DNA from: a virus | IMG/VR virus record: IMGVR_UViG_3300010158_000027 | Location: 186,001 to 250,000 of that record | Reading direction: 5' to 3' (one strand) | DNA: 64,000 bases | Part shown: positions 1 through 64,000 of the stretch, in pieces | Layout: every line of letters starts with the position of its first letter | Numbering within the stretch: position 1 is the first letter of the stretch | Notes under the pieces: generated by a model | What the model was told of the DNA's origin: nothing | Databases searched by the model: none | What the model saw: the letters and a program-made list of their open reading frames with translations, nothing else | Program-made: the position numbers and the translations under genes

Positions 1-915
1 AGCGGTATACCGTCGTTAGGATTAAATGTTTCTCCACCTTTGGGGGTATGGACAGTGGATGGTAGTCCTCGAACTGTTAACGTAAGTGCTGGTAATTGTG
101 ATGATAAAATTGTTGTGAGACTACGAACGACTGACCCATCATGTAACGTAGCGTCTGACGGACTTATTCAGGTTGGTGGGGTTATTGGTGGAACGGCACC
201 ATATACGTATTCATTGGATAACATTGTGTACCAAACATCGATTATGTTTAATAATTTACCAGTTGGGAGTTATACTGTTTATGTGAAGGATATTATTGGC
301 AATATCGGAACGGCGATAGCGGTATTGACGGGAATAAGTACAATAACAACATATCAGATAAATTTATCTCTTATTAGTACTCAAACGTTAAACACAACAA
401 ACTACGCTCAAAAAATATATAATTGGGGTATTAACGTGACACCACCATTACCAGCAAACCGATCGGTGTCGTTTACGTTATATGATACTACATCAATGTC
501 TGCGGGTACCGCATCTAACGGATCACCCGTTTTGACATATTCTAACACAACTGGTACGACAGGGACAAGTCAGTTTGTTACGTCAACATTGACAACAACA
601 ACAAATAGTTATACGAACATACTTTGTCACCCTAATTATTATACAACAGGCATCACTCGAACGTATAATGTTAGTATATCGGGTACAGGTGTTGTTGGTG
701 GTCAGATATTACAAAAAGTACAAGTCGTTAATAATGGGGTAAAGTGTACGACTACTGGATCAATAAAGGATACGTTATCTATTGGTAATGTCGTTTTAAA
801 TAATCAACAAGTGTGTGAACAAATAAGTCCTTCAGTAACGCCAATTACCGTTGTTGTTGGAATGTCCGGAACCATAGCTTCCATAACCATAGGCACAGGT
901 AGTGCATCGATGTAA
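1..915 (+). CDS. virion adhesin-like protein with SprB-type repeat (5' partial)
   Basis: The reading frame is open from the first base, so only the last ~304 residues are visible and the true start lies outside the window. Around visible residues 57-110 there is a unit with GGTAPYTYSLDN and, ~20 residues on, LPVGSYTVYVKD. This matches the SprB repeat family (beta-sandwich repeats first known from Flavobacterium gliding adhesins). The rest is Thr/Ser/Asn-rich with almost no Lys, typical of beta-rich secreted or virion proteins. It lies 12 nt before another large virion-like gene. I infer a tail or host-adsorption component; a generic tail protein is the alternative. Confidence 0.6.
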   Translation, partial: SGIPSLGLNVSPPLGVWTVDGSPRTVNVSAGNCDDKIVVRLRTTDPSCNVASDGLIQVGGVIGGTAPYTYSLDNIVYQTSIMFNNLPVGSYTVYVKDIIGNIGTAIAVLTGISTITTYQINLSLISTQTLNTTNYAQKIYNWGINVTPPLPANRSVSFTLYDTTSMSAGTASNGSPVLTYSNTTGTTGTSQFVTSTLTTTTNSYTNILCHPNYYTTGITRTYNVSISGTGVVGGQILQKVQVVNNGVKCTTTGSIKDTLSIGNVVLNNQQVCEQISPSVTPITVVVGMSGTIASITIGTGSASM

Positions 916-927
916 TATTTATAAAAT

Positions 928-3117
928 ATGTCATATATAATAAAAAACACAAGCGGATTAATAAATACAATTTTAACCGACGCCGCTAGGAAAAAGATAT
1001 CACAAGGTAAGTTCGATATCGCATATTTCCAAGTCGGAGATAGTGAGGTTAGCTATAATTCAATTACTAATCAGAATTATAACGATCTTAATGTTTTGAT
1101 GCCGCAATATAACGCGGATAATAACACACCCATACCCGAATTTAACCGATTAAACGTTAAGTACCCACTATTTGTTGACTCAACATCTGGAAGCACTTTT
1201 GGTATACCATATGATTCATCTTTTGTTGATAATATTTATAATTCCGCAGCACCTAGAGGGTTTTTCACGGGTAATACGACATATACCACATCGGCATATA
1301 CGATAAACCCTAATTTTATTGTGGGTAATGGTAATCTAAATTCGGGTAATACTTTAGTTATTTCGGCTAATACAATTGACGCGTCAGTATCAGGAACCGT
1401 AACTCCAGGTATGTTTGTGAATATATTAACAAATAATCCGACAAGTCCTTTAACAGGAAACACACCTATGTTTACCTATTTGGTGACGGGAATAACGGGG
1501 GATACGTCATCCGCAAATACGGTAACGATATCTGTCGATAGACAATTACCCAATTTACAATCTATGGGGTACACCGGAAATTCGTTTGTTGTGTTTTACC
1601 CATCAGGAATGACTGGACTATATGATACGGTAACACCACAACCATATTGGGCAACAAACGTTTTCAACTTTGAAACAAACTGTGACGTTTCACAAACGGA
1701 TGTTAAAGTTTGGAATATGAACATTCCTTGGACGGAATCACCAGCAGGAACATTTAACTCCGTAAATCAAGATTATAATTATTTTTCAGCATCAACATAT
1801 GTTGGAACAAAAGAGTATTTAGGATACGGTAGTAACGCAGGACAAATAGACACGGGTAGTGTGTATTTCAATAACTCATTTAATGAGAGTATTATTCTAA
1901 GTCCATCGGATCAAAAATCAATCGCAATTGTACACTATACGAATCAATCTATTGATAACTTTTATGGTGAAAAATTCGCACAACAAGAGTATGATCCTGC
2001 AAATCCTGGAGATACTGGACAAGCAAGAAATTTTAAAGTTGGGTTGCCATGGTTAATGTGGCATAAAAATCCAAACGGCATTATGGGTGAATATTTTTAT
2101 ACCGACCCAAGTGGGTTCACTATCGATTTATTTCAAACACATTATATTAAGTCTAAAAGAAGTGCTGACTTTAATAAACCAGGTATTAGATACTACAATT
2201 TATGGGATACAAACATAACCTCTAGTGGATACCCTAATAGGGTTGGTAAAGTTTTTCCTGACTTGAAGATGGTAGTTTTTGATGATGATGAAATCGTGGC
2301 AGCATTAAATTATAAGAGTAATCGTTCTTGGACTTTACCGGCACCAAAAGTGGGGCAAATCGTACCTAATGTGTGTGACGGAGTTTTGGGTGATGATGAG
2401 GGATTGTTGAGTGCAAATACTGAGTCAGTTTTTGTTACATATAGATTTAATAATAGTGCGTTTACGAATTCATTACATTGTAATTATTATAGTAAAGTCA
2501 CACCACAATTAGTTGATACGACGCAATTAACCTATAATGTATTTTTAAAGTTTGGAAACGAATTTAAATTTTTAAATTCACAAAACACTACAACACCAAC
2601 AGGGTTCACTGCCAATGAAATGAAAGTGTTAATACAAAAGGTAAGTAGCGGAACCACCAGACCATTACCGAATCAATGGAGAGAAATCAATGTGATGTCA
2701 CAACTGTCAGCAAGTACTACAAATGGGTTTTTAACTACTAGTGGGTTAACGGGTACAACGTTTCAAATAACGAAAGATATGTACGACACGGCACCTACAT
2801 ATCATTTATATGATTATATTAATCTACCAACACTTAATCAAAGTGGGTTAACTTTAAATTTTGGAGGGGAGTATTATTTTTATGGTACTTTACAAACGGA
2901 TATCCAAGCGACGATATATGTAATGAACTATCTATGTAATTTAGGACAAACACAATTTTTAACATCGTCTAACCCTACATGGGATGGAGTAACCAAACCA
3001 CACATCACTGAAGTAGCTCTTTACAATGCAGATAAAGAACTTATGGTTGTTTCTAAGATACAGTCCCCACAAAAAAGACAGGGGATACAACAGTATCCAG
3101 TTAAACTAGATTTTTAA
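928..3117 (+). CDS. virion structural protein, probably tail or baseplate
   Basis: 729 residues, Asn/Thr/Tyr-rich, no membrane segment. The N-terminus (LTDAARKKISQGKF followed by a QVGDSEVSYN block) resembles the opening of large baseplate or tail proteins of T4-like marine phages, where a 'GDxExxY' block is recurrent; this is a resemblance from memory, not a search. It directly follows the SprB-repeat protein in the same direction. There is no recognisable catalytic motif. Baseplate wedge, tail fibre or receptor-binding protein are all possible. Confidence 0.5.
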   Translation: MSYIIKNTSGLINTILTDAARKKISQGKFDIAYFQVGDSEVSYNSITNQNYNDLNVLMPQYNADNNTPIPEFNRLNVKYPLFVDSTSGSTFGIPYDSSFVDNIYNSAAPRGFFTGNTTYTTSAYTINPNFIVGNGNLNSGNTLVISANTIDASVSGTVTPGMFVNILTNNPTSPLTGNTPMFTYLVTGITGDTSSANTVTISVDRQLPNLQSMGYTGNSFVVFYPSGMTGLYDTVTPQPYWATNVFNFETNCDVSQTDVKVWNMNIPWTESPAGTFNSVNQDYNYFSASTYVGTKEYLGYGSNAGQIDTGSVYFNNSFNESIILSPSDQKSIAIVHYTNQSIDNFYGEKFAQQEYDPANPGDTGQARNFKVGLPWLMWHKNPNGIMGEYFYTDPSGFTIDLFQTHYIKSKRSADFNKPGIRYYNLWDTNITSSGYPNRVGKVFPDLKMVVFDDDEIVAALNYKSNRSWTLPAPKVGQIVPNVCDGVLGDDEGLLSANTESVFVTYRFNNSAFTNSLHCNYYSKVTPQLVDTTQLTYNVFLKFGNEFKFLNSQNTTTPTGFTANEMKVLIQKVSSGTTRPLPNQWREINVMSQLSASTTNGFLTTSGLTGTTFQITKDMYDTAPTYHLYDYINLPTLNQSGLTLNFGGEYYFYGTLQTDIQATIYVMNYLCNLGQTQFLTSSNPTWDGVTKPHITEVALYNADKELMVVSKIQSPQKRQGIQQYPVKLDF

Positions 3118-3124
3118 TTTTTTT

Positions 3125-3730
3125 ATGAGTCAAAAACCCGATTTTAAAAACACACCAAAAGTTCTTGGATTAGACGTGTCAACTCGAACAATAGGTGTTG
3201 CAATTTTTGATATTCAAACGAAAGATTTGTTAGAATTAACACATTTTTCACCGGTAATTAAACCGAAACCTGAAGATAAAATCGAGGAGCTATTAATGAA
3301 AGTTGATGGGTTTGAAGAAAAATTAAAAGAGTATAAGAATTTAGGTATAACTAAAGTTGTGATAGAAGAACCACTTTTAAATTCAAATAATGTATGGACG
3401 GTGGGAATATTATTGAGATACAATTCAATGATAACTAAATCTATTTACGATATTTTAGGTATTGTACCAAATTACATATCTACATACAATTCAAGAAAAT
3501 TTGCTTGGCCCGATTTGGTACAACAAAACGATAAAGGGAAACATGTTTTATTTGGAGGACTACCAAAAGATATTGATAAAAAAGAGTTAATTTGGAAACA
3601 GGTTTCTGACAAAGAACCTCAAATCACATGGCTTTATACTAAAAACAATACACTTAAAAAGGAATGTTTTGATATGTCTGATTCCTACACCTGTGTTTTA
3701 GGATACATGAAACAAAATAAAATTTGGTAG
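3125..3730 (+). CDS. RuvC-like Holliday junction resolvase
   Basis: 201 residues with an RNase H-fold resolvase layout: LGLDVSTRTIGVAIFD places the first catalytic Asp at D17, VVIEEPLL places the acidic pair at E81/E82, and CFDMSDSY near the C-terminus (D183, D186) provides the last acidic residues. Phage RuvC-like enzymes cut branched DNA during recombination-dependent replication and before packaging; in T4 the unrelated gp49 does this. Starts 7 nt after the structural gene, immediately upstream of the primase region. Confidence 0.8.
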   Translation: MSQKPDFKNTPKVLGLDVSTRTIGVAIFDIQTKDLLELTHFSPVIKPKPEDKIEELLMKVDGFEEKLKEYKNLGITKVVIEEPLLNSNNVWTVGILLRYNSMITKSIYDILGIVPNYISTYNSRKFAWPDLVQQNDKGKHVLFGGLPKDIDKKELIWKQVSDKEPQITWLYTKNNTLKKECFDMSDSYTCVLGYMKQNKIW

Positions 3731-3768
3731 ATTTAGTTAATTAACCATCATTTTATTATTTTGTAATG

Positions 3769-3776
3769 TATTTATA
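3769..3776 (+). promoter_or_regulatory. TATTTATA late-promoter-like box
   Basis: TATTTATA 16 nt before the ATG at 3793. See the finding on the TATTTATW motif. Confidence 0.4.
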
Positions 3777-3792
3777 TATAAATTAAAATATT

Positions 3793-4194
3793 ATGAAAAG
3801 AATAATTAAATTAACAGAATCGGATTTAACAAGAATTGTTAGACGAGTAATTAAAGAACAAGAAAAGGGAGGTAATGATGAGGGAGGTAATGATGAGGGA
3901 GGTAATGATAGAGATTGGTGGTCTTTAGATCTTGCTCCGAAATTAAAACTCGCTGGATTTGTTTCAAAAACAGCCCCTAAATCTAATGTTCCATGTATTA
4001 ATAAGTGTTGTACTTATATGTATAAGGGAAACCATGACACAGGAACTAACGTACTTTTGAATTGTGGTAAAGGAAATACAGGTGGTGTTTGGACAATTGA
4101 AGTTTATAACCAAGGGGGGAAAAATTTGAAAAAATTCTCTGCGGGTCAAGATGGTGCAAGACAAGCGGTTAAATACGCACTTAGTTTAGGATAG
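3793..4194 (+). CDS. candidate packaged protein, N-terminal targeting peptide, GGNDE repeats
   Basis: 133 residues. Residues ~7-22 (LTESDLTRIVRRVIKE) are shared almost verbatim with proteins at 43365, 47772 and 49172 and look like a capsid-targeting peptide ending in I-K-E. Then come three tandem GGNDE-type units, and a C-terminal domain with a Cys pair (INKCCTY) and WTIEVYNQGG. Preceded by TATTTATA (3769-3776) and followed by a hairpin terminator, so it is its own transcription unit between the resolvase and primase. Function of the mature part is unknown. Confidence 0.7.
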   Translation: MKRIIKLTESDLTRIVRRVIKEQEKGGNDEGGNDEGGNDRDWWSLDLAPKLKLAGFVSKTAPKSNVPCINKCCTYMYKGNHDTGTNVLLNCGKGNTGGVWTIEVYNQGGKNLKKFSAGQDGARQAVKYALSLG

Positions 4195-4216
4195 TAAATT
4201 TATTTAAAAATTAAAA

Positions 4217-4248
4217 AACCCCTCATCTCTAATACAGGTGGGGGTTTT
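4217..4248 (+). terminator. Rho-independent terminator
   Basis: CCCC at 4219-4222 pairs with GGGG at 4241-4244 (with flanking A-T pairs), followed by TTTTATTATT. The loop contains TCTAATACAGG, seen again in the terminator near 49520. Confidence 0.75.
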
Positions 4249-4252
4249 ATTA

Positions 4253-4284
4253 TTTGACAAAACCACTCCATATGTTTATCTTAT
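4253..4284 (+). promoter_or_regulatory. Bacteroidota-type promoter of primase
   Basis: TTTG at 4253-4256, 20 nt, then TATCTTAT at 4277-4284 (TAnnTTTG-like with two mismatches). The ATG at 4289 follows after only 4 nt, so the primase mRNA would be leaderless. Confidence 0.5.
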
Positions 4285-4288
4285 ATGT

Positions 4289-5209
4289 ATGGATGATGAA
4301 TCACTATTAATCGATTTAATACTAACAATTTTTGGGGAACCAAAAAGTGTTAATGAATATTCTGGACAAATTTCAGTTGACTGTCCTGTATGTTCATACG
4401 ATATTAAAGGTTTATCGAAAACCGACGGAAAGGGAAATTTAGAAATAAATTACCAAAATCATATTTATAAATGTTGGTCGTGTAGTGAAACTCACGAAAC
4501 TCATGGACATCTAGGGAAGTTGATAGATAAGTTCGGGTCAAAGAAAGATAAAAAAACCTACAAGCTAATCCGACCGGACAAGTTTGAAAAAAAGGAAAAA
4601 GTATTTAAAGAGTTAGAACTACCAAAAGAGTATAAAAAGTTTGACGAAATACATCCCCTTCACATACCAAGAAAAGAGGCATTTAACTACCTTAAAAAAC
4701 GAGGAATAACCCAAGAGATTATTGATAAATATCAAATTGGGATTTGTATTGAAGGTGACTACGCTGGACGAATAATCGTGCCGTCATTTAATAAAAATGG
4801 GGAATTAAACTTTTTTGTTTCAAGATCATGGAATCCCAAATCGAGACTTAAATACAAAAACCCAGAAGCAGCTAAAGACTTTCTTATCTTTAATGAAAGC
4901 TTAATTGATTTTAAAAAGGATATCTACATTGTTGAGGGTGTGTTTGATTCGTTTTTCTTGGAGAATTCGATAGCGCTACTAGGTAAATACATCAATGACA
5001 ATATGTGGGAAAAACTCTACACTAAGGCAAAAAAAGATATTATCATTTGTCTCGATGGGGACGCATATGACGACGCCAAAAAACTATACGATAAACTAAA
5101 CGGGGGTGACTTATATAATCGAGTAAAACTCGTCAAACTACCAAAAGATAAGGATGTTTGTGATTTAAGAGGGGATATCACACCTTACTATATACAAGAA
5201 AAAGATTAA
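4289..5209 (+). CDS. DNA primase (DnaG/T4 gp61-like, TOPRIM)
   Basis: 306 residues from the chosen ATG. An upstream in-frame GTG at 4238 lies inside the terminator hairpin and is rejected. Zinc-binding module: CPVC (C32/C35) and CWSC (C62/C65). TOPRIM core: YIVEGVFDSF (E216, D220) and IICLDGDAYDDA (D256, D258), as in DnaG-type primases. It would make RNA primers for lagging-strand synthesis. No helicase domain is fused. Next gene starts 1 nt after the stop, so the nuclease is probably co-transcribed. Confidence 0.88.
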   Translation: MDDESLLIDLILTIFGEPKSVNEYSGQISVDCPVCSYDIKGLSKTDGKGNLEINYQNHIYKCWSCSETHETHGHLGKLIDKFGSKKDKKTYKLIRPDKFEKKEKVFKELELPKEYKKFDEIHPLHIPRKEAFNYLKKRGITQEIIDKYQIGICIEGDYAGRIIVPSFNKNGELNFFVSRSWNPKSRLKYKNPEAAKDFLIFNESLIDFKKDIYIVEGVFDSFFLENSIALLGKYINDNMWEKLYTKAKKDIIICLDGDAYDDAKKLYDKLNGGDLYNRVKLVKLPKDKDVCDLRGDITPYYIQEKD

Positions 5210-5210
5210 C

Positions 5211-6038
5211 ATGATAGATTTAAAAATTATTGCAACTGAAATATTAGATATTTTAGAAAAAAGACGACAAGAGCTTGAACTTACATTTGTGGAGGACACA
5301 CATACCTATACGATGAAAAACTCCGAAGGTGAGTTAAAGAGTGATTGGCCGTCGGTTAGTAAAGTTATGACTTTATTTTACCCTAAGTTTGATTCAAAAG
5401 GGATTTCATTTAAGAAAGCAAAAGGTGACCCAATCGTACAGGAACAATTATTAGCTGAATGGAAAGCGGCTGCCGACTACTCAATAAACGTGGGGAGTCG
5501 AACTCACTATTTATTGGAGAAGATATCACTCGAACTATTTGGGATTGATAAAGAGGTTAGACAACCAATTTTTGACTGTGATTTTGATCAGATTTTACGT
5601 AGTGATTCTATGGTTTCAGCCGGGACTGACTTTTTAGAAACCATGAAAAAAAGGGGGGCAATATTATTAGATACGGAGTTAATTCTGGGGGATGATGAGT
5701 ATGGTTATACGGGGGCTCCCGATAAGGTGTGGATCATAATGAATAAGGAACAAACCGAGTTTGGGTTGGTTATAACGGATTATAAAACAAATAAACCAAA
5801 AAACTTCGAGGCAAGTTACTTCACCAAAAAAATGAAATATCCTTTCGAAAAGTTGGACGACACGGCTCTTGGACATTATTCAACACAATTACCGTTTTAT
5901 TGTAAATTATTGTTGAAGATGTTACAGGGATCTAAATATGAGAACATTAAAGTTTATGGGTGTATTATTGTGTTAGTTAAAGATAATGGAACATTCGAAG
6001 AATTCAGAATACCAAACAGATTCAACAAACCATATTAG
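5211..6038 (+). CDS. PD-(D/E)XK (RecB/Cas4-like) nuclease
   Basis: 275 residues. Motifs in order: GSRTHYLLEKI (H99, E103), TGAPDKVW (D171), ITDYKTNK (D190-x-K192) and a GHYSTQLPFYCKLL helix with the Q-x3-Y signature of RecB-type nucleases. This is the catalytic core of the RecB/Cas4/AddB superfamily; no helicase and no Fe-S Cys cluster is seen. Position between primase and the gp47/gp46 genes suggests DNA-end processing in replication or recombination, or host DNA degradation. Confidence 0.8.
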   Translation: MIDLKIIATEILDILEKRRQELELTFVEDTHTYTMKNSEGELKSDWPSVSKVMTLFYPKFDSKGISFKKAKGDPIVQEQLLAEWKAAADYSINVGSRTHYLLEKISLELFGIDKEVRQPIFDCDFDQILRSDSMVSAGTDFLETMKKRGAILLDTELILGDDEYGYTGAPDKVWIIMNKEQTEFGLVITDYKTNKPKNFEASYFTKKMKYPFEKLDDTALGHYSTQLPFYCKLLLKMLQGSKYENIKVYGCIIVLVKDNGTFEEFRIPNRFNKPY

Positions 6039-6099
6039 ATATGGATATAACAAAATATCTAAAACATTTAACTTTTGTCGATATAAAGTGAAAAAAACG

Positions 6100-6131
6100 T
6101 TTGACAAAAAAAAACCAAATGATTATATTTT
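6100..6131 (+). promoter_or_regulatory. Bacteroidota-type promoter
   Basis: TTTG at 6100-6103, 20 nt, TATATTTT at 6124-6131. The next ATG (6135) is 3 nt downstream, implying a leaderless transcript. Confidence 0.65.
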
Positions 6132-6134
6132 AGT

Positions 6135-6224
6135 ATGACAAATGATTTAACAATTAATTGGTGGTATAATACCACCTTGGATAGTGGTACGGTAAAAATA
6201 AACGTTAATTATAATATATTATGA
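6135..6224 (+). CDS. small leaderless ORF, 29 aa
   Basis: ATG sits directly after the -7 box, and the stop overlaps the next start in an ATGA arrangement (6221-6224), so it could couple translation of the downstream gene. The peptide begins MTNDLTINWWYNTT. Its codons include a perfect hairpin (6160-6176). It may be a real small gene or a regulatory leader peptide. Confidence 0.4.
   Translation: MTNDLTINWWYNTTLDSGTVKINVNYNIL
6160..6176. promoter_or_regulatory. perfect hairpin or operator
   Basis: GGTGGTATAATACCACC: two 7-nt arms around TAA, 29 nt downstream of the -7 box. It could be a repressor operator or an RNA hairpin. Confidence 0.45.
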
Positions 6225-6475
6225 AACTAAGAATGGTTAAAACTTATAGTGTTTACCAACTTTATGACACGATGGAAATCAATAAAGAGGATTATCCTGA
6301 ACTTCAAGGGATGTCGGATGAAGATGCGATTTCATATTTGGATGAAAACATGTATGAATTTGAAATTAAAGGTAGTCAGGAAGGTTCGTTGGTAAATGAA
6401 TTTGAATTCAATCAAGAAATGCTTGAGGATGAAATTTTTGATGAAGAGTATGAACTAAAATTAATTAAAGAGTAA
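6221..6475 (+). CDS. hypothetical acidic protein, 84 aa
   Basis: Not recognised. A short basic N-terminus (MKLRMVKTYSVYQLY) is followed by a strongly Asp/Glu-rich body (ELQGMSDEDAI, EEYELKLIKE). First full-size gene of an operon that runs with minimal gaps to the gp47/gp46 genes; the next gene begins at the base after its stop. Confidence 0.7.
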   Translation: MKLRMVKTYSVYQLYDTMEINKEDYPELQGMSDEDAISYLDENMYEFEIKGSQEGSLVNEFEFNQEMLEDEIFDEEYELKLIKE

Positions 6476-6685
6476 ATGGACGATATTATTAAACCAAAAA
6501 TTAACATTAAGGAACAACCAACCGTTAGTTGTGAAAAATGTGAGTCTAAATTTTTTAAAGAAGTCGTGATGTTAAAAATAGTATCAAAAATTTTAACAGG
6601 TAGTCATGAAGATACTATAATACCATTCCCAACTTATATGTGTAACGAATGTGGACACGTTAATGTTGAATTTGAATTATTCTAA
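6476..6685 (+). CDS. zinc-ribbon protein, 69 aa
   Basis: Two Cys pairs, CEKC (residues ~19-22) and CNEC (~55-58), separated by ~32 residues, form a classical zinc ribbon; the second is CNECGHVN. No other domain. Small zinc ribbons are common in T4-like phages as DNA- or RNA-polymerase accessory proteins; the specific role here is unknown. Contiguous with its neighbours. Confidence 0.7.
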   Translation: MDDIIKPKINIKEQPTVSCEKCESKFFKEVVMLKIVSKILTGSHEDTIIPFPTYMCNECGHVNVEFELF

Positions 6686-6693
6686 ATTCCGAT

Positions 6694-6840
6694 ATGGAAA
6701 TTGGCAAAATGAAAATAACTGAAGCATTACCACACTTAAATGATGTGGCTCGAGCTTATGGTTTAAGGTTGAATAGAGTTAAGGAATTTAAAATGGCTAG
6801 ATTGATTTTAGTGAACTTATACGGTAGAGAATTATGTTAA
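6694..6840 (+). CDS. small hypothetical protein, 48 aa
   Basis: ATG at 6694 gives MEIGKMKITEALPHLND..., ending GRELC. It is predicted helical and basic, of helix-turn-helix size but without a diagnostic motif. Its last 7 nt overlap the next gene's start, as expected inside a compact operon. Confidence 0.55.
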   Translation: MEIGKMKITEALPHLNDVARAYGLRLNRVKEFKMARLILVNLYGRELC

Positions 6841-7067
6841 CACACAAAGAATTTTACGTTTGGTTAGATGGGTATCTAACAGGTAAACTTGAGAATAAAC
6901 ACATCGATATTGTCCCGATAGTTGAAAAAATGGGGGAGGTAAGAGATGAGTTAGAAATTGATTGGGCTTCATTAAGAAGCAATAAAAAAACACCCCCATT
7001 TAACCCGGTAACAATGCCGTTTGGGGATAAGGATGATTTAGGTCATCCACCAAAAATTGTAATGTAA
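6834..7067 (+). CDS. hypothetical protein, 77 aa
   Basis: Not recognised. MLTHKEFYVWLDGYLTGK opens a helical N-terminal half; the C-terminal half is Pro-rich (PPFNPVTMPFGDKDD). Overlaps the previous gene by 7 nt and is followed after 1 nt by the next gene, so co-expressed with the recombination operon. Confidence 0.65.
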   Translation: MLTHKEFYVWLDGYLTGKLENKHIDIVPIVEKMGEVRDELEIDWASLRSNKKTPPFNPVTMPFGDKDDLGHPPKIVM

Positions 7068-7068
7068 T

Positions 7069-8070
7069 ATGAAATTAAAAGAATTTTTAGAAGTCGCCTT
7101 ATTAGGTAAAAAGGATAATCCAAATCAATATAATGAATCATTTGTTGATGAAACTTGTCTTTATGGTAATGAATTGGATAAATACAAAAACATCATTAAA
7201 GAATGTGATGAATTTGCTAAATGTGATTCGTTAGATATTTTAACAATGCCGTTGGTTAAGGGTAATGATGATAAAAGATACGCAGCTAACACTGTTAAAT
7301 TATCTGATTTAATGGAATTTAAAGGTAGATGTTATCTATTATCATTGGGGTTAACTCCTGAAATGTATGACCCAAGTCGATTGATTAAACCCGTTAAGAA
7401 TGGAGCGGCTATAGGACCTACTATATATGACCCAACTGATTTTACACCAAGAAAACATATCTTATTAACTTGGTCACCTGAAATGTCTCAAGATACCTCA
7501 AACGATAATGACGAGTTAACGTTAAGAGATGGTATGCATAAGCTATTAGATGATGTTTTAAACAATCCTGACGAATATAAAACTAAAGGACTTAGAAATG
7601 TTTTAGTGAGAGGTTTATTTGAAGTTATTGAAAATGATGATGACGTCGTAAGAAATGAATATGATGTTGATCTGACTAAAAATAAACCGGAGGAAGTGGG
7701 ATATACGGTTTTTTATTTAGAAACAAATGTTGTTAAACAAGGTGAGGTTAATTTAGAGATAAAAAGTAAAATTATACCACCCCATTTAAGACGACAATTT
7801 ATTGATGAGTACGGTGACAACCCAAGACTCATTACTTTAGAAATCATTGATGAGTTTTTAAGAGCACAAGAAGAAATCTCAATTAAAGGTAAACAATTAA
7901 TTAGTGAGACATTACGTGATGTGGATGAACCTATTAGTGAAACGTCATTGGATAGATTACGTCGTATATTAACAAAAAATAAAGAAGTTGAGGATCGGAT
8001 AAGTAAGTTTGAGAACTACGGCAGAAAAGTGAATTCGGATATGAAAAAATACAAACAAACTAAAAAATGA
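7069..8070 (+). CDS. hypothetical protein upstream of gp47, 333 aa
   Basis: Not recognised. Charged, Asp/Lys-rich, no membrane segment and no known catalytic motif. The C-terminal third (LRRQFIDEYGDN onwards) is helical with likely coiled-coil character and a Lys-rich tail. It overlaps the gp47-like gene by 4 nt (ATGA), so the two are translationally coupled, which suggests a role in replication or recombination. Confidence 0.7.
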   Translation: MKLKEFLEVALLGKKDNPNQYNESFVDETCLYGNELDKYKNIIKECDEFAKCDSLDILTMPLVKGNDDKRYAANTVKLSDLMEFKGRCYLLSLGLTPEMYDPSRLIKPVKNGAAIGPTIYDPTDFTPRKHILLTWSPEMSQDTSNDNDELTLRDGMHKLLDDVLNNPDEYKTKGLRNVLVRGLFEVIENDDDVVRNEYDVDLTKNKPEEVGYTVFYLETNVVKQGEVNLEIKSKIIPPHLRRQFIDEYGDNPRLITLEIIDEFLRAQEEISIKGKQLISETLRDVDEPISETSLDRLRRILTKNKEVEDRISKFENYGRKVNSDMKKYKQTKK

Positions 8071-8846
8071 TTAAAAAAATAGTACATTTTTCTGATTTAC
8101 ATATCAGACTATATAAGGATCACGACTTATATCGATCAATTTTGGAGTCCGCAATCGAACAATGGAAAGTATTATCACCTGACCGTATTGTCTTTACTGG
8201 TGATTTGGTACATTCCAAAAATCAGATGACACCAGAGTTAATTGAGTTTGTTGCTTGGATTTTAACTGAATGTGCTAATATCTCAAAAACTATCATTATA
8301 CCTGGAAATCACGACTTTTTGACCAATAATATTGAAAGATTGGACGCATTAACGCCAATTATTAATTCATTAAATAACTCAAATATTGTTTATTACAAAG
8401 ATAGAGGTGTTTATGAGGACGATAACGTTAGTTGGTGCGTTTACTCACAATATCAAGGAAATATCCCCCCCGACATTAGTGAAGCGAGGGGGATTAAAGT
8501 TGGTTTATTTCATGGTCCAATCGTTGGGTTAAAAACCGATCTTGGGTTTGAGTTCGGAGAAGAGGCATATGATATTGAAAAGTTTGATGGACTCGAAACC
8601 GTATTGTGTGGTGATATTCATAAACGAGCTGAGTTCCAAATTAAAGGGGGTAAAGGATATATGATAGGATCGACGATCCAGAACAACATTGGGGAAAGTG
8701 TCGGTAGACACGGTTATGGTGTGTACGATGTTGAAACTAAAGAGTATGGATATGTTGATTTGGACAACCCAAAACCATTTTTAAAGTTTGAAATAAAATC
8801 ATTTGAAGATATTGAACATGGAACCGAATTACTCAAAAATCTTTAA
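8067..8846 (+). CDS. 47: gp47/SbcD/Mre11-like nuclease subunit
   Basis: 259 residues with the metallophosphoesterase motif series: HFSDLHIR (D10, H12), FTGDLVHSK (D46), IIPGNHD (N81, H82), GLFHGPI, and GDIHKR. This is the Mre11/SbcD/T4 gp47 fold that pairs with a Rad50-type ATPase to process DNA ends and load recombination proteins. Shorter than bacterial SbcD and lacking a C-terminal capping extension, as in T4 gp47. The Rad50-like partner lies three genes downstream at 10242. Confidence 0.88.
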   Translation: MIKKIVHFSDLHIRLYKDHDLYRSILESAIEQWKVLSPDRIVFTGDLVHSKNQMTPELIEFVAWILTECANISKTIIIPGNHDFLTNNIERLDALTPIINSLNNSNIVYYKDRGVYEDDNVSWCVYSQYQGNIPPDISEARGIKVGLFHGPIVGLKTDLGFEFGEEAYDIEKFDGLETVLCGDIHKRAEFQIKGGKGYMIGSTIQNNIGESVGRHGYGVYDVETKEYGYVDLDNPKPFLKFEIKSFEDIEHGTELLKNL

Positions 8847-9612
8847 TAAAGTGACCCTCGATAGTGTCGATAGTTTTTGTAAACTAAACGGTATTGATGA
8901 TATTGAGAATTTCATTAAGGGGACGTTCAATGATGGGTTCAACATAAAAAAGTATGGACTATTAGGTAAAACACTTAATGATGGTGAAAAAGACTTAAAA
9001 ACGGGTGAAGTTGAAGAAAAACAAGTAATAAAGGAGGTGATTGTCGAAAAACGGGTGGAAGTTCCTGTTGAAGTGATTAAGGAAGTTGAAAAAATTGTTG
9101 AGGTTATTAAAGAGGTTACAGTTGATCGTATTGTTGAGGTAATTAAAGAGGTTCCGGTTGAAAAGGTGGTTATTAAAGAGATTATTAAAGAAGTGCCCAT
9201 TGAGAAAGTTGTCACAAAAATAGAATACATTAGTGACAAAGAATCTGAAAACGAGTTGTTGTTTAAAATACAACAACTTGAACAAACTGTTTTCCAGTTA
9301 AATGATGATTTGGAGTCAGAAAGGCAAGAATTTTCCACTAAAACCCAAGAAATGGCAAATCTTTTCCAGGATGACATATCTAAAAAGGATGAAAGTTTAG
9401 ACGAACTTAGACGGAGTTTAGATGTTAAACAAGACGACAACAAGTTAAAAATGTTACAAGACACCATCCAAACCCTTTCTTCGGAGGTTAGGGGACTTAA
9501 AAAGAAAAACGAAGATTTAGAGAATAAACTGTTAGATTTACCAAACCAACGTGGCGGGATTCCCGCCAAGTTTCATGGTGGTTCTAACCTAAACAATAAT
9601 TTATACAAATAA
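8818..9612 (+). CDS. coiled-coil protein with VEK/IVEV repeats
   Basis: Start chosen at 8818 (MEPNYSKIFNKV); an in-frame ATG at 8803 would only lengthen the overlap with gp47. After ~70 ordinary residues there is a degenerate repeat (PVEVIKEVEKIVEVIKEV and variants, ~10 units), then a long heptad-rich coiled coil and a Gly/Asn tail. The same repeat appears in the membrane protein at 17221. The gene is inserted between the two nuclease subunits. Possibly a rod-like scaffold; function unknown. Confidence 0.75.
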   Translation: MEPNYSKIFNKVTLDSVDSFCKLNGIDDIENFIKGTFNDGFNIKKYGLLGKTLNDGEKDLKTGEVEEKQVIKEVIVEKRVEVPVEVIKEVEKIVEVIKEVTVDRIVEVIKEVPVEKVVIKEIIKEVPIEKVVTKIEYISDKESENELLFKIQQLEQTVFQLNDDLESERQEFSTKTQEMANLFQDDISKKDESLDELRRSLDVKQDDNKLKMLQDTIQTLSSEVRGLKKKNEDLENKLLDLPNQRGGIPAKFHGGSNLNNNLYK

Positions 9613-9613
9613 C

Positions 9614-9964
9614 ATGAGTTTAATAATTTGGGCGGTAGTTGCCTATGGGATGACAAATATAATGGTTTACGGATCAATATTTAACGGATTAAGAGATAAA
9701 ATCCATAACTGGGGAGAAAATGATAACTCATTTTTTCAACCGATGGGACATTTTTTATCGGGATTAATTTCTTGTGTTTTATGCATGTCCACGTGGATTG
9801 GATTTTTTCTATCGATGTGTTATTTTTCACCAAATGCGGATATTATTGGACTTAATAAAGGATTATCCGTATTTTTTGATGGTATGTTATCTGCAGGTTT
9901 CGTATGGGGAATAAATGCTGTGATTGAATGGTTTGAGGAGAATAGACCGAGTAATAATAAATAA
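9614..9964 (+). CDS. membrane protein, DUF1360-like
   Basis: 116 residues with about three hydrophobic segments (residues ~2-20, 45-70, 85-105). The segment SCVLCMSTWIGF has the C-x2-C-x3-W arrangement typical of DUF1360-type small membrane proteins found in phages and Bacillus spores. Role unknown; the pattern suggests an inner-membrane protein with a Cys pair near the membrane surface. One nt after the preceding stop. Confidence 0.6.
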   Translation: MSLIIWAVVAYGMTNIMVYGSIFNGLRDKIHNWGENDNSFFQPMGHFLSGLISCVLCMSTWIGFFLSMCYFSPNADIIGLNKGLSVFFDGMLSAGFVWGINAVIEWFEENRPSNNK

Positions 9965-9976
9965 AATAAAAATAGA

Positions 9977-10231
9977 ATGGGAAAGGCATCAAAGGCTCAT
10001 AGAGCGAAAGTAGCAAAAAGAAACACCGACTTGAAAGTGAAAGAAAAAAGAACGCAAAAGATTTGGCAAGAGGCGTTCGAGGAACAAATGAATGTGATGA
10101 GAGAGAAATATGCATCAATGTCAGGAGAAACAATGATGGGGTTATTAGATGATGTGGAAACCTCAGAAGAACAAACAACCCAAGAAGATAACGAATCAGT
10201 TGAACCTACTCAAGAAGATCAAACCGTTTAA
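9977..10231 (+). CDS. small basic/acidic protein, 84 aa
   Basis: The N-terminal half is strongly basic (KASKAHRAKVAKRN), the C-terminal half is acidic with Gln/Thr (SEEQTTQEDNESVEPTQEDQ). The sharply split charge suggests a nucleic-acid-binding head with a disordered acidic tail. Not otherwise recognised. Lies 10 nt before gp46. Confidence 0.65.
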   Translation: MGKASKAHRAKVAKRNTDLKVKEKRTQKIWQEAFEEQMNVMREKYASMSGETMMGLLDDVETSEEQTTQEDNESVEPTQEDQTV

Positions 10232-10241
10232 TTAGTTTAAA

Positions 10242-12575
10242 ATGACAAAAGAAATCGATACTTCAAAGTTTGAAAACCCTTATATCCAAGTGGTTTGGGA
10301 AGATGTAAATGAGAATTTCACGCAAGACAGAATTAAAGGTGTAAAACATTATTTCCAAAAAAAATATAACACAACTAATGTTAATGTTATAACTAAGGTA
10401 AAAACTACACAGGGAGAGACTGAACAAACTATTGACGTATCGGTTAATATTATGGACACTAACTACCAAGTTGAGTTGTTAAAACAATACTTGAATGGTA
10501 AGGGGTATGATGACTATTTGGATTCCATTTTATCACATAATAACATGGTTGAGAATAAGATGCGAGAAAACGAAACGGAAACGACTATATTTAAAAAATG
10601 GTATATTAAAAATATTGAGTTTTCTAATTTCTTATCGTATGGTGAAAACCAAAAAATTGATTTTGAAAAGTGTAATGGGTTGACTGTTATTGAGTCCTCT
10701 CCCCCGAATTTTGGCGGAAAAACGGTCCTTTCGGTTGATCTTCTAATGTTTTTATTTTTTAATGAAACCACTAAGACGACTAAAGCTGAAGAAATCTTTA
10801 ATCGGTTTACTAACTTAGATACGGTATCTGTAAAGGGTGAAGTCACTATCGATGGGGAGGATTACATTATTGTTAGAAACATCGAAAGAAAGATGTCCAA
10901 AAAGGGTGAATGGAATGTGAAAACGGAATTGGACTTTTTCAAAAAAATGTCTGATGGTAGTTTACAAAATTTTACTGGGGAACAAAGAAGAGAAACCGAA
11001 AAATTCATTAAAGAGTCGATTGGAACTAAGGAAGATTTTTTAATGACGATACTAACAACATCAACAAATCTCGAAGACTTAATCGATGCAAAACCAACTG
11101 CAAGAGGACAAGTCTTATCGAGGTTTATGGGTCTTGAATTTTTAAAAAGAAAAGAGGAAGTTGCCAAGGCGATATACTCCGACTACTCAAAATCAATGTT
11201 ATCGAACATCTATAACACCGAACAGTTAAAAACGGATAACGAAAACAATGAATTAAAAATAACGGAATTAAAGGGTAATGTTGAAACCTTTAAGGTGGAA
11301 CTTCAAACTATCGAAGGTAACCTTATAAAGGGTAAAGAGTATCGTGACGATATGTTAGGAAAAAAACATACAGACATCGATGTTGAATTGAGTAGACTGG
11401 TACCTAGTGACGTTCAAAATGAGATATCAGGGTATGAATACCAGATTGAGCAAACCAATATCAAATCATCCGAATTAAAGGTTGTTGAACCAAAAGAATT
11501 TTATACTGAAGAGAATCACGATAAAGTAAAAGAAGAGTATAATATTGTCTTTAAAGATAAGATTCAGTTGGATACCATCATATCTGAAATTGAGAAATTA
11601 AAAAGTTCCGTTGATGGTGGGATTAAATGTGAGCACTGCGGAATTGATCTTATGAATGCGTCGATTACCCAATCTAAAATTTCTGAACTTGATGGTTATA
11701 ACAATCAAAGAGACCAAATTTCGGGGGTAATTACCAATTTAATGGTTAAAGAGCAAGGGTTCACGCAACTTAAAAAGGATTTCGATGAGTATGAAAAAAA
11801 CAAACTTATTAAAGAGAAATACGAAGCAACCATTGAAAATTATAACTTAAAAATTAATACCCTTAAAGGTAAGTTAACCGAGTACGATAAGATGTTGGAT
11901 AAAATTAAATCTAACGAACAAATCGATGGGCAGTTAATAAAGGCGGGAATGAGACTTGAGGAATTAGAAAGACAAAAGACACAAAAACAGAATCAAATAA
12001 GTAGTGATGAATACTCGGTTAAAACTTTAGAGGAAAAAATTAAAACCAATTTAGGTAACATTATTAAAATATCTGAAGAGCAAGAAAAAGAGAGAATACA
12101 TAAAATTTATTTGGAGGCTTACGGTAAAAATGGGATATCCAAAACCATCATGAAAACAATGATGCCATTAATCAATTCTGAACTTCAAAGACTTATGGAG
12201 GATAGTTCCTATTTTAAATTGGAAATAAGGATTTCAGATAAAAATGAGGTCGAATTCTTAATGATAGATAATGGTACGGGTGTTGAAAAATTAATGGTAT
12301 CTGGGTCGGGGTATGAAAGAACAATAGCGTCTTTAGCTTTAAGGTCGGTATTAAGTAAAGTATGTTCACTACCAAAACCTAACATCGTGGTGTTTGACGA
12401 AATATTCGGTAAAATATCTAATGATAATTTGGAAATGGTGTCCGAGTTTTTCATTAAGATTAAAGAGTATTTTGATAACATATTTTTGATTTCACATAAC
12501 CCGATGATTAACCAATGGGCGGATACGATAGTTAAAATCAAAAAAGAAGATAATATTTCACGAGTATATCAATAA
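10242..12575 (+). CDS. 46: gp46/SbcC/Rad50-like ATPase with N-terminal extension
   Basis: 777 residues. ATPase head begins at IKNIEFSNFLSYGENQ (~122). The Walker A equivalent is ESSPPNFGGKT (K160, T161), lacking the usual first Gly. A coiled coil with a zinc hook CEHC (~463) follows, then the ABC signature-like VSGSGYERTIASLAL (~686) and Walker B NIVVFDEIF (~715). Rad50 homologues normally begin at the ATPase head; here ~120 extra residues precede it. Works with the gp47-like nuclease in end resection and recombination-dependent replication. Confidence 0.88.
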   Translation: MTKEIDTSKFENPYIQVVWEDVNENFTQDRIKGVKHYFQKKYNTTNVNVITKVKTTQGETEQTIDVSVNIMDTNYQVELLKQYLNGKGYDDYLDSILSHNNMVENKMRENETETTIFKKWYIKNIEFSNFLSYGENQKIDFEKCNGLTVIESSPPNFGGKTVLSVDLLMFLFFNETTKTTKAEEIFNRFTNLDTVSVKGEVTIDGEDYIIVRNIERKMSKKGEWNVKTELDFFKKMSDGSLQNFTGEQRRETEKFIKESIGTKEDFLMTILTTSTNLEDLIDAKPTARGQVLSRFMGLEFLKRKEEVAKAIYSDYSKSMLSNIYNTEQLKTDNENNELKITELKGNVETFKVELQTIEGNLIKGKEYRDDMLGKKHTDIDVELSRLVPSDVQNEISGYEYQIEQTNIKSSELKVVEPKEFYTEENHDKVKEEYNIVFKDKIQLDTIISEIEKLKSSVDGGIKCEHCGIDLMNASITQSKISELDGYNNQRDQISGVITNLMVKEQGFTQLKKDFDEYEKNKLIKEKYEATIENYNLKINTLKGKLTEYDKMLDKIKSNEQIDGQLIKAGMRLEELERQKTQKQNQISSDEYSVKTLEEKIKTNLGNIIKISEEQEKERIHKIYLEAYGKNGISKTIMKTMMPLINSELQRLMEDSSYFKLEIRISDKNEVEFLMIDNGTGVEKLMVSGSGYERTIASLALRSVLSKVCSLPKPNIVVFDEIFGKISNDNLEMVSEFFIKIKEYFDNIFLISHNPMINQWADTIVKIKKEDNISRVYQ

Positions 12576-12581
12576 AGTCGT

Positions 12582-12589
12582 TATATTTG
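12582..12589 (+). promoter_or_regulatory. -7 box (TATATTTG)
   Basis: TATATTTG 25 nt before the methyltransferase ATG; a weak TTTC lies at the -33 position. Confidence 0.5.
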
Positions 12590-12614
12590 TAAAGCAATTA
12601 ATACTTAAAATGAT

Positions 12615-14120
12615 ATGGCAACAGTAACAGGACAAACAATAACTCAATTAACTTTATCGGTTAACGAAAAGGATGTTGAGAATAGTTACAGACAATATTT
12701 CACAAGAAAATTCTCAGATATGATTTTTACATCACCATTTTCCTGTGATGGATTAGGTGAATCAAAAAGTCAGAAAATTAGAGTATTGACAGAATTTAAA
12801 GATGAATTAAATCTTTTAAGTAAATCCAACCAAATAAAAGTTTTGGCTCAAACAGTTTATTATATAAAAAAGTTTGAACTTGCAGGGATAATGTTACCAA
12901 CAACCGTTTTTGTTGGTGATAGAAACGAATGTTTTGTTATTCACGCAAATGATTTATTTAAATACCTATCTATGGATTTGGATTGGAGTACTGCTCCGTC
13001 AAATGCTCACAAAAACTTGGTATTGGTGAATGAAATGATGTTGGACGAAAATATTAATCCACACATATTCTCAATTCATAATATTGACAAATGTATTGTA
13101 AAACTTAAAGATTTAACTGATGGTGTCACTAGATTAATACCGATTACACCGATTAATATTACTGAAGTATTTTCTTACTTTGAAAAAAATGTATTGGGTA
13201 AACATAGTTTGAATACAAACCAACTCGCTAATCTTTTTGTTCAGATTTTAATTAATCCTGACGATAATTACCTACATCCCGTTAAAAAAAGAAAAACTAT
13301 TGTAACAAAATCGTTTAATGAGGTACCGGTAAAAACGAAAGAATCGTTTAGTTCGTTTTTTAGTCACTTTTCCAATGAGTATAGTCCTACACAAAAAGAG
13401 GATCTTACCGCGGTTGTTGATAGGTTAATCGAAGATATTACAAGACGTAAACAAGGTGAATTTTTTACACCAGCATTATGGGCCAATAAAGCTCACGAAT
13501 ACATCGCTTCCGTATATGGTGAAGATTGGAAGGAGAAGTACGTTGTGTGGGATCCGGCTTGGGGTACGGGGAACTTAACACGTGGATATAAATTTAAGGA
13601 GTTGTATGTGTCCACGTTGAATTATTCGGATATTCAAACGGCCAATCAGATGGGGTATAATCCTGAAGCGGTTAAGTTTCAGTTTGATTTTTTAAATGAT
13701 GATTATGATTTTTTACCGAAGGGTTTGAGAGATGCGATTGAGGGTGGGAAGGGGATTATCGTCTTGATGAATCCACCTTATGGGTCTGTAAATGATTTCC
13801 AAAACATTAAACAAGACGGAGGACAATCTAAAAATAAAATTGAAGATACGGTAATTAAAACCCAAATGAATCAGGATCAAATGGGTCTTTGTGTTAAAAA
13901 TTTATATACCCAATTTATTTATCGTTTGAGTAAAATTGGGAATATTAATATATGTGTTTTTTCGCCACCTTTAATGTATTCTGGTATTGACTTCAAAATA
14001 TTTCGTGAAAAGGTTTTAAATAAATACGAATTTAAAGGTGGGTTCATTATGAATTCATCCCAATTTGCGGATGTAAAAAGTTGGGGATTAACATTTTCTG
14101 TTTTAAAAGTAAAGAAATAA
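12615..14120 (+). CDS. N6-adenine DNA methyltransferase, catalytic part
   Basis: 501 residues. Motifs: QGEFFTPALWANKAHEYI (~280), motif I DPAWGTGN (~312; the usual Cys of DPxCGTG is Trp) and motif IV MNPPYG (~386). This is the gamma-type arrangement of HsdM and type IIG adenine methyltransferases. There is no visible target-recognition domain in this ORF, but the next gene, 2 nt downstream, looks like the missing C-terminal part. Likely protects phage DNA from host restriction. Confidence 0.8.
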   Translation: MATVTGQTITQLTLSVNEKDVENSYRQYFTRKFSDMIFTSPFSCDGLGESKSQKIRVLTEFKDELNLLSKSNQIKVLAQTVYYIKKFELAGIMLPTTVFVGDRNECFVIHANDLFKYLSMDLDWSTAPSNAHKNLVLVNEMMLDENINPHIFSIHNIDKCIVKLKDLTDGVTRLIPITPINITEVFSYFEKNVLGKHSLNTNQLANLFVQILINPDDNYLHPVKKRKTIVTKSFNEVPVKTKESFSSFFSHFSNEYSPTQKEDLTAVVDRLIEDITRRKQGEFFTPALWANKAHEYIASVYGEDWKEKYVVWDPAWGTGNLTRGYKFKELYVSTLNYSDIQTANQMGYNPEAVKFQFDFLNDDYDFLPKGLRDAIEGGKGIIVLMNPPYGSVNDFQNIKQDGGQSKNKIEDTVIKTQMNQDQMGLCVKNLYTQFIYRLSKIGNINICVFSPPLMYSGIDFKIFREKVLNKYEFKGGFIMNSSQFADVKSWGLTFSVLKVKK

Positions 14121-14122
14121 TT

Positions 14123-15049
14123 ATGGAATATAAATTTGACATATTAGAATCAAAACCAATCACTAATGAGATTATAAAAAATGGTGATAAAAAAATATAT
14201 AATGTTGATGGGAATATTACCGCATCAACATGGGTTAGACAAGAAATAAAAGGTAAAAAGTGTAACCTTGACCACCCAAAGTTAAGTTCTGCGCTATCAG
14301 TTAAACAAAGTGGGTATAGTAAACTATGTGAAGGGTCATTTGGGTATTTTTATAATAACGGAAATAATGTTTATTATAACGGAACAAATGTTAGTATGTT
14401 TACGTCTTGTTTTAGTGGGAAATCGGGGTTACCGATAATACCTGAAAATTTTATTAAAGTTAGTTCTATGTTTTCGGCTCGTAAATTAATTGAGACTAAC
14501 TGGATTAACTGTAAAGACGAATACTTAGCACCAAACGAAGAACACGAACAATACCACCAATTCACGAATGACAGTGTTGTATATTCATTATTTAATAACT
14601 CAAGTCAACAATCCAGCCTTCGTCAAATCACATATAAAGGACAACTATGGGACATTAAAAACGAATTTTTTTGGATGTCAAAAGAAGAAATGACGGAACT
14701 CGCAAATAACAACAACTATAATGAGTTATATGGTGACGCAAGAACTGACAAAAATAGATACGTTCACACCCTACTATTCGGTGAACAAAACATATACGAA
14801 CGACTATCACCTGACGCTAAAATAGTGTTAGATAAGGCGACAGAACTTGTTAGAATGTCAATGACAATGAGAAGTCACTTCGCTGACGATCATAACCACC
14901 TTAATAGTTGGGATGCTGGTTACGCACAACTTAAATTGGTATGGAAAGAGTATTTCCCAGAAGAATTTAAAGAATTTAGACAATTATATAAAAATTTGGA
15001 AAATAGAATGAGACCTTTAGTTTATGAACTTGGATTTTTATTAAAATAA
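14123..15049 (+). CDS. methyltransferase specificity/C-terminal partner
   Basis: 308 residues from the ATG at 14123; an upstream in-frame ATG at 14081 would overlap the catalytic gene by 40 nt. Features such as SGKSGLPIIPENF, NWINCKDEYLAPN and SSQQSSLRQI recall the C-terminal halves of Bacteroidota type IIG-like N6-methyltransferases (family memory, not a search). The gap of only 2 nt between genes suggests a split single enzyme working as two subunits. Confidence 0.6.
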   Translation: MEYKFDILESKPITNEIIKNGDKKIYNVDGNITASTWVRQEIKGKKCNLDHPKLSSALSVKQSGYSKLCEGSFGYFYNNGNNVYYNGTNVSMFTSCFSGKSGLPIIPENFIKVSSMFSARKLIETNWINCKDEYLAPNEEHEQYHQFTNDSVVYSLFNNSSQQSSLRQITYKGQLWDIKNEFFWMSKEEMTELANNNNYNELYGDARTDKNRYVHTLLFGEQNIYERLSPDAKIVLDKATELVRMSMTMRSHFADDHNHLNSWDAGYAQLKLVWKEYFPEEFKEFRQLYKNLENRMRPLVYELGFLLK

Positions 15050-15075
15050 TACGTGGGAAATACTAAAAAAGTGTA

Positions 15076-15083
15076 TATATTTG
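15076..15083 (+). promoter_or_regulatory. -7 box (TATATTTG)
   Basis: TATATTTG upstream of the 15145 gene; no good -33 TTTG is visible. Confidence 0.4.
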
Positions 15084-15132
15084 TGTCACACTTTTAAAAC
15101 GAAAAAACAATAAAAAGGATTAATAAAATATT

Positions 15133-15140
15133 TATTTATA
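15133..15140 (+). promoter_or_regulatory. TATTTATA late-promoter-like box
   Basis: TATTTATA exactly 4 nt before the ATG at 15145; overlaps a TATTTATT at 15129. Confidence 0.45.
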
Positions 15141-15144
15141 GAAT

Positions 15145-15792
15145 ATGTTTGGGATTGGGGAAAAAATATATAACTTTGTAGTATATCTAAAAAACAAAAT
15201 GGCGAGAAGCAGAAAACCAAAAAAGAATCCATCATATATGTTATTCATATATGGAGATTTTAGTGAATCTGAGAACTTAATACAAGAATTGTCAGGTCAG
15301 ATGTTAACGTTAGTTAGTTCACCATTTTTAAAGTACACGTATGGTGAGTTCGGTGTAGTATTTCACTTTAGGAGTGACGAATTATTTTCAGAGTTAAAGG
15401 AATATGTTGACATGGTATTAAATGATATTACTGATCAGTATTTCTTAATAGAAACCACCCCAAGTGGTGTAGATATTAAAATGACGAAAAAATTAAAAAA
15501 AGATTTTTTAAACGTTGATGATGACGCAAAAAAAGAAGAAACAAAAACAGGAGAAATAAATATAGAATTAAAATTAAACGAAAGAAGAGAAGAATTGAGA
15601 AATTTTACGTTTGAGTTCCTAAATCCAGAGGACTTTGGGATTATAGATCAAACGGATAAAATGATTAAAATTGTGGAACCCACAGTAGACGAGATATTAG
15701 AGAAAATTACAGAGGAAGGAATAGAATCATTAACAGAAACAGAAAAAGAAATACTAGACAATTATGGGAAGAGAAAAAATGGAGGGAATTAA
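15145..15792 (+). CDS. hypothetical protein upstream of sigma factor, 215 aa
   Basis: Not recognised as a whole. Basic N-terminus (MARSRKPKKNPSY), a central alpha/beta-like domain, an acidic linker, and a C-terminal segment VDEILEKITEEGIESLTETE. The C-terminal segment resembles the short tail found on several Bacteroidota proteins ('ILdKIsekGyeSLTxeEK'). It overlaps or abuts the sigma gene, so the two are co-transcribed; an anti-sigma or co-activator role is conceivable but unproven. Confidence 0.65.
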   Translation: MFGIGEKIYNFVVYLKNKMARSRKPKKNPSYMLFIYGDFSESENLIQELSGQMLTLVSSPFLKYTYGEFGVVFHFRSDELFSELKEYVDMVLNDITDQYFLIETTPSGVDIKMTKKLKKDFLNVDDDAKKEETKTGEINIELKLNERREELRNFTFEFLNPEDFGIIDQTDKMIKIVEPTVDEILEKITEEGIESLTETEKEILDNYGKRKNGGN

Positions 15793-15793
15793 A

Positions 15794-16582
15794 ATGTCAA
15801 ATCCTTTAAACCAAGACGAGATTCAAATTTACTTAAAAGACATCAGAAAATTAAAAGTTATGACACCTGAAAGAGAAAAGGTGTTAGCCGTTAAGATGAT
15901 GGGTGAAGATTGTTCAGAAAGAGAAAAGGAACTTGTCCATAAGGAACTATTGGAAGGTAATCTAAGATTTGTTATCACTGTGGCGAAGCAATATCAGAAT
16001 CAAGGGGTGGATTTATCTGATTTGATTGCTGAGGGGAACTTTGGACTTATGAAGGCGATTAAAAATTTTGATTGGAGTAAAAATAACAGGTTCATATCAT
16101 ACGCGGTTTGGTGGATTAAACAATCGATTCTACAGTCTCTGAACGATAATTCAAGAACAATAAGATTACCGGTGAACGTAATACAAGAAATGCAAAAAGA
16201 AAAAAAGGCAAACGAGAAAACTCATAATGATCTTTCAGACAAATTTGCAACACTACCAAAAATAATTGATTTGGATATGCACATAAACGAAGATGGGGAC
16301 ACATTGGTTGACATAATAAAAAACGAAAATGTGGAATCACCCGACGAGATATTCTCAACCAAAGACGCCCTGAAACAAAAGATGATTAATATAATGTCAG
16401 TTTTGGATGAAAGAGAACGAGCAATAGTTGAAGACTACTACGGCATCACTGGAACACCAAGAACATTGGAGGACATTGGAACTGATTTTTCTTTAACAAA
16501 AGAACGTGTAAGACAGATTAAAGAAAAAGCACTTCGTAAGTTAAGAAACGAATGTTCAGATTTATTTGAATATTTAGGATAA
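15794..16582 (+). CDS. phage sigma-70 family factor
   Basis: Start at 15794 (MSNPLNQDEIQIYLKDI) avoids overlap with the upstream gene; ATGs at 15764 and 15779 are alternatives. 262 residues: region 1.2 (QIYLKDIRKLKVMTPE), region 2 (DLIAEGNFGLMKAIKNFD, FISYAVWWIKQSI), region 3 (IRLPVNVIQEM) and region 4 with an HTH (TLEDIGTDFSLTKERVRQI). It resembles the short Bacteroidota primary sigma rather than T4 gp55. I infer it redirects host RNA polymerase to phage promoters, possibly the TATTTATW class. Confidence 0.9.
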   Translation: MSNPLNQDEIQIYLKDIRKLKVMTPEREKVLAVKMMGEDCSEREKELVHKELLEGNLRFVITVAKQYQNQGVDLSDLIAEGNFGLMKAIKNFDWSKNNRFISYAVWWIKQSILQSLNDNSRTIRLPVNVIQEMQKEKKANEKTHNDLSDKFATLPKIIDLDMHINEDGDTLVDIIKNENVESPDEIFSTKDALKQKMINIMSVLDERERAIVEDYYGITGTPRTLEDIGTDFSLTKERVRQIKEKALRKLRNECSDLFEYLG

Positions 16583-16586
16583 AATG

Positions 16587-16618
16587 TTTGGTGGATTAAT
16601 ATATTCGCCATATATTTG
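16587..16618 (+). promoter_or_regulatory. Bacteroidota-type promoter for small RNA
   Basis: TTTG at 16587-16590, 20 nt, TATATTTG at 16611-16618: a full consensus match directly upstream of the structured RNA. Confidence 0.75.
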
Positions 16619-16619
16619 T

Positions 16620-16761
16620 AAGACAAACAAAAAGGGTTGAACCGAGATTACCCTTATAACTCGGCGGGATGGGACACGAAGAGCCCTGGGTGAAAATCCT
16701 CAATCTTACTCGAGCGGTAAGATGAAACTACACTCCCCCATTGGTACCAGTGGGGGTTTTA
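16620..16761 (+). ncRNA. structured RNA candidate with H-type pseudoknot
   Basis: There is no ORF, but a complete unit: consensus promoter, ~115 nt body and a strong terminator. AAGGG (16632-16636) can pair with CCCTT (16651-16655) while CCGAG (16642-16646) pairs with CTCGG (16660-16664); the interleaving is an H-type pseudoknot. Further on there is a perfect 7-bp hairpin, ATCTTAC (16703-16709) with GTAAGAT (16717-16723). No known RNA family recognised. Begins TAAGACAAACAA, like the 49965 RNA. Confidence 0.6.
16733..16761. terminator. bidirectional Rho-independent terminator
   Basis: CCCCCA (16735-16740) pairs with TGGGGG (16751-16756), with palindromic GGTACC in the loop, then TTTTATTTTT. 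It serves the RNA and, read in reverse, the minus-strand gene ending at 16765. Confidence 0.8.
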
Positions 16762-16764
16762 TTT

Positions 16765-17172
16765 TTATACCGAAATTACTATCTGATCACGACCAACAAA
16801 AAAGTCATCCGATTTCATAACCGTTTTAACGAAAATGTTAAACTCATATGGTGATACCTCCTCCAAAATTACGGGGATATTAAGTGACGTGGATTTTTCT
16901 TTAATGATAAATTCAACACCATCATAAAGTTCACCAATAACTATATATTGGACGATAGTGTCTTTTGATTTCTCAACTGCACTTAAAATATCATAATCCC
17001 TAATAGGATCACCCTGGTGTCTATTTTTTCTATGTTCGGCATGTGATTTCATACCTTGAACTGCACCACGTTTATACCCCAAATTAAAAATTATGGTAAG
17101 GTTCGCCCTTATCTGTGCAATCTTTTTTTCTAGTAATAAATTTTTCAGTATACTCTCTCTTAATGATGTCAT
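16765..17172 (-). CDS. hypothetical protein, 135 aa, possible targeting N-terminus
   Basis: Minus strand. Begins MTSLRESILKNLLLEKKIAQI, an amphipathic stretch containing L-L-E like the candidate capsid-targeting peptides. The body (HAEHRKNRHQGDPIRD, then IVQYIVIGELYDGVEFIIKE) is a beta-rich fold of RelE/colicin size, but no toxin active-site pattern can be assigned. Isolated, divergent from the membrane protein at 17221. Confidence 0.6.
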   Translation of the reverse strand: MTSLRESILKNLLLEKKIAQIRANLTIIFNLGYKRGAVQGMKSHAEHRKNRHQGDPIRDYDILSAVEKSKDTIVQYIVIGELYDGVEFIIKEKSTSLNIPVILEEVSPYEFNIFVKTVMKSDDFFVGRDQIVISV

Positions 17173-17195
17173 TGTTACATTACCTTTATTATAAG

Positions 17196-17203
17196 TATTT
17201 ATT
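17196..17203 (+). promoter_or_regulatory. TATTTATT late-promoter-like box
   Basis: TATTTATT 17 nt before the ATG at 17221. Confidence 0.35.
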
Positions 17204-17220
17204 AATTATAGTTTAATATT

Positions 17221-18417
17221 ATGAAAGAGAAATTTTTACCTTGGTTTTTATTGTTTTGTGCTTTAGGACTGTCAGGAACTGCCGCGTATTATAGTGTTGT
17301 CGGGTTGTCTATAGTGTTTGTTGGGGTGGCGTTACCCGTAATAATAATGGGATCATTCCTTGAAATATCCAAGATTGCAATTGCCACGTATCTCCACGAT
17401 AAGTGGAAAGACACGTACGGAGCGTTAAAGATATATCTAACACTTGCCCTTGTGACGTTATCACTTATCACCTCATTTGGGATTTATGGGTTATTGAGTA
17501 CGGGATTCCAAGGGAATATCGCAAAACTCGAAATCAATGAAAAGAAAGTTAAAAATGTTGAGGTTAAAAAGAAACGTTTTGAGGAGGTAAAGGTGGAACT
17601 AACTGGTGAGAAAAACACATTAGATAGCGACATTACCAAATTAAGAGATGGGTTATCTAATAACACCACCACACAATCTGTTGATAGAAAAACGGGACAG
17701 ATTGTAACAAAGGCAAATAAAGATAATAGACGTTCATTTGAAACCCAACTATTACAAGCCCAAGTAAGACGAGACACATTAGCCAAAAGAATTGATAACA
17801 TGAATGATAGTATCACTAATCTTGATGTTAGTATTTTAAATATGGAATCTGAAGAAATCTCTGGTAGTGAATTGGGAGCATTGAAATATGTTAGTGAATT
17901 ACTTGGTTGGGACATTAAAAAAACTGCAAATCTCTTTATAATGATTCTAATATTTGTGTTTGATCCATTGGCGATAACGTTAGTGATTGCCACAAATCAG
18001 GCGTTTAAGAAAAAAAAGAATCGAGATAATACCGACCAAGTTACCGAGCAAGTTGAACCAATCATCATTGAAAAAATAGTTGAGGTACCTGTTGAAGTTA
18101 TTAAGGAGGTTGAAAAAATTGTTGAGGTTGAAAAAATAGTTGAAGTTGAAAAGATAGTCGAAGTTGAAAAGATTGTTGAAGTTGAAAAGATTGTTGAAGT
18201 AATTAAAGAAATTGAAAAGATTGTTGAAGTACCAGTAAAAAAAGATGTCCTACCGATAGAGGAATATTTTGAAAGAGATGATTACCACAAAACGGATAAT
18301 ATCGAAAAGAACCCAATTGAAGACAATATCAACGAAGTGATAATACAACCGAAGAGGTTATCTTATTCAAATAGAAATAGTAATGACGGAAAATCTATAC
18401 GTATTAACAGATTTTAA
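17221..18417 (+). CDS. membrane protein with coiled coil and EKIVEV repeats
   Basis: 398 residues. Three N-terminal membrane segments (~5-28, 30-55, 68-92), a charged coiled coil (~100-215), then a fourth membrane segment (LFIMILIFVFDPLAITLVIA). The cytoplasmic tail carries about eight copies of EKIVEV or variants. That tail repeat is shared with the protein at 8818. The C-terminus overlaps the amidase-like gene by 35 nt. Function unknown; the gene neighbourhood suggests envelope interaction or a membrane-anchored scaffold. Confidence 0.75.
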   Translation: MKEKFLPWFLLFCALGLSGTAAYYSVVGLSIVFVGVALPVIIMGSFLEISKIAIATYLHDKWKDTYGALKIYLTLALVTLSLITSFGIYGLLSTGFQGNIAKLEINEKKVKNVEVKKKRFEEVKVELTGEKNTLDSDITKLRDGLSNNTTTQSVDRKTGQIVTKANKDNRRSFETQLLQAQVRRDTLAKRIDNMNDSITNLDVSILNMESEEISGSELGALKYVSELLGWDIKKTANLFIMILIFVFDPLAITLVIATNQAFKKKKNRDNTDQVTEQVEPIIIEKIVEVPVEVIKEVEKIVEVEKIVEVEKIVEVEKIVEVEKIVEVIKEIEKIVEVPVKKDVLPIEEYFERDDYHKTDNIEKNPIEDNINEVIIQPKRLSYSNRNSNDGKSIRINRF

Positions 18418-18982
18418 CCCAATCGGGACATCTGATAAAAAAACAAGAATAATCCTTACCGAAACAAAAAGGGACTATAGAAATTATATCCGATCGTTAA
18501 AGTATCGGTATAATAAAAAAAACCCATATTTACCAAATTATGTTATAACTAAAGAGGGTGGGATTTACAACATCATGCCCCCTGACAATTATTCAAACTA
18601 TATGGATGATGAGGAGATAAATAAAACGTCGATTATTATTTCTTTGGAGAATTTAGGGTGGTTAAAAAAAAATGCACTTTCAGATACGTATGTTAACTGG
18701 ATTGGTGATATTTATAAGGGAAAGGTGTTTGAGAAAAAATGGAGAGACTATTTTTTTTGGGAACCCTATAATGAAGAACAGATTATTGCTTTATCAAAAT
18801 TAATAATTGAACTTTGTGATAAATTTAATATCCCTAAAAAAACTTTAGGGAACAATGTCAAGTATGACGGAGTTGAAAATTTTAAAGGAGTGGTTACCAA
18901 AAGTAACTTCGATTTTATTTATAAAGATACGAACCCATCATTTGACTTTAAACTTTTAAATGAATTATTAGAAAATGACTAA
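18383..18982 (+). CDS. amidase-like (PGRP/T7 lysozyme fold) protein, catalytic residues apparently lost
   Basis: 199 residues. Topology of an N-acetylmuramoyl-L-alanine amidase: strand RIILTETKR, YVITKEGGIYNIMPPDNY, SIIISLENLGWL, helix YNEEQIIALSKLIIELCDKFNI, and YKDTNPSFDF at the end. In active enzymes zinc-binding His residues occur in the first strand (IIIHxT) and near the end (GHxxxxP). Here these read IILTET and VVTKSNFD, with no His. Probably binds but does not cut peptidoglycan, or is a repurposed fold. Confidence 0.6.
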   Translation: MTENLYVLTDFNPIGTSDKKTRIILTETKRDYRNYIRSLKYRYNKKNPYLPNYVITKEGGIYNIMPPDNYSNYMDDEEINKTSIIISLENLGWLKKNALSDTYVNWIGDIYKGKVFEKKWRDYFFWEPYNEEQIIALSKLIIELCDKFNIPKKTLGNNVKYDGVENFKGVVTKSNFDFIYKDTNPSFDFKLLNELLEND

Positions 18983-19517
18983 CGAATACGACGAATTAAA
19001 ATCTCTTTTAAAGAAAACGAGAATATTAATGGAACAATCCACCATTAATAATATGGCTAAAAGTATTGAGAACAATATAGACTCAGACGTGGAGAAAGCT
19101 GAAATTGATACTGATGACGTTAAAAAAGATAAATCTAAAACGTATCGTATATCTGGTGGACTCTTAACTCTTCATGGTAAAGATAAAAGTGATTTAGAAT
19201 TAACAACAGAGGAAAAAACATGTTATCAGGAAACGATGGATGAGTTCGTTTCCGATGTATCTGATTTATCTGATTTTGGGGTTCTAAAGGTATACCATAA
19301 CGAAGTACAATGGAGTGGTAAGGTTATTGATTTTGATTTGGAGTTTTTCTTTTCTATAGGAGAAAACAATGGGGTGTACGTTAATGGAGACATGATTAAA
19401 TTGGACGATAAATTAACTGAGTTGATTACCAAACTAACCTCTTTTTATGAAAAATTTAAAACAAAGTGGGCTAAAGTGATATCACTAAGAAGAAAATCAA
19501 TAACTACAGAAAACTAG
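18975..19517 (+). CDS. hypothetical protein, possible packaged protein, 180 aa
   Basis: N-terminus YDELKSLLKKTRILMEQ is amphipathic and contains L-M-E, matching the [LIV]-x-E pattern of the other candidate targeting peptides. A charged linker follows, then a domain starting at ~55 (KTYRISGGLLTLHGKD). The remainder is beta-rich then helical with a basic tail. Overlaps the amidase-like gene by 8 nt. Function unknown. Confidence 0.65.
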   Translation: MTNEYDELKSLLKKTRILMEQSTINNMAKSIENNIDSDVEKAEIDTDDVKKDKSKTYRISGGLLTLHGKDKSDLELTTEEKTCYQETMDEFVSDVSDLSDFGVLKVYHNEVQWSGKVIDFDLEFFFSIGENNGVYVNGDMIKLDDKLTELITKLTSFYEKFKTKWAKVISLRRKSITTEN

Positions 19518-19518
19518 A

Positions 19519-19872
19519 ATGAAAGATTTTATAACATATAATTTTAAAAATATATTAATAGTTATTGGGTTTCTGTTACTATTATTTTTTTTAGTTAGAA
19601 TTTTTAGTAAAACGAATGATAATTCAGAGTTAGTAAAATACAAATTAGAAAAATTAGACGAGGAAATTGGTAAGGTTAAAGAACTGCAAAAAGAATTTAG
19701 GGATTCGATTAGTAGTTACAAAAAGGATATCAAAAAAATTGACGAGAATATAACTAACATTAAAATGCAAAGAAACGTAACAAATAATTATTACGATAAA
19801 AAAATAGACGAACTTAAAATGTTGGACGCTAAAAAAGTTGATAGTCTATTAAGAAAACGATACAACTATTAA
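19519..19872 (+). CDS. i-spanin-like membrane/coiled-coil protein
   Basis: 117 residues: one N-terminal membrane segment (ILIVIGFLLLLFFLVRIF, ~12-29) and then a continuous coiled coil to the C-terminus. This is the architecture of inner-membrane spanin subunits (Rz-like), and the gene lies next to an amidase-like gene and a secreted coiled-coil protein. The sequence itself does not prove a spanin role. Confidence 0.55.
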   Translation: MKDFITYNFKNILIVIGFLLLLFFLVRIFSKTNDNSELVKYKLEKLDEEIGKVKELQKEFRDSISSYKKDIKKIDENITNIKMQRNVTNNYYDKKIDELKMLDAKKVDSLLRKRYNY

Positions 19873-19873
19873 T

Positions 19874-20278
19874 ATGAACAAAACTATACTATTATTTTTT
19901 TTATTGATTAGTACTAACTTTTTTTCACAAAAAATAGACAGTACCCAAATATACTTCCCATATACTGTGGGGAGACAAGTCCTATTAGATTTAAATGAAC
20001 TTGATAGGACTAAAGAGTTACTTATATCATCAAAAAATGAAATAATAGAATTAGAAAAGAAAGTACTGAAACAGGATAATGAAATAAAATCTTTAGAATT
20101 GATTGATAGTACAAGTCAAATTTTAATCATTAAAAGTGATGAAAAATTTAAAATAGTTGAAAAAGAAAATAAGAAATTAAATGACGACATGGGCAAATTA
20201 AAAACTAAAAACACCATTATTGAAGTAATATCGGGAGCGTTAGTTGTAGCCATAACCTATTTATCAATATTCAAGTAA
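19874..20278 (+). CDS. secreted coiled-coil protein with C-terminal membrane segment
   Basis: 134 residues. Signal peptide (MNKTILLFFLLISTNFFSQ), a coiled coil (~45-110) and a C-terminal hydrophobic segment (VISGALVVAITYLSIF). Begins 1 nt after the i-spanin-like gene. A topology with both ends membrane-associated across the periplasm suggests a spanin or holin partner in host lysis; this is inferred from architecture only. Confidence 0.55.
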   Translation: MNKTILLFFLLISTNFFSQKIDSTQIYFPYTVGRQVLLDLNELDRTKELLISSKNEIIELEKKVLKQDNEIKSLELIDSTSQILIIKSDEKFKIVEKENKKLNDDMGKLKTKNTIIEVISGALVVAITYLSIFK

Positions 20279-20529
20279 TGGCATTTACACAAAGTGAAAA
20301 AGGCGAAATAGAATCTTTAGTTAGAAAAGAGATAAAAGACTTTTTGGGTTCTAACACATTGAAGCAATTTGAAAAAAGTATGATTGATAATGTGAAAAAA
20401 GAAATACAAAAAGGGACACTAAGAGGGGATATTACCGAATTCATATCTAAAGCATTTTATGAGTTTTATTATTTAATGTGGAGACAAAAGGCGACATGGG
20501 AAAGTTCAATTAAAAACATAAAGATATGA
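20278..20529 (+). CDS. hypothetical phage protein, 83 aa
   Basis: Helical and highly charged: MAFTQSEKGEIESLVRKEIKDFLGS, later FYEFYYLMWRQKATWESSIKN. The organisation of helix, linker and aromatic patch recurs in small proteins of T4-like phages, but I cannot name the family. It overlaps the previous stop by 1 nt and the next start by 4 nt. Confidence 0.65.
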   Translation: MAFTQSEKGEIESLVRKEIKDFLGSNTLKQFEKSMIDNVKKEIQKGTLRGDITEFISKAFYEFYYLMWRQKATWESSIKNIKI

Positions 20530-21044
20530 ATAAGAAGGTATTAGATAAATTAATTGAGCAGGCTTTCAAAGAAACTACAGAAGCAACAGGGTCAGGTTCT
20601 GCTGGTGGGTTTAGTGGACCAGCGTTTAGTATGTGGTCTGAGGATGATGAAGCTAAGTCTGAATATAAGAAAAAAGAGGAGGTTGAGGGTGAGTTTAAAG
20701 AGGCGACGTCGTCTTCGTCTGTTGGGGCTTACGACGCACCAGGATTCCAAGACGTTAATATGAGAGGTAATACTTTAAAAGGTAAAGGTACTTCTTGGAG
20801 AAAATCACAAATACCGGGAGGATCATTTGTTAATATTGACCCAAAATGTAAAAAGTTCCCATATTGTAGTCAAGGCGACAGTAAAGATAAACCGGTTAAA
20901 TTGAGTAAATCAGAACCAAAAAGGGTAAAAAAACGTAAAAATTCACCAATGAATGAAGCGATTTATAATGTATCATTAAGGACTGGTTTATCTGAAGAAC
21001 AAATAAAAAAAATAATATTATCGGTAATCGATAATACTTTATGA
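20526..21044 (+). CDS. low-complexity candidate packaged protein with internal repeat
   Basis: 172 residues. N-terminal helix VLDKLIEQAFKE resembles the candidate targeting peptides. Two copies of a motif follow: EATGSGSAGGFSGPAF (~19) and EATSSSSVGAYDAPGF (~60), the consensus being EAT-Ser/Gly-rich-x-P-x-F. A Lys/Arg-rich segment and a terminal helix (LSEEQIKKIILSVID) end the protein. Probably a virion-associated or core protein. Confidence 0.6.
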   Translation: MNKKVLDKLIEQAFKETTEATGSGSAGGFSGPAFSMWSEDDEAKSEYKKKEEVEGEFKEATSSSSVGAYDAPGFQDVNMRGNTLKGKGTSWRKSQIPGGSFVNIDPKCKKFPYCSQGDSKDKPVKLSKSEPKRVKKRKNSPMNEAIYNVSLRTGLSEEQIKKIILSVIDNTL

Positions 21045-21053
21045 TTTTAAAGA

Positions 21054-21061
21054 TATTTATT
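21054..21061 (+). promoter_or_regulatory. TATTTATT late-promoter-like box
   Basis: TATTTATT exactly 4 nt before the ATG at 21066. Confidence 0.45.
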
Positions 21062-21065
21062 AAGT

Positions 21066-22118
21066 ATGGATAGAGAAATATTAAATATAGTAAATAGAGT
21101 GTTATCTGAGGAGATAACGGGTAGAATTAAAAACGTTAATAATAAAATTTTTGAATCTGATGTTATGAAAAAACAAATGTGTTCTGAGTGTGGTAGTAAA
21201 ATGATTGAAGGTGAATGTAATGAGTGTGGATATGGATCCACAGAAATGGGAGAAACGTTACACGGAAAGCAATATAGAATAGATAAAAATAAAAATAATA
21301 GAATAGATAGAGAAGACTTAAAAATGTTGAGATCTAAAAAAACGACTAATAAACATAGTGATGAGTTAGATGAGAACGATTGTGTCGAATGTGATAAGGG
21401 AGCTATGTATGAATTAGATATGAATGAATCCACTGGAGACAAACTTTATTTTTATGAGTCTGAAATGATTGATATGATTGAAACTATCGTCTTAGAAGAG
21501 AAGAAAAAATCAAAAAACAAACCAAAAGGTAAATCTAAAAACCCAATAAAATTAACAAAAGACAATCAAGATAAGTCTAAAAAACAAAATGACGATTATA
21601 TTGAAAGTGTTGTTAAAAAAATGAAAGGATACCTTAAAGATGGTTCTAAAGGTAAGTATGAAATGAATCCTAAACATTTTCCTAAAGGAAACGGAGAATT
21701 GGAAGTGATGGATAAAATGGCTTACATACCATCAAACGCAGTTAAAGATTACACGGATAATTACACCGCAGCCGGGTTGGAGAACATAGATTTTAAAGAT
21801 GGTATAAAACCAGATGAAGAATGGATGGATGACTTGGTGGTTGGTTCTTCTAGAACAGGTAATAATCCTGATTGGGCAAATGCTGTCGAAACCCCGGTTA
21901 ACCAGAAACGAAACCAAATTAGAAAAGATAATTTACTATCAAAATTAAAGGCTAAAGCGTATAATAAAGCTCCACAACCTGTTACTGACGTTACTGGAAG
22001 TAAAACAGATAAAGCATCTAAAGTATTGATTAATTTAGAATCTATTGAAGATAAAAAAATTATTAGTGATATTGAAAAAATGAAAAATTTATTTCAAAAT
22101 ATTAAAAAAACACAATAA
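21066..22118 (+). CDS. candidate packaged protein with zinc ribbon and EF-hand/dockerin-type loop
   Basis: 350 residues. N-terminal amphipathic peptide (ILNIVNRVLSEE) ending in L-S-E. Next a zinc ribbon (CSEC ... CNEC, ~39-55), then RIDKNKNNRIDREDL (~72-86), which fits a Ca-binding EF-hand/dockerin loop (D-x-N-x-N-x-x-I-D-x-x-D). The remainder is Lys-rich and largely disordered. A TATTTATT box 4 nt upstream suggests late, leaderless expression. Function of the mature protein is unknown. Confidence 0.65.
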   Translation: MDREILNIVNRVLSEEITGRIKNVNNKIFESDVMKKQMCSECGSKMIEGECNECGYGSTEMGETLHGKQYRIDKNKNNRIDREDLKMLRSKKTTNKHSDELDENDCVECDKGAMYELDMNESTGDKLYFYESEMIDMIETIVLEEKKKSKNKPKGKSKNPIKLTKDNQDKSKKQNDDYIESVVKKMKGYLKDGSKGKYEMNPKHFPKGNGELEVMDKMAYIPSNAVKDYTDNYTAAGLENIDFKDGIKPDEEWMDDLVVGSSRTGNNPDWANAVETPVNQKRNQIRKDNLLSKLKAKAYNKAPQPVTDVTGSKTDKASKVLINLESIEDKKIISDIEKMKNLFQNIKKTQ

Positions 22119-22159
22119 TTAATACTTTCATTTTATTCAATACGCATTACTATTAGATT

Positions 22160-22648
22160 ATGAAATCCGATAATAATATGGGACGTTTTTTTGATTGGTT
22201 GGCAAAACCAATGAGCCAAGAAGATATTACTGCTTGGTATTTAGCAAATAACATAACGCCCGAACTAACAGAACTCTTTAGAGACTTTTGTTTATCTTTT
22301 TTAAGCCTACTTAACGATACGTATTTAGGTGATGATTTTTCTGAAAATCAGGAAACTAAAATAGGTATGACTACAGAACAAAAGCAAGAACACTTTAAGT
22401 GGTGTTGGAAAAAAACTGCAGAAAATTTTAGTAAAGAAAATATCGACTTTAAATTTGGGGAACAAGACTCTGAGGTTTTTGAGGGTTTCTTCTTTGAGAT
22501 ATTTTATAATCAAAAAGATTTTGAAATTAAAGGGGCGATAAATGACTTCTTTAAACAAATATTTGATTATAAGTTTAAAAAAACTAAGTCCGACATTGAG
22601 ATTTTTACAGACATATATAAAGTTTTGGAAAGATCACTTAAAAAGTGA
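22160..22648 (+). CDS. conserved phage-type hypothetical protein, 162 aa
   Basis: Acidic and aromatic-rich: FFDWLAKPMSQEDITAWYLANN, HFKWCWKKTAENF, FFFEIFYNQKDFE. An all-helical fold is likely. The start could also be the ATG at 22178. No catalytic signature. I have an impression of related proteins in Bacteroidota phages but cannot name a family. Confidence 0.65.
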   Translation: MKSDNNMGRFFDWLAKPMSQEDITAWYLANNITPELTELFRDFCLSFLSLLNDTYLGDDFSENQETKIGMTTEQKQEHFKWCWKKTAENFSKENIDFKFGEQDSEVFEGFFFEIFYNQKDFEIKGAINDFFKQIFDYKFKKTKSDIEIFTDIYKVLERSLKK

Positions 22649-22713
22649 AAAATACATTTACAAAGATAAATAAATGAATATTATATATAATAAAATTAAA
22701 TTTTAACAAAAAT

Positions 22714-22899
22714 ATGGAAACTTTAGAACAGATTAAAACATTGGTAGATACACTAACAGCTGAGACTACTAAATTTTACGAAAAGAAAAATAAATCTGCA
22801 GGTACGAGAGCTAGAAAAGCGGCACAACAACTTAAAGATTTAATGCAAGTATTGAGAAAAGAGATATTAGCAGACACAAAAGAAAATGAAAATGATTAA
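22714..22899 (+). CDS. histone H1-like (Hc1-type) DNA-binding protein
   Basis: 61 residues matching the bacterial histone H1-like family of Bacteroidota: LEQIKTLVDTL, then KFYEKKNKSAGTRARKA (the Lys/Arg core with the invariant AGTRxRKA) and LKDLMQVLRKEIL. These proteins bind and bend or compact DNA. In a phage it could compact genome DNA or modulate host chromatin. Overlaps the next gene by 14 nt. Confidence 0.75.
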   Translation: METLEQIKTLVDTLTAETTKFYEKKNKSAGTRARKAAQQLKDLMQVLRKEILADTKENEND

Positions 22900-23083
22900 T
22901 ATAGTAGACACGGTTTTAACGTTCTTATTTATATTCTCAACCATATCTTTGGTTAGGTTAGGTGTTAATTTTTTAAAGGCATTACTGTCCAACCCACCAA
23001 AACCGTTTGAGTTTGAAAAATACGAAACAATGATGTATGGTTTATTCGTGTCTTACATAATCACTTACTTAATTAATTTTTAA
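22886..23083 (+). CDS. small two-helix membrane protein
   Basis: 65 residues with two hydrophobic segments (TVLTFLFIFSTISLVRLGV, then YGLFVSYIITYLINF) joined by a short charged loop (KPFEFEKYETM). Holin-like size and topology, but no family signature; it sits near the spanin-like genes. Confidence 0.6.
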   Translation: MKMINIVDTVLTFLFIFSTISLVRLGVNFLKALLSNPPKPFEFEKYETMMYGLFVSYIITYLINF

Positions 23084-23084
23084 T

Positions 23085-23519
23085 ATGATTTTTAGCCAAT
23101 TTATAAATAAAACAAATAAATACCTTAAATCGGTTAGGGTATTAAAAAACTACGTGAGTTTTGACATGATATTTCCGAGTAGTTGGTTATTACCTAAGAA
23201 ATTTCCAGAAGGGGTTGAAGTTCTACAAAACGAGAGTCAAGAAAGTATTTTAATAACTTCGTTTGTTTGTGAAAATAAACAAACCCTTATAGACGTTTTA
23301 GAATCGACTATGGATAATATTATAAAGAGTAATATCGAAAGAGAAGAAAAGGAAAGATTATTTAAAACTAAGGTACAGGAGTTAAAAGGTATATTTGAAA
23401 ATCAAAACCTTGAAAACTTAAAAGGTTTAAAATTTGACATCGAGGAACTAACTAAATTTATGAAAGATGAGGAATCAGAAATCAATAGCGGAGTTGCAGA
23501 AGCAACTGAAAATGTTTAA
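23085..23519 (+). CDS. conserved hypothetical protein, 144 aa
   Basis: The N-terminal domain (YLKSVRVLKNYVSFDMIFPSS, LPKKFPEGVEVLQNE) looks alpha/beta. The C-terminal half is coiled coil rich in Glu/Lys, ending MKDEESEINSGVAEATENV. No motif assigned. Its end overlaps the next gene by 8 nt. Confidence 0.65.
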   Translation: MIFSQFINKTNKYLKSVRVLKNYVSFDMIFPSSWLLPKKFPEGVEVLQNESQESILITSFVCENKQTLIDVLESTMDNIIKSNIEREEKERLFKTKVQELKGIFENQNLENLKGLKFDIEELTKFMKDEESEINSGVAEATENV

Positions 23520-23679
23520 AGACGAGGAACAAATAACTAAAAAATTCTCAGAGGATTATAAAAATAAAGTCTCTGAAGAAATAAAAAAGTTCAACCCGAA
23601 GGATATTAAAAATACACTGAGCGTCGAGGAAAAATTTACAACATGGCAAAGAATATTGAGGACTTTAGGGGTGAGTTAA
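23512..23679 (+). CDS. small hypothetical protein, 55 aa
   Basis: Start at the ATG at 23512, overlapping the previous stop; an alternative in-frame start at 23467 overlaps more. Helical, Lys/Glu-rich, ends TWQRILRTLGVS. Unknown function. Confidence 0.5.
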   Translation: MFKDEEQITKKFSEDYKNKVSEEIKKFNPKDIKNTLSVEEKFTTWQRILRTLGVS

Positions 23680-23864
23680 GTAAAATTGCTCAATCTATCG
23701 AAATATTAGAAAATACATTCATTAAACAAGGTTTAGACGAAATAAGGGTATCTTTGAAAGAGGATACCTTTAATGATTTAATGATTGAGCTAAACAATAA
23801 TATCAAAGACGATAAATGTATTGTTTCAATTGGAAATACTAATATTATCTTTTCGAAAAAGTAG
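23643..23864 (+). CDS. small hypothetical protein, 73 aa
   Basis: Overlaps the upstream gene by 37 nt. Helical N-terminus (LSKIAQSIEILENTFIKQG) and a short strand-rich end (CIVSIGNTNIIFSKK). Convergent with the minus-strand gene, overlapping it by 20 nt. Unknown function. Confidence 0.5.
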   Translation: MAKNIEDFRGELSKIAQSIEILENTFIKQGLDEIRVSLKEDTFNDLMIELNNNIKDDKCIVSIGNTNIIFSKK

Positions 23865-24489
23865 TTTTTAATCTATATAATCTTTTTTTCTCAAACCCCT
23901 TCTCCTCTAATACACCATATATCCATTTTCTTTGTGCTGTAGACACGTCTCTAACAAAAATACCATCACTTCTACCGACACTAATAAAATAATCCTGTAG
24001 AGACTCTAAAAATCTTATAGACTCGTCTTTGTCCTTCAAAGAAAAAACACTAACATCTGAATTGATTTGTATACAAATTTTATTATTTAATGTGAATATG
24101 CTTTTTAAATCTTTTGTTTTACAATAGGTTTTAACAAGACTTAGTAATGTGATTTTAGATTTATTCTGCCAGTCGTATATGAGTTCCTCAGTATAATACT
24201 TTTCTATTTTTAAAAAAACGTACTCTGGGTTTTCTAAATTTACCGGGACATTCCTACCTAAATCATCCGTTAAAAATAAACTATTTTGAATTTTAGTCTT
24301 ATTTGTTAAAATTGCCAACTCATAGTTTGATTCTTCCGCATTTTCTATTAACTTTGGAAATAAAACCGAACTACTTTGTTTAACAAGTTCATTGAATTTA
24401 TCTAACGAACGTTTTTCTGTACGGTAACGTTTGATAATTTTTCTTTTTTTCCTATTTTTAAATAAAACTATTAAGAAATCCAATTGCAT
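23845..24489 (-). CDS. conserved phage-type hypothetical protein, 214 aa
   Basis: Basic N-terminus (KNRKKRKIIKRYRTEKR), then alpha/beta core, ending FVRDVSTAQRKWIYGVLEE and KKRLYRLKTTFSKR. No catalytic pattern. Its ATG (24489-24487) shares the palindrome CATG with the ATG of dnaJ on the other strand, so neither gene has any 5' spacer and each promoter must lie inside the other gene. No plausible internal Met start exists. Confidence 0.65.
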   Translation of the reverse strand: MQLDFLIVLFKNRKKRKIIKRYRTEKRSLDKFNELVKQSSSVLFPKLIENAEESNYELAILTNKTKIQNSLFLTDDLGRNVPVNLENPEYVFLKIEKYYTEELIYDWQNKSKITLLSLVKTYCKTKDLKSIFTLNNKICIQINSDVSVFSLKDKDESIRFLESLQDYFISVGRSDGIFVRDVSTAQRKWIYGVLEEKGFEKKRLYRLKTTFSKR

Positions 24490-25477
24490 GAAAAATTACT
24501 ATGAAATTTTAGGTGTTGACGAAAAAGCAACACAAGCCGAAATAAAAAAAGCATATAGAAAATTAAGTAAACAATATCATCCAGATGTAAACCCTGACGG
24601 TGAAGAAAAGTTTAAAGATATTTCTGCGGCGTATGACAATATTGGAGATCCCAATAAGAGAAAAAATTACGATAATCAAAAAAGCAATCCATTTGCTGGT
24701 ATGGGTGGGGGATTTGATGTTAATTCTATGTTCGAACAAATGGTGAACGGTAATAGACAGAGACAACCAAAGGCTCCTGATAAAATTTTAGAGATAGTAT
24801 TAACTCCAGTTGATAGTTTTTTTGGCGTTAAAAAAGACATAGACTACGACGTATATTTAAAGTGTGATCCATGTGATGGGACTGGTGGGGAAAAGACTGG
24901 TTGCGCCACCTGTAAAGGTAGAGGGGTAGTCATCCAAATTTTTGGTACTGGTATGTTTAGACAACAGGTCCAAATGAATTGTAATTCCTGTAATGGGCAA
25001 GGATCAATACTTAAACGTAGATGTGAATCATGTATTGGTAACGGGGTAATACCAAGCAAAGAAAAATTAAATGTGGATATACCAAAAAATGTTGATAACG
25101 GTGATCATATGAGAGTTAGACTTAGAGGCGATTATTACCAACAATCCAAAATGAGAGGAGACTTAATTTTAAAGGTTACCATCAACAATACCGATAAATT
25201 TGAAAAAATGGGTCTAGATCTTATTTTAAAGATGAAGTTAGATGTATTAGATTTAATTGTTATGGATGATTTAGAAGTCGAACATCCTGAAGGTAATTTA
25301 AAAATAAAAATGCCACTTAATTTTGATTCTGATAAACCATTAAGGATGCCGAATAAAGGGTATACTATTGATGGTAATAGAGGACATTTTTATTTAAAAC
25401 TATCCGTTAAAAAGGACGGGAATGTTGATGATACTATTAAAGATGAGATTAGAAATGTTTTAAAACAAACTAATTAG
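24488..25477 (+). CDS. dnaJ: DnaJ (Hsp40) co-chaperone
   Basis: 329 residues from 24488; the in-frame ATG at 24431 is antisense to the neighbour and adds a non-DnaJ segment. J domain with HPD (31-33), Gly/Phe-rich linker (GMGGGF), four zinc-finger repeats CDPCDGTG, CATCKGRG, CNSCNGQG, CESCIGNG, and the C-terminal substrate-binding domains. All hallmarks of full-length type I DnaJ are present. It probably recruits host DnaK to fold or assemble phage proteins. Confidence 0.92.
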   Translation: MKNYYEILGVDEKATQAEIKKAYRKLSKQYHPDVNPDGEEKFKDISAAYDNIGDPNKRKNYDNQKSNPFAGMGGGFDVNSMFEQMVNGNRQRQPKAPDKILEIVLTPVDSFFGVKKDIDYDVYLKCDPCDGTGGEKTGCATCKGRGVVIQIFGTGMFRQQVQMNCNSCNGQGSILKRRCESCIGNGVIPSKEKLNVDIPKNVDNGDHMRVRLRGDYYQQSKMRGDLILKVTINNTDKFEKMGLDLILKMKLDVLDLIVMDDLEVEHPEGNLKIKMPLNFDSDKPLRMPNKGYTIDGNRGHFYLKLSVKKDGNVDDTIKDEIRNVLKQTN

Positions 25478-25669
25478 ATATTCAGCTATTTTAATTGTAC
25501 CGTATATCGATGTACCAAACATATATACTGATATTACTAAAATACCTTTTTGAGTTTTAGATAGTGGGTCCTTACATGTCTTACATCCGCTCACTTTAGT
25601 TGGTCCTTCATTTTCTTTTAATTCGTTTTCCATGGCTTTTTTATAAACATAATTATTATAAGTTGACAT
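25460..25669 (-). CDS. small membrane protein with CxxC, 69 aa
   Basis: Minus strand. CKTCKDP (~29-35) followed by a hydrophobic segment (GILVISVYMFGTSIYGTIKIA). Convergent with dnaJ, overlapping it by 18 nt. A TATTTATA box on its coding strand directly abuts the ATG. Unknown function. Confidence 0.55.
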   Translation of the reverse strand: MSTYNNYVYKKAMENELKENEGPTKVSGCKTCKDPLSKTQKGILVISVYMFGTSIYGTIKIAEYLISLF

Positions 25670-25813
25670 ATAAATAAAAAATAATTATTTTAAATAAATT
25701 TATTGGTTGGGGGATAGAAATTTAAAGGGGGGGACATACTACTGATAACTTGTTTTTAAAAGGAAAAAGATTATACTTAATAAGATTAATAAATAAGAAA
25801 TAAAATAAATAAC

Positions 25814-26656
25814 ATGGCATTGAGTTATATTGGTGGTAAGAGTAAGATTGGAAAGTGGATTGTACCTTTCTACGATAAAGATATGGAAACGTATGTGGAA
25901 ACGTTCGGGGGGATGTATTGGTGTTTCTTTAATATGGACTTGAAACAGTTCCCCAACCTAAAGAAAGTCGTTTACAATGACTTTAATCCACTTAATTATA
26001 ACTTGTTCAAATGTATTCAAAACCCCACAAGGTTGTTAGAGGAAATAAACTCGATTCCTTGTCAGAAGTTCGGGGAGGAACCAACACCACCAATATATAA
26101 AGAACAGTTTGTAAGGTTTCAGGCTGAAATTTTTAATGAAGGTTTCAGCTTAGAACCTGGCGATTATGAAGTTGCCGCTAAATACGTATATGTGCTAACA
26201 CAAGTATTTAGTGGTTCTAAACCTGAAACAAGTTCGTTTATTGATTTGAAAGGGAAGTATAAGTCAAAATACTTAACGTTTAGAGATAAACTTTCTAAAC
26301 CTGATTGGATTGAACACTTTTTAAAAATCACCCACGTTGAGAATATGGATTTTGCTGACGTGATTAAAAAGTATGATTCACCAACGACATACATTTATTT
26401 GGATCCACCATATTGGAAGACAGAAAACTACTATTCGAACCACGATTTTGATAGAGAGGATCACGAAAGATTGGCTATTTGTTTAAAAGATGTGAAGGGT
26501 AAGTTTTCCTTATCGTATTATGATTTCCCATTATTATCTGAATGGTTTCCCAAAGATCAATACTCTTGGGAGAAAAAAGAATTCGCAAAAGCGGCGGCAG
26601 CAAAAAAAGGAACAAAACAAAATATGGGAGAGGAATTATTAATAATGAACTATTAA
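25814..26656 (+). CDS. Dam-like (D12 class) N6-adenine DNA methyltransferase
   Basis: 280 residues. MALSYIGGKSKIGKWI matches the N-terminal motif of D12-class enzymes, FGGMYW takes the place of FxGxG, YNDFNP follows, and motif IV is YLDPPYW (~196-202). The class includes T4 Dam, which methylates GATC. The recognition site is not predictable here. Free-standing, preceded by 144 nt without a gene. Confidence 0.82.
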   Translation: MALSYIGGKSKIGKWIVPFYDKDMETYVETFGGMYWCFFNMDLKQFPNLKKVVYNDFNPLNYNLFKCIQNPTRLLEEINSIPCQKFGEEPTPPIYKEQFVRFQAEIFNEGFSLEPGDYEVAAKYVYVLTQVFSGSKPETSSFIDLKGKYKSKYLTFRDKLSKPDWIEHFLKITHVENMDFADVIKKYDSPTTYIYLDPPYWKTENYYSNHDFDREDHERLAICLKDVKGKFSLSYYDFPLLSEWFPKDQYSWEKKEFAKAAAAKKGTKQNMGEELLIMNY

Positions 26657-26669
26657 ATAACATTTTTCT

Positions 26670-26688
26670 TATATTTGTGATATTTATT
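26670..26688 (+). promoter_or_regulatory. combined TATATTTG and TATTTATT boxes
   Basis: TATATTTG (26670-26677) and TATTTATT (26681-26688) lie in tandem before the ATG at 26705, so both early and late promoter types could act. Confidence 0.45.
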
Positions 26689-26704
26689 AATAAAACTATT
26701 TAAA

Positions 26705-28018
26705 ATGGCTATTAGATTTACAGACATCCTAAGAGATTTGATAATTGAAAACGCGAGATTTCAAATCCTTTTAGACAAATACGCAAAACCTTCAAAGGAG
26801 AAAAAGGCGGCAATATCCTTCAAAACGTTGTTTAAGCTCATCGCGGCTGACCCAACGACAAGAGTACCGAATGGTATCGATCCTGATAATGTGAGTCAAA
26901 AAGACATGGACAAGGTAAAAATTGGAAAGTATGTTCAATGGATACTTAAAAATTATATACAACCTGATGTTGAGTTTGATCCTAATGGTCAGGCGATGGA
27001 GGATTTGTATACGGTTACTTCTGATTTAATGAAGTATGAAAGATTTAAAAATAGAATTCCAGAAGAGTTTAGAGATATTAATAAGTTAACACCGGCGACA
27101 TTATACGATCAAGTTAAAGATTTTTCATTAGAAAAAACTAAGGCAAGTAAAGAAGAAAAGGCTGAAGCGTCAGTTACATACCAATACCCTGGAGCTGAAA
27201 TCGTTTATCGTGGAAGTCAATGGACGGTTGCTAGAATCGAGGATAAAGGTGAGTTAGGTAAGAAGGCGGCGTGTTTTTATGGTGGAAACCATTTGGAGCC
27301 ATCTAAGGGTGAAACAAGATGGTGTACATCATCCCCTGGACTTACATGGTTCGAAAGATACATCGCTAAAGGACCTCTTTATGTGGTTATACCAAATTCT
27401 CCACAAGCGTTTACTAGTAGCATGGATGTTGGACAAAGTTCAGGACTTCCAGCTCTTAGATACCAATTCCATTTCCCTGATAATCAGTATATGGATCCTG
27501 CCGATCATCAAATTGACTTGGTTGAATTCTTAAACAAACAAGAGCCAGGACTTAAAGAGTATTTTAAACCTGAGTTCATGAGTGGACTGACATCTAAAAA
27601 CGGGAAAAAAGTTACAGTTAACTATCCTGGAGATTCAGCATCTAAATTCATCGCTCTATATGGTTTTGATGATTTCTTCGATACTTTACCTGAAAACATT
27701 GAAAGACTTGAGTTCACCAAAAAAGGTGGGGAACCGTTATCATTGGTGATTCCAGATACTATCGGTAAGTTTAAAAGCTTAACTGCGATACACTTAGTTG
27801 GATGTGTTAGTGAAATACCTGAATCGCTTTGTAGTCTTGAAAAATTACAATTCCTTTCATTACCTGAGAATCCAAATATGAAACCATTACCTGCTTGTTT
27901 GGTTAATTTACCAAGATTAACGGTACTTAATATGAAAGGTAGTAATCCTAGCACGTCGATACCTGATGATTTAAGAAAGAAAATGGATTCTGATGATAAT
28001 TTCCATTTATTTGCTTAA
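26705..28018 (+). CDS. candidate packaged leucine-rich-repeat protein
   Basis: 437 residues. N-terminal peptide FTDILRDLIIENARFQILLDK contains I-I-E, like other candidate capsid-targeting peptides. The central domain includes GETRWCTSSPGLTWFERY, a W-C-T motif I recall in several phage proteins of unknown function. The C-terminal ~110 residues carry LRR units (LPENIERLEF, IGKFKSLTAIHL, LCSLEKLQFLSLPEN, LVNLPRLTVLNM). LRRs mediate protein-protein contact, so an injected host-directed effector is an attractive inference. Confidence 0.65.
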   Translation: MAIRFTDILRDLIIENARFQILLDKYAKPSKEKKAAISFKTLFKLIAADPTTRVPNGIDPDNVSQKDMDKVKIGKYVQWILKNYIQPDVEFDPNGQAMEDLYTVTSDLMKYERFKNRIPEEFRDINKLTPATLYDQVKDFSLEKTKASKEEKAEASVTYQYPGAEIVYRGSQWTVARIEDKGELGKKAACFYGGNHLEPSKGETRWCTSSPGLTWFERYIAKGPLYVVIPNSPQAFTSSMDVGQSSGLPALRYQFHFPDNQYMDPADHQIDLVEFLNKQEPGLKEYFKPEFMSGLTSKNGKKVTVNYPGDSASKFIALYGFDDFFDTLPENIERLEFTKKGGEPLSLVIPDTIGKFKSLTAIHLVGCVSEIPESLCSLEKLQFLSLPENPNMKPLPACLVNLPRLTVLNMKGSNPSTSIPDDLRKKMDSDDNFHLFA

Positions 28019-28023
28019 GGTTA

Positions 28024-28054
28024 TTTGTAATAACCAAAATGTTTAGTATTTTTG
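28024..28054 (+). promoter_or_regulatory. Bacteroidota-type promoter
   Basis: TTTG at 28024-28027, 19 nt, TATTTTTG at 28047-28054, before the ATG at 28078. Confidence 0.6.
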
Positions 28055-28077
28055 TTTAAAGTTTAAAAATTTTGGGA

Positions 28078-28362
28078 ATGAGTTTAGAAATTGAAATATA
28101 CATGAGTCAGTTTAAAGGGTTTTTTAGTAAAAATCCTGATCAATTGAAAATTCTAATAGGTGACGTTGAACCGGAATCTTTTTATGTTAAAATAAGAGAA
28201 ACCGTAGAAAAAAATGTCACAGAAGAAAAGTCCGTCGAACCAACAAGAAAACAAATTCTTGAAATTCTAGTTGAAATAAATAGTGGTGTACCTGTCGACG
28301 AAAAAAAGTTAATGAAATTGCCCTTTATGGAGCACCGTATGGGGTTAATCTGTTTGAATTAG
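28078..28362 (+). CDS. hypothetical protein, 94 aa
   Basis: Start at the ATG at 28078, or 28102 (MSQFKGFF). The segment MSQFKGFFSKNPDQLKILIGD is followed by a helical Lys/Glu-rich region; similar small proteins occur in T4-like phages, function unknown. It lies 22 nt before the PcfJ-like gene. Confidence 0.6.
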   Translation: MSLEIEIYMSQFKGFFSKNPDQLKILIGDVEPESFYVKIRETVEKNVTEEKSVEPTRKQILEILVEINSGVPVDEKKLMKLPFMEHRMGLICLN

Positions 28363-28384
28363 TAATCTTTTAATTATACGTTTT

Positions 28385-30055
28385 ATGTCAGATGTGACAA
28401 CACTTTTTAAAAAACAACAAGTTATTTATACAACTGAGGTTTTTGAGAATTACAACAAAATACCAACAGTAAAAAAAGATAGTGATCCGATGGATATCTT
28501 TACTCATGTTTCAGCAACCCCTATACGATCGTTCGGGACATTCACATTGAAGTATACAACTCATGACGAAAACCTTTTTTTAGAAAACTACGGAACACCA
28601 TTGGCTAGTGTACATATGAGAAGAAAAACCTTAGTTATTGAGGAGACCGAAAATAAAATCGCACTTAAAATTTATAGTTATAATAATATTAGAGACGTAT
28701 CAAAAAGATTTTTTAGAGTTAGACGTGAAATTAGTTATCTGACATTCAACATTAAAAGAAAAACATTTTATTCGGGAATACTTAGACTTAAAAAACGAGC
28801 TAAAGTTGGATCTAAAATGTCCATGTATAGAACCGACTTAAATACTATGGAGGTTATTAACAGTTTACGTTATTTTAATATGGACCCCAACCCTAACTAT
28901 AGTACTAATCCCCTCTATGATGAGGTGACTAAAATATTTTTAGATAGGGTTGCTGAGAGAATGGACGTTAAGTTTGATAATGAAGATATGTTGCCAGAGG
29001 ATAAATTCTATCAGTTGTATTTGAAATTCTCAGGAATTAAATACCCAGACGCATTCTCTAAGTTCAAATCATACTACACACCAAAAAAAGAAATTAGGGA
29101 AAGTGGGAATAATCTGGTTACTTGGTTCATGACTAAAAATAAGTTTAAAGGAACAAAAATCAGAACGTTATTAAATAAATATAATAATGTTGACTTGCGA
29201 GGGGTTAATGAATTTTATAGTCTACTAGGACAAGACTTATTTAATAAAGTTAATAATGAGTGCTTTTTAAATGACACCGCCATAGGTGAGTACTTTAATG
29301 GGGTATACACTACACAAGTTTATGATTTAAGTAAAAAGGAACGTGAAAACATTGTTAAAATATTAAACACAACAACCACCAATACGTTATTAAACTCTTT
29401 ATATGATCACATCCGATATAAATCATCCTTAGCTCGATATGGTGAAAACGTTAAAATTTTAGCAACTAACTACGATGATTACGTTGTTGAACATACAGAA
29501 TGGTCGACGATTGTGCAATCTTATCGAACTGGTGTGGTTAATCGATTCTACGGTGATGATGCGTATTTGATTGAAAAACCAATTATTCATGATGGGGAAA
29601 CATATTACCCCGTACTACTAAAAACGACAGAACAATACGAGTGTGAGTCTATGATTCAAAATAACTGCGTTAGAACTTATAGTGAGAAACCTTATTGTTT
29701 TATTGTGTCTTTAAGAAAGGGGAATGTGAATGGTAATGACAGAGCTAGTGTTGAGCTACGATACTCGAAAGACGGACTTAAGGTTATGCAAAAACTAGGT
29801 AGATTCAATAAACCACTTACAGATGAGTGGATATCACCAATTAACGAATTGGAAGGGTTCGCCAAGTATCTTTATGGTAAAGACATCATAAAATTACCAT
29901 TAATGGAGAAAAGATTTCCAAATGGTAAGGTGGTTAAAACACTGTCTATATTTAAAAATGATGACATGATTAAAAATATGTACCCGGTTTGGAATAATGG
30001 TAATTGTGCTTTACAAGAGAATATGGTGGATTATAATCTATTAGACGATTTTTGA
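28385..30055 (+). CDS. PcfJ-like protein
   Basis: 556 residues. The C-terminal third has the PcfJ pattern: YYPVLLKTTEQYECE, IQNNCVRTYSEKPYCFIVSL, a region ASVELRY, and QKLGRFNKPL. PcfJ-like proteins occur in conjugative plasmids, phages and other mobile elements; their biochemical role is not established. The N-terminal two-thirds is basic and unrecognised. Start at ATG 28385, with downstream genes 1-2 nt away. Confidence 0.65.
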   Translation: MSDVTTLFKKQQVIYTTEVFENYNKIPTVKKDSDPMDIFTHVSATPIRSFGTFTLKYTTHDENLFLENYGTPLASVHMRRKTLVIEETENKIALKIYSYNNIRDVSKRFFRVRREISYLTFNIKRKTFYSGILRLKKRAKVGSKMSMYRTDLNTMEVINSLRYFNMDPNPNYSTNPLYDEVTKIFLDRVAERMDVKFDNEDMLPEDKFYQLYLKFSGIKYPDAFSKFKSYYTPKKEIRESGNNLVTWFMTKNKFKGTKIRTLLNKYNNVDLRGVNEFYSLLGQDLFNKVNNECFLNDTAIGEYFNGVYTTQVYDLSKKERENIVKILNTTTTNTLLNSLYDHIRYKSSLARYGENVKILATNYDDYVVEHTEWSTIVQSYRTGVVNRFYGDDAYLIEKPIIHDGETYYPVLLKTTEQYECESMIQNNCVRTYSEKPYCFIVSLRKGNVNGNDRASVELRYSKDGLKVMQKLGRFNKPLTDEWISPINELEGFAKYLYGKDIIKLPLMEKRFPNGKVVKTLSIFKNDDMIKNMYPVWNNGNCALQENMVDYNLLDDF

Positions 30056-30056
30056 T

Positions 30057-30401
30057 ATGGAAGAAAAAAAAGATTTTATACTACCTAACTACATAACGGA
30101 GATATATGAGTCGTCCTTTACTATTTTACCATCTATTATACAAACAAAAAATATAACAAAGGAAGGTATTGATGAATTGATAAAAAAAAATAAATTAGTT
30201 TGGTATCGAAAGTTTTTTGACGGCAACAAGTTATTTAATTTAGAGGGGTTATTAATGTATGGGACTAAGATGGATATGATTTATTATGAAAAAGTGGGGG
30301 GAGAAAGTGTCTATACTTTATATATTCTAACAAATGGGGAGAATGATGAGATGATTTCCTTTTTAATAAAAAGTCTAAATAAATTCAATACAATCGATTA
30401 A
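30057..30401 (+). CDS. hypothetical protein, 114 aa
   Basis: Not recognised. Acidic start (MEEKKDFILPNYI), aromatic core (LVWYRKFFDGNKLF) and a C-terminal helix. Packed between the PcfJ-like gene and glutaredoxin with 1-nt gaps. Confidence 0.6.
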   Translation: MEEKKDFILPNYITEIYESSFTILPSIIQTKNITKEGIDELIKKNKLVWYRKFFDGNKLFNLEGLLMYGTKMDMIYYEKVGGESVYTLYILTNGENDEMISFLIKSLNKFNTID

Positions 30402-30402
30402 T

Positions 30403-30687
30403 ATGAAAGTTGTTATTTTATACACAATGAAGGGATGTCCTTATTGTACCATGATTAAAGAAGAGTTAGAAAAATCAAACATTGATTTTTTAGAAAGAGA
30501 CATTGACGAATATGAACAGGAATATGATGAATACTCAAAACTAATAGAGAATGAATATATACCCGCGTTTTTACTTCTCACTCTTGATAATGAAGATAAT
30601 CCAAACAATATTAAATTATACGCCCCCGAAAGAGATTTCCAGGATATCCACGAGGGCGTTGAAATGGTTAAGGGGTATTTAAAATAA
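30403..30687 (+). CDS. glutaredoxin
   Basis: 94 residues with the dithiol active site CPYC (C12, C15) after YTMKGCPYC, and a thioredoxin-fold layout. A cis-Pro is probable in EYIPAFLLL. Phage glutaredoxins usually reduce ribonucleotide reductase; no reductase gene is visible in this window. Convergent with the next gene, overlapping by 9 nt. Confidence 0.85.
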   Translation: MKVVILYTMKGCPYCTMIKEELEKSNIDFLERDIDEYEQEYDEYSKLIENEYIPAFLLLTLDNEDNPNNIKLYAPERDFQDIHEGVEMVKGYLK

Positions 30688-31560
30688 AATTAAATCGCCA
30701 ACCATATTTAATTTTTTCCAAGGCGCATTGTCATCGTCATTAATTACATCATCGACGTGGTTAATTTCTGATGACAGATACAATTCCGTTAGTTCACTAA
30801 CTGTAAATGGAAACACATCCAATATTAATGACGTTAGCCACGGGGTTTTAACTATGTGGTTGTCGTTATAAATGAATAAATTAATATTCTCGTTATCTAT
30901 TGAAGATATTTTGTTTTCGGACGTTAATTTAACGTTCAGTTCTTTAGTTATACCAACCATTGATATATTATGAAAAATATGTTTTAAAGCCATGTGGTAT
31001 AACTTTTCGTTATTGTTTGATAAACCATAGAATTTTTCTGAAATGTAAGTCTCTTGGGAAAAATCAGATTTAAATAATTTATAATCACTAAACTTTGATT
31101 TTAAAATATGAACCACATCATCATTTTTTTCTGATAAACAATCGTAATAAATAGAGAGATTTGATTTATCTAATTTTAAATTAAAATATATGTTTTTATC
31201 AACAAATGAGTTAACGAATTTTTGTATGTTAAAATCGTTATAATCTTTTTTTAGTTGGTAGTCGATATCTATCGAATCATATTCGGGATCGGTAGTGTAG
31301 TTAATGATGTCAATAACTCTAATAGTCTTAGATAAATCTTCACTATATTTAGATGTAAACTCTTGAAAAATGTCAGCAACCATCAATGGTTTATCCGAAG
31401 ACGTTTTACCCTTTACGATAAAAAAATTCCTAACGTTTATTACTGAGATTTCAGTTTTGGCGTTAGGAACGGACTCATTTATTTTTTTCACTATAAGACT
31501 TGCAAAAATATTACAAAGGTTTTTGCCGTCTAAAAAGTTATAGTATTCTGTTGTATTCAT
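30679..31560 (-). CDS. conserved hypothetical protein, 293 aa
   Basis: Minus strand. The N-terminal region (LCNIFASLIVKKINESVPNA, VRNFFIVKGKTSSDKPLMVADIFQ) has an alpha/beta pattern with slight likeness to S-adenosylmethionine synthetase N-termini. The catalytic motifs of that family are not seen. Acidic tail. Isolated minus-strand gene; function unknown. Confidence 0.6.
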   Translation of the reverse strand: MNTTEYYNFLDGKNLCNIFASLIVKKINESVPNAKTEISVINVRNFFIVKGKTSSDKPLMVADIFQEFTSKYSEDLSKTIRVIDIINYTTDPEYDSIDIDYQLKKDYNDFNIQKFVNSFVDKNIYFNLKLDKSNLSIYYDCLSEKNDDVVHILKSKFSDYKLFKSDFSQETYISEKFYGLSNNNEKLYHMALKHIFHNISMVGITKELNVKLTSENKISSIDNENINLFIYNDNHIVKTPWLTSLILDVFPFTVSELTELYLSSEINHVDDVINDDDNAPWKKLNMVGDLILF

Positions 31561-31624
31561 TTTTTTTTAATTGAACATTTATTTTAACAATGTTATGTAA
31601 AAAAAAATATAGGTTAAATACTAA

Positions 31625-31771
31625 TTATTTTTTATTGTAATATTTTTCAACAATCTTAGTTACAGCCACCTTAACAGACTCGTTATTTTGTTGTTGTTGT
31701 GTTTGTGTTTGTTGTTGTTGTGTTTGAACTTGTGTTTGTTCGTTAGTTTTGTTTTTGCATCCGCACCCCAT
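31625..31771 (-). CDS. small Cys/Gln-rich protein (MGCGCK), 48 aa
   Basis: Begins MGCGCKNKTNEQTQ, continues with Gln/Thr-rich repeats (QQQQTQTQQQQ) and ends in a helix KVAVTKIVEKYYNKK. MGCGCK-type small proteins recur in phages of this kind. The Cys pattern could bind metal; the Gln tract is the (TTG)n-like stretch seen in the DNA. A paired TATTTATA-like stretch lies ~45 nt upstream. Confidence 0.6.
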   Translation of the reverse strand: MGCGCKNKTNEQTQVQTQQQQTQTQQQQNNESVKVAVTKIVEKYYNKK

Positions 31772-31849
31772 GATTAAATTTTTTAGTAAGTTTATCGTTA
31801 TGTATATAAATATTTGATAACTATAAAAGAATCATTTGTAAATAGAAAC

Positions 31850-31857
31850 TATTTATA
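31850..31857 (+). promoter_or_regulatory. TATTTATA late-promoter-like box
   Basis: TATTTATA exactly 4 nt before the ATG at 31862. Confidence 0.45.
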
Positions 31858-31861
31858 GATT

Positions 31862-33058
31862 ATGGGATTAAAAAATAACGTCAGAATGGTTTTAAGAGAG
31901 CAAGATGAGGAATGGGTGAGCGTTTCACCTGAAGAGTATATGGACTTGTTAAAGTACGTTAACGGTGATGGATCGATTATAAACCGACTACCAGACTATA
32001 AGGGTAAAAAAATTAAAATTGATGGTGATTTAAATTTAAGTTATAATGGTGACATAACAAATATTGATAGTATTGATTACGTTGATGGAAATTTAGATAT
32101 ATCCAAAACGAATATAACTTATTTCGATAAAAATAAAGTTAAAGGTTGGTTCAGATATTATAGTAGTAGAATGGAGCAAATCGAAAATAAAAAGATTTTA
32201 GATAAAAAACTTAAAGTCCTTAATGGGTATCGAGAGAATGGTGAATGGAATGTGGAAGATAATGACGACGAGGTATCAAATGAAACGGAAGCTCTCTTTT
32301 TACATCTTATGGATATCGGATCTGTGGGTGAATATGAAAACGAAGAAGGGGAAACTGTACCTGAGGATAAATATTTTATTTGGACTGATAGTAATCATAA
32401 ATATTATGAATGGCTTGGAGATGAAAATGGCGAAAGCGAATGGTTGGTGATACCGGATGATAAGATAGATGATGTTGCTAGAGAATATCTGCAGGATAGG
32501 ATTGATGAGTCAGGTTATGAAACGTTCAGATCGTATGTTTGGGAAAATAATTTAGACACAGATCGAGTTGACAAATGGTTATATGACTATTATTCGGATG
32601 ATATAACAAATAATCCAGAGGAATTCGACATCCCAAAAACCCTTTCACATCAACAAAAAAACTACGTTAATATTTATACACAAAAAATAGAAAAACTAAA
32701 AATCAGATTAAACGACGAGGAGTTAGACGAAAATCAAGTTGAAGAAATTGAAGATGAAATAACCGACATCGAAGAAATTATTGAGGACATAAACGATTCT
32801 CCAGAGGGGGATTACGACGAGGCGGCTATTGAGGATGAAATAAATGGGCGAGTTAATGATGTTGGTTCTGATTTTTTAAGACACCTGAAGGATATGGGTT
32901 ATGATGATGATTATTTTTTAGAATTCGTTGACATCGATGGTGTTATTACCGATATAATTAATGATGACGGTTATGGTAATATTTTTAATGGTTATGATGG
33001 TAGAGATGATGAATATAAGGTAAACAATAAGTGGTACCACGTAATGAGACAAAATTAA
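31862..33058 (+). CDS. acidic candidate packaged protein, 398 aa
   Basis: N-terminus LKNNVRMVLREQ ends in L-R-E. Residues ~48-85 contain a repeat-like element (IKIDGDLNLSYNGDI, YVDGNLDISKTNI) of the LRR-like 'GDLDLSxTxI' type seen in phage proteins. The remainder is extremely Asp/Glu-rich with coiled coil around 280-310. Strong acidity could mimic DNA. Function unknown. Followed 4 nt later by another candidate packaged protein. Confidence 0.65.
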   Translation: MGLKNNVRMVLREQDEEWVSVSPEEYMDLLKYVNGDGSIINRLPDYKGKKIKIDGDLNLSYNGDITNIDSIDYVDGNLDISKTNITYFDKNKVKGWFRYYSSRMEQIENKKILDKKLKVLNGYRENGEWNVEDNDDEVSNETEALFLHLMDIGSVGEYENEEGETVPEDKYFIWTDSNHKYYEWLGDENGESEWLVIPDDKIDDVAREYLQDRIDESGYETFRSYVWENNLDTDRVDKWLYDYYSDDITNNPEEFDIPKTLSHQQKNYVNIYTQKIEKLKIRLNDEELDENQVEEIEDEITDIEEIIEDINDSPEGDYDEAAIEDEINGRVNDVGSDFLRHLKDMGYDDDYFLEFVDIDGVITDIINDDGYGNIFNGYDGRDDEYKVNNKWYHVMRQN

Positions 33059-33062
33059 TTTT

Positions 33063-33491
33063 ATGAAGCAATTAATTAAAAAAATATTAAAAGAGGAATC
33101 GTTAAAGCATAATCTTAAACAACAGATTAAAGATTATGGTTGGGTAGATACTTCGCAAATGGTTAATGGATCAAAAGAGTTGGCAAAATTGGCATTCAAT
33201 AATGATCCAATGGGGTTTCTACATATGTTTGATGATTTGGATATGGTTCAGCGTAAGTTATCAGCAAACTGGACTTTATTTAAACAAGAAAACGGAAATA
33301 ATTTAATGTTGTTGGATAAAAAAATTATTTATATATCTTATGGTGATATTTGGTCATTTTTGACATATGGTTTTGGACTTAGAGATTCCCAAGTTAGGGA
33401 CGTTATAAAGGTATGGTTGGGTGACGTGTACCATTTAAGGGGAATTACTATAGAGGCGGGATTTGATGAATTATTCAGCCATATGCGTTAG
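33063..33491 (+). CDS. candidate packaged protein, paralogue of 48691 gene
   Basis: 142 residues. N-terminus LIKKILKEES (L-K-E). The body is clearly paralogous to the protein at 48691: shared blocks include WxxTxxMVNGSxELxKxxFNNDPM and FLHMFxDLD, later KQENGxNLM and LSFLT-like segments. Fold unknown. The existence of two diverged copies, each with a targeting-type N-terminus, suggests an internal head protein family. Confidence 0.7.
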   Translation: MKQLIKKILKEESLKHNLKQQIKDYGWVDTSQMVNGSKELAKLAFNNDPMGFLHMFDDLDMVQRKLSANWTLFKQENGNNLMLLDKKIIYISYGDIWSFLTYGFGLRDSQVRDVIKVWLGDVYHLRGITIEAGFDELFSHMR

Positions 33492-33550
33492 TTGTGTAAT
33501 TTAAAAGATTTATAATTTACACCCACAAATAGTTTTACTATAATTTATTA

Positions 33551-34297
33551 ATGAAAACAGATTGGTTATTCCAGGAACCTATTGATTTAGAACATAAACA
33601 ATATGTGCTTTTAGATTATCTACAAAAAATAGATAAAAATTTAAATAATTTAAAACTATATCCACAGTTCCAAGAGATATCGTTACATCTTGCCAGCATC
33701 AATTTATTAATCGAAAAGGGTCAATATCTAACAATGAATAGAGTATTGAAGGATCCCGACGATGAAATATTATTATCAGATTTAGTTCCCGTCGATTGTC
33801 CACAACTAACCCAAGAAGAAATCATCGAAGTGTATCAGGTATGTAAGTACTCAACAGAAAACTTATCCGACTATTTTAATCACGCAAAAGCAATCTGGGA
33901 TATCGTTAATGATGCGGTAGCAATAGACGCAGCTCAAAACCCAAAAAACATTGAACCAAAACAGGGAATTTTCTTTTTAACATATAAAAATAAAACGTAC
34001 TTCTACGAGTTTATCATTAAATCAATTAAAAGAGGTAGTTTAGAAACCAAGTGTCACATAAAAAGAATATGTGAATGTGATAAAGAAACGTTCAGACAAA
34101 AGATAAAAACGGTTAAAAACTCATTAATTAAAGATTTAAATGAAGAGTCCGTACACAAGCATTTAATAGTATTTGCTGTGAACCATAATAACGGTTATCC
34201 CCTAAAAGAAACCCTACTACCTATAGTTAAACGAAAAATCATGAATTATATGATACAATCAAAAAATATTAGACATCGGAAATTGACAAGTAAGTGA
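33551..34297 (+). CDS. conserved phage-type hypothetical protein, 248 aa
   Basis: Not recognised. WLFQEPIDLEHKQYVLLDYLQK opens a helical domain; a second half (KQGIFFLTYKNKTYFYEFIIK) is strand-rich and basic. No catalytic motif. Preceded by TATTTAT-poor AT-rich sequence, so its promoter is unclear. Confidence 0.65.
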   Translation: MKTDWLFQEPIDLEHKQYVLLDYLQKIDKNLNNLKLYPQFQEISLHLASINLLIEKGQYLTMNRVLKDPDDEILLSDLVPVDCPQLTQEEIIEVYQVCKYSTENLSDYFNHAKAIWDIVNDAVAIDAAQNPKNIEPKQGIFFLTYKNKTYFYEFIIKSIKRGSLETKCHIKRICECDKETFRQKIKTVKNSLIKDLNEESVHKHLIVFAVNHNNGYPLKETLLPIVKRKIMNYMIQSKNIRHRKLTSK

Positions 34298-34325
34298 TAA
34301 TTTAGTATCATTAAATTAAAAAATT

Positions 34326-34463
34326 ATGGAAAAAATTGATGTATTAGTTTTAGAGCAAATGATTAAAGAAATCCCCAACGATATGGATTTAGGTAGACAA
34401 ATCAGAAAGATGGTTTTAAGTATTAAAAATGGGAGTACCGATATTAATAACACACCAAAATAA
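34326..34463 (+). CDS. small hypothetical protein, 45 aa
   Basis: ATG at 34326 gives MEKIDVLVLEQMIKEIPND..., helical, with a polar tail. It sits in a run of small same-strand genes, 10 nt before the DUF3310 gene. Confidence 0.45.
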   Translation: MEKIDVLVLEQMIKEIPNDMDLGRQIRKMVLSIKNGSTDINNTPK

Positions 34464-34472
34464 ATAAAAGAT

Positions 34473-34691
34473 ATGGAACAAGTAAATCACCCTGACCATT
34501 ACCGATTTGGTAAGGATAATGAATATGAAGCGATTAAAGTGATTGATGCTTGGGGATTGGGATTCTCACTGGGTAATACGGTGAAGTATATCTCAAGAGC
34601 TGGTAAGAAAGACCCCACTAAAGAGTTAGAAGATTTAAAGAAAGCTAAATTTTATTTAGAACATCACATAAACACATTAGAAAACAAATAA
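34473..34691 (+). CDS. DUF3310 protein
   Basis: 72 residues matching the DUF3310 family ('protein of unknown kinase-like function' in phages): NHPDHYRFG, YEAIKVIDAWGLGF, GNTVKYISRAGKKDP, LEDLKKAKFYLEHHI. The His/Asp/Arg set is characteristic. Often found in phage nucleotide-metabolism regions; activity is not established. Confidence 0.85.
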   Translation: MEQVNHPDHYRFGKDNEYEAIKVIDAWGLGFSLGNTVKYISRAGKKDPTKELEDLKKAKFYLEHHINTLENK

Positions 34692-34693
34692 AG

Positions 34694-34900
34694 ATGACAC
34701 TAACGGAGGAACAAAAAAATCAGATACTTAATCTGTATGAAGGATTAAAAAATGACGAACAAACACTTGGCGAGGTACATGAAATCATTGTGGACTTTTG
34801 TCTCGACCAAGACATCGTTGATTTATCAGATGATGAAAACGGGGATATGTACGAGGAGTTTTCAAATAACACGTGGGATTATTTAGAGAGCATTAAATAA
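34694..34900 (+). CDS. small acidic protein, 68 aa
   Basis: Acidic helical protein (LTEEQKNQILNLYEGLKN, then VDLSDDENGDMYEEF). Not recognised. Two nt after DUF3310. Confidence 0.55.
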   Translation: MTLTEEQKNQILNLYEGLKNDEQTLGEVHEIIVDFCLDQDIVDLSDDENGDMYEEFSNNTWDYLESIK

Positions 34901-34912
34901 AAAAATAAAATT

Positions 34913-35275
34913 ATGAGAAAAGATGTAGATAAAACATTAACAGAAATTTCACAAGATATTGTTGAATTGGTTTTAGGTAATAACAATGATAATAGTTTGG
35001 AAGTAGAAAAAGTTAGGGGATATTTGATGGATATTTTTGGTTATGATGCTAATTATAAACTTCACATACACACAGAAATTCCATTTGAATATGAAGAAAA
35101 TTATACATTATTAAGAGATTTGAATGAAGGTGATGTATTCATTACTAAAGCAAATACGGTTTCAATGTATTTAAAATGTGTTGGTGACGATAAACATATA
35201 TTGAGAAATATAAATAGTTGTGATGAATATGAAGTACCACATGGTAAATTTCCAGTGTTTAAAAAAATTAATTAA
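34913..35275 (+). CDS. hypothetical protein, 120 aa
   Basis: Helical N-terminal half (LTEISQDIVELVLGN, EKVRGYLMDIFGYD) and a strand-rich C-terminal half (YTLLRDLNEGDVFITKANT, YEVPHGKFPVFK) resembling a small beta-barrel. Function unknown. Confidence 0.55.
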   Translation: MRKDVDKTLTEISQDIVELVLGNNNDNSLEVEKVRGYLMDIFGYDANYKLHIHTEIPFEYEENYTLLRDLNEGDVFITKANTVSMYLKCVGDDKHILRNINSCDEYEVPHGKFPVFKKIN

Positions 35276-35277
35276 TT

Positions 35278-35475
35278 ATGAAACATTTTGATGATTTAAA
35301 ATATATTGATTATGTGATTAGATTCACGAATCAACTTGATAGAACAAATGAATTAATGTTAGTTTGTTTGAACGTTATGAAAGATGAACCAACATTGACA
35401 ATACGTGAAGTGATTGAAAAATCATTATTTGGTTTAGATATAGAATTGAATGATTTATTAGTTGAAAAATCTTAA
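35278..35475 (+). CDS. small hypothetical protein, 65 aa
   Basis: Helical: HFDDLKYIDYVIRFTNQLDR, then IREVIEKSLFGLDIELNDLL. A truncated relative of its C-terminus (IREKSLFGLDIQLDNSLL) occurs at 37456. The recombination-site-like hairpin starts ~25 nt after the stop. Confidence 0.55.
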   Translation: MKHFDDLKYIDYVIRFTNQLDRTNELMLVCLNVMKDEPTLTIREVIEKSLFGLDIELNDLLVEKS

Positions 35476-35497
35476 TTTGGAACACAAAAGTAGTATT

Positions 35498-35595
35498 GCT
35501 CCTAACAGCTGGGTGTATGAGAAGGTTTGCTTAGATGAACTTTAAAATTACCACTAAACTTGATAGCAAACTTTCTTATACACCTTGTTAGCACC
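35498..35595. repeat. attC-like imperfect palindrome (copy 1)
   Basis: CCTAAC (35501-35506) ... GGTGTATGAGAAGGTTTGCT (35512-35531) pairs, with two G-U pairs, with AGCAAACTTTCTTATACACC (35565-35584), ending GTTAGCACC (35587-35595). The R''/R'-like boxes and unpaired bases resemble integron attC sites. Near-identical sequence recurs at 62681-62776. Confidence 0.55.
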
Positions 35596-35619
35596 AGTAC
35601 GGTGATTTTAATATAAAAC

Positions 35620-35650
35620 TTGATTAATTGGAAAATAAGTAGTATATTTG
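35620..35650 (+). promoter_or_regulatory. Bacteroidota-type promoter
   Basis: TTG at 35620-35622, 20 nt, TATATTTG at 35643-35650, before the ATG at 35665. This leader is copied at 62768-62831. Confidence 0.6.
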
Positions 35651-35664
35651 TAAAAAATAGAATT

Positions 35665-35817
35665 ATGGAAAATAAAATGGAGATTATTATTACAGATAAA
35701 GAAGGTGTTAGACAAGTATCTTCTTTTTCAGAAAACAAAATTAAACATATAACTGAAACCAATCAATGGGTAGATGTTATTAAAGAAATACTAAAACATA
35801 TAAATAATAATGACTGA
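35665..35817 (+). CDS. small hypothetical protein, 50 aa
   Basis: Start at 35665 after the promoter; a longer in-frame reading from 35620 would run through the promoter. MENKMEIIITDKEGVRQ..., helical C-terminus. Overlaps the next gene by 8 nt. Unknown function. Confidence 0.5.
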   Translation: MENKMEIIITDKEGVRQVSSFSENKIKHITETNQWVDVIKEILKHINNND

Positions 35818-36022
35818 TATTAATACTTTCATACCATCATTTGGTAATTTTATGAGTTATTGTAGTGAAAGTGATATTGAAAAAGATTTATTTAAAGAAA
35901 TTTTTTTTGAGTTTTTGGATAACCCAAAAAAATACAATAATTCAGAAATAATAAAAAAATATTTATCTGAAAAATTACCTATTAACTCATATATTCAATT
36001 AATCAATAAAATAAATTTATAA
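35810..36022 (+). CDS. small hypothetical protein, 70 aa
   Basis: Acidic, aromatic-rich helical protein (LFKEIFFEFLDNPKKYNN). Not recognised. Three nt before the next gene. Confidence 0.5.
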   Translation: MTDINTFIPSFGNFMSYCSESDIEKDLFKEIFFEFLDNPKKYNNSEIIKKYLSEKLPINSYIQLINKINL

Positions 36023-36025
36023 AAT

Positions 36026-36640
36026 ATGGAAAAAAAATTTAAAATACCAGAAAATGGGTTAATACCGTTTGCTGAACGTGGTCAAACTAAAATAAATACT
36101 GATGATTCTTTTGAGGCAGAACTTATTGATATCGATATTAAATGGATTGAAGATTGTTCAGATGAAGAAGTTGAAGAATTTAAAAATAAAGGGTTTGTTG
36201 AGAAAACAAACACCAATTACGATAAAAAGTTAGAAAAACTTAAATTAAAACTTCGTGATTCATTAAATAAATGTGATGTCAATTATGAAAAAAAACCTTA
36301 TTTTATTAAAAGTTTAAATTTACCATATAAAACGAAAAATGGTGATTATGAACCTAATATTTACAATCACCATTTTAATGATTTATCCTTTTGTAAGGAA
36401 ATAGTGGATGAGACTGATAGTAGAAATCCAGATGATTGGGTTTATTACCCCATTGGGATGTTTTTAAACCATAGAATATTTATGGATATTGAAAGTGAAT
36501 ATTCATACCAAGATATTATTAATTTTTTAGATTGGTTTGAAAATTACCTTAAATCTAACTACAAATTTGTTGGTGATAAAATTTTATTTGGTAATAAAAT
36601 AGTTAAAATTGAAGAAGTTTTTAAAGTATGTGTAAACTGA
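36026..36640 (+). CDS. hypothetical protein, 204 aa
   Basis: Acidic N-terminus (IPENGLIPFAERGQTK, IEDCSDEEVEEF), a Lys-rich helix (~70-85), then an aromatic domain (YEPNIYNHHFNDLSF, DDWVYYPIGMFLNHR). No catalytic signature. Part of the small-gene run following the copied promoter. Confidence 0.55.
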   Translation: MEKKFKIPENGLIPFAERGQTKINTDDSFEAELIDIDIKWIEDCSDEEVEEFKNKGFVEKTNTNYDKKLEKLKLKLRDSLNKCDVNYEKKPYFIKSLNLPYKTKNGDYEPNIYNHHFNDLSFCKEIVDETDSRNPDDWVYYPIGMFLNHRIFMDIESEYSYQDIINFLDWFENYLKSNYKFVGDKILFGNKIVKIEEVFKVCVN

Positions 36641-36644
36641 AATT

Positions 36645-37118
36645 ATGGAAAATATATTAAAAAGACTTGAATATAAAATATTTAAGGAATATGGAAAAAT
36701 AGTTGGTGTTGTAACCGATTATGTGTGGGATTACAAATCGTATCAGAAAGGTATTACTCAACTTGAACATAATGAAACACTCAATAAATTTGTCTTATAT
36801 TATATGAAAGAATTTAACTTAGATGTGGTTATAACATCTGGAGAAATTTGTACAATATTTGAAAATTTTGATAATTTTTATTTTATAGGTGAAAACGATG
36901 TATATAATTATCAAAGATATAAATCTGATATTAGTAAAGATTTTGAACCATTTTTTTTAATAAAAGAGGATGGTAATAATATTGGAGTTGTGATTAAAAC
37001 CAATTTTAGAATCAAATCACATCATATTATATTAACAAATACTGATGGTTCGAATTATAAAATAATTGATGTTTGGAAATTACCAAACATTAAACTAATT
37101 GAATGTTTTAAAAACTAA
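36645..37118 (+). CDS. hypothetical protein, 157 aa
   Basis: MENILKRLEYKIFKEYGKIVG opens a helix; the rest is strand-rich, Tyr/Phe/Asn-rich. Unrecognised. Four nt after the previous stop. Confidence 0.55.
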   Translation: MENILKRLEYKIFKEYGKIVGVVTDYVWDYKSYQKGITQLEHNETLNKFVLYYMKEFNLDVVITSGEICTIFENFDNFYFIGENDVYNYQRYKSDISKDFEPFFLIKEDGNNIGVVIKTNFRIKSHHIILTNTDGSNYKIIDVWKLPNIKLIECFKN

Positions 37119-37123
37119 AAAAA

Positions 37124-37459
37124 ATGGAAAAAGAAAATTTAAAAAATGGGGTGTACCTCATAAAAGCGGATAGTAAAGATTATAAATTAACAGAAGAACG
37201 TGAAAGTAAAATAAATTCACTTGAAATTAGTGGTGAACATAAAGAGTTTTTCAAAAACATCTTCAAAGAAGAACCAACACCAAAACCATCTGATTTATTA
37301 GTTGAACTTGTTGGTCAAAATCCATTTTTAAAAATAAAATCTGTAAAGAATGTTGACACTGGTGAAGATATAACTGAAAGATTTACTAGTAAAGATGTTG
37401 ATGATGTTAATTGTTTATGGACATTAACTAAAAATTTAAAATGGGTTGACAATTTATGA
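37124..37459 (+). CDS. hypothetical protein, 111 aa
   Basis: Mixed charge, ending ERFTSKDVDDVNCLWTLTKN. KNGVYLIKADSKDYKLTEER suggests a small beta-rich fold. Its TGA overlaps the next ATG (ATGA). Confidence 0.5.
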   Translation: MEKENLKNGVYLIKADSKDYKLTEERESKINSLEISGEHKEFFKNIFKEEPTPKPSDLLVELVGQNPFLKIKSVKNVDTGEDITERFTSKDVDDVNCLWTLTKNLKWVDNL

Positions 37460-37533
37460 GAACGGAAACAGAAATTAGAGAAAAATCGTTGTTTGGTTTA
37501 GATATACAATTAGATAATTCATTACTAAATTAA
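37456..37533 (+). pseudogene. 25-aa remnant related to the 35278 gene
   Basis: IREKSLFGLDIQLDNSLL corresponds to the C-terminal IREVIEKSLFGLDIELNDLL of the protein at 35278, with a 3-residue deletion. Only 25 codons remain after an ATG. It is either a degenerate partial duplicate or a minimal functional relic. Confidence 0.5.
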
Positions 37534-37544
37534 AAAAAAAAGAA

Positions 37545-38396
37545 ATGATAGAAACAGGAAAAATAATAAATGGGGATTGTGTTGAAGTGATGAAAACATT
37601 ACCTGAGGGGTCGGTTGATCTAGTTGTGACATCGCCCCCATACGGTGTTGGTATCGCTTACGACACTCATGATGATGATGTTGAGTTTGAAGAGTATAAA
37701 GTATTTGCAAGAAACTGGTTAACAGAAGCATACAACGTACTAAAAGATGATGGGCGTATTGCATTGAACATTCCGTATGAAACCAATCGTCAGAAAAAGG
37801 GGGGACGTATCTTTTTTGTTTCTGAGATGTATCAGATCATGAAAGAGATTGGTTTTGGGTTTTTTGGTATCGTTGATTTGGAGGAACAATCACCACATAG
37901 ATCTAAAACGACAGCTTGGGGATCGTGGATGAGTCCTAGCTCGCCCTATATTTATAACCCGAAGGAGTGTGTAATATTGGCATACAAAAAACTACACATT
38001 AAAAAGGTTAAAGGGGAACCACAATGGAAGGGTACACCAACTGACATTGAGCAGGAGGACGGAACCATAAAAAAGAAAGTTGTGTATGAAGAAACGGATA
38101 AGAAAGAATTTATGGAACTTGTTTTTGGTCAGTGGAATTACTTTGCTGATACTAAATCACTCACCAAGGCGACATTCTCGATGGACATACCGACGAAAGC
38201 AATCAAAATATTGTCCTACAAAAACGATATAATTTTGGACCCATTTGCTGGAAGCGGAACTAGTTTGGTGGCTGCCGAAATCTTAGGGAGACGATGGTTG
38301 GGCATTGAGTTATCACCAAATTATGCTGAAGTGGCAAAAACTCGAGTTGAGTATTTTAAAAATTTACAAACAGTAGTTGAAGAAATCCAAGAGTAA
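37545..38396 (+). CDS. beta-class DNA methyltransferase (N4-cytosine or N6-adenine)
   Basis: 283 residues. IINGDCVEVMKTLPEGSVDL, motif IV TSPPYG (~28-33) near the N-terminus, and motif I DPFAGSGT (~229-236) near the C-terminus: the beta-class order. TSPPY is most common in N4-cytosine enzymes, but N6-adenine enzymes also use it. Third modification enzyme in the window (others at 12615 and 25814). Start 11 nt after the remnant. Confidence 0.82.
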   Translation: MIETGKIINGDCVEVMKTLPEGSVDLVVTSPPYGVGIAYDTHDDDVEFEEYKVFARNWLTEAYNVLKDDGRIALNIPYETNRQKKGGRIFFVSEMYQIMKEIGFGFFGIVDLEEQSPHRSKTTAWGSWMSPSSPYIYNPKECVILAYKKLHIKKVKGEPQWKGTPTDIEQEDGTIKKKVVYEETDKKEFMELVFGQWNYFADTKSLTKATFSMDIPTKAIKILSYKNDIILDPFAGSGTSLVAAEILGRRWLGIELSPNYAEVAKTRVEYFKNLQTVVEEIQE

Positions 38397-38420
38397 TCTT
38401 GGTTTTTTTGTTTTTAATGG

Positions 38421-38428
38421 TATTTATA
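38421..38428 (+). promoter_or_regulatory. TATTTATA late-promoter-like box
   Basis: TATTTATA exactly 4 nt before the ATG at 38433. Confidence 0.45.
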
Positions 38429-38432
38429 TGGT

Positions 38433-39851
38433 ATGAAGATAATTATAACTGAAAGCCAATACAAACAACTTATCAAAGAGTCTGGAATAAGAGACATAGG
38501 TAAGATTAGAGATAGATATAAAAAAGCTAAAATATATTTCCATCAAGATTTGGATGGTGTTACAACAGCTATCGCTATGAAAGCTTATTTGGAGAATCAA
38601 GGTATCAAAGTTGTTGATGCTGAAATTATCCAATACGGAGATAAGGAATGGTCGATAAAGAAACCGGACGCTAGTGGTGATGTAATGCCTGTATTGGTGG
38701 ATTTTGCTCACGGTAAACCAATGTTTGTTATTCATACTGATCACCACGATAGCCAAGCTGGTGTTGAATCAGGAACGTCAACAAGTTTTAAAAGTTCAAG
38801 ATCAAACGTTGAAACAATTTCGCAAAGTATATCACCAAAAGAATTATTTCCGAATGATGATATTATATTAATTTCAACTGTGGATTCTGCAAACTACGCA
38901 GTTCAAAACATTAGCCCTGAACAGGTAATGTCTTACTTATTTAAATTTGATAAAGATTCATCATTAAAAAGAAATAAAATGTTAATGGGGTTAGTAACAA
39001 ACAAATTGTTATTAGCATTTAAAAACAAACCAGGGTTCTTAGAAACGTTGGTATTGGATTGTACCCCATCATTATTAAACATATTGTTAAGAATCAAACA
39101 GATTGTCCAAGAAAAAGGATATGCTGACATTCCACAATTAGAAAAGAACAAAGAAGATTATGTATCTTCAATGAAGAGTCATAAAAACGTTGAAATGGTT
39201 GGAAATATTATCAAACAATATGGAGGGGGTTCTATGTTCAAACCGGGTTCATACGACAGATATACCCCATTCAGAAACAATCCTGAAGCTGACTTTATAG
39301 TTCTTGCTTGGCCGATGGGATTGGTACAAGCGTCTTGTAATCCATTTAAAGAAAGTAGAGCATTGAAAGGTGTTAACTTAGGTGAGATTAAAGATGAGGT
39401 ATTAAGTAGATGGGAATCACAATTAAAATCGAAAGAAATCCCCTTATCAACAATTAAATGGGTGTCTGAAAGTGGTATGAATTCTGAGTCAGTTGGATTT
39501 ACATTTAAAGACTTTGTTGCGTTATATGGTGAAAAATTTAAACAAATGGGTAATGGACAGAAATTACTTGATATATTAGGTAATATAATGACTAAACCAT
39601 TTAAATCATTATCACCAAAACAAATAGAGTTAATGGATAAAATAACTATTAATGCTTGGGATTTGATACAATCTAACAGTGGGGGACACAAATGTATTAC
39701 AAACATTTCAGGACTTAATTATTTAGGTCGACCGTCAAGACCTGGTAAAAATGATAAAGCGGAAGGTGAGGATTCTGCATCGGTTAAGTTTACTAAGATG
39801 ATACAAGATCAATTTGTTAAAGTATTACAAGATAAAATAAATAACCAATAA
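38433..39851 (+). CDS. DHH-family phosphoesterase with targeting-type N-terminus
   Basis: 472 residues. N-terminal peptide MKIIITESQYKQLIKE ends in I-K-E. Directly after it come DHH motifs: FHQDLDGVTTA (~36-46), MPVLVDFAHG (~86) and VIHTDHHDSQ (~99-108). The DHH superfamily includes RecJ and nanoRNases, which hydrolyse phosphodiesters using Mn. The C-terminal ~300 residues have no recognised DHHA1 motif. A TATTTATA box 4 nt upstream suggests late expression, so a virion-packaged nuclease or phosphodiesterase is likely. Confidence 0.72.
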   Translation: MKIIITESQYKQLIKESGIRDIGKIRDRYKKAKIYFHQDLDGVTTAIAMKAYLENQGIKVVDAEIIQYGDKEWSIKKPDASGDVMPVLVDFAHGKPMFVIHTDHHDSQAGVESGTSTSFKSSRSNVETISQSISPKELFPNDDIILISTVDSANYAVQNISPEQVMSYLFKFDKDSSLKRNKMLMGLVTNKLLLAFKNKPGFLETLVLDCTPSLLNILLRIKQIVQEKGYADIPQLEKNKEDYVSSMKSHKNVEMVGNIIKQYGGGSMFKPGSYDRYTPFRNNPEADFIVLAWPMGLVQASCNPFKESRALKGVNLGEIKDEVLSRWESQLKSKEIPLSTIKWVSESGMNSESVGFTFKDFVALYGEKFKQMGNGQKLLDILGNIMTKPFKSLSPKQIELMDKITINAWDLIQSNSGGHKCITNISGLNYLGRPSRPGKNDKAEGEDSASVKFTKMIQDQFVKVLQDKINNQ

Positions 39852-39868
39852 TTTGGTGGACATAAATG

Positions 39869-39901
39869 AATGGTTTACTATATTTATAGTAAACCATTTT
39901 T
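39869..39901 (+). terminator. strong terminator hairpin carrying TATTTATA
   Basis: AATGGTTTACTA (39869-39880) and TAGTAAACCATT (39887-39898) form a perfect 12-bp stem followed by TTTT. The loop region reads TATTTATA (39881-39888), the late-promoter-like box, 14 nt before the ATG of the next gene. Confidence 0.75.
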
Positions 39902-39902
39902 T

Positions 39903-41357
39903 ATGCTTTTAACTAACGAGATTAAGATTAGGATCACTGGTAATGTGGGTGATTATTATAGAAAAAATAACATTGATGTTAAGTTTAATGAATATAATGA
40001 TTTGCCAATTGAGTTGGTTAATCCCCAAAGTCATTTAATTGTTGATGCGGTTTGTGATGTGTGTGGTAAAGAAGTAAAAATTCAATATAGAAGATATAAT
40101 CAATCGGTTAATAAAGGTGGGTATTACACTTGTTCTGCTAAGTGTGGTAAAAACAAAATGGAGGAAACTTTTTTAAAGAAATACGGTTCTAAAAGTATAT
40201 TTAAAACGGATGACTTTAAAGAGAAAAGTAAACAAAGTAATTTATTGAAATGGGGTTCTGAGCATTTTAGACAAAGTGAAAAATGGAAAAATGAAAGAGG
40301 GTTAGTTGAACAACAAAAAAGAAAAGACACTGTGTTTAATCAATTTTTAGTTGAAAACCCAAAAGTTATTGGTCAAGATGAAAACCATTTTATTATTAAA
40401 TGTGGTGTTCATGGGGAATCTAAAATACCTAAAAATTTATATTCTAATAGAAAGATTTGTAAAACTGAGTTTTGTTGTGAATGTAATCCAATTGATGGTA
40501 ATATATCAGGGAAAGAGATTTTGTTATACAAATTAATCGGTGAATTATATGATGGAGAGATTATTCAATCGTATAAAATAAATCGTAAAGAAATTGATGT
40601 TTATTTACCTGAATTAAAGATAGGGTTTGAATTTAATGGTTTAAGATGGCATTCTGAATTATTTGTTGATAATGATTATCATATTAAAAAGACCACATTG
40701 TGCCGTGAGAATAATGTTAGATTAATACATGTTTTTGAAGATGACTTTGATTTTAAAATTGATATTGTAAAATCGATTATTGGTAACATTTTAAAAACAT
40801 CTAACAAAATTTATGGTAGGAAAACAAATATTAGGGTAATCAAGGATAAAGAAATTGTTAAAGATTTTTTAAATAAAAATCACTTACAGGGGTTTGTTAA
40901 TACGAATATGAATTATGGGTTATATTATAATGATGAACTGATATCATTAATGACTTTTATGAAAACAAGAAAGGTATTGAACAAATCACATAAAGATGGT
41001 GAATATGAATTAGTTAGATTTTGTAATAAAATTGGTACCTCAGTTGTGGGTGGAGCTTCTAAATTGTTTAAACAATTCATTAAAGATTATAACCCAAGTA
41101 GCGTTTTATCTTATTGTGATATATCTTGGGCTAATGGTGATTTATATAAAAATCTTGGTTTTGAATTAATTGGGGTAAGTAAACCAAATTATTATTATGT
41201 TATTAATGGTAAGCGGGAAAATAGGATTAATTACCAAAAACATAAATTGGTTAAAAAGGGACATGATGTGAATTTGACTGAAGTGGAAATTATGTATGGG
41301 TTGGGTTATTATAGAATATTTAATTGCGGAAATGAGAAATATCTATATCTGAACTAA
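39903..41357 (+). CDS. homing endonuclease-like protein (EDxHD/Vsr-type)
   Basis: 484 residues from 39903; the upstream in-frame ATG-like start lies in the terminator. N-terminal zinc module (CDVCGK ... CSAKCG). Catalytic region: KEIDVYLPELKIGFEFNGLRW followed by HSE, and YHIKKTTLCRENN then HVFEDDFD. This matches the Vsr-like EDxHD family of phage homing endonucleases. The C-terminal domain (HLQGFVN, VRFCNKIGTSVVGGASKL) is the usual accompanying domain. Selfish, free-standing gene after a terminator. Confidence 0.8.
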   Translation: MLLTNEIKIRITGNVGDYYRKNNIDVKFNEYNDLPIELVNPQSHLIVDAVCDVCGKEVKIQYRRYNQSVNKGGYYTCSAKCGKNKMEETFLKKYGSKSIFKTDDFKEKSKQSNLLKWGSEHFRQSEKWKNERGLVEQQKRKDTVFNQFLVENPKVIGQDENHFIIKCGVHGESKIPKNLYSNRKICKTEFCCECNPIDGNISGKEILLYKLIGELYDGEIIQSYKINRKEIDVYLPELKIGFEFNGLRWHSELFVDNDYHIKKTTLCRENNVRLIHVFEDDFDFKIDIVKSIIGNILKTSNKIYGRKTNIRVIKDKEIVKDFLNKNHLQGFVNTNMNYGLYYNDELISLMTFMKTRKVLNKSHKDGEYELVRFCNKIGTSVVGGASKLFKQFIKDYNPSSVLSYCDISWANGDLYKNLGFELIGVSKPNYYYVINGKRENRINYQKHKLVKKGHDVNLTEVEIMYGLGYYRIFNCGNEKYLYLN

Positions 41358-41439
41358 ATCCCCAATTTTAAATCCATACTTTTTACTTGTACTATAACCT
41401 CAAGGACGAATTCGTTAGAGTATTAAATTCTAAAATTGA

Positions 41440-41796
41440 TTAATATAGGGACGTCTTTACACTGTCCCCCACTTTAATTCCTAGTGAATCACAGGTACCA
41501 CCAACAACCTCCAACACTTGATCACCAACTCCAGCGTAGGATTCACATGACGATTCATCATGACATGGTGGACAGTCACTATGAATGGATGTAATGGTAT
41601 CACCATTTATGAATATAATATCTAATGGAGTTATACAATCGTACATCCAAAAACTTTGATCACCATTGTTTGGTAACATAAAAAACATGCCGTTAAAATT
41701 CATATCGAAGGTTTTGTTTTGCATCCCTTCACGTATTGTTTTTGGTGTTGCACAAAGCCTACATTTGAATGTGTTTTCATTTATAATAATATTCAT
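41440..41796 (-). CDS. DUF192 family protein
   Basis: 118 residues. DUF192 signatures: GMFFMLPNNGDQSFWMYDCI, TPLDIIFINGD, YAGVGDQVLEVVGGTCDSLGI (read in three short blocks), KVGDSVK. DUF192 proteins are small beta-barrels, often secreted in bacteria; here there is no signal peptide. The coding-strand TATTTATA lies 4 nt before its ATG. Confidence 0.8.
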   Translation of the reverse strand: MNIIINENTFKCRLCATPKTIREGMQNKTFDMNFNGMFFMLPNNGDQSFWMYDCITPLDIIFINGDTITSIHSDCPPCHDESSCESYAGVGDQVLEVVGGTCDSLGIKVGDSVKTSLY

Positions 41797-41800
41797 ATAA

Positions 41801-41808
41801 TATAAATA
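41801..41808 (-). promoter_or_regulatory. TATTTATA late-promoter-like box (minus strand)
   Basis: TATAAATA on the plus strand, TATTTATA on the coding strand, 4 nt before the DUF192 ATG. Confidence 0.45.
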
Positions 41809-41947
41809 CCATTAAATCAGGTAATGGGTACTAAATTTAGGATATCTGATGGAAATATTGAAGTTTTTATAAGAAACTTTGGCTTTTGGTGTTTTTAGAC
41901 GTATTTATTATTACTTCCGTAAAATATTCATTTTTTTTATTTAAACG

Positions 41948-41979
41948 TTTGACAAAACAATTTAATAGCGTTAGATTTG
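41948..41979 (+). promoter_or_regulatory. Bacteroidota-type promoter
   Basis: TTTG (41948-41951), 20 nt, TAGATTTG (41972-41979). Followed by the hairpin TTAGGAAACGTCCTAA. Confidence 0.75.
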
Positions 41980-41987
41980 TAAAACAA

Positions 41988-42003
41988 TTAGGAAACGTCC
42001 TAA
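41988..42003 (+). promoter_or_regulatory. leader hairpin with GGAAACGTCC core (copy A)
   Basis: TTAGGA-AACG-TCCTAA, perfect 6-bp stem. Copy B at 42243-42258 has compensatory changes. Confidence 0.6.
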
Positions 42004-42040
42004 TAAATAAATCGAATTATTAAATTTAAACGATTAAAAT

Positions 42041-42187
42041 ATGAGTGAAGAAATTGAAGTTGTTGAGAGCAAAATGTTCTACTACTACGGACCTAACGGA
42101 GAAAAACTTTACACACCTAACAGCGAGTTCGCCGCTGCTCAGGCTAGTAAATACGAGACTCACGATGTCTACGCAGAAAAAGCTTAA
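42041..42187 (+). CDS. small abundant-type protein, 48 aa
   Basis: MSEEIEVVESKMFYYYGPNG..., ending HDVYAEKA. Codons are richer in C/G-ending forms (TTC, TAC, GAG, GCC) than in neighbouring genes, as in highly expressed genes. It has a consensus promoter and its own hairpin leader. Tyr-rich, no known motif. Lies just upstream of the large RNA locus. Confidence 0.6.
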   Translation: MSEEIEVVESKMFYYYGPNGEKLYTPNSEFAAAQASKYETHDVYAEKA

Positions 42188-42202
42188 AAATGTCCACAAG
42201 GA

Positions 42203-42234
42203 CTTGTCTAATTGAAAAAAAAGACTTAACATTG
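42203..42234 (+). promoter_or_regulatory. promoter for the large RNA locus
   Basis: CTTG (42203-42206), 20 nt, TAACATTG (42227-42234), one mismatch from TAnnTTTG. It is followed by TTGTAAAACAA and the copy B hairpin, as at 41979. Confidence 0.55.
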
Positions 42235-42242
42235 TAAAACAA

Positions 42243-42258
42243 ATCGGAAACGTCCGAT
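42243..42258 (+). promoter_or_regulatory. leader hairpin with GGAAACGTCC core (copy B)
   Basis: ATCGGA-AACG-TCCGAT, perfect 6-bp stem. Same core and tetraloop as copy A; outer base pairs differ on both arms together. Confidence 0.6.
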
Positions 42259-43175
42259 AACGTTCTTTGAAATTCTAAAACCGACCGAAACAGTCACCAC
42301 AGTTAAAAAAAGTGAATATAACACCTCCCTTTCTTTAAACGTGAAACTAAATTAAGTCATTGGGCCGTGTATGGTCCATTAAAATAAACCACGAAAGTGG
42401 GATAAAGTGAATTTGCGAGTGTTAGTAGATTTGCGTCTTGGGAAACTGAGGTCGAGTACACAAGTGGGATATCATCCGACCTTTAGTATTGAGGGCGACG
42501 CTTTAGGGAAAGTGGTTGGATGGAACGGCAATGTGGATTGTCAGTCTGAGGAGGGAACTCCAATAAGAATAACCCATAGGTATCAAGCGAAAAATATAAA
42601 TTCCAAATATATAATTGCGGATACCATTATAAAAGGGGACTTAAAACCGAAAGGTAAGATAAAGAACGAGTGGTGTCGCTATTATCCCTATCAAAGATCT
42701 ACCAAGATCTTGATATGAAGTAATCTTAAAATATGGAAATGGGGACATTTCACGAGGTAGTCAGGTATTCTGTTTTTCAAAAGAAAATGGATCCTAAACG
42801 GACCGCTACTTTGATTCATCCACAACACACAACTTATTACTAAATTAAGTAAAATTAACTAAAAATAAGCAAAAGTGTTCGTTACGATATGACGGAAGTT
42901 ACCCACCTATTCACTGGCTGTCAGTGGAACGTGATAACCGCAAGTTTGACCGTATTTTTATGAAAAATCTCTAGGACGTCGAAATCCGAATCAGGACGCA
43001 ATCTTGATGAGACAGGAGTAGTAAGAGAGTAGTTGTATCGTCAAGGAGTGATTGGTCTAACCAATCGGTAATGAGTGTTACAGGACAAAATCCTGTGGAT
43101 AAGAGTAGAATACATAATGACTCAAAAGACACTTAATAAAAACTATAATCTCAGGTTTTTTTTAATATTCAAATA

Positions 43176-43250
43176 TAGCAGGGGGGAGGTAAGGTATTTC
43201 ATTGGTCTCATAAGCCAACTCAAGCTGGTTCGATTCCGGTCCGATGCTAC
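43176..43250 (+). tRNA. tRNA-Met(CAT)-like
   Basis: Anticodon arm TTGGT-CTCATAA-GCCAA is perfect, with anticodon CAT at 43209-43211. The T arm is GCTGG-TTCGATT-CCGGT, with a normal 5-nt variable loop between. The acceptor pairs only as TAGCA/TGCTA and the D arm is short, so the gene is somewhat degenerate. Could charge as Met, or Ile if modified. Confidence 0.55.
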
Positions 43251-43266
43251 AATATAATTAAACTCT

Positions 43267-43289
43267 ACCCCAAAAAGGTGGGGTTTTTT
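43267..43289 (+). terminator. Rho-independent terminator
   Basis: ACCCC-aaaaaggt-GGGGT followed by TTTTT, just after the tRNA-like sequence. Confidence 0.75.
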
Positions 43290-43322
43290 CGTTTATAATC
43301 CTTACTTTTTCAATTAACTATA

Positions 43323-43330
43323 TATTTATA
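43323..43330 (+). promoter_or_regulatory. TATTTATA late-promoter-like box
   Basis: TATTTATA 34 nt before the ATG at 43365. Confidence 0.35.
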
Positions 43331-43364
43331 TTGGAAGATAAAAAAATTATAAACAAAAAGTATT

Positions 43365-43877
43365 ATGAAAAAAATAGTTAGACTAACAGAATCGGATTTA
43401 ACTGATCTTATTAAAAGAATCGTTGAAGAGTCTGAAAACGATATGAAATCAACAGATGAAGATGGTGATAATGAAATGTCCAAACAAGATGCGATAGATT
43501 TAATTGCCAAATTCCTTGATAAAAAAGTTTTACCAAAACTAGACGACGAGGAAATACGTGATTTGAAACGAAAATCAGCACCAAAACGATCAAGAGGTAT
43601 TCAAGAAGAAGAAATGGATTCTAAAAGTAGAATGTCAAACTTCAAAGAAAAAATGATGATTAGAGGTGGTTTAGGTACTGCGGCCGCTGGGGTAATCGCA
43701 ACACTTAGCGAATTCACAGGTTGGTCTGAATCTGCGATGTTATCAAAAATACATTCATTTATTGAACAGGCAGGAGCTGGTAATTATGCTGGACCTATTT
43801 CAGTAGCTATGGTTGCTGCAGGATTGGCGTTAGCTCTTAAAGGTAAAGACGTACAATACAGAAGAACAAACAAATAA
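43365..43877 (+). CDS. candidate packaged protein with hydrophobic C-terminus
   Basis: 170 residues. Shared N-terminal peptide LTESDLTDLIKRIVEE. A charged middle (SAPKRSRGIQEEE) and two Ala/Gly-rich hydrophobic segments (~101-117 GLGTAAAGVIATLSEF, ~143-160 ISVAMVAAGLALAL) follow. The pattern suggests a membrane-active internal head protein, for example one that helps DNA cross the host inner membrane; this is inferred from composition. First of a cluster running to 49477. Confidence 0.7.
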   Translation: MKKIVRLTESDLTDLIKRIVEESENDMKSTDEDGDNEMSKQDAIDLIAKFLDKKVLPKLDDEEIRDLKRKSAPKRSRGIQEEEMDSKSRMSNFKEKMMIRGGLGTAAAGVIATLSEFTGWSESAMLSKIHSFIEQAGAGNYAGPISVAMVAAGLALALKGKDVQYRRTNK

Positions 43878-43899
43878 TTAAAAAAAATCATATAAAAGA

Positions 43900-43926
43900 A
43901 ATCCCCCCAATACAGGGGGATTTTTT
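43900..43926. terminator. bidirectional terminator
   Basis: AATCCCCC pairs with GGGGGATT around a short loop, then TTTTTT. Lies between convergent genes. Confidence 0.8.
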
Positions 43927-43930
43927 GGTT

Positions 43931-44263
43931 TCATCTATTTTTTAAATAACCCTCCAAGATCACAATAACCGCATCGATTTCATCCTTGTCCTCGTCACTA
44001 ACTAAATTTGAATTTTTATTTAGGTACATGTATTTCCATAAAACGAAGTAGTGAAAAAGAAACACCAGGGACAATGTGAATAACGTCACATTAACGAATA
44101 TTAAATACGGGATAAAAATTGAAAGAAATGATAAAATAAAATTATAATTTCTTGAATTAGAAAGTGATAAAAACTTATAAGTTAATATCGTTCTTCTCAA
44201 TTTTAAAGTTGACACATTTTTATACAATTCAGCTTCTTTTTGGATTTTATCTCTGTCTACCAT
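43931..44263 (-). CDS. membrane protein with two TM helices, 110 aa
   Basis: Minus strand. The central hydrophobic hairpin (FILSFLSIFIPYLIF, then LFTLSLVFLFHYFVLW) is flanked by a charged helix on each side, with both termini probably cytoplasmic. A TATATTTG box on its coding strand lies at 44290-44283. Function unknown; similar to small SLATT-like membrane proteins in layout only. Confidence 0.6.
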   Translation of the reverse strand: MVDRDKIQKEAELYKNVSTLKLRRTILTYKFLSLSNSRNYNFILSFLSIFIPYLIFVNVTLFTLSLVFLFHYFVLWKYMYLNKNSNLVSDEDKDEIDAVIVILEGYLKNR

Positions 44264-44362
44264 GTCTTAAATTTTTATAAAACAAATATATGAATAATTC
44301 ACTAACCGGCAATTAATAAATGATATTTTTATAATATTCAAGTGAAATTAATTATTTATTTT

Positions 44363-44392
44363 TTTGTCATTGAATTAAAAAGCGTATATTTG
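44363..44392 (+). promoter_or_regulatory. Bacteroidota-type promoter, leaderless gene
   Basis: TTTG (44363-44366), 18 nt, TATATTTG (44385-44392), then exactly 4 nt to the ATG at 44397. Confidence 0.6.
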
Positions 44393-44396
44393 TTGT

Positions 44397-44807
44397 ATGA
44401 AAAACGGATATAAAGTAGGACGAGCAATATCGGATAACCACATTAAGTCGGTTAAAAAATTAATTAAAGACAAAGTTTACGTCGTGGAATCGAACGGAAA
44501 CCCTGAAGGTTGGATATTTGATTATTATATAAATAACTCGATAATCAAAATCACATCGATTAGAAAGTATCGACACGCCAATGAAAGGTACCGAGACGAC
44601 CTAAAATATGCATATGAAATTGACGTTATTATTGATATGACAAATGCTCGTCACAACTCTGATAGGTATAGCGCTAGACGAATGGGTAGTATGTTGAGGG
44701 GTCCGTTATTACGAAGAATTGATGATGAGTTAAAATATTTCGGAATCGACGCATGTAGATATGCAACAATTTCAAAAATTAATTTCCAAACGGGTAGTTT
44801 AATATAA
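44397..44807 (+). CDS. hypothetical protein, 136 aa
   Basis: Basic protein (YKVGRAISDNHIKSVKKLIK, YRHANERYRDDLKYAYEID, RYSARRMGSMLRGPLLRRID). Likely alpha/beta, possibly nucleic-acid binding because of the Arg-rich C-terminal half. Not recognised. Expressed from a leaderless-type promoter. Confidence 0.6.
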   Translation: MKNGYKVGRAISDNHIKSVKKLIKDKVYVVESNGNPEGWIFDYYINNSIIKITSIRKYRHANERYRDDLKYAYEIDVIIDMTNARHNSDRYSARRMGSMLRGPLLRRIDDELKYFGIDACRYATISKINFQTGSLI

Positions 44808-44817
44808 AAAAAAGTAT

Positions 44818-44825
44818 TACATTTG
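44818..44825 (+). promoter_or_regulatory. -7 box (TACATTTG)
   Basis: TACATTTG 14 nt before the ATG at 44840; the -33 region is weak. Confidence 0.35.
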
Positions 44826-44839
44826 TTTAAATCAAAGAT

Positions 44840-45106
44840 ATGGCGACACTAAAACACATAACGATTATTCATCCTAAATATGGGGAAATATTGAATGAGA
44901 CATTCATCGATGAGGTACAATTCAAATTGTTTTTAAAAATGATACACTCGTCTATTGAGTTGAAACAATCACTATCTACGTTCAACGGGAAGGACTTTTT
45001 GATTCACGTACCAACTGAAATCTTAAAAGAGTGTGTGGTTATAGGTGTAGCAAAAGAGGTGTCGATGGTTGATGTTATGGTTGCAAAATCTAAGTTGGAA
45101 GGGTAG
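44840..45106 (+). CDS. hypothetical protein, 88 aa
   Basis: Alpha/beta pattern (LKHITIIHPKYGEILNETF, FKLFLKMIHSSIELKQS, DFLIHVPTEILKECVVIG). No motif recognised. Followed by a hairpin-rich spacer and a terminator. Confidence 0.6.
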   Translation: MATLKHITIIHPKYGEILNETFIDEVQFKLFLKMIHSSIELKQSLSTFNGKDFLIHVPTEILKECVVIGVAKEVSMVDVMVAKSKLEG

Positions 45107-45170
45107 TTTCTTTGTTTCTCTTTAAAACAAAGTGGTGGTTGCTCGAATCACAATCCGTGATCGACCCTGA

Positions 45171-45199
45171 AAGGTGAGAGAAATCTCACCTTTTTTTTG
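45171..45199 (+). terminator. strong Rho-independent terminator
   Basis: AAGGTGAGA-GAAA-TCTCACCTT, a perfect 9-bp stem with a GAAA tetraloop, then TTTTTT. A second hairpin (ATCAC-aatcc-GTGAT) lies just upstream. Confidence 0.85.
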
Positions 45200-45208
45200 T
45201 TTGTGTGA

Positions 45209-45216
45209 TATTTATT
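45209..45216 (+). promoter_or_regulatory. TATTTATT late-promoter-like box
   Basis: TATTTATT 3 nt before the ATG at 45220. Confidence 0.45.
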
Positions 45217-45219
45217 ATT

Positions 45220-45591
45220 ATGAATATTAATGAAATCATAAAAAAGGTATTGAAAGAAGAGTTTCTAACGAATTCCTTAATATATGAGGATGAGTTTGGA
45301 TCGGTCGAAGAGGTTAACATTCTAACTGAAGCGGAGTATCAAGGTAGAAATGTGAGTCTTGGTAAAGTCATGCAGGGGGATATTAAAAAGTTTAAGGTTT
45401 ATGTTAAAAACGATAAAGGAAAAGTCGTTAAGGTGAATTTTGGATTTGGTGGTAAATCTGCACATGGGAAACGAATGGTTATTAAAAAAAATAATCCTGA
45501 ACGTAGAAAATCGTTTAGAGCGAGAATGAATTGTGACAGTCCAGGTCCCAGATGGAAACCTAGATATTGGAGCTGTCGGACTTGGAATTAA
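45220..45591 (+). CDS. candidate packaged protein with conserved RKSFRAR/YWSC domain
   Basis: 123 residues from 45220. N-terminal NEIIKKVLKEE ends in L-K-E. The mature part finishes with KVNFGFGGKSAHGKR, PERRKSFRARMNCDSPGPRW and RYWSCRTWN. I recognise this C-terminal block from conserved small proteins of marine T4-like phages, without an established function; the Cys and Trp residues suggest a compact metal- or nucleic-acid-binding fold. Confidence 0.7.
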   Translation: MNINEIIKKVLKEEFLTNSLIYEDEFGSVEEVNILTEAEYQGRNVSLGKVMQGDIKKFKVYVKNDKGKVVKVNFGFGGKSAHGKRMVIKKNNPERRKSFRARMNCDSPGPRWKPRYWSCRTWN

Positions 45592-45602
45592 AATAAAAAA
45601 TT

Positions 45603-45902
45603 ATGGGAAAAATTATAGTAACAGAAAAACAACTAGAACGGATGGTTAGAATTCTAAAAGAAAATGATCATGATGGTTCTTATATGGCAAAACAACAATT
45701 GTTTACCATAGCCACATTGGCATATAAGATGTGGGAAATGATGGAAGAGGGTGAGGAACTTGAAGATTGGATGGAAACCAAAATCGCTCAAGCCGAACAA
45801 TCAATAACCGCAGTTGTTAAGTCTCATATGTATGATGACATTGAAGATAGAGCAAAAGGTAGTGGTGGAATCGATCTGGATGGATTGATTATTGGTAATT
45901 AA
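45603..45902 (+). CDS. candidate packaged protein, 99 aa
   Basis: N-terminal KIIVTEKQLERMVRILKEN ends in L-K-E. Then YMAKQQLFTIATLAYKMWEMM and an acidic helical region, typical of small helical virion proteins. Eleven nt after the previous gene, so one operon. Followed by a terminator. Confidence 0.65.
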   Translation: MGKIIVTEKQLERMVRILKENDHDGSYMAKQQLFTIATLAYKMWEMMEEGEELEDWMETKIAQAEQSITAVVKSHMYDDIEDRAKGSGGIDLDGLIIGN

Positions 45903-45928
45903 CCACACAGTACTAAAATATTATCATT

Positions 45929-45958
45929 CCCCCCTTCTTTATTGACTGGGGGTTTTTT
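45929..45958 (+). terminator. Rho-independent terminator
   Basis: CCCCC (from 45929) pairs with GGGGG (45948-45952), then TTTTTT. Confidence 0.75.
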
Positions 45959-45977
45959 ATGTCACTCCACCGAAAAA

Positions 45978-46000
45978 CCCAACCATCTTTAGTGGTTGGG
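45978..46000. repeat. left-end hairpin of TnpB element
   Basis: CCCAACCA-tctttag-TGGTTGGG, 8-bp perfect stem. Confidence 0.65.
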
Positions 46001-46063
46001 ATGTAAGGTGTGAAATAATTTAATATTTTTTTAATAAAATTCTTCTTTTTGTTAAAACCAAGA

Positions 46064-46071
46064 TATTTATA
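46064..46071 (+). promoter_or_regulatory. TATTTATA late-promoter-like box
   Basis: TATTTATA exactly 4 nt before the tnpB ATG at 46076, so the element also uses the phage-type box. Confidence 0.4.
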
Positions 46072-46075
46072 TAAT

Positions 46076-47284
46076 ATGAAGGTTATTAACAAATCATACA
46101 AAGTTAGAATTTACCCTAATAAAGAACAAAAAGTTCTTTTGGAAAAACATTTTGGTTGTATTAGATTCGTATATAATCATTTTTTAAATGTTAGAAATCT
46201 GGAATATAAAGAGAATAAAATCAATCTGAATTATGTTGTAACGGCAAATAAACTATCAGAAATGAAAAATTTAGAAAATTTTAACTTTCTTAATGAGGTT
46301 AATTCACAATCATTACAATGGAGTTTAAAATATTTAGATAACTCATTTAGAAACTTCTTCAGAGGACAAACAAAATTCCCTAATTTTAAGAAAAAATCAA
46401 ATAACCAATCATTTAAAGTACCGGTTAATTCTACATTTAAAATAGAAAAAAATAAAATTATTATCCCTAAATTTAGAGAAGGTATCCATTTTAGAGGTAA
46501 ATTAGAATTAAAAAATTTAATTAAATTTAATTCAATTAATATATCCAAAACCGCATCAGGTAAATATTATGCTTCATTACAAGGGGAATTTAATTATACA
46601 CCTAAAGTTCAAAATGATAATAAAGTAGGTATTGACTTAGGTTTAAAAAAGTTTTTAATAACCGATACTGGTGTTAAATTTGACAATCCTAAATTCCTTA
46701 AAAAACAATTAAAAAAATTAAAATACAAACAAAAACAATTAAGTAAAAAAAATAAAGGTTCTAATAATAGACAAAAACAAAGAATTTTAGTATCTTTAAT
46801 TCATGAAAAAATAAGTAATAAAAGAAATGATTTTTTACATAAGTTAAGTCAAAAAATAGTTAATGAAAATCAAATTATCTGTTTAGAAAACTTATCTGTT
46901 AAAAATATGATAAAAAACCATAAATTAGCTCAATCAATATCAGATGTTAGTTGGTCAAAATTTGTTGATATGTTAAAATATAAATCGGATTGGAATGATA
47001 GACAATTAGTTCAGATAGATAGGTTCTATCCTAGTTCTAAAAGTTGTTCCGCTTGTCATTATATAAACGAAGGATTAACATTAAAAGATGGAGAATGGAC
47101 TTGTCCTTCTTGTAATACACATCACGATAGAGATGTAAATGCTGCTAAAAATATCCTTATACAAGGAATAAACATATTGTCTGGTTCGGGAACCGAGTCG
47201 GACATTAAACAAAAACCTGTGGAGGCGTTGCGGTTACGCAAGTCTAAGAAACAGGAATCCCATTCATCTTTAGTGATTGGGTAG
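46076..47284 (+). CDS. tnpB: TnpB, RNA-guided nuclease of IS605 type
   Basis: 402 residues from 46076. N-terminal OrfB domain (SYKVRIYPNKEQKVLLEKHF), RuvC motifs GIDLGLKKFLITD (~185), ICLENLSVKNM (~268) and HHDRDVNAAKNI (~347), and zinc finger CSACHY ... CPSCN (~324-345). All three acidic residues are present, so it is probably active. TnpB uses an RNA from the element's right end as guide; here the ORF's last codons run through the right-end hairpin. Confidence 0.88.
   Translation: MKVINKSYKVRIYPNKEQKVLLEKHFGCIRFVYNHFLNVRNLEYKENKINLNYVVTANKLSEMKNLENFNFLNEVNSQSLQWSLKYLDNSFRNFFRGQTKFPNFKKKSNNQSFKVPVNSTFKIEKNKIIIPKFREGIHFRGKLELKNLIKFNSINISKTASGKYYASLQGEFNYTPKVQNDNKVGIDLGLKKFLITDTGVKFDNPKFLKKQLKKLKYKQKQLSKKNKGSNNRQKQRILVSLIHEKISNKRNDFLHKLSQKIVNENQIICLENLSVKNMIKNHKLAQSISDVSWSKFVDMLKYKSDWNDRQLVQIDRFYPSSKSCSACHYINEGLTLKDGEWTCPSCNTHHDRDVNAAKNILIQGINILSGSGTESDIKQKPVEALRLRKSKKQESHSSLVIG
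47259..47281. repeat. right-end hairpin of TnpB element
   Basis: CCCA-ttcatctttagtga-TTGGG shares the ATCTTTAGTG core with the left end and lies within the last codons of tnpB. A guide (omega/re) RNA would be expected to cover this region. Confidence 0.6.
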
Positions 47285-47311
47285 TTCAAGAGGTAAAAAA
47301 GATTTAATAAT

Positions 47312-47407
47312 ATGGAAGACACATTAGAATTAATGCACAATGAGTTTATAAACTCAGATGAGTATTATGTATTTTTACAAAAATTAGACGAAGAACCAAA
47401 ACTATGA
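47312..47407 (+). CDS. small hypothetical protein, 31 aa
   Basis: MEDTLELMHNEFINSDEYYVF..., acidic. Its TGA overlaps the next ATG (ATGA), indicating translational coupling. Confidence 0.45.
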   Translation: MEDTLELMHNEFINSDEYYVFLQKLDEEPKL

Positions 47408-47721
47408 GTTTAGAAAAATCCTTTTCAGATTATATTGATAAGTTTTATCCACAGCTAAATGATTTAAAGTTGGGACACCTTTTTGATGGGGACACCACAA
47501 CATTTTTTTTACAAGATAAAAGTAGAGTAAAATATTTTGTGTTTTTTTATTTTAATAATATTGGGTACGGCAGAGATTTGAATTGCCCAATGGGACTAGT
47601 AGATAATCTTGAAGGGTATTTTGATAATCAAACTGAAGGATTACTTCTTGATTGGTTCATTTCAAACTATGAAATACCTTTAAGACGGTTAGTTCCAACA
47701 GAATTAGTGAAACGTGTATAA
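47404..47721 (+). CDS. hypothetical protein, 105 aa
   Basis: Aromatic-rich alpha/beta protein (FSDYIDKFYPQLNDLKLGHLF, YFVFFYFNNIGYGRD, LDWFISNYEIPLRRL). Not recognised. Ends at a terminator. Confidence 0.55.
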   Translation: MSLEKSFSDYIDKFYPQLNDLKLGHLFDGDTTTFFLQDKSRVKYFVFFYFNNIGYGRDLNCPMGLVDNLEGYFDNQTEGLLLDWFISNYEIPLRRLVPTELVKRV

Positions 47722-47738
47722 AAATATACGTTTTTTTT
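47710..47738 (+). terminator. Rho-independent terminator
   Basis: AACGTGTATA-aaaa-TATACGTT hairpin (2-nt bulge) followed by TTTTTTTT; it overlaps the stop codon region. Confidence 0.75.
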
Positions 47739-47749
47739 GTTTATTGGTA

Positions 47750-47757
47750 TATTTATT
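47750..47757 (+). promoter_or_regulatory. TATTTATT late-promoter-like box
   Basis: TATTTATT 14 nt before the ATG at 47772. Confidence 0.4.
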
Positions 47758-47771
47758 AATAAAACGATAAT

Positions 47772-48551
47772 ATGAAAAAAATTATAAAACTTACAGAATC
47801 CGATTTAACACGTATTGTTAGACGAGTGATTAAAGAACGAGACGAACGTGACGAAGAGTGGGGACAAACAGATAAAGGTGAAGAGAGACTACAGGATTTA
47901 ATTGTTGCTGGTCGACGTTTCCTTATGTACACAGGAAATGTCGCTTCGACTTTAGATTTTGACACAGTTAACCAAATGAATGAATACGAAATAATGCGTC
48001 ATGTACGTAAAAGAGGAAACGATAAGTTGGCGTCTCGTATTGAAAAGTTATTAAAACAAGAGGGGTTTGAAGATACTACTATGGGTGTTGACAAGACTTA
48101 TCCGACTTTGACTTTACCTAAACATTTAGAAAACATGATCAATAATCTTGTTAGTGATAAAACCGAAGGGTTTAAAGTCAGTGAATATGATAATAAATCT
48201 ATGTGGGATTTAGATTATATTATTGAGGATATTTTGGCTGCTATTGAAGAAAAAATAGGGATAACAAAGTTAAACGAATTGTCTGATGTGGTTCTTGATT
48301 ATATTAACGATTTATTAGATAAATCTGACATTTATCACACAGATGGAGGTGAGTTAGAGGAGGGACACGATGATTTTACCACTCGAAATAGATATGACGA
48401 CTATAGTCAAAAAAATCATAGAAAACTCCCAAAAGGAGCTGTAAAACCAGGGAAATTTGATTTTGAAGGAACATCTTTAAAATTTAAAGGTAACGATGAT
48501 GATGATTTCGATCCGTGGAGTTTGGATGATAGCGATGAGGAATACGTATAA
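47772..48551 (+). CDS. candidate packaged protein, 259 aa
   Basis: N-terminal LTESDLTRIVRRVIKER is identical over 16 residues to that at 3793. The mature part is acidic and helical (LVSDKTEGFKVSEYDNKS, LDYIIEDILAAIEEKIG) with a disordered Asp-rich tail (GNDDDDFDPWSLDDSDEE). Function unknown. Identity of the N-terminus with otherwise unrelated proteins is the main evidence for a targeting role. Confidence 0.7.
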   Translation: MKKIIKLTESDLTRIVRRVIKERDERDEEWGQTDKGEERLQDLIVAGRRFLMYTGNVASTLDFDTVNQMNEYEIMRHVRKRGNDKLASRIEKLLKQEGFEDTTMGVDKTYPTLTLPKHLENMINNLVSDKTEGFKVSEYDNKSMWDLDYIIEDILAAIEEKIGITKLNELSDVVLDYINDLLDKSDIYHTDGGELEEGHDDFTTRNRYDDYSQKNHRKLPKGAVKPGKFDFEGTSLKFKGNDDDDFDPWSLDDSDEEYV

Positions 48552-48690
48552 TATGGATTGTTAGATGAGATATTAAAGAAGAGTCGGAACACGTTAAAAA
48601 TCTATATCGATCGTGGACTAATAAAAAAAGTGGAAATATGGTCGATGTTTTAAAATTACAAAAACAATTATCAAAAAAATTTTATACATT

Positions 48691-49125
48691 ATGAAACACA
48701 TTATTAAAAAAATATTAAAAGAGGAATCGTTTAAACAAAGTCTTAAACAAATGGTTAAAGAGTTTGGTTGGGAGACTACTGCAGAAATGGTTAACGGATC
48801 GGAAGAGTTGTCAAAATCCGGATTCAACAATGATCCAATGGAATTCCTACATATGTTTAATGATTTGGATGTCGCTCAAAGTGAGATTAAACCAGATTGG
48901 TATTTAGTTAAACAAGAAAACGGAAAAAATTTAATGGCTTACAATAAAAAAAGGGGACTTCTTTACGTAGTTTATGAAAGTGTTTTGTCATTTTTAACAA
49001 AAGGGTTTAAACTTGAATACGATGAAATACTGGCACTTATAAAGAAATGGGCGGATAAGTCATACAATTTAAAGGGGTTAGAAACACATGGGGTTTACCA
49101 ATATGCTATTGAGCAGTTGGGTTAA
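48691..49125 (+). CDS. candidate packaged protein, paralogue of 33063 gene
   Basis: 144 residues. N-terminus IIKKILKEES (L-K-E). Shares with the 33063 protein the blocks around MVNGS-E-L, FNNDPM-FLHMF-DLD and KQENG-NLM. The preceding 140 nt hold only a decayed-looking 30-codon frame (LLDEILKKSRNTLKIY), no clear gene. Confidence 0.7.
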   Translation: MKHIIKKILKEESFKQSLKQMVKEFGWETTAEMVNGSEELSKSGFNNDPMEFLHMFNDLDVAQSEIKPDWYLVKQENGKNLMAYNKKRGLLYVVYESVLSFLTKGFKLEYDEILALIKKWADKSYNLKGLETHGVYQYAIEQLG

Positions 49126-49171
49126 TCTTACAAAATTATAATTAATAATAAATAAAATAAAAAGTAAAATT

Positions 49172-49477
49172 ATGAAAAAGACAGTAAGACTAACAGAAAG
49201 CGATTTAACACGTATCGTTAAACGTGTTGTTATTGAACAAAACGAAGAGGATAGAATGGAAGGTGAAGGTATGTCCATCACAGTAGAAGATATATTTGAG
49301 GGGGTTAGAGATGCTCTTGACCAACTGGGAGGATATCGAGATTCGATGAAAACAGAAGCTATGAAATTGGCAAGAAATATTATGTCTAGTATGCAAGACG
49401 ACTTGGCTTACGTTACTGAAAATTATGAGGAACAACTTTATGATATACTTGGTGAAGAAGAAGAAGATGAGTATTAA
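49172..49477 (+). CDS. candidate packaged protein, 101 aa
   Basis: N-terminal LTESDLTRIVKRVVIEQ ends in V-I-E. The mature part is a small acidic helical protein (FEGVRDALDQLGGYRDSMK, LARNIMSSMQDDLAY) with a Glu-rich tail. Last gene of the 43.3-49.5 kb cluster, followed by a terminator. Confidence 0.7.
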   Translation: MKKTVRLTESDLTRIVKRVVIEQNEEDRMEGEGMSITVEDIFEGVRDALDQLGGYRDSMKTEAMKLARNIMSSMQDDLAYVTENYEEQLYDILGEEEEDEY

Positions 49478-49501
49478 ATAACTTAACACATAAAAACTTT
49501 A

Positions 49502-49537
49502 AAACCCCCACTTTCTAATACAGGTGGGGTTTTTTAT
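49502..49537 (+). terminator. Rho-independent terminator
   Basis: ACCCCCAC pairs with GGTGGGGT; the loop contains TCTAATACAGG, as in the 4217 terminator; followed by TTTTTT. Confidence 0.8.
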
Positions 49538-49559
49538 TTTTAAAAAAGATTAAAAAAGG

Positions 49560-49591
49560 TTTGGCAAATCAAAGATGAATACATATCTTTG
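49560..49591 (+). promoter_or_regulatory. Bacteroidota-type promoter
   Basis: TTTG (49560-49563), 20 nt, TATCTTTG (49584-49591), 27 nt before the ATG. Confidence 0.7.
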
Positions 49592-49618
49592 TAAGACACA
49601 TAAATAAAACGACATATT

Positions 49619-49945
49619 ATGAACAAAGTAGAGATGTTTGAAAACGTACACCAAGAGTTTAAAAAAAGAGGTTTCGTTACTGATCCAAGAGGTGAGGCGT
49701 ACGGAAGATGTTTATACAACCCTGAAACAAATGTTTCTATCCATGTTGGAAGTATCGGTAAATCTTCAGCGGGTATCTCAGTGTTTGATATGTCAAATAA
49801 CGGTATGAACTGGGGCGAAGCATACAAAAAACTAAAAAATGGTGTAATGGTTAGGTTTAACTTCAATACCAAAACTTTTGATAAATTTTATAATACAACA
49901 TACCAAAATAGAGTAAAAAAATTGAACGTGGCGTTGGTAGATTAA
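49619..49945 (+). CDS. hypothetical protein, 108 aa
   Basis: FENVHQEFKKRGFVTDPRG, GRCLYNPETNVSIHVGSIG and FNFNTKTFDKFYN suggest a compact alpha/beta protein. Not recognised. It has a consensus promoter just after a terminator, so it is separately transcribed. Confidence 0.6.
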   Translation: MNKVEMFENVHQEFKKRGFVTDPRGEAYGRCLYNPETNVSIHVGSIGKSSAGISVFDMSNNGMNWGEAYKKLKNGVMVRFNFNTKTFDKFYNTTYQNRVKKLNVALVD

Positions 49946-49964
49946 AAATAAAAACATATCTTTG
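49934..49964 (+). promoter_or_regulatory. Bacteroidota-type promoter
   Basis: TTG (49934-49936), 20 nt, TATCTTTG (49957-49964). Drives the structured leader below. Confidence 0.6.
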
Positions 49965-49965
49965 T

Positions 49966-50162
49966 AAGACAAACAACGGGGGTGGGAAAGTTAGAGATGA
50001 GTGTCCTACTCCCGTGATAAGAAAAGAAGTTAATTGAAATAAAAATATGTGGTAGTAAAAAACGGGAAACTCGTAAAGTGTATCAACCTGTTAACACAAG
50101 ATAGTGAAACGAGAGTGTGTGTTAACTACTAAACTACAAAAAATAAATTAAAAATAACCATT
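49966..50162 (+). ncRNA. structured 5' leader or RNA, possible pseudoknot
   Basis: About 195 nt between promoter and ATG, starting TAAGACAAACAA like the 16620 RNA. ACGGG (near 49976) can pair with CCCGT (near 50012). GTTAACACA and TGTGTTAAC (near 50092-50127) form a perfect 9-bp stem. CTCGT upstream of that stem can pair with ACGAG in its loop, a possible pseudoknot. Could be a cis-regulatory leader of the 50163 gene. Confidence 0.45.
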
Positions 50163-50435
50163 ATGAAAAAATTTGAAGATTTAGAGTTTAAAAAAATTGA
50201 AGATTCTCCGTATCAAACTGGGGTAACGTCTCGAATGGTGTTCGAAAATGGGTATGGTGTATCTGTTGTTTCTCATACATATTCGTATGGAGGTAAGGAT
50301 GGTTTATTTGAGGTTGCCGTTTTGGGTAAAGATGGTGATTTAACTTATGATACTCCAGTGACAAATGATGTTATTGGGTATTTGGAACCTGAGGGTGTTG
50401 CAGAAATTATGGAACAAGTTCAAGGGTTAAAATAA
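50163..50435 (+). CDS. hypothetical protein, 90 aa
   Basis: Strand-rich small protein (GVTSRMVFENGYGVSVVSHT, GLFEVAVLGKDGDLTYD). Not recognised. Lies between the structured leader and the tRNA-like cluster. Confidence 0.6.
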   Translation: MKKFEDLEFKKIEDSPYQTGVTSRMVFENGYGVSVVSHTYSYGGKDGLFEVAVLGKDGDLTYDTPVTNDVIGYLEPEGVAEIMEQVQGLK

Positions 50436-50441
50436 TATAAT

Positions 50442-50547
50442 AGTCAGGTGGCGGAATTGGTAGACGCTAAATTAATGAGTGGATAGCGTGCCATTGGGGA
50501 AGAACCAAGAAAGTTACGCGTGTTGGTTCGAGACCAGCCCTGGCCAC
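50442..50547 (+). tRNA. aberrant tRNA-Leu-like RNA 1
   Basis: Acceptor GTCAGG/CCTGGC, D arm GCG-gaattggtaga-CGC and T arm GTTGG-TTCGAGA-CCAGC are all tRNA-Leu-like. The ~50 nt between them do not form a canonical anticodon arm; ACGCTA/TAGCGT is the best helix, enclosing 14 nt. Confidence 0.45.
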
Positions 50548-50681
50548 TAAATTAACTGAGGAGCTGAACAAAAAGTAGGCAATAAGGAAAGTGAAAATAG
50601 GTACGAATGTTTCACTGTGGTAAATGGGACCGTAACTCAAGCGTAAATAGGTTACGATCGGTAGGTTAATTTTTTAAATTG

Positions 50682-50831
50682 TCAGGTGGTGGAATTGGCA
50701 GACACAAATTGACGGTTATGGTACATACCGCTATCAAGAGAGCCGAATGTCCGTAAACACTCTATGACTTCGGAAGGTGGATAGAAACGTTCAAATAGTA
50801 TCTTGTAGGTTCGATTCCTACTCTGACTACA
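50682..50831 (+). tRNA. aberrant tRNA-Leu-like RNA 2 with ~100-nt insert
   Basis: GTCAGG/TCTGAC acceptor, D arm GTG-gaattggcaga-CAC, T arm GTAGG-TTCGATT-CCTAC. About 100 nt lie between the D and T arms, far more than any normal anticodon arm plus variable arm. Confidence 0.45.
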
Positions 50832-50899
50832 AAGGAAGTATATGAGAGTCCTGAATGTACACAAAAGATCCCTATTGACAGCTGGAAAGACAGCAACAT

Positions 50900-51020
50900 G
50901 GTCAGGTGGCGAAAACTGTTGGCGTCAGAGTATAAAACAAAGGGCAGAGCACAAAACACTGAACATGGGAGAGGCTGAGGAACTTCCATTACTTGCAGGT
51001 TCGAATCCTGTCCTGACTAC
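50900..51020 (+). tRNA. aberrant tRNA-like RNA 3
   Basis: Acceptor GTCAGG/CCTGAC is perfect, T arm GCAGG-TTCGAAT-CCTGT, D-like arm GCG...CGT. The ~70-nt centre lacks an obvious anticodon loop. Confidence 0.45.
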
Positions 51021-51041
51021 AAAAAATTAAAACAAATAAAT

Positions 51042-51188
51042 ATGGAAGACACAAAACATGCATGCGAATGTGGTTCAACATCAGAAGACTTACATACATG
51101 TCCATTTGCAGAAGATATCAACGGCGATTATGAATCATTATGTAATTGCTGTTCTGAATGTACGCGTGAATGTATGATGGACATTTAA
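51042..51188 (+). CDS. Cys-rich zinc-binding-type protein, 48 aa
   Basis: MEDTKHACECGSTSEDLHTC... with CNCCSECTREC near the end: eight Cys and two His in 48 residues, surely metal binding. I recognise the pattern 'CPxAxxIxxxxxxLCNCCxxCxxEC' from small proteins in Bacteroidota and their phages, function unknown. Embedded between tRNA-like RNAs. Confidence 0.7.
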   Translation: MEDTKHACECGSTSEDLHTCPFAEDINGDYESLCNCCSECTRECMMDI

Positions 51189-51194
51189 CATATA

Positions 51195-51304
51195 GTCAGG
51201 TGGCAGAATGGTAGACGCAGAATAAAGAGGTAAAGGTCAATCCTCTATAAAAAATTGAGTAACCTACGGGGTTATATTACAGGTTCGAATCCTGTCCTGG
51301 CAAC
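51195..51304 (+). tRNA. aberrant tRNA-like RNA 4
   Basis: Acceptor GTCAGG/CCTGGC, T arm ACAGG-TTCGAAT-CCTGT, D region gcagaatggtagacgc. The centre has AGAGG-taaaggtcaat-CCTCT (11-nt loop) and AACC-tacg-GGTT in place of the variable arm. Confidence 0.45.
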
Positions 51305-51305
51305 A

Positions 51306-51569
51306 TCGGTTATTTGATCTAGCACTAGGATAATAACAGCCATTAGATGAAGCTAGCGTCGTGAATGGAGGTGTAAGCTAAGACAGACTTACAAAGTTGG
51401 GGTACCAATAGATACAAACCCCCAACACAAACAGATTGACACAAAGGCATGAACAGTGGTGTTGTCGTAAAGTGTTATAAGATTAATGATAGCTAAAAAA
51501 TAAATCTTATAACTAGGCTCTCGGCAGTACGTTATACAATCTGAACAGGTGCTTCCTGTTTATTTTTTA
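51306..51569 (+). ncRNA. structured RNA candidate with terminator
   Basis: No ORF. Perfect helices: GTTGGGG ... CCCCAAC (near 51396-51425) and GTTATAAGATT ... AATCTTATAAC (near 51473-51512). It ends in a terminator hairpin. Probably co-transcribed with the tRNA-like cluster upstream. Confidence 0.5.
51544..51569 (+). terminator. Rho-independent terminator
   Basis: AACAGG-tgctt-CCTGTT followed by TATTTTTT. Confidence 0.8.
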
Positions 51570-51613
51570 CATAATACTTGACAATCTAAAAGTGATGGTT
51601 TAATATTATGTAA

Positions 51614-51683
51614 GTCAGTTAGCTCAGTTGGTAGAGCAATCCCCTTAAAAGGACGTGTCATTGGTTCGAACCCTTTACTGGCT
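51614..51683 (+). tRNA. degenerate tRNA-like RNA 5
   Basis: Acceptor AGTCAGT/ACTGGCT and D arm GCTC-agttggta-GAGC are good. The anticodon region ATCCC-CTTAAAA-GGACG pairs only at two positions and would read TAA (Leu) if functional. The T arm has two mismatches. Anticodon assignment is uncertain. Confidence 0.45.
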
Positions 51684-51690
51684 TATTTTT

Positions 51691-52284
51691 TTATTTAATA
51701 TCCGTTGACTTAATAAGCGTATAACTAAATGAGTTACCGTGAATATCTCTAGCCTTTCTACATATCTTCATGAATTCCTCAAAATCTGCCAATTTTTTAA
51801 ATACCTGACAACCCATCGACCAGTCATTAACATATGTTGAATCCGCACCAGCATGGTGGATATTAATACCAAACACCCCCTCCTCAATTTTTGTCTCATC
51901 ATATTTCATATCACGATTTGCGTCACGATAAACTTTAACGTTTTTAGCCTGACCCAACGCCTCGTATTTACCTTGATGTAATCTGATGGTATGAGATCCA
52001 CGATACTGACCCTCAACCAATCTTGCAATACCACTTTTATTGGTTGTCTCGAGAATACCTTTAGTACCTGGATCGGTAGTTGCCGGCCAAGAATGGTATT
52101 TCCAAACACCCCCCACTTTATAGGATAATGTGATCGTATCATCAAATGAGTTTGTAACTTTTTGACCTGGTACCATATTTCTAACCCCAATGATATTAAC
52201 ATCATAACCTTTATTGTTGGCATCCTCAAACCAAACGTACCCTTTTGATTTTACCGCTAATTCTACTTGTTCTTTTGTGTACAT
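51691..52284 (-). CDS. putative cell-wall enzyme, L,D-transpeptidase-like
   Basis: 197 residues on the minus strand, start at 52284 (MYTKEQVELAVKSKGY); a further in-frame ATG at 52305 lies upstream of the promoter box. FGINIHHAGADST, then VNDWSMGCQVF, gives the H ... S-x-G-C arrangement of YkuD-type catalytic sites. TIRLHQGKYEALGQ and RDANRDMKYD also fit related Bacteroidota phage proteins. Probably peptidoglycan-active; next to the endolysin module. Confidence 0.55.
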   Translation of the reverse strand: MYTKEQVELAVKSKGYVWFEDANNKGYDVNIIGVRNMVPGQKVTNSFDDTITLSYKVGGVWKYHSWPATTDPGTKGILETTNKSGIARLVEGQYRGSHTIRLHQGKYEALGQAKNVKVYRDANRDMKYDETKIEEGVFGINIHHAGADSTYVNDWSMGCQVFKKLADFEEFMKICRKARDIHGNSFSYTLIKSTDIK

Positions 52285-52293
52285 AATTTTAAT

Positions 52294-52301
52294 TATAAAT
52301 A
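52294..52301 (-). promoter_or_regulatory. TATTTATA late-promoter-like box (minus strand)
   Basis: TATAAATA on the plus strand, 9 nt upstream of the minus-strand ATG at 52284. Confidence 0.4.
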
Positions 52302-52323
52302 TCACCTAAACGCGTTTCTAATA

Positions 52324-52331
52324 TATTTATA
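52324..52331 (+). promoter_or_regulatory. TATTTATA late-promoter-like box
   Basis: TATTTATA upstream of the lysis pair (52397, 52682); 65 nt leader. Confidence 0.35.
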
Positions 52332-52396
52332 TTGATAGGAATCACATGTGGTTGATACCCATTTGAACTAATAAAAATTTAAAATAAAGATACGTC

Positions 52397-52675
52397 ATGG
52401 ATGAAAAAACACCTCAAACCAATGGGTTTATTGATACGTTTTTATCTAAACTAAAAGAGCAGTCCTTTATTATTATACTCATGTTGGGGGTAATCTACTA
52501 TCAACACGGTTTGATGGAGGAGAGAGTCTCGTTTTGGCAATCACAATACGAAAAAAAGGATCAACTAATAGATAAGACAGCTAAAGAGGATAAGGATGTA
52601 CTTTTAGATAGAATTGAATATCTTCAAAATCAACGAGACAAATATGTTGAAGAGTCATTAAACGAATTAAAATAA
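52397..52675 (+). CDS. i-spanin/holin-like membrane protein, 92 aa
   Basis: One hydrophobic segment (SFIIILMLGVIYYQHGLM, ~29-46) followed by a periplasmic-type coiled coil. It precedes the endolysin by 6 nt, so a role in lysis (spanin or pinholin accessory) is likely from context. Confidence 0.6.
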   Translation: MDEKTPQTNGFIDTFLSKLKEQSFIIILMLGVIYYQHGLMEERVSFWQSQYEKKDQLIDKTAKEDKDVLLDRIEYLQNQRDKYVEESLNELK

Positions 52676-52681
52676 TAAATT

Positions 52682-53503
52682 ATGTTGTTAAAAATAGGAT
52701 CGAAAGGTGACGATGTTAAAAAACTCCAAGAAAAATTAAAATTAACATCTGATGGGACATTTGGGCCAAATACAGAAAAAAAGGTTAAAGAATGGCAAAC
52801 AGCCAATGGATTAAATTCTGATGGTGTCGTTGGTGATGCTACATGGGATAAAATGTTTGTCTCTGCGGTGGTTACTGAAGGGGGACATATTACACCAGTG
52901 GCGGGATTAAGTATTGAAAAATTAAAAGGAACGGTTCCTGATAGCGTTTTAGCTCAGATTCCAGATACCGCAATCAAATTCAACATTACAACAAATCTAA
53001 GACTTGCTCACTTTTTATCACAATGTGCTCACGAATCGGGAGGTTTTAAATCGGTATCAGAAAATTTAAATTATTCTGCTGATGGGTTAAAAAAAACGTT
53101 TGGTAAATACTTTCCTGGTAACTTGTCAGAATCTTATGCTAAAAACCCCGAAAAGATTGCTGCTCGAGTTTATGGTGGTAGAATGGGTAATGGTGATGAA
53201 TCATCAAAAGAAGGTTATAAATTTCGTGGGAGAGGTTATCTGCAAACCACAGGCAAAGAGAATTATACAAGATTTACAAACTTTATTGGTGAAGATTGTG
53301 TGAGTAATCCCGATCTTGTGGCAACAAAATATCCATTATCCTCCTCGGCGTTTTTCTTCACGTCAAATAAACTTTGGTCTATTTGTGACAAAGGGGCTGA
53401 CGTAGATACGATTACCGCAGTAACTAAAAGAGTAAATGGAGGGATTTTGGGGTTAGATGAGCGAATTAAAGAGTTCAACAAAATATACTCATTACTGTCG
53501 TAA
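52682..53503 (+). CDS. endolysin: peptidoglycan-binding domain plus GH19 lysozyme/chitinase-type domain
   Basis: 273 residues. N-terminal PG_binding_1 domain (LKIGSKGDDVKKLQEKL, SDGTFGPNTEKKVKEWQ, DGVVGDATWDKM). C-terminal GH19-type domain: RLAHFLSQCAHESGGFKSV (catalytic Glu in HES), KFRGRGYLQTTGKENY, and TKRVNGG. No signal peptide, so release depends on a holin. This is the only clearly intact lytic enzyme seen, in contrast to the amidase-like protein at 18383. Confidence 0.9.
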   Translation: MLLKIGSKGDDVKKLQEKLKLTSDGTFGPNTEKKVKEWQTANGLNSDGVVGDATWDKMFVSAVVTEGGHITPVAGLSIEKLKGTVPDSVLAQIPDTAIKFNITTNLRLAHFLSQCAHESGGFKSVSENLNYSADGLKKTFGKYFPGNLSESYAKNPEKIAARVYGGRMGNGDESSKEGYKFRGRGYLQTTGKENYTRFTNFIGEDCVSNPDLVATKYPLSSSAFFFTSNKLWSICDKGADVDTITAVTKRVNGGILGLDERIKEFNKIYSLLS

Positions 53504-53540
53504 TTTTTATACTTTTTTATACTTTTTTACATTTCCACGA

Positions 53541-53548
53541 TATTTATA
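53541..53548 (+). promoter_or_regulatory. TATTTATA late-promoter-like box
   Basis: TATTTATA 3 nt before the ATG at 53552. Confidence 0.45.
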
Positions 53549-53551
53549 ATT

Positions 53552-53689
53552 ATGGAAAGAAAAACTTTAATTATTACTAAAGAAACGCATCAAAAATTAA
53601 AAGAATATTGTAAAAATAATTCTATTAAATTAAATGATTGGGTTGATAAATTAATACTTAATGAAATAAAAAAGTATGATGGAAAATAA
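53552..53689 (+). CDS. small ribbon-helix-helix-like protein, 45 aa
   Basis: MERKTLIITKETHQKLKEYC then IKLNDWVDKLILNEIKK: a strand (TLII) followed by two helices, the size and pattern of RHH (Arc/CopG) DNA-binding proteins. It overlaps the GIY-YIG gene by 14 nt and may control it. Confidence 0.5.
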   Translation: MERKTLIITKETHQKLKEYCKNNSIKLNDWVDKLILNEIKKYDGK

Positions 53690-54332
53690 TTGGTATGTTT
53701 ATCGTCATATTAGAAAGGATAAGAACGAACCTTTTTATATCGGTATTGGTAATAAAAAAAATTATGCAAGAGCATATCAAACTAACCCTAATAGGCGTAA
53801 TGAGATTTGGGTAAAAATATTTATTAAAACTGATATTGAAATTGAAATTATTTTAGAAGGTTTAAGTAAAACTCAAGCTTCTGAAAAAGAAAAAGAATTT
53901 ATTAAGTTATATGGTAGAAAAAATTTAAATACTGGATCATTAACAAATATGACCGATGGGGGTGACGGTGTATGGAATTGTGCTAGATCGGAGGAAACCA
54001 AAGAAAAGATAAGACAACAAAAATTAGGGGATAAAAATCCAATGTTCGGTAAATTTCAATCGGATGAAACAAAATTAAAAAAAAGTAAAGCATTAACAGG
54101 ACAAAAAAGGTCGGAGGAAGTTAAGAAAAAACAATCAATAAGTTCAATTAAATCGGGTCAGGCAAAATCTGTTGATGTGTTTAAGTTTGATGATAATGAA
54201 TATATCGGAAGATTTTATGCGATTTCGGAAGCTTGTAGAGTTTTAGGTTTTTACCACGCAAACAGTAAAGCTAGTTTAGTTGCAAATGGTAAAAGAAATC
54301 ATACCCACGGATACGTGTTTAAATATGTGTAG
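53676..54332 (+). CDS. GIY-YIG homing endonuclease with NUMOD motifs
   Basis: 218 residues (start 53676 or 53679). WYVYRHIRKDKNEPFYIGIG is the GIY-YIG signature (YVY ... YIG), with EKEFIKLYGRKN and TDGGDG downstream. DNA-binding part: GDKNPMFGKFQSDETKLK (NUMOD3), and DEYIGRFYAISEACRVLGF (NUMOD1-like). A free-standing phage homing endonuclease. Confidence 0.85.
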   Translation: MMENNWYVYRHIRKDKNEPFYIGIGNKKNYARAYQTNPNRRNEIWVKIFIKTDIEIEIILEGLSKTQASEKEKEFIKLYGRKNLNTGSLTNMTDGGDGVWNCARSEETKEKIRQQKLGDKNPMFGKFQSDETKLKKSKALTGQKRSEEVKKKQSISSIKSGQAKSVDVFKFDDNEYIGRFYAISEACRVLGFYHANSKASLVANGKRNHTHGYVFKYV

Positions 54333-54400
54333 TTCCCTCGATTAATGGGCTCTCTGATAGACTAAAATACTTCAAGGTATACCATAACTTACTTAAGTGA

Positions 54401-54408
54401 TATTTATT
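54401..54408 (+). promoter_or_regulatory. TATTTATT late-promoter-like box
   Basis: TATTTATT 27 nt before the ATG at 54436. Confidence 0.35.
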
Positions 54409-54435
54409 ATAAAATAAACTTTTAAATTTTAAATT

Positions 54436-54603
54436 ATGAAATTATCTAAAGAACAAATTATGGGAATTATTAGACACGCATTTACATTCGTAGGTGGTAT
54501 CTTCGTAATGAAGGGACTTGTGAGTGAAACAATGATCGTTGAGATCGTTGGTGCGGCAATGACATTCACAGGTGCGGTTTGGTCTATTATTGACAAAAAA
54601 TAA
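54436..54603 (+). CDS. holin-like small membrane protein, 55 aa
   Basis: MKLSKEQIMGIIRHAFTFVG starts a hydrophobic segment; a second (VEIVGAAMTFTGAVWSII) ends in DKK. Two short membrane helices with RH near the N-terminus and WSxxxKK at the end match small phage holin-type families. Located ~0.9 kb after the endolysin, after the inserted GIY-YIG gene. Confidence 0.65.
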   Translation: MKLSKEQIMGIIRHAFTFVGGIFVMKGLVSETMIVEIVGAAMTFTGAVWSIIDKK

Positions 54604-54628
54604 TTTTAAAATTAAATTAACAATTAAA

Positions 54629-54655
54629 ATCCCCATATAATGTGGGGGTTTTTAG
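54629..54655 (+). terminator. Rho-independent terminator
   Basis: ATCCCCATA-taa-TGTGGGGGT hairpin then TTTTAG. Confidence 0.75.
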
Positions 54656-54665
54656 TTTAACGATA

Positions 54666-54673
54666 TATTTATA
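54666..54673 (+). promoter_or_regulatory. TATTTATA late-promoter-like box
   Basis: TATTTATA 27 nt before the ATG at 54701. Confidence 0.35.
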
Positions 54674-54700
54674 TAACGGTACAAAAAATAATAATAACAA

Positions 54701-55309
54701 ATGGTAAATTACGTAAATATTATAATCGCATTTATAACGGGGGTATTAGGTCCAATTTTAATAGTCTATATTAAGAGTAAATTGGAAAAGAAAGAAAAAC
54801 CAGACATGGTTAAAGAAACGTTAAGAGTTGCTGAAATGGTAACAAACAAAATCGAACATATTAAAGAGGAGTTTAAGGCGGATAGGGTTTGGATAACACA
54901 ATTCCACAACGGAGGTAACTTTTATCCAACAGGTAAATCCATGGCTAAATTCTCAATCATGTACGAAACGGTACATCCAGGTGTTGCGTCAGTTCAAAGT
55001 AATTTCCATAACATACCAGTTAATCTGTTTTCAAAATCAATTAATCGATTATTAAGTGACGATTTTATTGAAATCCCTGATTTTAAAGATGAAACGGTAG
55101 CAACATACGGATTAAAGTATATTGCTGAAGATACTGGATCTAAATCTGGATATCTATTTGCTATTAAAACAATTGACGATAAGTTTATAGGGACACTAGG
55201 TCTTGATTTCACAAAAAGAAAAACCAAATTAGATATCGAAGCGATCAACCACCTATTGGTCCACGCAACATCACTCGGTGGTGTATTGATGACACACTTA
55301 CAACAATGA
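54701..55309 (+). CDS. membrane-anchored GAF-like domain protein
   Basis: 202 residues. N-terminal membrane helix (IIIAFITGVLGPILIVYI), then a GAF-like domain: ADRVWITQFHNGGNFY, an insert, GLKYIAEDTGSKSGYLF and FIGTLGLDFTKRK. GAF domains sense small molecules or mediate dimerisation. It overlaps the next gene by 4 nt (ATGA). In a phage a host-signal-sensing or membrane role is conceivable; unproven. Confidence 0.55.
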   Translation: MVNYVNIIIAFITGVLGPILIVYIKSKLEKKEKPDMVKETLRVAEMVTNKIEHIKEEFKADRVWITQFHNGGNFYPTGKSMAKFSIMYETVHPGVASVQSNFHNIPVNLFSKSINRLLSDDFIEIPDFKDETVATYGLKYIAEDTGSKSGYLFAIKTIDDKFIGTLGLDFTKRKTKLDIEAINHLLVHATSLGGVLMTHLQQ

Positions 55310-55962
55310 GACAAGTATTAATTGAACAATTAGTAAAGAGAATCAAACAGACGTTAGTTACCGAAAGGAAGACTGATGAAATTTCATTGAAACTATCCAG
55401 AATGGTAATCAAACAGTTTAAAAAAAATGAGAATTTTGAACTGTATAATCTAAGTTTTGAAAGAGGTGACGAATATGCTGTCTTCGATTTTAAATGTTAT
55501 TTTTTAGAGGATGAAGAAATGGATGATCCGTTTTCGATACAGGCTGAAGCTGACATGGAGGAAATATTTATCGAGATTACGTTTAACCCTAATGCTTTTC
55601 CAGAAAACATGAACGACTTGGTTGCTGAAGTAAAAGAAACGATAGAGCACGAATTGGAACATGTTGAACAGCAAAATTTCCAAGACAAGGAAACATATAA
55701 CGATGAAGAGTATAGTCACAAAGACGAAGATTTTAATTTTAAATATTTAACATCAAAAATTGAAATACCAGCATATGTTAGGGGTCTCATTAAAAGATCA
55801 AAAACCAAAAGAATTTCTTTAGAAGACGCCATGGATGAATGGTTCGAAGAAAACAAAAGGAAATTTAAAGATCACAAAAAAGAATGGGCATTAATTAAAC
55901 AAACATGGTTGGATTATGCAAATCAAATGAGATCAAAAGGAAATATCAAAAAATTTAAGTAA
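55306..55962 (+). CDS. HExxH metalloprotease-like protein
   Basis: 218 residues. KETIEHELEHVEQQNF (~105-120) carries HExxH, with a following acidic stretch. This is the zinc-protease motif; no classical third ligand is certain. N-terminus IEQLVKRIKQTLVTER has the V-T-E pattern of candidate targeting peptides. Basic C-terminus. It could be a virion-packaged protease acting in the host; HExxH alone is short and can occur by chance, but H-E-L-E-H in a helix is typical. Confidence 0.55.
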   Translation: MRQVLIEQLVKRIKQTLVTERKTDEISLKLSRMVIKQFKKNENFELYNLSFERGDEYAVFDFKCYFLEDEEMDDPFSIQAEADMEEIFIEITFNPNAFPENMNDLVAEVKETIEHELEHVEQQNFQDKETYNDEEYSHKDEDFNFKYLTSKIEIPAYVRGLIKRSKTKRISLEDAMDEWFEENKRKFKDHKKEWALIKQTWLDYANQMRSKGNIKKFK

Positions 55963-56005
55963 CCCATTGTCTTATCCTTATTTTATACTTAATTTTTATA
56001 AAAAT

Positions 56006-56443
56006 ATGGGTATGTTAAAAAATAAGATTAAAAGATTAGTAAAACGTTTTAGAGTAAAGTTTTATAGATGGGAAAAGGGGTCTAGTTGGTTTAAAACACC
56101 TGCGGAACCAACAGGGTATGAGAATATCTGTAAGGCTATTTGTCGAAAAATGATTAATCATCCAGATTCTAAATTTACAATCGCACCACTTTCACATAAG
56201 AGGTATATTATCAACAAACCGTTAGACATATTTATTATTATTGTTGATTCCAAAATTGAGATAACAAACCACGTTTATCACTACGTTATTAATTTAGGTG
56301 AAAGGGACGTTAATAAAATTATTGAGCATTTTGACAATAAAGTTGATAATATCCGAGTTCAATACGAGGGAGAAATTAAATCACAAATCGAAAACACATT
56401 ACATAGCATTTATGACAAAATCACCAACAGTCAAAACCCCTAA
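56006..56443 (+). CDS. hypothetical basic protein, 145 aa
   Basis: Start at 56006 or 56012; a TTG at 55967 is less likely. Very basic N-terminus (KNKIKRLVKRFRVKFYRWEK), then an alpha/beta domain. Not recognised. Overlapped at its end by the next gene. Confidence 0.5.
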   Translation: MGMLKNKIKRLVKRFRVKFYRWEKGSSWFKTPAEPTGYENICKAICRKMINHPDSKFTIAPLSHKRYIINKPLDIFIIIVDSKIEITNHVYHYVINLGERDVNKIIEHFDNKVDNIRVQYEGEIKSQIENTLHSIYDKITNSQNP

Positions 56444-56609
56444 AGGTATTGGGGAGTTAGATAATATTTATATCTCCGAATTAGGATTCTTAATGGTTAA
56501 AATCTATTTTAAAAATGGGACATATATAACTTACAATTTAGGCAAACACGATGAAAACAATAATGTATTCACCGATAAAATAAACAATTTCAATATAGTT
56601 GATTTATGA
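56412..56609 (+). CDS. small hypothetical protein, 65 aa
   Basis: Start at 56412 (MTKSPTVKTPKGIGELD), overlapping the previous stop by 32 nt. Strand-rich (IYISELGFLMVKIYFKNGTY). The TGA overlaps the next ATG. Confidence 0.5.
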   Translation: MTKSPTVKTPKGIGELDNIYISELGFLMVKIYFKNGTYITYNLGKHDENNNVFTDKINNFNIVDL

Positions 56610-56692
56610 GAAAAATTTATATATTTTTTTGGTGGTTATGGAATTATCCTGAAATTGTATGGATGAAATTTAAATCATATTTTAAAAAATGA
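56606..56692 (+). CDS. 28-aa Trp-rich small peptide
   Basis: MRKIYIFFWWLWNYPEIVWMKF... Five Trp in 28 residues, membrane-interface character. ATGA overlap with the upstream gene supports translation, but this is only an ORF-based call. Confidence 0.35.
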   Translation: MRKIYIFFWWLWNYPEIVWMKFKSYFKK

Positions 56693-56704
56693 CAATCCAA
56701 CAGA

Positions 56705-56941
56705 ATGAAAAAATTAATTAGTATATTTGGGGTATTAATTTTGTTATCATGTAAGTCTAAGACTTATAAATACCAGATTAATGGTGAGGTATACATACCA
56801 TCGGCAGAATCAAATCGAAGGTATCCGGCAACATGGTATACCGATACGATATCCTTCGATAGTGAAACTGCTTATTATTTTAATAGTGACGGTAGTGAGG
56901 TTAGAATTGAACCACCTTATATTTTAAAATATAATAAATAA
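56705..56941 (+). CDS. small lipoprotein, 78 aa
   Basis: Signal peptide with a lipobox (LISIFGVLILLSC, Cys at ~16). The Cys is followed by KSK, then a short strand-rich body (YKYQINGEVYIPS). Lipid-anchored small proteins in phages often act as outer-membrane spanins or superinfection exclusion factors. Confidence 0.7.
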   Translation: MKKLISIFGVLILLSCKSKTYKYQINGEVYIPSAESNRRYPATWYTDTISFDSETAYYFNSDGSEVRIEPPYILKYNK

Positions 56942-56952
56942 AAATAAGTGAT

Positions 56953-57210
56953 ATGACGGAAAGAGAATTAATACTTTTAGGGTTTAAAAGTGAAGAAATG
57001 GGAGAGCACGAAGATGATGAAACGTATTACTACGTTTTAGATATTGTCGATGGTATTACCTTTATTACACGAACCAATGATGAGATTAAAGATGATGAAT
57101 GGTATGTTGAATTTTTTAATACAGACCCCTCAGTTAGGTTCCACGATTTTAAGGAAGTACAATTATTAATCAATCAATTAACAAACGCCATTGTCAAAAA
57201 TGAAATTTAA
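56953..57210 (+). CDS. hypothetical acidic protein, 85 aa
   Basis: LILLGFKSEEMGEHEDDETYY then DGITFITRTNDEIKDDEWYV: resembles small acidic beta-rich proteins common in Bacteroidota mobile elements. Overlaps the next gene by 11 nt. Unknown function. Confidence 0.55.
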   Translation: MTERELILLGFKSEEMGEHEDDETYYYVLDIVDGITFITRTNDEIKDDEWYVEFFNTDPSVRFHDFKEVQLLINQLTNAIVKNEI

Positions 57211-57580
57211 GATACCAACACATGATCCATACACTGGTGAATTAAATCCCCATTACGAGGAACTCACCGGAGAAAAACATCCACATTTAATTGAATATAA
57301 TGAGGATGAAACCAGTCATTGTTTTAATCTACAATCACTTATCGGTAAAGAATTTAGATACGATGGTAAGTATGGGATTTCTAATTGGACGGACAAGGTT
57401 AAAAATATCGAACCAAATTCAAACATCTATCCCAATCCGTTAGAATCGATAAGGGCAACCAAAAGTGGAAACGTAACCAAACCATATAAAATGGTTGGAT
57501 ACACCTATAATTTACATGTTAGATCAACAAGGGGTGAACAACTTTACGAGTTTGAGAAGTGTATATTTTTAGATAATTAA
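57200..57580 (+). CDS. hypothetical protein, 126 aa
   Basis: Start at 57200 (MKFKIPTHDPYTGELN); a TTG lies at 57191. Polar, no recognised motif, ends in a strand-rich segment (YNLHVRSTRGEQLYEFEK). Unknown. Confidence 0.5.
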   Translation: MKFKIPTHDPYTGELNPHYEELTGEKHPHLIEYNEDETSHCFNLQSLIGKEFRYDGKYGISNWTDKVKNIEPNSNIYPNPLESIRATKSGNVTKPYKMVGYTYNLHVRSTRGEQLYEFEKCIFLDN

Positions 57581-57596
57581 AAAACATATTAGACTA

Positions 57597-58211
57597 ATGG
57601 ATATTTTTAACACAAAAATAGATTTGACCAAAATAACGTGCCATTCTGGAGGGGCGGTGGGATCAGATACCGTTTGGGACGAGATTGGTGAAGAGTTTGG
57701 TGTCAAAACCAATGCTTATTCCTATAGAACAAAGTCGCACGTATCTCAGAATAAGGTGGAGATTTCCGACCAAGATTATGAAGAAGGTGTTATTCAAATA
57801 ACCAAAGCAAACGAAATTTTGGGTAGGTTTGGTATTCATAAATATATGAATCTATTGGCTAGAAACTGGTCGCAGGTTAAATATTCAAAACAAGTTTTTG
57901 CGATTGGTACTATAATCGAAGCTGGCGGGAAATCCGTTAAAGGATACAAAAACAAGTCTAAAAATGACGTAGTTGATGGTGGTACAGGATATGCCGTTAT
58001 GATGGCAATCAATCAAAAAAACGATGCTTATGTTTTCGACCAAATTAAAGATAAGTGGTTTAAATGGGATTATGACTCTCTTAGGTTTGCGGAGTTAAAA
58101 GATGTTCCTTCGATTACAGAACAGGATTTTGCGGGTATAGGAACAAGAGAGATTCGACCGAACGGAATACAAGCAATCAGAGATGTTTATACAAAAACAT
58201 TTATTAAATAA
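57597..58211 (+). CDS. SLOG/Rossmann-like nucleotide-binding protein
   Basis: 204 residues. CHSGGAVGSDTVWDEIGEEF (Gly-rich loop) and the later GGTGYAVMMAIN and GIGTREIRPNGIQAI resemble SLOG-superfamily proteins (YpsA/DprA/LOG-like Rossmann folds that bind nucleotides or nucleotide-derived ligands). Several phage members are known without assigned function; in bacteria some SLOG proteins are parts of anti-phage systems. Confidence 0.6.
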   Translation: MDIFNTKIDLTKITCHSGGAVGSDTVWDEIGEEFGVKTNAYSYRTKSHVSQNKVEISDQDYEEGVIQITKANEILGRFGIHKYMNLLARNWSQVKYSKQVFAIGTIIEAGGKSVKGYKNKSKNDVVDGGTGYAVMMAINQKNDAYVFDQIKDKWFKWDYDSLRFAELKDVPSITEQDFAGIGTREIRPNGIQAIRDVYTKTFIK

Positions 58212-58226
58212 AAAAAACAACAATTA

Positions 58227-58260
58227 AATCCTCATCTGACAAGTTGGGGATTGTTTTTTT
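58227..58260 (+). terminator. terminator overlapping the next promoter
   Basis: AATCCTCA (58227-58234) pairs with TGGGGATT (58245-58252), then GTTTTTTT. The 3' arm also holds the ATTG -33 box of the next promoter. Confidence 0.7.
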
Positions 58261-58281
58261 AAAATAAAATTTCTATATTTA
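58250..58281 (+). promoter_or_regulatory. Bacteroidota-type promoter, leaderless gene
   Basis: ATTG (58250-58253), 20 nt, TATATTTA (58274-58281), then exactly 4 nt to the ATG at 58286. Confidence 0.55.
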
Positions 58282-58285
58282 CAAT

Positions 58286-58690
58286 ATGGAAAAGCGAAGT
58301 AAACACTACGGAGACGTGGTAAAGTGGATAGAAAAGGTAATTGACTCTTGCGAGACATATCGGCAATCAATTACCGTACTTAAATTAATCAGAAATTTTC
58401 GTCAACAATTAATTAATAAATCTCCAGAGACGTATTGGGGAAGTTACCATTACGACATTATTAGTCCACTCGAAAGTAGATTAAGGAGTCGACAATATAC
58501 TATCACATCGACACTAAATGATGGGGAGGATATCGACAAATTAAAAAAAAAACTTGAGGATTTAACAGATAAGTACTCAAGGGTTGTAACCATCCAATCT
58601 GATCCAAAATATCTTGGAACGTTTGAGGATGACAGGAACCAAATTGCGAAGGAAATAAAACTGGTAAAACGTAAAATTAACAATAAATAA
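58286..58690 (+). CDS. hypothetical protein, 134 aa
   Basis: Helical, charged: WIEKVIDSCETYRQSITVLKL, LRSRQYTITSTLNDGED, then coiled coil. Looks like a small DNA- or protein-binding helical protein; unrecognised. Leaderless promoter. Confidence 0.6.
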   Translation: MEKRSKHYGDVVKWIEKVIDSCETYRQSITVLKLIRNFRQQLINKSPETYWGSYHYDIISPLESRLRSRQYTITSTLNDGEDIDKLKKKLEDLTDKYSRVVTIQSDPKYLGTFEDDRNQIAKEIKLVKRKINNK

Positions 58691-58966
58691 ATGATTGGTA
58701 TGTTGAAAAATTTTGTAAAATGGTTTGAAATAAACTGTGGATGGTTTTTTACACATGGTAGAAAACAAGCTGCGTGGGCGGAATACTTAAGAAAAAAATA
58801 TGGTAAAGAGGAAACTAAAAAACCAACTCGTATCACGTTTAGTCCAACACCTAAATGTTTAATTTGTGAAACTGACATGGAAACAATAAAATTAAACCAA
58901 CCATTTTGTGGTGGATGTCTATCTGTTTTGACGGGATTAGTTAAAAATAAGAAAGATGAAATTTAA
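58691..58966 (+). CDS. small protein with Cys pairs, 91 aa
   Basis: N-terminal half aromatic and basic (WFEINCGWFFTHGRKQ, AEYLRKKYG). C-terminal CLICETDM and CGGCLS (C-x2-C ... C-x2-C, ~13 residues apart) form a zinc-ribbon-like site. Start 58691 or 58700. Immediately before thymidylate synthase. Confidence 0.55.
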   Translation: MIGMLKNFVKWFEINCGWFFTHGRKQAAWAEYLRKKYGKEETKKPTRITFSPTPKCLICETDMETIKLNQPFCGGCLSVLTGLVKNKKDEI

Positions 58967-58975
58967 ATATAAGTT

Positions 58976-60268
58976 ATGAATACATTAGATAAAAAATACA
59001 CAGATTTACTCCGAGATATATTAGATAATGGAGTCCGCAAGGAGGATCGTACTGGGACAGGCACACTTTCAGTATTCGGAAGACAGATTCGTCATAATAT
59101 GTCTGAAGGATTTCCATTGATTACATCAAAGAAGATGTATTTTAAGGGTATTGTAACCGAACTATTATGGTTTTTAAGAGGTGATACAAACATTAAATTC
59201 CTAATTGATAATAGTTGTCATATTTGGGATGGAGACGCTTATCAAGCTTATTGTGAGCGATATTGGGAATTAGATGAGATAGATAAAATAAAATATGGTA
59301 GTTCATATTATAATAACGAAACTAATGAGTATGAGTTCGAAACATATTCAAAAGAAGAATTCGTTGACTATATCAAAACAAATGATGAGTTTGCTAAGAA
59401 GTACGGAGATTTAGGCCCAGTTTACGGGAAGCAGTGGAGAGATTGGAAGCATATTAAAGAAGGCGGTTACTTACTTAAAAATGGAAATGAAGGTACAGGA
59501 ACAACAACTAAACATATTGACCAAATCGCAAACCTAATCAACGACCTTAAAACAAACCCAGACTCACGTAGGTTAATGGTTTCAGCGTGGCATGTTGGTG
59601 ATATAGATGAAATGACATTGCCGCCATGCCATTTCGGATTTCAAGTTTATACAAGAGAGTTTAGTTTGGACGAGAGAAAACAAATATTTGAAGATAGAGG
59701 ATACGTTTGCGATCTATGGCCATTTAATGGTGACTGGCATGGTGAATATGATGGATTTGGAATACCACGCAGAGCAATCTCATTAATGTGGTCGCAAAGA
59801 TCGTGTGATATTTTTTTGGGAATCCCATTCAACATCGCTTCTTATGGGTTGTTATTAGAAATCATTGCTAAAACAGTTAATATGGTTCCTGATGAATTGA
59901 TTGGAAACTTGGGTGATACTCATTTATATTCAAATCACATTGAACAAGCAAAGGAACAAATAGGTAGAGAATTAACATATAAAGAACGTTATGATATTTG
60001 GTTTGAGAATAATTACCAAACTGGTATGGAATATAATTTAGATGTCGAACAAGACTTTAATAATAATGTTGGTGAAGATTACATGACTGTACCACCTTAT
60101 AGGTCGAGAGAACCTTTTCCATTACCAACATTAAAAATAAATTCAGGAAATGATAATTGGCATTTATTAGGTATCAACGAAATCATTAATAGTTTAGATC
60201 CAGATATTACTTTTAAAATAGAGAACTATCAATCACATCCGACAATTAAAGCACCACTATCAAATTAA
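58976..60268 (+). CDS. thyA: thymidylate synthase (ThyA), enlarged
   Basis: 430 residues; typical ThyA is near 265. Conserved: VRKEDRTGTGTLSVFG, FPLITSKKM, WFLRGDTNI, GPVYGKQWRDW, RRLMVSAWHV, catalytic TLPPCHFGFQ (~Cys 217), FLGIPFNIASY and NLGDTHLY. Insertions occur after WDGDAYQAY (~90-130), after FQVYTREF (~225-260) and in the C-terminal third. All catalytic blocks are present, so it should make dTMP for phage DNA. Confidence 0.92.
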   Translation: MNTLDKKYTDLLRDILDNGVRKEDRTGTGTLSVFGRQIRHNMSEGFPLITSKKMYFKGIVTELLWFLRGDTNIKFLIDNSCHIWDGDAYQAYCERYWELDEIDKIKYGSSYYNNETNEYEFETYSKEEFVDYIKTNDEFAKKYGDLGPVYGKQWRDWKHIKEGGYLLKNGNEGTGTTTKHIDQIANLINDLKTNPDSRRLMVSAWHVGDIDEMTLPPCHFGFQVYTREFSLDERKQIFEDRGYVCDLWPFNGDWHGEYDGFGIPRRAISLMWSQRSCDIFLGIPFNIASYGLLLEIIAKTVNMVPDELIGNLGDTHLYSNHIEQAKEQIGRELTYKERYDIWFENNYQTGMEYNLDVEQDFNNNVGEDYMTVPPYRSREPFPLPTLKINSGNDNWHLLGINEIINSLDPDITFKIENYQSHPTIKAPLSN

Positions 60269-60274
60269 TCGATT

Positions 60275-60511
60275 ATGAAAACAGGAACCATTAGACATAA
60301 AGACAATATCGGGGTTTATATTGAATATGAACCAAGAAAAGTTTACGGATATTATAAGAACGAAGAGATCTGTAAAATATATTATAGTGAAATAATATTG
60401 AACCCAGACATATTTGCACCTGAGGTTAGTGTTGGAGATAAGGTGTCGTTTATTATTAAAACATATGGAACTGGTGATGGTTCATTTTATGTTGCAGAAA
60501 TAGTTGATTAA
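60275..60511 (+). CDS. hypothetical protein, 78 aa
   Basis: Small beta-barrel-like: MKTGTIRHKDNIGVYIEY, then VSVGDKVSFIIKTYGTG. Resembles an OB/cold-shock-size domain but without RNP motifs. Follows thyA by 6 nt. Confidence 0.55.
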   Translation: MKTGTIRHKDNIGVYIEYEPRKVYGYYKNEEICKIYYSEIILNPDIFAPEVSVGDKVSFIIKTYGTGDGSFYVAEIVD

Positions 60512-60534
60512 CATTAATCGGATAACTATATTTG
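60503..60534 (+). promoter_or_regulatory. Bacteroidota-type promoter
   Basis: GTTG (60503-60506), 20 nt, TATATTTG (60527-60534), before the ATG at 60558. Confidence 0.6.
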
Positions 60535-60557
60535 TATAGGTAAACAAAATTGAAATT

Positions 60558-60764
60558 ATGGAGAAAGAAAATAACAAATGGACAAGAGATCAAGGAGAAT
60601 TGGATAAGCAAAGACTCCTCGAAGCATTAAAGGAAATTTCCGTCTCAGAAGAGGATTTGGAATGGGTTAGTGATAAATTAGATGGGATAATCGACGAGAA
60701 AGAAAAAAATGAAACAAAAGGTAATATTAGTGATAATAACTTTAATAATCGTTTACACTTATAG
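60558..60764 (+). CDS. small hypothetical protein, 68 aa
   Basis: Acidic helical (DQGELDKQRLLEALKEISVS) with a polar Asn-rich tail. Not recognised. Confidence 0.5.
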   Translation: MEKENNKWTRDQGELDKQRLLEALKEISVSEEDLEWVSDKLDGIIDEKEKNETKGNISDNNFNNRLHL

Positions 60765-60798
60765 TTATACCCAATCAAAGTACTATACCCCTTTTTAA
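60709..60798 (+). CDS. 29-aa small membrane peptide
   Basis: MKQKVILVIITLIIVYTYSY...: a single hydrophobic helix or signal segment. It overlaps the previous gene in another frame, so evidence is limited to its length, hydrophobicity and position. Confidence 0.35.
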   Translation: MKQKVILVIITLIIVYTYSYTQSKYYTPF

Positions 60799-60815
60799 AA
60801 ATTAAACCACATAAT

Positions 60816-61136
60816 ATGGAACCAATAGTTAATAAATTAAATTTTGATTTACCAGAAACACCAGACTTTAATCTGGACAATATTGTAAACGAATTCATTC
60901 AGGAGCAACTAAAAAGGGAAGATGAAATTTTTACATCAGCTTTAAGAAAAATGGCTGAACCACCAATAAAGGGTGAGATTACAAAAGGTAAGGTAAAGTG
61001 GAGAGGAATACGGATTGTTCAACATAATGATGGATTTAAATATACAAAATGGTTAGAGCAAAGAGGTAAACAGATTAGTCCAAAAATTATATTTGACGGT
61101 ATTATTAATAATGATTTAAATTATGAAAGCGAGTGA
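60816..61136 (+). CDS. hypothetical protein, 106 aa
   Basis: FDLPETPDFNLDNIVNEFIQE helix, then a basic strand-rich part (ITKGKVKWRGIRIVQHNDGF). Not recognised. Overlaps the next gene by 14 nt. Confidence 0.55.
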   Translation: MEPIVNKLNFDLPETPDFNLDNIVNEFIQEQLKREDEIFTSALRKMAEPPIKGEITKGKVKWRGIRIVQHNDGFKYTKWLEQRGKQISPKIIFDGIINNDLNYESE

Positions 61137-61599
61137 TTTAAGGATTGGGAATTGGGTAAAAATAAAAGAAGAGTTTTCAGAAAGAGACATTCCTTTAGAA
61201 ACATTAGAATTTCAAATTGAAGGGTTTAATGATGGAAGTAACAGATACGAAGAAGGAGCAAAACAAATTTTATTTTGGAGTATAAAAAATAAAGTTTTTG
61301 GGACTACAACTAGTGGGTCTTATGATATAGAATGTGAACCTATTTTATTAACAGAAGAGTGGTTGTTGAAGTTTGGTTTTAAAAAAGAAAACAATACCAC
61401 ATATTCAATAAGTGACAAATTAAGTTCTAGTGAAGTGGGAAAATGGTATTTTTTTAAAAATGAAAACAATTCGTTTACACCACATATAAAAAGAGAAAAT
61501 AAGTTTAGCTGGATTGGAAAAGAAATTAAATACGTACACCAACTACAAAACCTATACTTTGCTCTTACTGGAGAAGAACTTTTATTAAAAGAAATATGA
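61123..61599 (+). CDS. conserved Bacteroidota mobile-element protein, 158 aa
   Basis: MKASDLRIGNWVKIKEEF, ECEPILLTEEWLLKFGF and KYVHQLQNLYFALTGEEL are blocks I recognise from hypothetical proteins common in Bacteroidota phages and mobile elements; no activity assigned. Immediately upstream of the cassette array and perhaps its first cargo. Confidence 0.65.
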   Translation: MKASDLRIGNWVKIKEEFSERDIPLETLEFQIEGFNDGSNRYEEGAKQILFWSIKNKVFGTTTSGSYDIECEPILLTEEWLLKFGFKKENNTTYSISDKLSSSEVGKWYFFKNENNSFTPHIKRENKFSWIGKEIKYVHQLQNLYFALTGEELLLKEI

Positions 61600-61690
61600 A
61601 TAAAGAAAGAATTAGGATGGACTGAACAAACGAGGACAGAAGGACATAGGCAATTTGTTTCTTTGGTTAAACCACAAATGTAGCCTTGTT

Positions 61691-61821
61691 GCTAACGGTT
61701 GAGGGTTTATTTAGTGGCGACTTTACGCACAAAACTTAATTAGAAATACAAAACTTGATAATATGAAAACTGATAATTTGAAACACGAAACTAAGCCATT
61801 GAATAAACCCTTTGTTATGCG
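61691..61821. repeat. attC-like site A
   Basis: GCTAAC (61691-61696) ... AGGGTTTATT (61702-61711) pairs perfectly with AATAAACCCT (61802-61811), ending G-TTATGCG (61814-61821). It is immediately preceded by another imperfect palindrome (GGC-ATTTG / CAAAT-GCC, 61650-61685). Confidence 0.5.
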
Positions 61822-62056
61822 AAGTTTTTTTAAGAAACCAAGTAAGATTATAGAGGTGGAAATCCCAAAAGGTTTTTTCAATTGTGGCGTAAGTGTATGC
61901 AACCACTTTTTTGCAGATACAAATAATAGCGTAGATTGGAAAACGCTTAAATTTCCATTACCAAAACCATTAGGTAAAAAATGGGAGATATTAAGATATG
62001 ATATTGTGAATGAAGAAAAAACCATTGTAGAATTAGTTTCTCGTGGGTGGTTCTAA
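61763..62056 (+). CDS. cassette ORF 1, 97 aa (79 aa from the internal start)
   Basis: Two plausible starts: ATG 61763, inside attC-like site A, or ATG 61817, which overlaps the crossover box GTTATGCG. The body is IIEVEIPKGFFNCGVSVC, then a short strand-rich end. Unrecognised function. Its 3' end is followed by TTCGCATAAC, the exact reverse complement of GTTATGCGAA at its 5' end. Confidence 0.55.
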   Translation: MKTDNLKHETKPLNKPFVMRSFFKKPSKIIEVEIPKGFFNCGVSVCNHFFADTNNSVDWKTLKFPLPKPLGKKWEILRYDIVNEEKTIVELVSRGWF

Positions 62057-62059
62057 AAT

Positions 62060-62194
62060 TTCGCATAACGATACTCAGATATATGGAGTTTTTTCTTAAA
62101 TTGAAATAATAAACTTAAATAATATGAATAAAGATAATAAGAACACAGAAGTTAATGACACAGATAAAAAATTACATATATCTGATGTTAGAAA
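62060..62194. repeat. attC-like site B
   Basis: TTCGCATAAC (62060-62069), then CAGATATATG (62076-62085) pairs perfectly with CATATATCTG (62175-62184), ending GTTAGAAA (62187-62194). Confidence 0.55.
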
Positions 62195-62363
62195 TAGTAT
62201 TCAAGAACGGATTAAAGGACATAAAAACAACATCAGTAGTTGTTTAGAGTTAATACAGACTAAAGGTAGAGAAACTGATGTTGTTATTAACTTATCAGTT
62301 AGTATTAGGAACTCAGAAATTAGAATATCTGAACTGGAATTAGTTCTTGAATATTGTTTCTAA
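62124..62363 (+). CDS. cassette ORF 2, 79 aa
   Basis: Helical small protein (VRNSIQERIKGHKNNISSCL, ISELELVLEYCF). The ATG lies within attC-like site B, so the first ~22 residues are encoded by the palindrome. The stop codon TAA is part of TTTCTAAC, the reverse complement of GTTAGAAA at the cassette's 5' end. Confidence 0.55.
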   Translation: MNKDNKNTEVNDTDKKLHISDVRNSIQERIKGHKNNISSCLELIQTKGRETDVVINLSVSIRNSEIRISELELVLEYCF

Positions 62364-62438
62364 CGTTTTGCAACTACGCTTAACGGCTATCGGAAGCGAA
62401 CGTTTCAAGCCGTTGAGTGTAGATGCTGTTAGGTGCAG
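62357..62438. repeat. attC-like site C
   Basis: TTTCTAAC (62357-62364), CTACGCTTAACGGCT (62374-62388) pairs at 13 of 15 positions with AGCCGTTGAGTGTAG (62408-62422), ending GTTAGGT (62428-62434), a perfect GTTRRRY. About 80 nt: a canonical attC size. Confidence 0.65.
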
Positions 62439-62464
62439 TATTTTTAACAAGTAAATTTAAAATT

Positions 62465-62686
62465 ATGATAATTGATTACAATAAAATAATAGAAAAGCAT
62501 TTAGGTGTTAATACTCCTCAATGGATAAAAGACAATGTATATAGTTGCATTAAAGAAATAGAAGAGCAAAATAAAAAAGAATGCAGTTATATCTCAGATG
62601 GAAGGTTTACATCAGGCAATTGTCTTTATTGCGGAAAATCCAAATACACTCACGGTTTATCGGTAGGTTCGTGCTATTGCAGCTAA
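62465..62686 (+). CDS. cassette ORF 3, 73 aa, zinc-binding type
   Basis: Start at 62465 (MIIDYNKIIEKHLGVN); an in-frame ATG at 62423 lies in attC-like site C. C-terminal CLYCGK and CYCS with an intervening His suggest metal binding. The cassette runs from GTTAGGTGCA (62428) to TGCAGCTAAC (62678-62687), reverse complements at 9 of 10 positions. Confidence 0.55.
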   Translation: MIIDYNKIIEKHLGVNTPQWIKDNVYSCIKEIEEQNKKECSYISDGRFTSGNCLYCGKSKYTHGLSVGSCYCS

Positions 62687-62776
62687 CGATTGGGTGTATG
62701 AGAAGGTTTGCTTAGATGAACTTTCAAATTACCACGAATACTCATAGCAAACTTTCTTATACACCTTGTTACAACC
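62681..62776. repeat. attC-like site D (copy 2 of 35498 repeat)
   Basis: GCTAAC (62682-62687), GGTGTATGAGAAGGTTTGCT (62693-62712) pairs with AGCAAACTTTCTTATACACC (62746-62765), ending GTTACAACC (62768-62776). By my hand alignment it and the following promoter differ from the copy at 35498-35652 at about 13 of 143 positions. Confidence 0.65.
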
Positions 62777-62800
62777 AGTACGGTTAATTTAAGATAAAAC

Positions 62801-62831
62801 TTGACTAATTGGAAAATAAGTAGTATATTTG
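62801..62831 (+). promoter_or_regulatory. Bacteroidota-type promoter, leaderless gene
   Basis: TTG (62801-62803), 20 nt, TATATTTG (62824-62831), then exactly 4 nt to the ATG at 62836. Confidence 0.65.
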
Positions 62832-62835
62832 TATT

Positions 62836-63030
62836 ATGGAAGAAGAAAAACACATTATTGAAACTTTAGCTAATATTGGCGTAGAAAAAGAAACAACGCT
62901 TGAAATAATGCACGAACTCTTATTTAATTCAAGTAACTACGCTGATAATCAAGATGCGATTGACACTATGTTACAAGAAAAATTGGGGATTGATTTATAC
63001 ATAACATTAACACAATATAAAAAAATATGA
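62836..63030 (+). CDS. cassette ORF 4a, 64 aa
   Basis: Helical acidic protein (ETLANIGVEKETTLEIMHEL, DAIDTMLQEKLGIDLYIT). Expressed from its own promoter inside the cassette; overlaps the next gene by 4 nt (ATGA). Unrecognised; size and overlap with a partner would fit a toxin-antitoxin pair, though no family match is evident. Confidence 0.55.
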   Translation: MEEEKHIIETLANIGVEKETTLEIMHELLFNSSNYADNQDAIDTMLQEKLGIDLYITLTQYKKI

Positions 63031-63392
63031 AAAACAGATTTTACATAAAAAACTTTGAAGAAGCCGCTTCATTGAGGAAAAAAGAATTAGACGATGCTTT
63101 GGTTGAAAAATACGAAAAACTCTTATTTCTAGAGAATATCCCAACTGAAGATAAATTAGAATTATCTCAATTGTATGAAGATTTTACTAAGTTTTTAATA
63201 AATGTTGATAATTGTGAAGAAAATTTTCAAACTCTCTTCATTCCGATAACTAAAAAACTATATACTGAGTTTAAAGAAACTGATTTTATTAAAATATTTG
63301 AAATGTATTCAGAGTGGTGTGTTAATTCTAAACTAGAGAATGACGATGAAATATTTAAAGGGTTTATGACGTACTATAAATCGAAGCGATAA
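63027..63392 (+). CDS. cassette ORF 4b, 121 aa
   Basis: All-helical, acidic (NFEEAASLRKKELDDALVEK, LELSQLYEDFTKFLINVDN). Translationally coupled to ORF 4a. The cassette ends with GGTTATAAC (63402-63410), the reverse complement of its start box GTTACAACC at 8 of 9 positions. No known family. Confidence 0.55.
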   Translation: MKNRFYIKNFEEAASLRKKELDDALVEKYEKLLFLENIPTEDKLELSQLYEDFTKFLINVDNCEENFQTLFIPITKKLYTEFKETDFIKIFEMYSEWCVNSKLENDDEIFKGFMTYYKSKR

Positions 63393-63443
63393 TGTAGTAT
63401 TGGTTATAACTAGTGGCTATACGAACTTTAAATTGTATAAAAA

Positions 63444-63563
63444 ATGAAAGTTATTGAAAAACAGTTAGATAACCATACAATCAAAATTATGATTATTTCT
63501 CATAGATTTAATAACTTTCCTAATCTTGACTCAGAAGGATGTTTAATACTTAAAAGAATATGA
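63444..63563 (+). CDS. small hypothetical protein, 39 aa
   Basis: MKVIEKQLDNHTIKIMIISHRF..., ending LILKRI. Its TGA overlaps the next ATG (ATGA), suggesting coupling to the response regulator. Confidence 0.4.
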   Translation: MKVIEKQLDNHTIKIMIISHRFNNFPNLDSEGCLILKRI

Positions 63564-63919
63564 AAAATAAAATGCTTATAGTGGACGATGAGGAGGATAT
63601 CTTAATATTCTTATCATATCACTTTAATAAAAATGGTTTCGATGTTACAACAGCATTAGATGGAGCCATAGGGTTATCTGAATTTGAAAAGAAAAAATTC
63701 GATATTGTTATAACGGATATACGTATGCCAAATATGGATGGTATAGAAATGTGTGGTGAGATAAAAAAACAAGATGATACAACCCCAATCATATTTTTAA
63801 CTGCGGTTACAGATGATTATAAAATATTGCACGCAATGCGAACAGGTGCGTCCCAGTTTGTTGATAAACCAATCAAACTAGATGAACTAACAGATATCGT
63901 TAACGGTTTAATTAATTAA
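63560..63919 (+). CDS. single-domain response regulator (CheY-like)
   Basis: 119 residues, complete receiver domain: LIVDDEED (D9, D10), ITDIRMPNMDG (phospho-acceptor D53), IFLTAV (T81) and VDKPIK (K103). There is no output domain. All residues for phosphorylation are present, so it could take phosphate from a host histidine kinase and compete with host regulators. Rare in phages. Confidence 0.85.
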   Translation: MKNKMLIVDDEEDILIFLSYHFNKNGFDVTTALDGAIGLSEFEKKKFDIVITDIRMPNMDGIEMCGEIKKQDDTTPIIFLTAVTDDYKILHAMRTGASQFVDKPIKLDELTDIVNGLIN

Positions 63920-63920
63920 A

Positions 63921-64000
63921 ATGACAAAAGAGCAAATTTTAAAATACGGAGAAATACAATACCTAAAAGGTAGATTGGATGAACTAGATAAGGCGTTCCC
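63921..64000 (+). CDS. partial CDS at window end
   Basis: MTKEQILKYGEIQYLKGRLD... runs off the window, 1 nt after the response regulator gene. Helical start, unrecognised. Confidence 0.5.
   Translation, partial: MTKEQILKYGEIQYLKGRLDELDKAF

Follow-up and report, generated by a model that had tools for sequence, protein, structure and literature searches.

A conserved, pseudoknotted small RNA in large viruses of lake Bacteroidetes and its possible partnership with a predicted RegB/RelE-like endoribonuclease

The window analyzed here, a stretch of 64,000 nt that corresponds to positions 186001-250000 of a virus record of 281,269 bases, contains a gene for a small structured RNA (Table 1). This conserved phage RNA, designated type A, is almost certainly the product of a real gene, and the results described below give good support for a previously undescribed family of conserved, knotted small RNAs. 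The carriers are large viruses of lake Bacteroidetes bacteria. We tentatively suggest that the type A RNA works together with a RegB/RelE-like RNase encoded convergently to it, most likely as a binder of this protein.

Table 1. Positions of the RNA gene, its elements and its neighbors in the window, and loci of the other RNA types.
Feature	Position or loci	Strand	Remarks
Sigma-70-family factor of the phage	15794..16582	+	regions 2 and 4 (Pfam); directly upstream of the RNA
Promoter, Bacteroidetes type	16587..16618	+	TTTG 16587-16590, 20-nt spacer, TATATTTG 16611-16618
RNA gene	about 16622-16757	+	~135 nt; Bacteroidetes-type promoter, H-type pseudoknot, three hairpins, strong terminator
P1, 5' strand AAGGGU	16632..16637	+	pairs with 16650-16655
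P1, 3' strand ACCCUU	16650..16655	+	partner of 16632-16637
Pseudoknot helix, 5' strand CCGAG	16642..16646	+	pairs with 16660-16664, interleaved with P1 (H-type)
Pseudoknot helix, 3' strand CUCGG	16660..16664	+	invariant in the alignment
Junction CGGGA	16665..16669	+	unpaired, purine-rich GG(A/G)A; CGGAA in most relatives
P3 hairpin	16671..16686	+	C-G closing pair and loop ACGAA conserved; four pairs changed on both sides
P4 hairpin	16688..16700	+	3 bp, loop UGAAAAU; outer pair A-U/G-U/G-C
P5 hairpin	16703..16723	+	6 bp; 98.8% paired; four pairs changed on both sides
Single-stranded linker GAAACUACAC	16724..16733	+	conserved in the alignment
Intrinsic terminator	16735..16764	+	9-bp stem (6 G-C) and U-run 16757-16764; from terminator scan
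Convergent gene, 135 aa	16765..17172	-	predicted RegB/RelE-like (BECR-type) endoribonuclease
Type B RNA, GUCGGGAAGCUUACUCCUGGGG...GGGUUUAAAAUCCUC	just past the sigma stop in L003, L009, L012, L014, L024, L031, L033		not in Rfam
Type D, short two-hairpin RNA	L006, L010, L018, L036, after sigma or type A		loop GUCAGAAUAC in each; second hairpin is the terminator
Type E hairpins	L223-L234, L242-L276, L311, L324, L394		mostly convergent to RegB-like genes

In a sequence-only reading of this region, a small RNA gene had been described that has a promoter of its own, contains an H-type pseudoknot and ends in a terminator. The elements on which this description was based (promoter boxes, interleaved helices, hairpin and terminator) were all confirmed at their positions, and the gene itself is supported. 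Promoters of Bacteroidetes have the consensus TTTG at -33 and TAnnTTTG at -7. The promoter, which had been called a consensus promoter, is present but belongs to this Bacteroidetes type and not to the sigma-70 type; a sigma-70 promoter scan of the + strand gave no match at the site, because it is blind to the Bacteroidetes form. Transcription is expected to start near 16622-16626. In most of the RNase-paired relatives, the RNA is preceded by a promoter box like that in the window. The RNA body contains the hairpin that had been described (P5) and also two that had not been listed (P3 and P4). Further, the term self-contained applies to the RNA in the window but not to the family in general, as 29 of the 31 distinct versions that lack the RNase gene have no recognizable promoter. 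The U-run of the terminator touches the stop codon (16765) of the convergent gene. When the RNA was folded as a single sequence, its energy was modestly better than that of shuffled sequences (z = -1.83), which is little proof by itself; we therefore searched for relatives.

A search with the sigma protein yielded 80 loci, in some of which the same RNA was located behind the sigma stop, and quite different RNAs or genes occupied this position elsewhere. IMG/VR was then scanned with a 20-base core pattern, from which the 3' strand of the pseudoknot helix was left out, and the core was detected in 91 viral contigs that represent 61 distinct cores. The sequence-only reading had made the RNA gene depend on conservation of the paired segments, and these were found to be conserved in a structural alignment of 42 sequences: 98.5% of the predicted pair cells were paired, compared with 35-52% in controls with slid partners. 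Cells changed on both sides numbered 107, as against 34 in shuffles (0/500), and such changes occurred in ten pairs. Thus, four of the five helices, namely P1 (in its outer pair), P3, P4 and P5, are backed by compensatory change. The outer pair of P1 was A-U in 21 and U-A in 15 of the aligned sequences and the inner four pairs were invariant; the P4 loop followed UGNRANN in the aligned set, and its form in the window (UGAAAAU) resembles a T-loop or a GNRA loop. The second helix of the pseudoknot was present and invariant in 42 of 42 sequences, so that covariation cannot test this pairing, and we infer that the helix forms. The invariance of the CUCGG strand does not stem from the search, because this strand was absent from the search pattern.

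The homologue search with a covariance model, which had been proposed as a check, recovered diverged members (the L123, L098 and L090 groups, 59-76 bits) and at most one strong copy of the RNA per genome searched. The exact core was not detected in the prokaryote genomes of 84,980 species, and across IMG/VR and these genomes the RNA was found in viruses only. A pattern that tolerated an altered pseudoknot helix gave 14 matches, all of them by chance and none with both helices. The earlier statement that no family was recognized holds in Rfam, whose families, 6S, preQ1 and tmRNA included, gave no match between 16540 and 16800 at gathering or permissive thresholds; the best chance scores were far under the cut-offs. 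Named phage isolates contained no clear homologue of the RNA or the RNase, except for the RNase of the metagenomic LR745206, and a described RNA of this kind was not found in literature searches.

The position directly after the sigma gene had been taken to invite a role in transcription control. The positional link between the RNA and the sigma gene is real: many relatives have the RNA as the 3' UTR of the sigma gene, where it often starts 2-9 nt past the stop with no promoter. In other relatives, however, the RNA follows other genes or stands alone. In six loci (L083, L090, L098, L123, L126 and L154), the sigma gene is not near the RNA and a RegB-like gene is convergent with it, as in the window. 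Further, in very near relatives of the sigma gene, the slot contained a quite different RNA or none. The proposed role is therefore unsupported, and the sigma gene is probably not the neighbor that matters.

The protein encoded by the convergent gene has four invariant residues (E15, H44, I77 and Q130) and three near-invariant ones (R48, T117 and V118). AlphaFold2 models (pLDDT 80.7 and 84.3) consisted of an N-terminal helix followed by further helices and strands. When these were compared with the PDB using Foldseek, RelE/HigB-type toxins ranked near the top and T4 RegB (2hx6), whose family is marked by a RelE/YoeB-like fold plus an additional helix at the N-terminus, gave a TM-score of 0.42-0.44; the matches were weak, with nothing under E 0.001. 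Among viral models (BFVD), a phage 'site-specific RNA endonuclease' was matched at E 2.5e-3. Alignment with a profile of nine RegB proteins using hhalign was not significant (E about 0.06; 0.065), and it placed H44 over the catalytic H48 of RegB and R48 over R52, with no obvious counterpart of the second catalytic residue, His68. Searches of Pfam, PHROGs and PADLOC gave nothing convincing; one member matched DUF4258 (E 0.001). The predicted fold thus suggests, with weak to moderate confidence, a RegB/RelE-type endoribonuclease, and we refer to the protein as RNase-like or as an RNase in this model-based sense. The N-terminus of the RegB-like protein, M..LI+K.L.EE, also occurs in the unrelated products of 33063-33491, 45205-45591 and 48691-49125, and the genome encodes a T4-type prohead protease (PF03420). 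The common N-terminus, together with this protease, may point to a capsid-targeting signal, by which the RegB-like protein would be packaged and injected.

Structured RNAs and genes of this protein family were repeatedly found 3' to 3'. In the fetched loci, the 3' ends of 36 of 36 distinct homologues face a structured RNA of type A, C or D. As these loci had been picked by sigma or RNA, we used a search started from the protein, which reduces this bias. An opposite-strand Bacteroidetes promoter was present 50-230 nt from the stop in 40 of 59 distinct homologues, whereas among the controls, 107 other gene ends of these loci that had free 3' space, it was present in 6 (p = 1e-17); most of the faces with such a promoter hold a structured RNA, with at least four scaffolds represented. 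When 34 virus records were searched whole, the gene was found in ten, once in each, and faced such an RNA in all ten. In scans in the reverse direction, 50 of 77 matches to GGAACGATTYAGATAC and 26 of 37 matches to GGAAGACGATTNAGATAC were located directly against the gene; several of the remaining matches are chance occurrences in coding DNA. On the other hand, a clade of homologues (L253, L272, L273, L275, L277 and L278) and the homologue of LR745206 had no obvious RNA.

Of the 55 distinct type A RNAs for which the flanks were long enough, 24 faced the RNase gene and 31, over half, had no such neighbor; four large RNA-bearing records contained no RNase homologue at all. The junction was CGGAA or CGGGA in 24 of 24 RNAs with the RNase gene but in 17 of 31 without it (p = 8e-5, uncorrected for kinship), and the RNA possessed its own -7 promoter box in 17 of 24 and 2 of 31, respectively (p = 1e-6, likewise uncorrected). 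A kinship correction of RNase presence against promoter or loop used a tree built from the downstream gene, but this tree was poorly resolved and yielded too few independent pairs. Most of the RNA scaffolds expose GGA; it was not seen in the type D RNAs that were inspected.

The RNAs that occupy such positions differ in architecture. Type C is a multibranch scaffold convergent with a RegB/RelE-like gene. Type E RNAs consist of one or two hairpins in which the stems vary freely and the loop, GGAA(GA)CGAUUYAGAUACAA, is near-constant, as would be expected of a protein-binding hairpin; judging from their sequences, these hairpins are a separate, abundant phage RNA motif. We considered homology between the type A core and the GGAA..CGAUUYAGAUAC loop and rejected it, as the similarity was no better than that of shuffles (p 0.16-0.5). 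A hairpin with the loop UUUAAAAU/UGAAAAU is common to types A and B; with the type A model, a weak match to type B was obtained in L012 (16.9 bits, E 0.28). The terminator loop of the type A RNAs of L083 and L090 also contains GUUAGAAUAC, as may be compared with the type D loop. Upstream of the type C RNA in L211 is a structured RNA, GUAGGGUGUCUGGCGUAAUCCGACACAGGUUGAAAAUCCUAG, in which a GACAC hairpin is combined with a UUGAAAAU loop; this RNA is perhaps related to types A and B. Elsewhere in the window, a GOLLD RNA (Rfam RF02032, 277 bits) is located at 42753-43157 (+), an example of this RNA from a lake phage that is encoded by the same genome. A tRNA at 51612-51685 (+; Rfam 41 bits) has an odd anticodon loop (ARAGORN tRNA-???, anticodon 'ta'), and at 49950-50160 (+) a Bacteroidetes promoter that resembles that of the type A RNA (TATCTTTGTAAGACAAACAA) precedes an ORF whose leader is G-rich and apparently structured.

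The best reading of the partnership suggested above is that the RNA titrates or inhibits the RegB-like RNase or serves as its preferred substrate. The conserved RNA would act in trans as a partner of the RNase encoded opposite, whose 3' end lies against the RNA's terminator. It would most likely bind the protein by using its rigid pseudoknot as a scaffold on which the GGA-containing junction and the small loops are exposed, so that the RNase would be titrated, inhibited or channelled. The partnership, the binding by the RNA and the preference for inhibition over cleavage are our inferences, and inhibition, preferred cleavage and use as a cofactor are not separable by computation. RegB cleaves GGAG/U and recognizes unpaired GGA by itself, and an anti-RegB partner was raised as a possibility in the review by Uzan and Miller (PMC3014915). 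In lineages that lost the RNase, the RNA would stay as the 3' UTR of the sigma gene or another gene; from there it could be released by processing and target RNases that belong to the host or to rival phages, in the manner of the pseudo-ToxI of phage phiTE. It is conceivable, if rather doubtful, that several unrelated scaffolds (the pseudoknot of type A, the multibranch RNA of type C, the double hairpins of type E, and type D) act as RNA inhibitors or sponges of one RegB/RelE-like family and form a new class of phage module, in which the anti-RegB partner is an RNA.

Other readings account for parts of these results. The RNA could be a conventional regulatory small RNA, either transcribed from its own promoter or released by cleavage of the sigma 3' UTR, that base-pairs in trans with mRNAs of the phage or the host; the RNase-like neighbor would then be incidental or a helper. 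A conserved single-stranded linker (GAAACUACAC) and a terminator are typical of such RNAs, and both stand-alone and 3' UTR forms occur. However, when up to 2 mismatches were allowed, matches to the complement of the linker were as frequent in the phage genome as matches to a control pattern (40 and 41), just two other sites with 1 mismatch were found, no convincing antisense target was detected there, and the most conserved part, the pseudoknot, would hide a seed; we consider this reading unlikely. It is rather improbable that the RNA acts as a 3'-end element, in which a stable knotted 3' UTR would terminate the mRNA of the sigma gene, or of another preceding gene, and shield it from 3' exonucleases. 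The promoterless RNase-less versions, most of which start 2-9 nt past the preceding stop, fit such a function, but most RNase-paired versions, including that of the window, have their own promoter and are located tens of nt from the preceding gene. In addition, the loop sequences are conserved far beyond what this function needs, and the RNA is missing from the ends of other sigma genes in this clade.

The slot after the sigma gene might also be a hotspot of unrelated cassettes in which the RNA and the RNase-like gene cohabit without joint work, as the slot is taken by several RNAs (types A-D), by proteins or by nothing, and many type A RNAs are without the gene. This explanation has a low probability in our view, since in other genomes the RNA and the gene keep their convergent order at several further sites and the enrichment holds with either partner as the starting point. 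The abutting 3' ends (U-run 16757-16764, stop at 16765) and the absence of a terminator of the convergent mRNA ahead of the RNA gene would suit a type I-like cis-antisense arrangement, in which this mRNA reads through the RNA gene, is paired and destroyed. Such a mechanism does not need a conserved fold, yet the helices covary and the core is invariant, and genomes that lack the gene retain the RNA, which makes this arrangement very unlikely. We assign a similarly slight, marginally smaller chance to 6S-like binding of the RNA to the phage sigma factor or RNA polymerase. The RNA does adjoin the sigma gene in most relatives, but it has no 6S-like match in Rfam and no long bulged hairpin, it occurs without sigma nearby, and most sigma relatives lack it. 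A cis-acting riboswitch of the downstream gene was rejected, as the RNA has its own terminator and the next gene here is convergent.

These results thus provide a well-supported new family of structured phage RNAs, whose anatomy is ready for probing. Under the preferred reading, in which the RNA binds and restrains the RNase, the question of whether RegB-like phage RNases have a restraining partner becomes a simple two-component test. If this reading is true, RNA antitoxins extend to an RNase of the RelE fold and to large environmental phages of Bacteroidetes.

The convergent protein resembles T4 RegB in predicted fold, and the GGA read by RegB is exposed by most of the partner RNAs; the sequence similarity, in contrast, is not significant. 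To our knowledge, T4 RegB has no RNA partner. Decoy RNAs of the CsrB/RsmZ type can titrate an RNA-binding protein through GGA in exposed loops. The protein here is not CsrA, however, the motifs are far fewer and the GGA of type A is in a junction. GOLLD is likewise a structured lake-phage RNA with no assigned task but is unrelated in sequence and size. In the AbiF/RCd22 system, an RNA inhibits a phage-linked toxic RNA-binding protein (PMC12373285). This RNA (Rfam abiF motif) is also phage-borne and neutralizes the adjacent protein with conserved hairpins, and the sister type E RNAs also have two motif hairpins; in contrast, the RNA motif and the protein family are different, and the order here is convergent without co-transcription. 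The pseudo-ToxI of phage phiTE, an RNA of a phage without the toxin gene that neutralizes a toxin from elsewhere (PMC3475682), offers a model of the type A RNAs that have no RNase, although it mimics ToxI repeats and not the type A fold. Type III toxin-antitoxin systems (ToxIN with its RNA ToxI, CptIN and TenpIN) likewise combine a small pseudoknotted RNA with a small endoribonuclease-like protein. Their RNAs are tandem repeats of about 34-50 nt, whereas type A is a single unit and two motif copies occur in type E only. Further, their RNA is located upstream of the toxin gene and co-transcribed with it, with a terminator between them, whereas the RNA and the gene described here are on opposite strands, 3' to 3'. 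Their toxins have the ToxN/AbiQ fold, unlike the RegB/RelE-like protein of this large phage genome, and ToxN was not among the 50 Foldseek matches listed for the convergent protein, which were weak only. The convergent order, the single-unit RNA and the protein fold thus place the pair outside the known type III families, and its working principle could still be the same as theirs, as is the case for AbiF/RCd22.

Follow-up and report, generated by a model that had tools for sequence, protein, structure and literature searches.

RESULTS

Hairpin sites and gene cassettes in the genome of a large phage

We analyzed a window of 64,000 nucleotides, corresponding to positions 186,001 to 250,000 of the IMG/VR record IMGVR_UViG_3300010158_000027 (coordinates are those of the window unless a locus is named). 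As shown in Table 1, four hairpin sites (A to D) alternate with four cassettes between positions 61690 and 63410, and each cassette ends in the reverse complement of the sequence with which it starts. The boxes quoted at the cassette ends in the initial annotation are all present in the sequence with the complementarity listed, and the imperfect palindromes it described between neighboring cassettes were found at A to D.

Table 1. Coordinates of the cassette array and of the solitary attC site
Feature	Position	Strand	Remarks
Solitary fifth attC, type D	35498..35598	+	Covariance model 77.3 bits, E = 2.7e-14
Cassette 0, truncated, 3′ end	61609..61696	+	Open frame ...ELGWTEQTRTEGHRQFVSLVKPQM, stop, then R″ box GCTAAC
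attC site A	61690..61820	+	TAAC^G...T^GTT; 5′ spacer 5, 3′ spacer 2; hairpin inside 61697-61813
Cassette 1 ORF	61763..62056	+	97 aa, unknown function
Cassette 1 end boxes	61814 / ..62069		GTTATGCGAA / TTCGCATAAC; 10/10 complementary
attC site B	62063..62193	+	Loop encodes leader MNKDNKNTEVNDTDKKLHISD; hairpin inside 62070-62186
Cassette 2 ORF	62124..62363	+	79 aa; start codon within attC B
Cassette 2 end boxes	62187 / ..62364		GTTAGAAA / TTTCTAAC; 8/8 complementary
attC site C	62358..62434	+	Shortest of the four, 63-nt hairpin; hairpin inside 62365-62427
Cassette 3 ORF	62423..62686	+	87 aa, or from in-frame ATG 62465; unknown function
Cassette 3 end boxes	62428 / ..62687		GTTAGGTGCA / TGCAGCTAAC; 9/10 complementary
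attC site D	62681..62774	+	91% identity with attC in L097, L082, and L057; hairpin inside 62688-62767
Cassette 4	62836..63392	+	Two ORFs: 62836-63030 and 63027-63392
Cassette 4 end boxes	62768 / ..63410		GTTACAACC / GGTTATAAC; 8/9 complementary
Terminal R″ box of cassette 4	63404..63410	+	TTATAAC

We evaluated the array with a chain score, which combines stem strength and the complementarity of each cassette's own ends. The window array scored 55.8, compared with a maximum of 25.9 among dinucleotide shuffles (n = 100) and of 29.9 over all remaining 4-kb tiles of the 281-kb record. Some long chains returned by the hairpin search of 8-kb stretches contain weak chance links, and chains were counted only when own-end complementarity was strong. 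A covariance model search, which had been suggested as a check, was carried out with a model of 27 phage attC sites, none of them close to the window sites. It found all four sites on the + strand with E values from 6e-15 to 1e-3 (D, 80.3 bits, 6.2e-15; A, 55.9 bits, 1.2e-9; C, 44.8 bits, 3e-7; B, 28 bits, 1.4e-3). Chain score and model together uphold the proposal of an integron-like attC array in a phage. The solitary attC lies 26 kb away from the array. A cassette-like end, GTAGTATTGCTCCTAAC, stands in front of it, and downstream of it the window contains no closing box to match (GGTGCTAAC).

The phage is large and of the T4 type, with a T4-type major capsid protein and a terminase. Matches of the array neighborhood to named phages were mostly to Bacteroidota phages, through thymidylate synthase. 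The thymidylate synthase ORF (58976-60268, 430 aa) matches its family in two stretches and is longer by about 100 residues, which may represent an intein or another kind of insertion. To the right of the array, a stand-alone response-regulator receiver domain (PF00072; 63560-63919) is kept in a close relative without the array, L016 (L numbers designate loci on other contigs). As the initial annotation had noted for the integrase, no Phage_integrase or other tyrosine recombinase gene was detected in the 281,269-base record, which is classed as linear and may be incomplete. With four attC sites, where at least two are required, and no recombinase within the record, the locus classifies as a CALIN.

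The flank of L016 is 98% identical to that of the window, and the homology ends at 61611 and restarts at 63536. These edges are not cassette or attI boundaries; the present array edges thus derive from some other recombination, and block insertion of the array by precise attI recombination was ruled out. The array is truncated on either side, with an ORF tail remaining at the left edge. Where the window has the array, L016 has a tandem pair of paralogs of unknown function (8489-9809), whose shared C-terminal end persists in the window at about 63536.

Related phages encode a recombinase next to attI

A search of viral contigs with the window proteins recovered cassette 1, from GTT to AAC, in L022 and L023 (90% and 79% nucleotide identity, respectively, to 61813-62076), flanked on both sides by other hairpins. 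Since cassette 1 occurs there without its window hairpins, hairpins may be swapped or replaced independently of ORFs. L024/L025 contain site D together with cassette 4, and there the second ORF of cassette 4 has 85% identity (97 aa) with the attI-proximal cassette. Site B shares 91% identity over 129 nt with an attC from the integrase-bearing array L086. In L022 and L024, a tyrosine recombinase gene follows the array on the same strand.

This recombinase family has at least 185 confirmed members on stretches of viral DNA, of which 80 were fetched (55 to 100% identity), several from contigs of 100 to 360 kb. Its arrays are known from metagenome assemblies, and no close relative of the recombinase was found among 50,697 named phage records. 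All loci read but one, whose contig starts within the recombinase gene, have an attI-like site, TAAC^TAtnATATAT, about 50 to 80 nt upstream of the recombinase start, although some copies are degenerate. The attI itself is conserved, whereas the sequence to its left is variable except for the R″ box. By chain score, the array lies at most 3 kb upstream of attI in 34/36 loci and downstream of the recombinase gene in 0/36. A tyrosine recombinase gene thus adjoins attI in related phages, but not in the phage of the window. There, the sequence following the last box reads AACTAGTGGCTATACG and contains no hairpin; speculatively, AACTAGTGGCTATACGAAC (63410-63470) might be a decayed attI, given its resemblance to AACTAGTATATATCAAC in L067.

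Phage-type recombinases with attI-like sites were also seen on three contigs binned into bacterial MAGs (L225, a 150-kb Methylophaga MAG contig; L226; and L227). These are probably phage contigs; a search of the three for a T4-type capsid was empty, which is uninformative on phage origin.

Single cassettes are inserted at attI

Loci with near-identical recombinase genes (98.7 to 100%) are unrelated to one another in the sequence left of attI; the switch occurs at the R″ box, which terminates in AAC. Such switches were seen in the groups L044/L045, L067/L068, L069/L073/L075, L070/L072, and L071/L076. The recombinase genes of L073 and L075, two loci from different metagenomes, are identical. The two loci contain the same upstream cassette, ending in ...GAGCATAAC; attI is directly next in L075, whereas L073 has exactly one extra unit of 797 bp between this cassette and attI. 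The unit consists, in order, of a D-type hairpin, which is the same type as site D of the window, GTTATGTAC, an ORF, and GTACATAAC, followed by attI; no target duplication accompanies the insertion. Similarly, L027 and L031 have a common cassette ending at the same AAC, with a hairpin next in one and attI in the other. These comparisons define the mobile unit as a hairpin, the downstream ORF, and the closing box.

The initial annotation had implied canonical polarity, with the crossover at the G^TT box. Instead, the hairpin belongs with the ORF after it, the ORFs point toward attI, and the unit ends at the AAC box. The same annotation had named a lack of cassette-precise variation among related genomes, or failure of the palindromes in attC models, as results that would speak against an integron; the comparison of sequences revealed just such variation, with cassette-precise insertion at attI, and the covariance model recovered all four window sites. 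Sharing of the left versus the right hairpin among homologous cassettes yielded one informative cross-array pair, and polarity was settled by other evidence.

Phage cassettes have reversed polarity

We scored ORF direction in 49 deduplicated phage arrays with 192 cassettes, 173 of them scorable. The ORF pointed toward attI in 164 and away from it in 9. Conversely, 31/32 ORFs in chromosomal Bacteroidota arrays by related recombinases pointed away from attI; canonical IntI arrays provided no useful positive control for ORF direction, being short or located at the ends of contigs. A phage cassette has its attC hairpin 5′ of its ORF, and the RYYYAA(C) box comes last. Phage arrays depart from canonical cassette polarity, to which the chromosomal relatives conform; attC hairpins with R″/R′ boxes lie between single-gene cassettes, as in integrons.

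The attC sites are reversed as well. In phage sites, the AAC-side spacer exceeds the GTT-side spacer by 3 to 4 nt, the reverse of chromosomal sites, and G.T pairs are biased to the coding strand (287 versus 49), with the opposite bias in chromosomal sites. Sites A to D of the window bear the phage-type polarity marks. In phage loci, 274/275 covariance model matches fell on the recombinase/ORF strand, the lone exception overlapping a + match; in chromosomal loci, all 42/42 matches (13 + 29) fell on the strand opposite the recombinase gene. By analogy with classical attC, in which the strand with extrahelical bases recombines (PMC2727003), the coding strand would be the recombining one in phages, and we infer that the recombinase may act on the folded coding strand of phage attC, in a mirror of the IntI bottom-strand reaction.

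The recombinase lacks the additional domain of IntI

Full-length alignment of 28 members revealed invariant catalytic residues R133, K158, H217, R220, H243, and Y252, the R-K-H-R-H-Y set of tyrosine recombinases. The enzymes did not reach the cut-offs of the best-matching curated families: scores were 168 to 194 bits for the XerA-like family (cut-off, 220) and, in five diverse members, 140 to 172 bits for IntI (TIGR02249; cut-off, 265). The spacing from the catalytic K to HxxRH is 53 to 56 residues in the phage enzymes, 58 to 63 in the chromosomal relatives, 63 to 66 in Xer, and about 100 in IntI. Alignment to IntI4 (2A3V) skips residues 184 to 259 of IntI4, where the phage enzyme has 28 residues. 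The phage recombinase therefore lacks the additional (I2) domain and falls outside the IntI family. An AlphaFold model (pLDDT 82, pTM 0.60) gave XerA and IntI4 as its best matches. In the tree, for which the program warned of long branches, the phage enzymes and two MAG contigs form one clade (100/100), which joins the chromosomal Bacteroidota-type enzymes (94/89) and then IntI, with Xer outside (100/100).

The attC fold is conserved and may start translation

In an 80-nt class of attC with 18 stem pairs, 94.7% of cells are paired in the standard way, and slid registers fall to 38 to 56%. Fifteen pairs are changed on both sides, with 149 double-change cells compared to 42.8 after shuffling, and one G.T pair is invariant (27/27). 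These compensatory changes support selection on the single-strand fold, and the sequences suggest that attC may recombine as a folded single strand. A 40-nt class, GTCCGATGATAAACAATCGTTTTAATGTTGTTTATCATTT, is nearly invariant over diverse phages (L027, L030, L031, L047, and L070) with recombinases down to about 60% identity, and its 27-nt core has exact matches in at least 120 viral stretches.

Among hairpins of at least 100 nt followed by an open frame, 51/70 contain an in-frame start codon, compared to 26.5% with shuffled hairpins. About half of the long attC hairpins have a start codon in frame with the cassette ORF; in the window, the loop of attC A contains ATG 61763, in frame with cassette 1. 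Unrelated cassette proteins, including that of window cassette 2, can have common attC-encoded N-terminal stretches of 22 to 28 residues. These in-frame starts and common N termini suggest that attC probably supplies the translation start of the cassette ORF. The Bacteroidota promoter motif TTG-N-TAnnTTTG was unsupported within attC or the cassette start (15 sense and 8 antisense occurrences in 192 cassettes).

DISCUSSION

We propose, with a probability of about 85%, that the array in the window is what remains of a phage-borne integron, from a lineage whose cassettes are reversed and whose recombinase has no I2 domain. An intact member consists of an array, then the attI TAAC^TAtnATATAT, then the tyrosine recombinase gene. 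Cassettes are gained or lost singly at the AAC of attI, by a recombinase that would process the folded coding strand of attC. Each cassette would carry its own expression signals, since no attI promoter could read the inverted ORFs. The phage of the window would once have had or borrowed the recombinase, lost it later, and retained a truncated array. The 91% identity of sites B and D to attC of recombinase-bearing arrays points to an origin in those arrays, and we infer that the array is owed to a phage integrase which this phage lost.

That the array is instead an ordinary CALIN, acquired by the phage as a fragment of a host chromosomal integron and with cassettes moved by a host IntI or integron integrase, appears unlikely to us, although CALINs in phages have already been published (PMC9892861) and arrays do occur on Bacteroidota chromosomes near related recombinases. 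The window attC sites fit phage rather than chromosomal arrays in polarity and sequence, and of about 190 cassette proteins only 1 matched near sampled chromosomal integrases. Moreover, related phages themselves encode the recombinase, by attI, which also argues against the host integrase that the initial annotation had entertained as the mover. Clearly less probable still is that the cassettes are small transposon-like units with terminal inverted repeats (GTTA.../...TAAC) and no involvement of attC hairpins. Inverted repeats of at least 8 to 10 nt at the cassette ends, and 27-nt arms in cassette 2, would suit such units, but the L073 insert takes in a hairpin outside the repeats, at a fixed attI by a tyrosine recombinase, without target duplication, and the stem is under strong compensatory constraint.

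We give practically no credence to chance or unrelated hairpins, such as terminators or RNA elements, between small phage genes. The phage is AT-rich, sites A and B individually fold only slightly better than shuffles, and an Rfam search returned nothing above the curated threshold. Nonetheless, chance is refuted by the chain score, the covariance model matches, the homologous sites in dozens of arrays, and the L073/L075 insertion.

Classical integron cassette ORFs face away from attI. The phage systems share with classical integrons (IntI, TIGR02249) an attI by the integrase, attC hairpins with RYYYAAC/GTTRRRY boxes, one-ORF cassettes, and insertion at attI. Classical IntI differs in having about 100 residues, the additional domain included, from K to HxxRH, compared to 53 in the phage enzyme. 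The nearest recombinases (40 to 48% identity) belong to chromosomal integrons of Bacteroidota and some other phyla, for example those of Flavobacterium terrisoli (L257), F. limicola (L292), and Arundinibacter roseus (L255), which have the same attC type and a recombinase without the additional domain (K-to-HxxRH spacing of 59 residues, compared to 53 in the phages). Unlike in the phages, however, their recombinase gene points toward attI and their ORFs away from it, with attC 3′ of the ORF and of opposite strand polarity. I2-less chromosomal arrays were seen in Bacteroidota and other genomes (L257, L255, L229, L292, L301, L265, L242, L267, and others), and they have apparently been overlooked in IntI-based surveys; IntegronFinder 2.0 found a complete integron in Bacteroidetes proper solely for Salinibacter (PMC9024848).

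CALINs have been described in virulent phages, including Polaribacter phage P12002L (NC_028924), and IntI1 recombined their sites (Qi et al. 2023, PMC9892861). In that study, which used canonical attC models, the "divergent directions" of the P12002L sites were ascribed to mosaicism, and complete integrons were reported in temperate phages or prophages only. Those CALINs share with the present phage arrays an occurrence of attC arrays without an integrase and DNA methyltransferase cassettes. Our model matched the P12002L sites at about 38.9 and 39.1 kb on the minus strand, which is the ORF strand, giving the same polarity as in the window. That study described no phage-specific integrase lineage, no attI of this type, and no reversed polarity, which mark the present family.

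In inverted-bulge mutants of the V. cholerae VCR attC site, where the extrahelical bases had been placed on the other strand, strand preference shifted toward the top strand, and crossover moved to the R″ box (Bouvier et al. 2009, PMC2727003). Their polarity is that of the phage arrays, but those were engineered sites recombined with IntI1, whereas mirror attC polarity appears to be the natural state of the whole phage lineage. Treponema integrons are also atypical, with intI transcribed toward attI and the cassettes downstream in the same direction (PMC3607928); the phage recombinase gene instead is located past the 3′ end of the array and is oriented away from attI. Searches of openly available journal papers turned up neither a phage-encoded integrase like the present one nor inverted cassettes. 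The array polarity and the phage source of the recombinase appear to be new.

Acquisition of the I2 helix has been said to enable integron integrases to process single-stranded attC; its deletion abolishes IntI1 activity, and I2 was reported in no other protein (PMC7790495). One recombinase classification describes the insertion as incompletely conserved in its "integron-like" subgroup (PMC8138268), so recombinases without it have been seen before; no earlier report of arrays beside them was found in the literature searched. The I2-less recombinases beside attC arrays with natural one-cassette insertions make the I2 requirement directly testable. We regard it as fairly probable that large Bacteroidota-type phages have a widespread integron of their own, with I2-less single-strand recombination in mirror polarity, attC acting as translation-starting 5′ leaders, and self-expressing cassettes. 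If this is true, I2 is dispensable for attC recombination, and phages run an independent gene-cassette economy.

The choice of attC strand was believed to ensure that cassettes are oriented toward the integron promoter. The phage lineage would make the opposite strand choice, and the translation start has apparently moved into the attC hairpin. Integron surveys in which the IntI domain is a requirement would overlook the system, in phages and on Bacteroidota chromosomes alike. In 100 cassette proteins we recognized 10 Pfam families, and DNA methyltransferases are the largest named class, which makes a benefit such as evasion of host restriction plausible. Phages with such arrays would be vehicles of rapid gene exchange.
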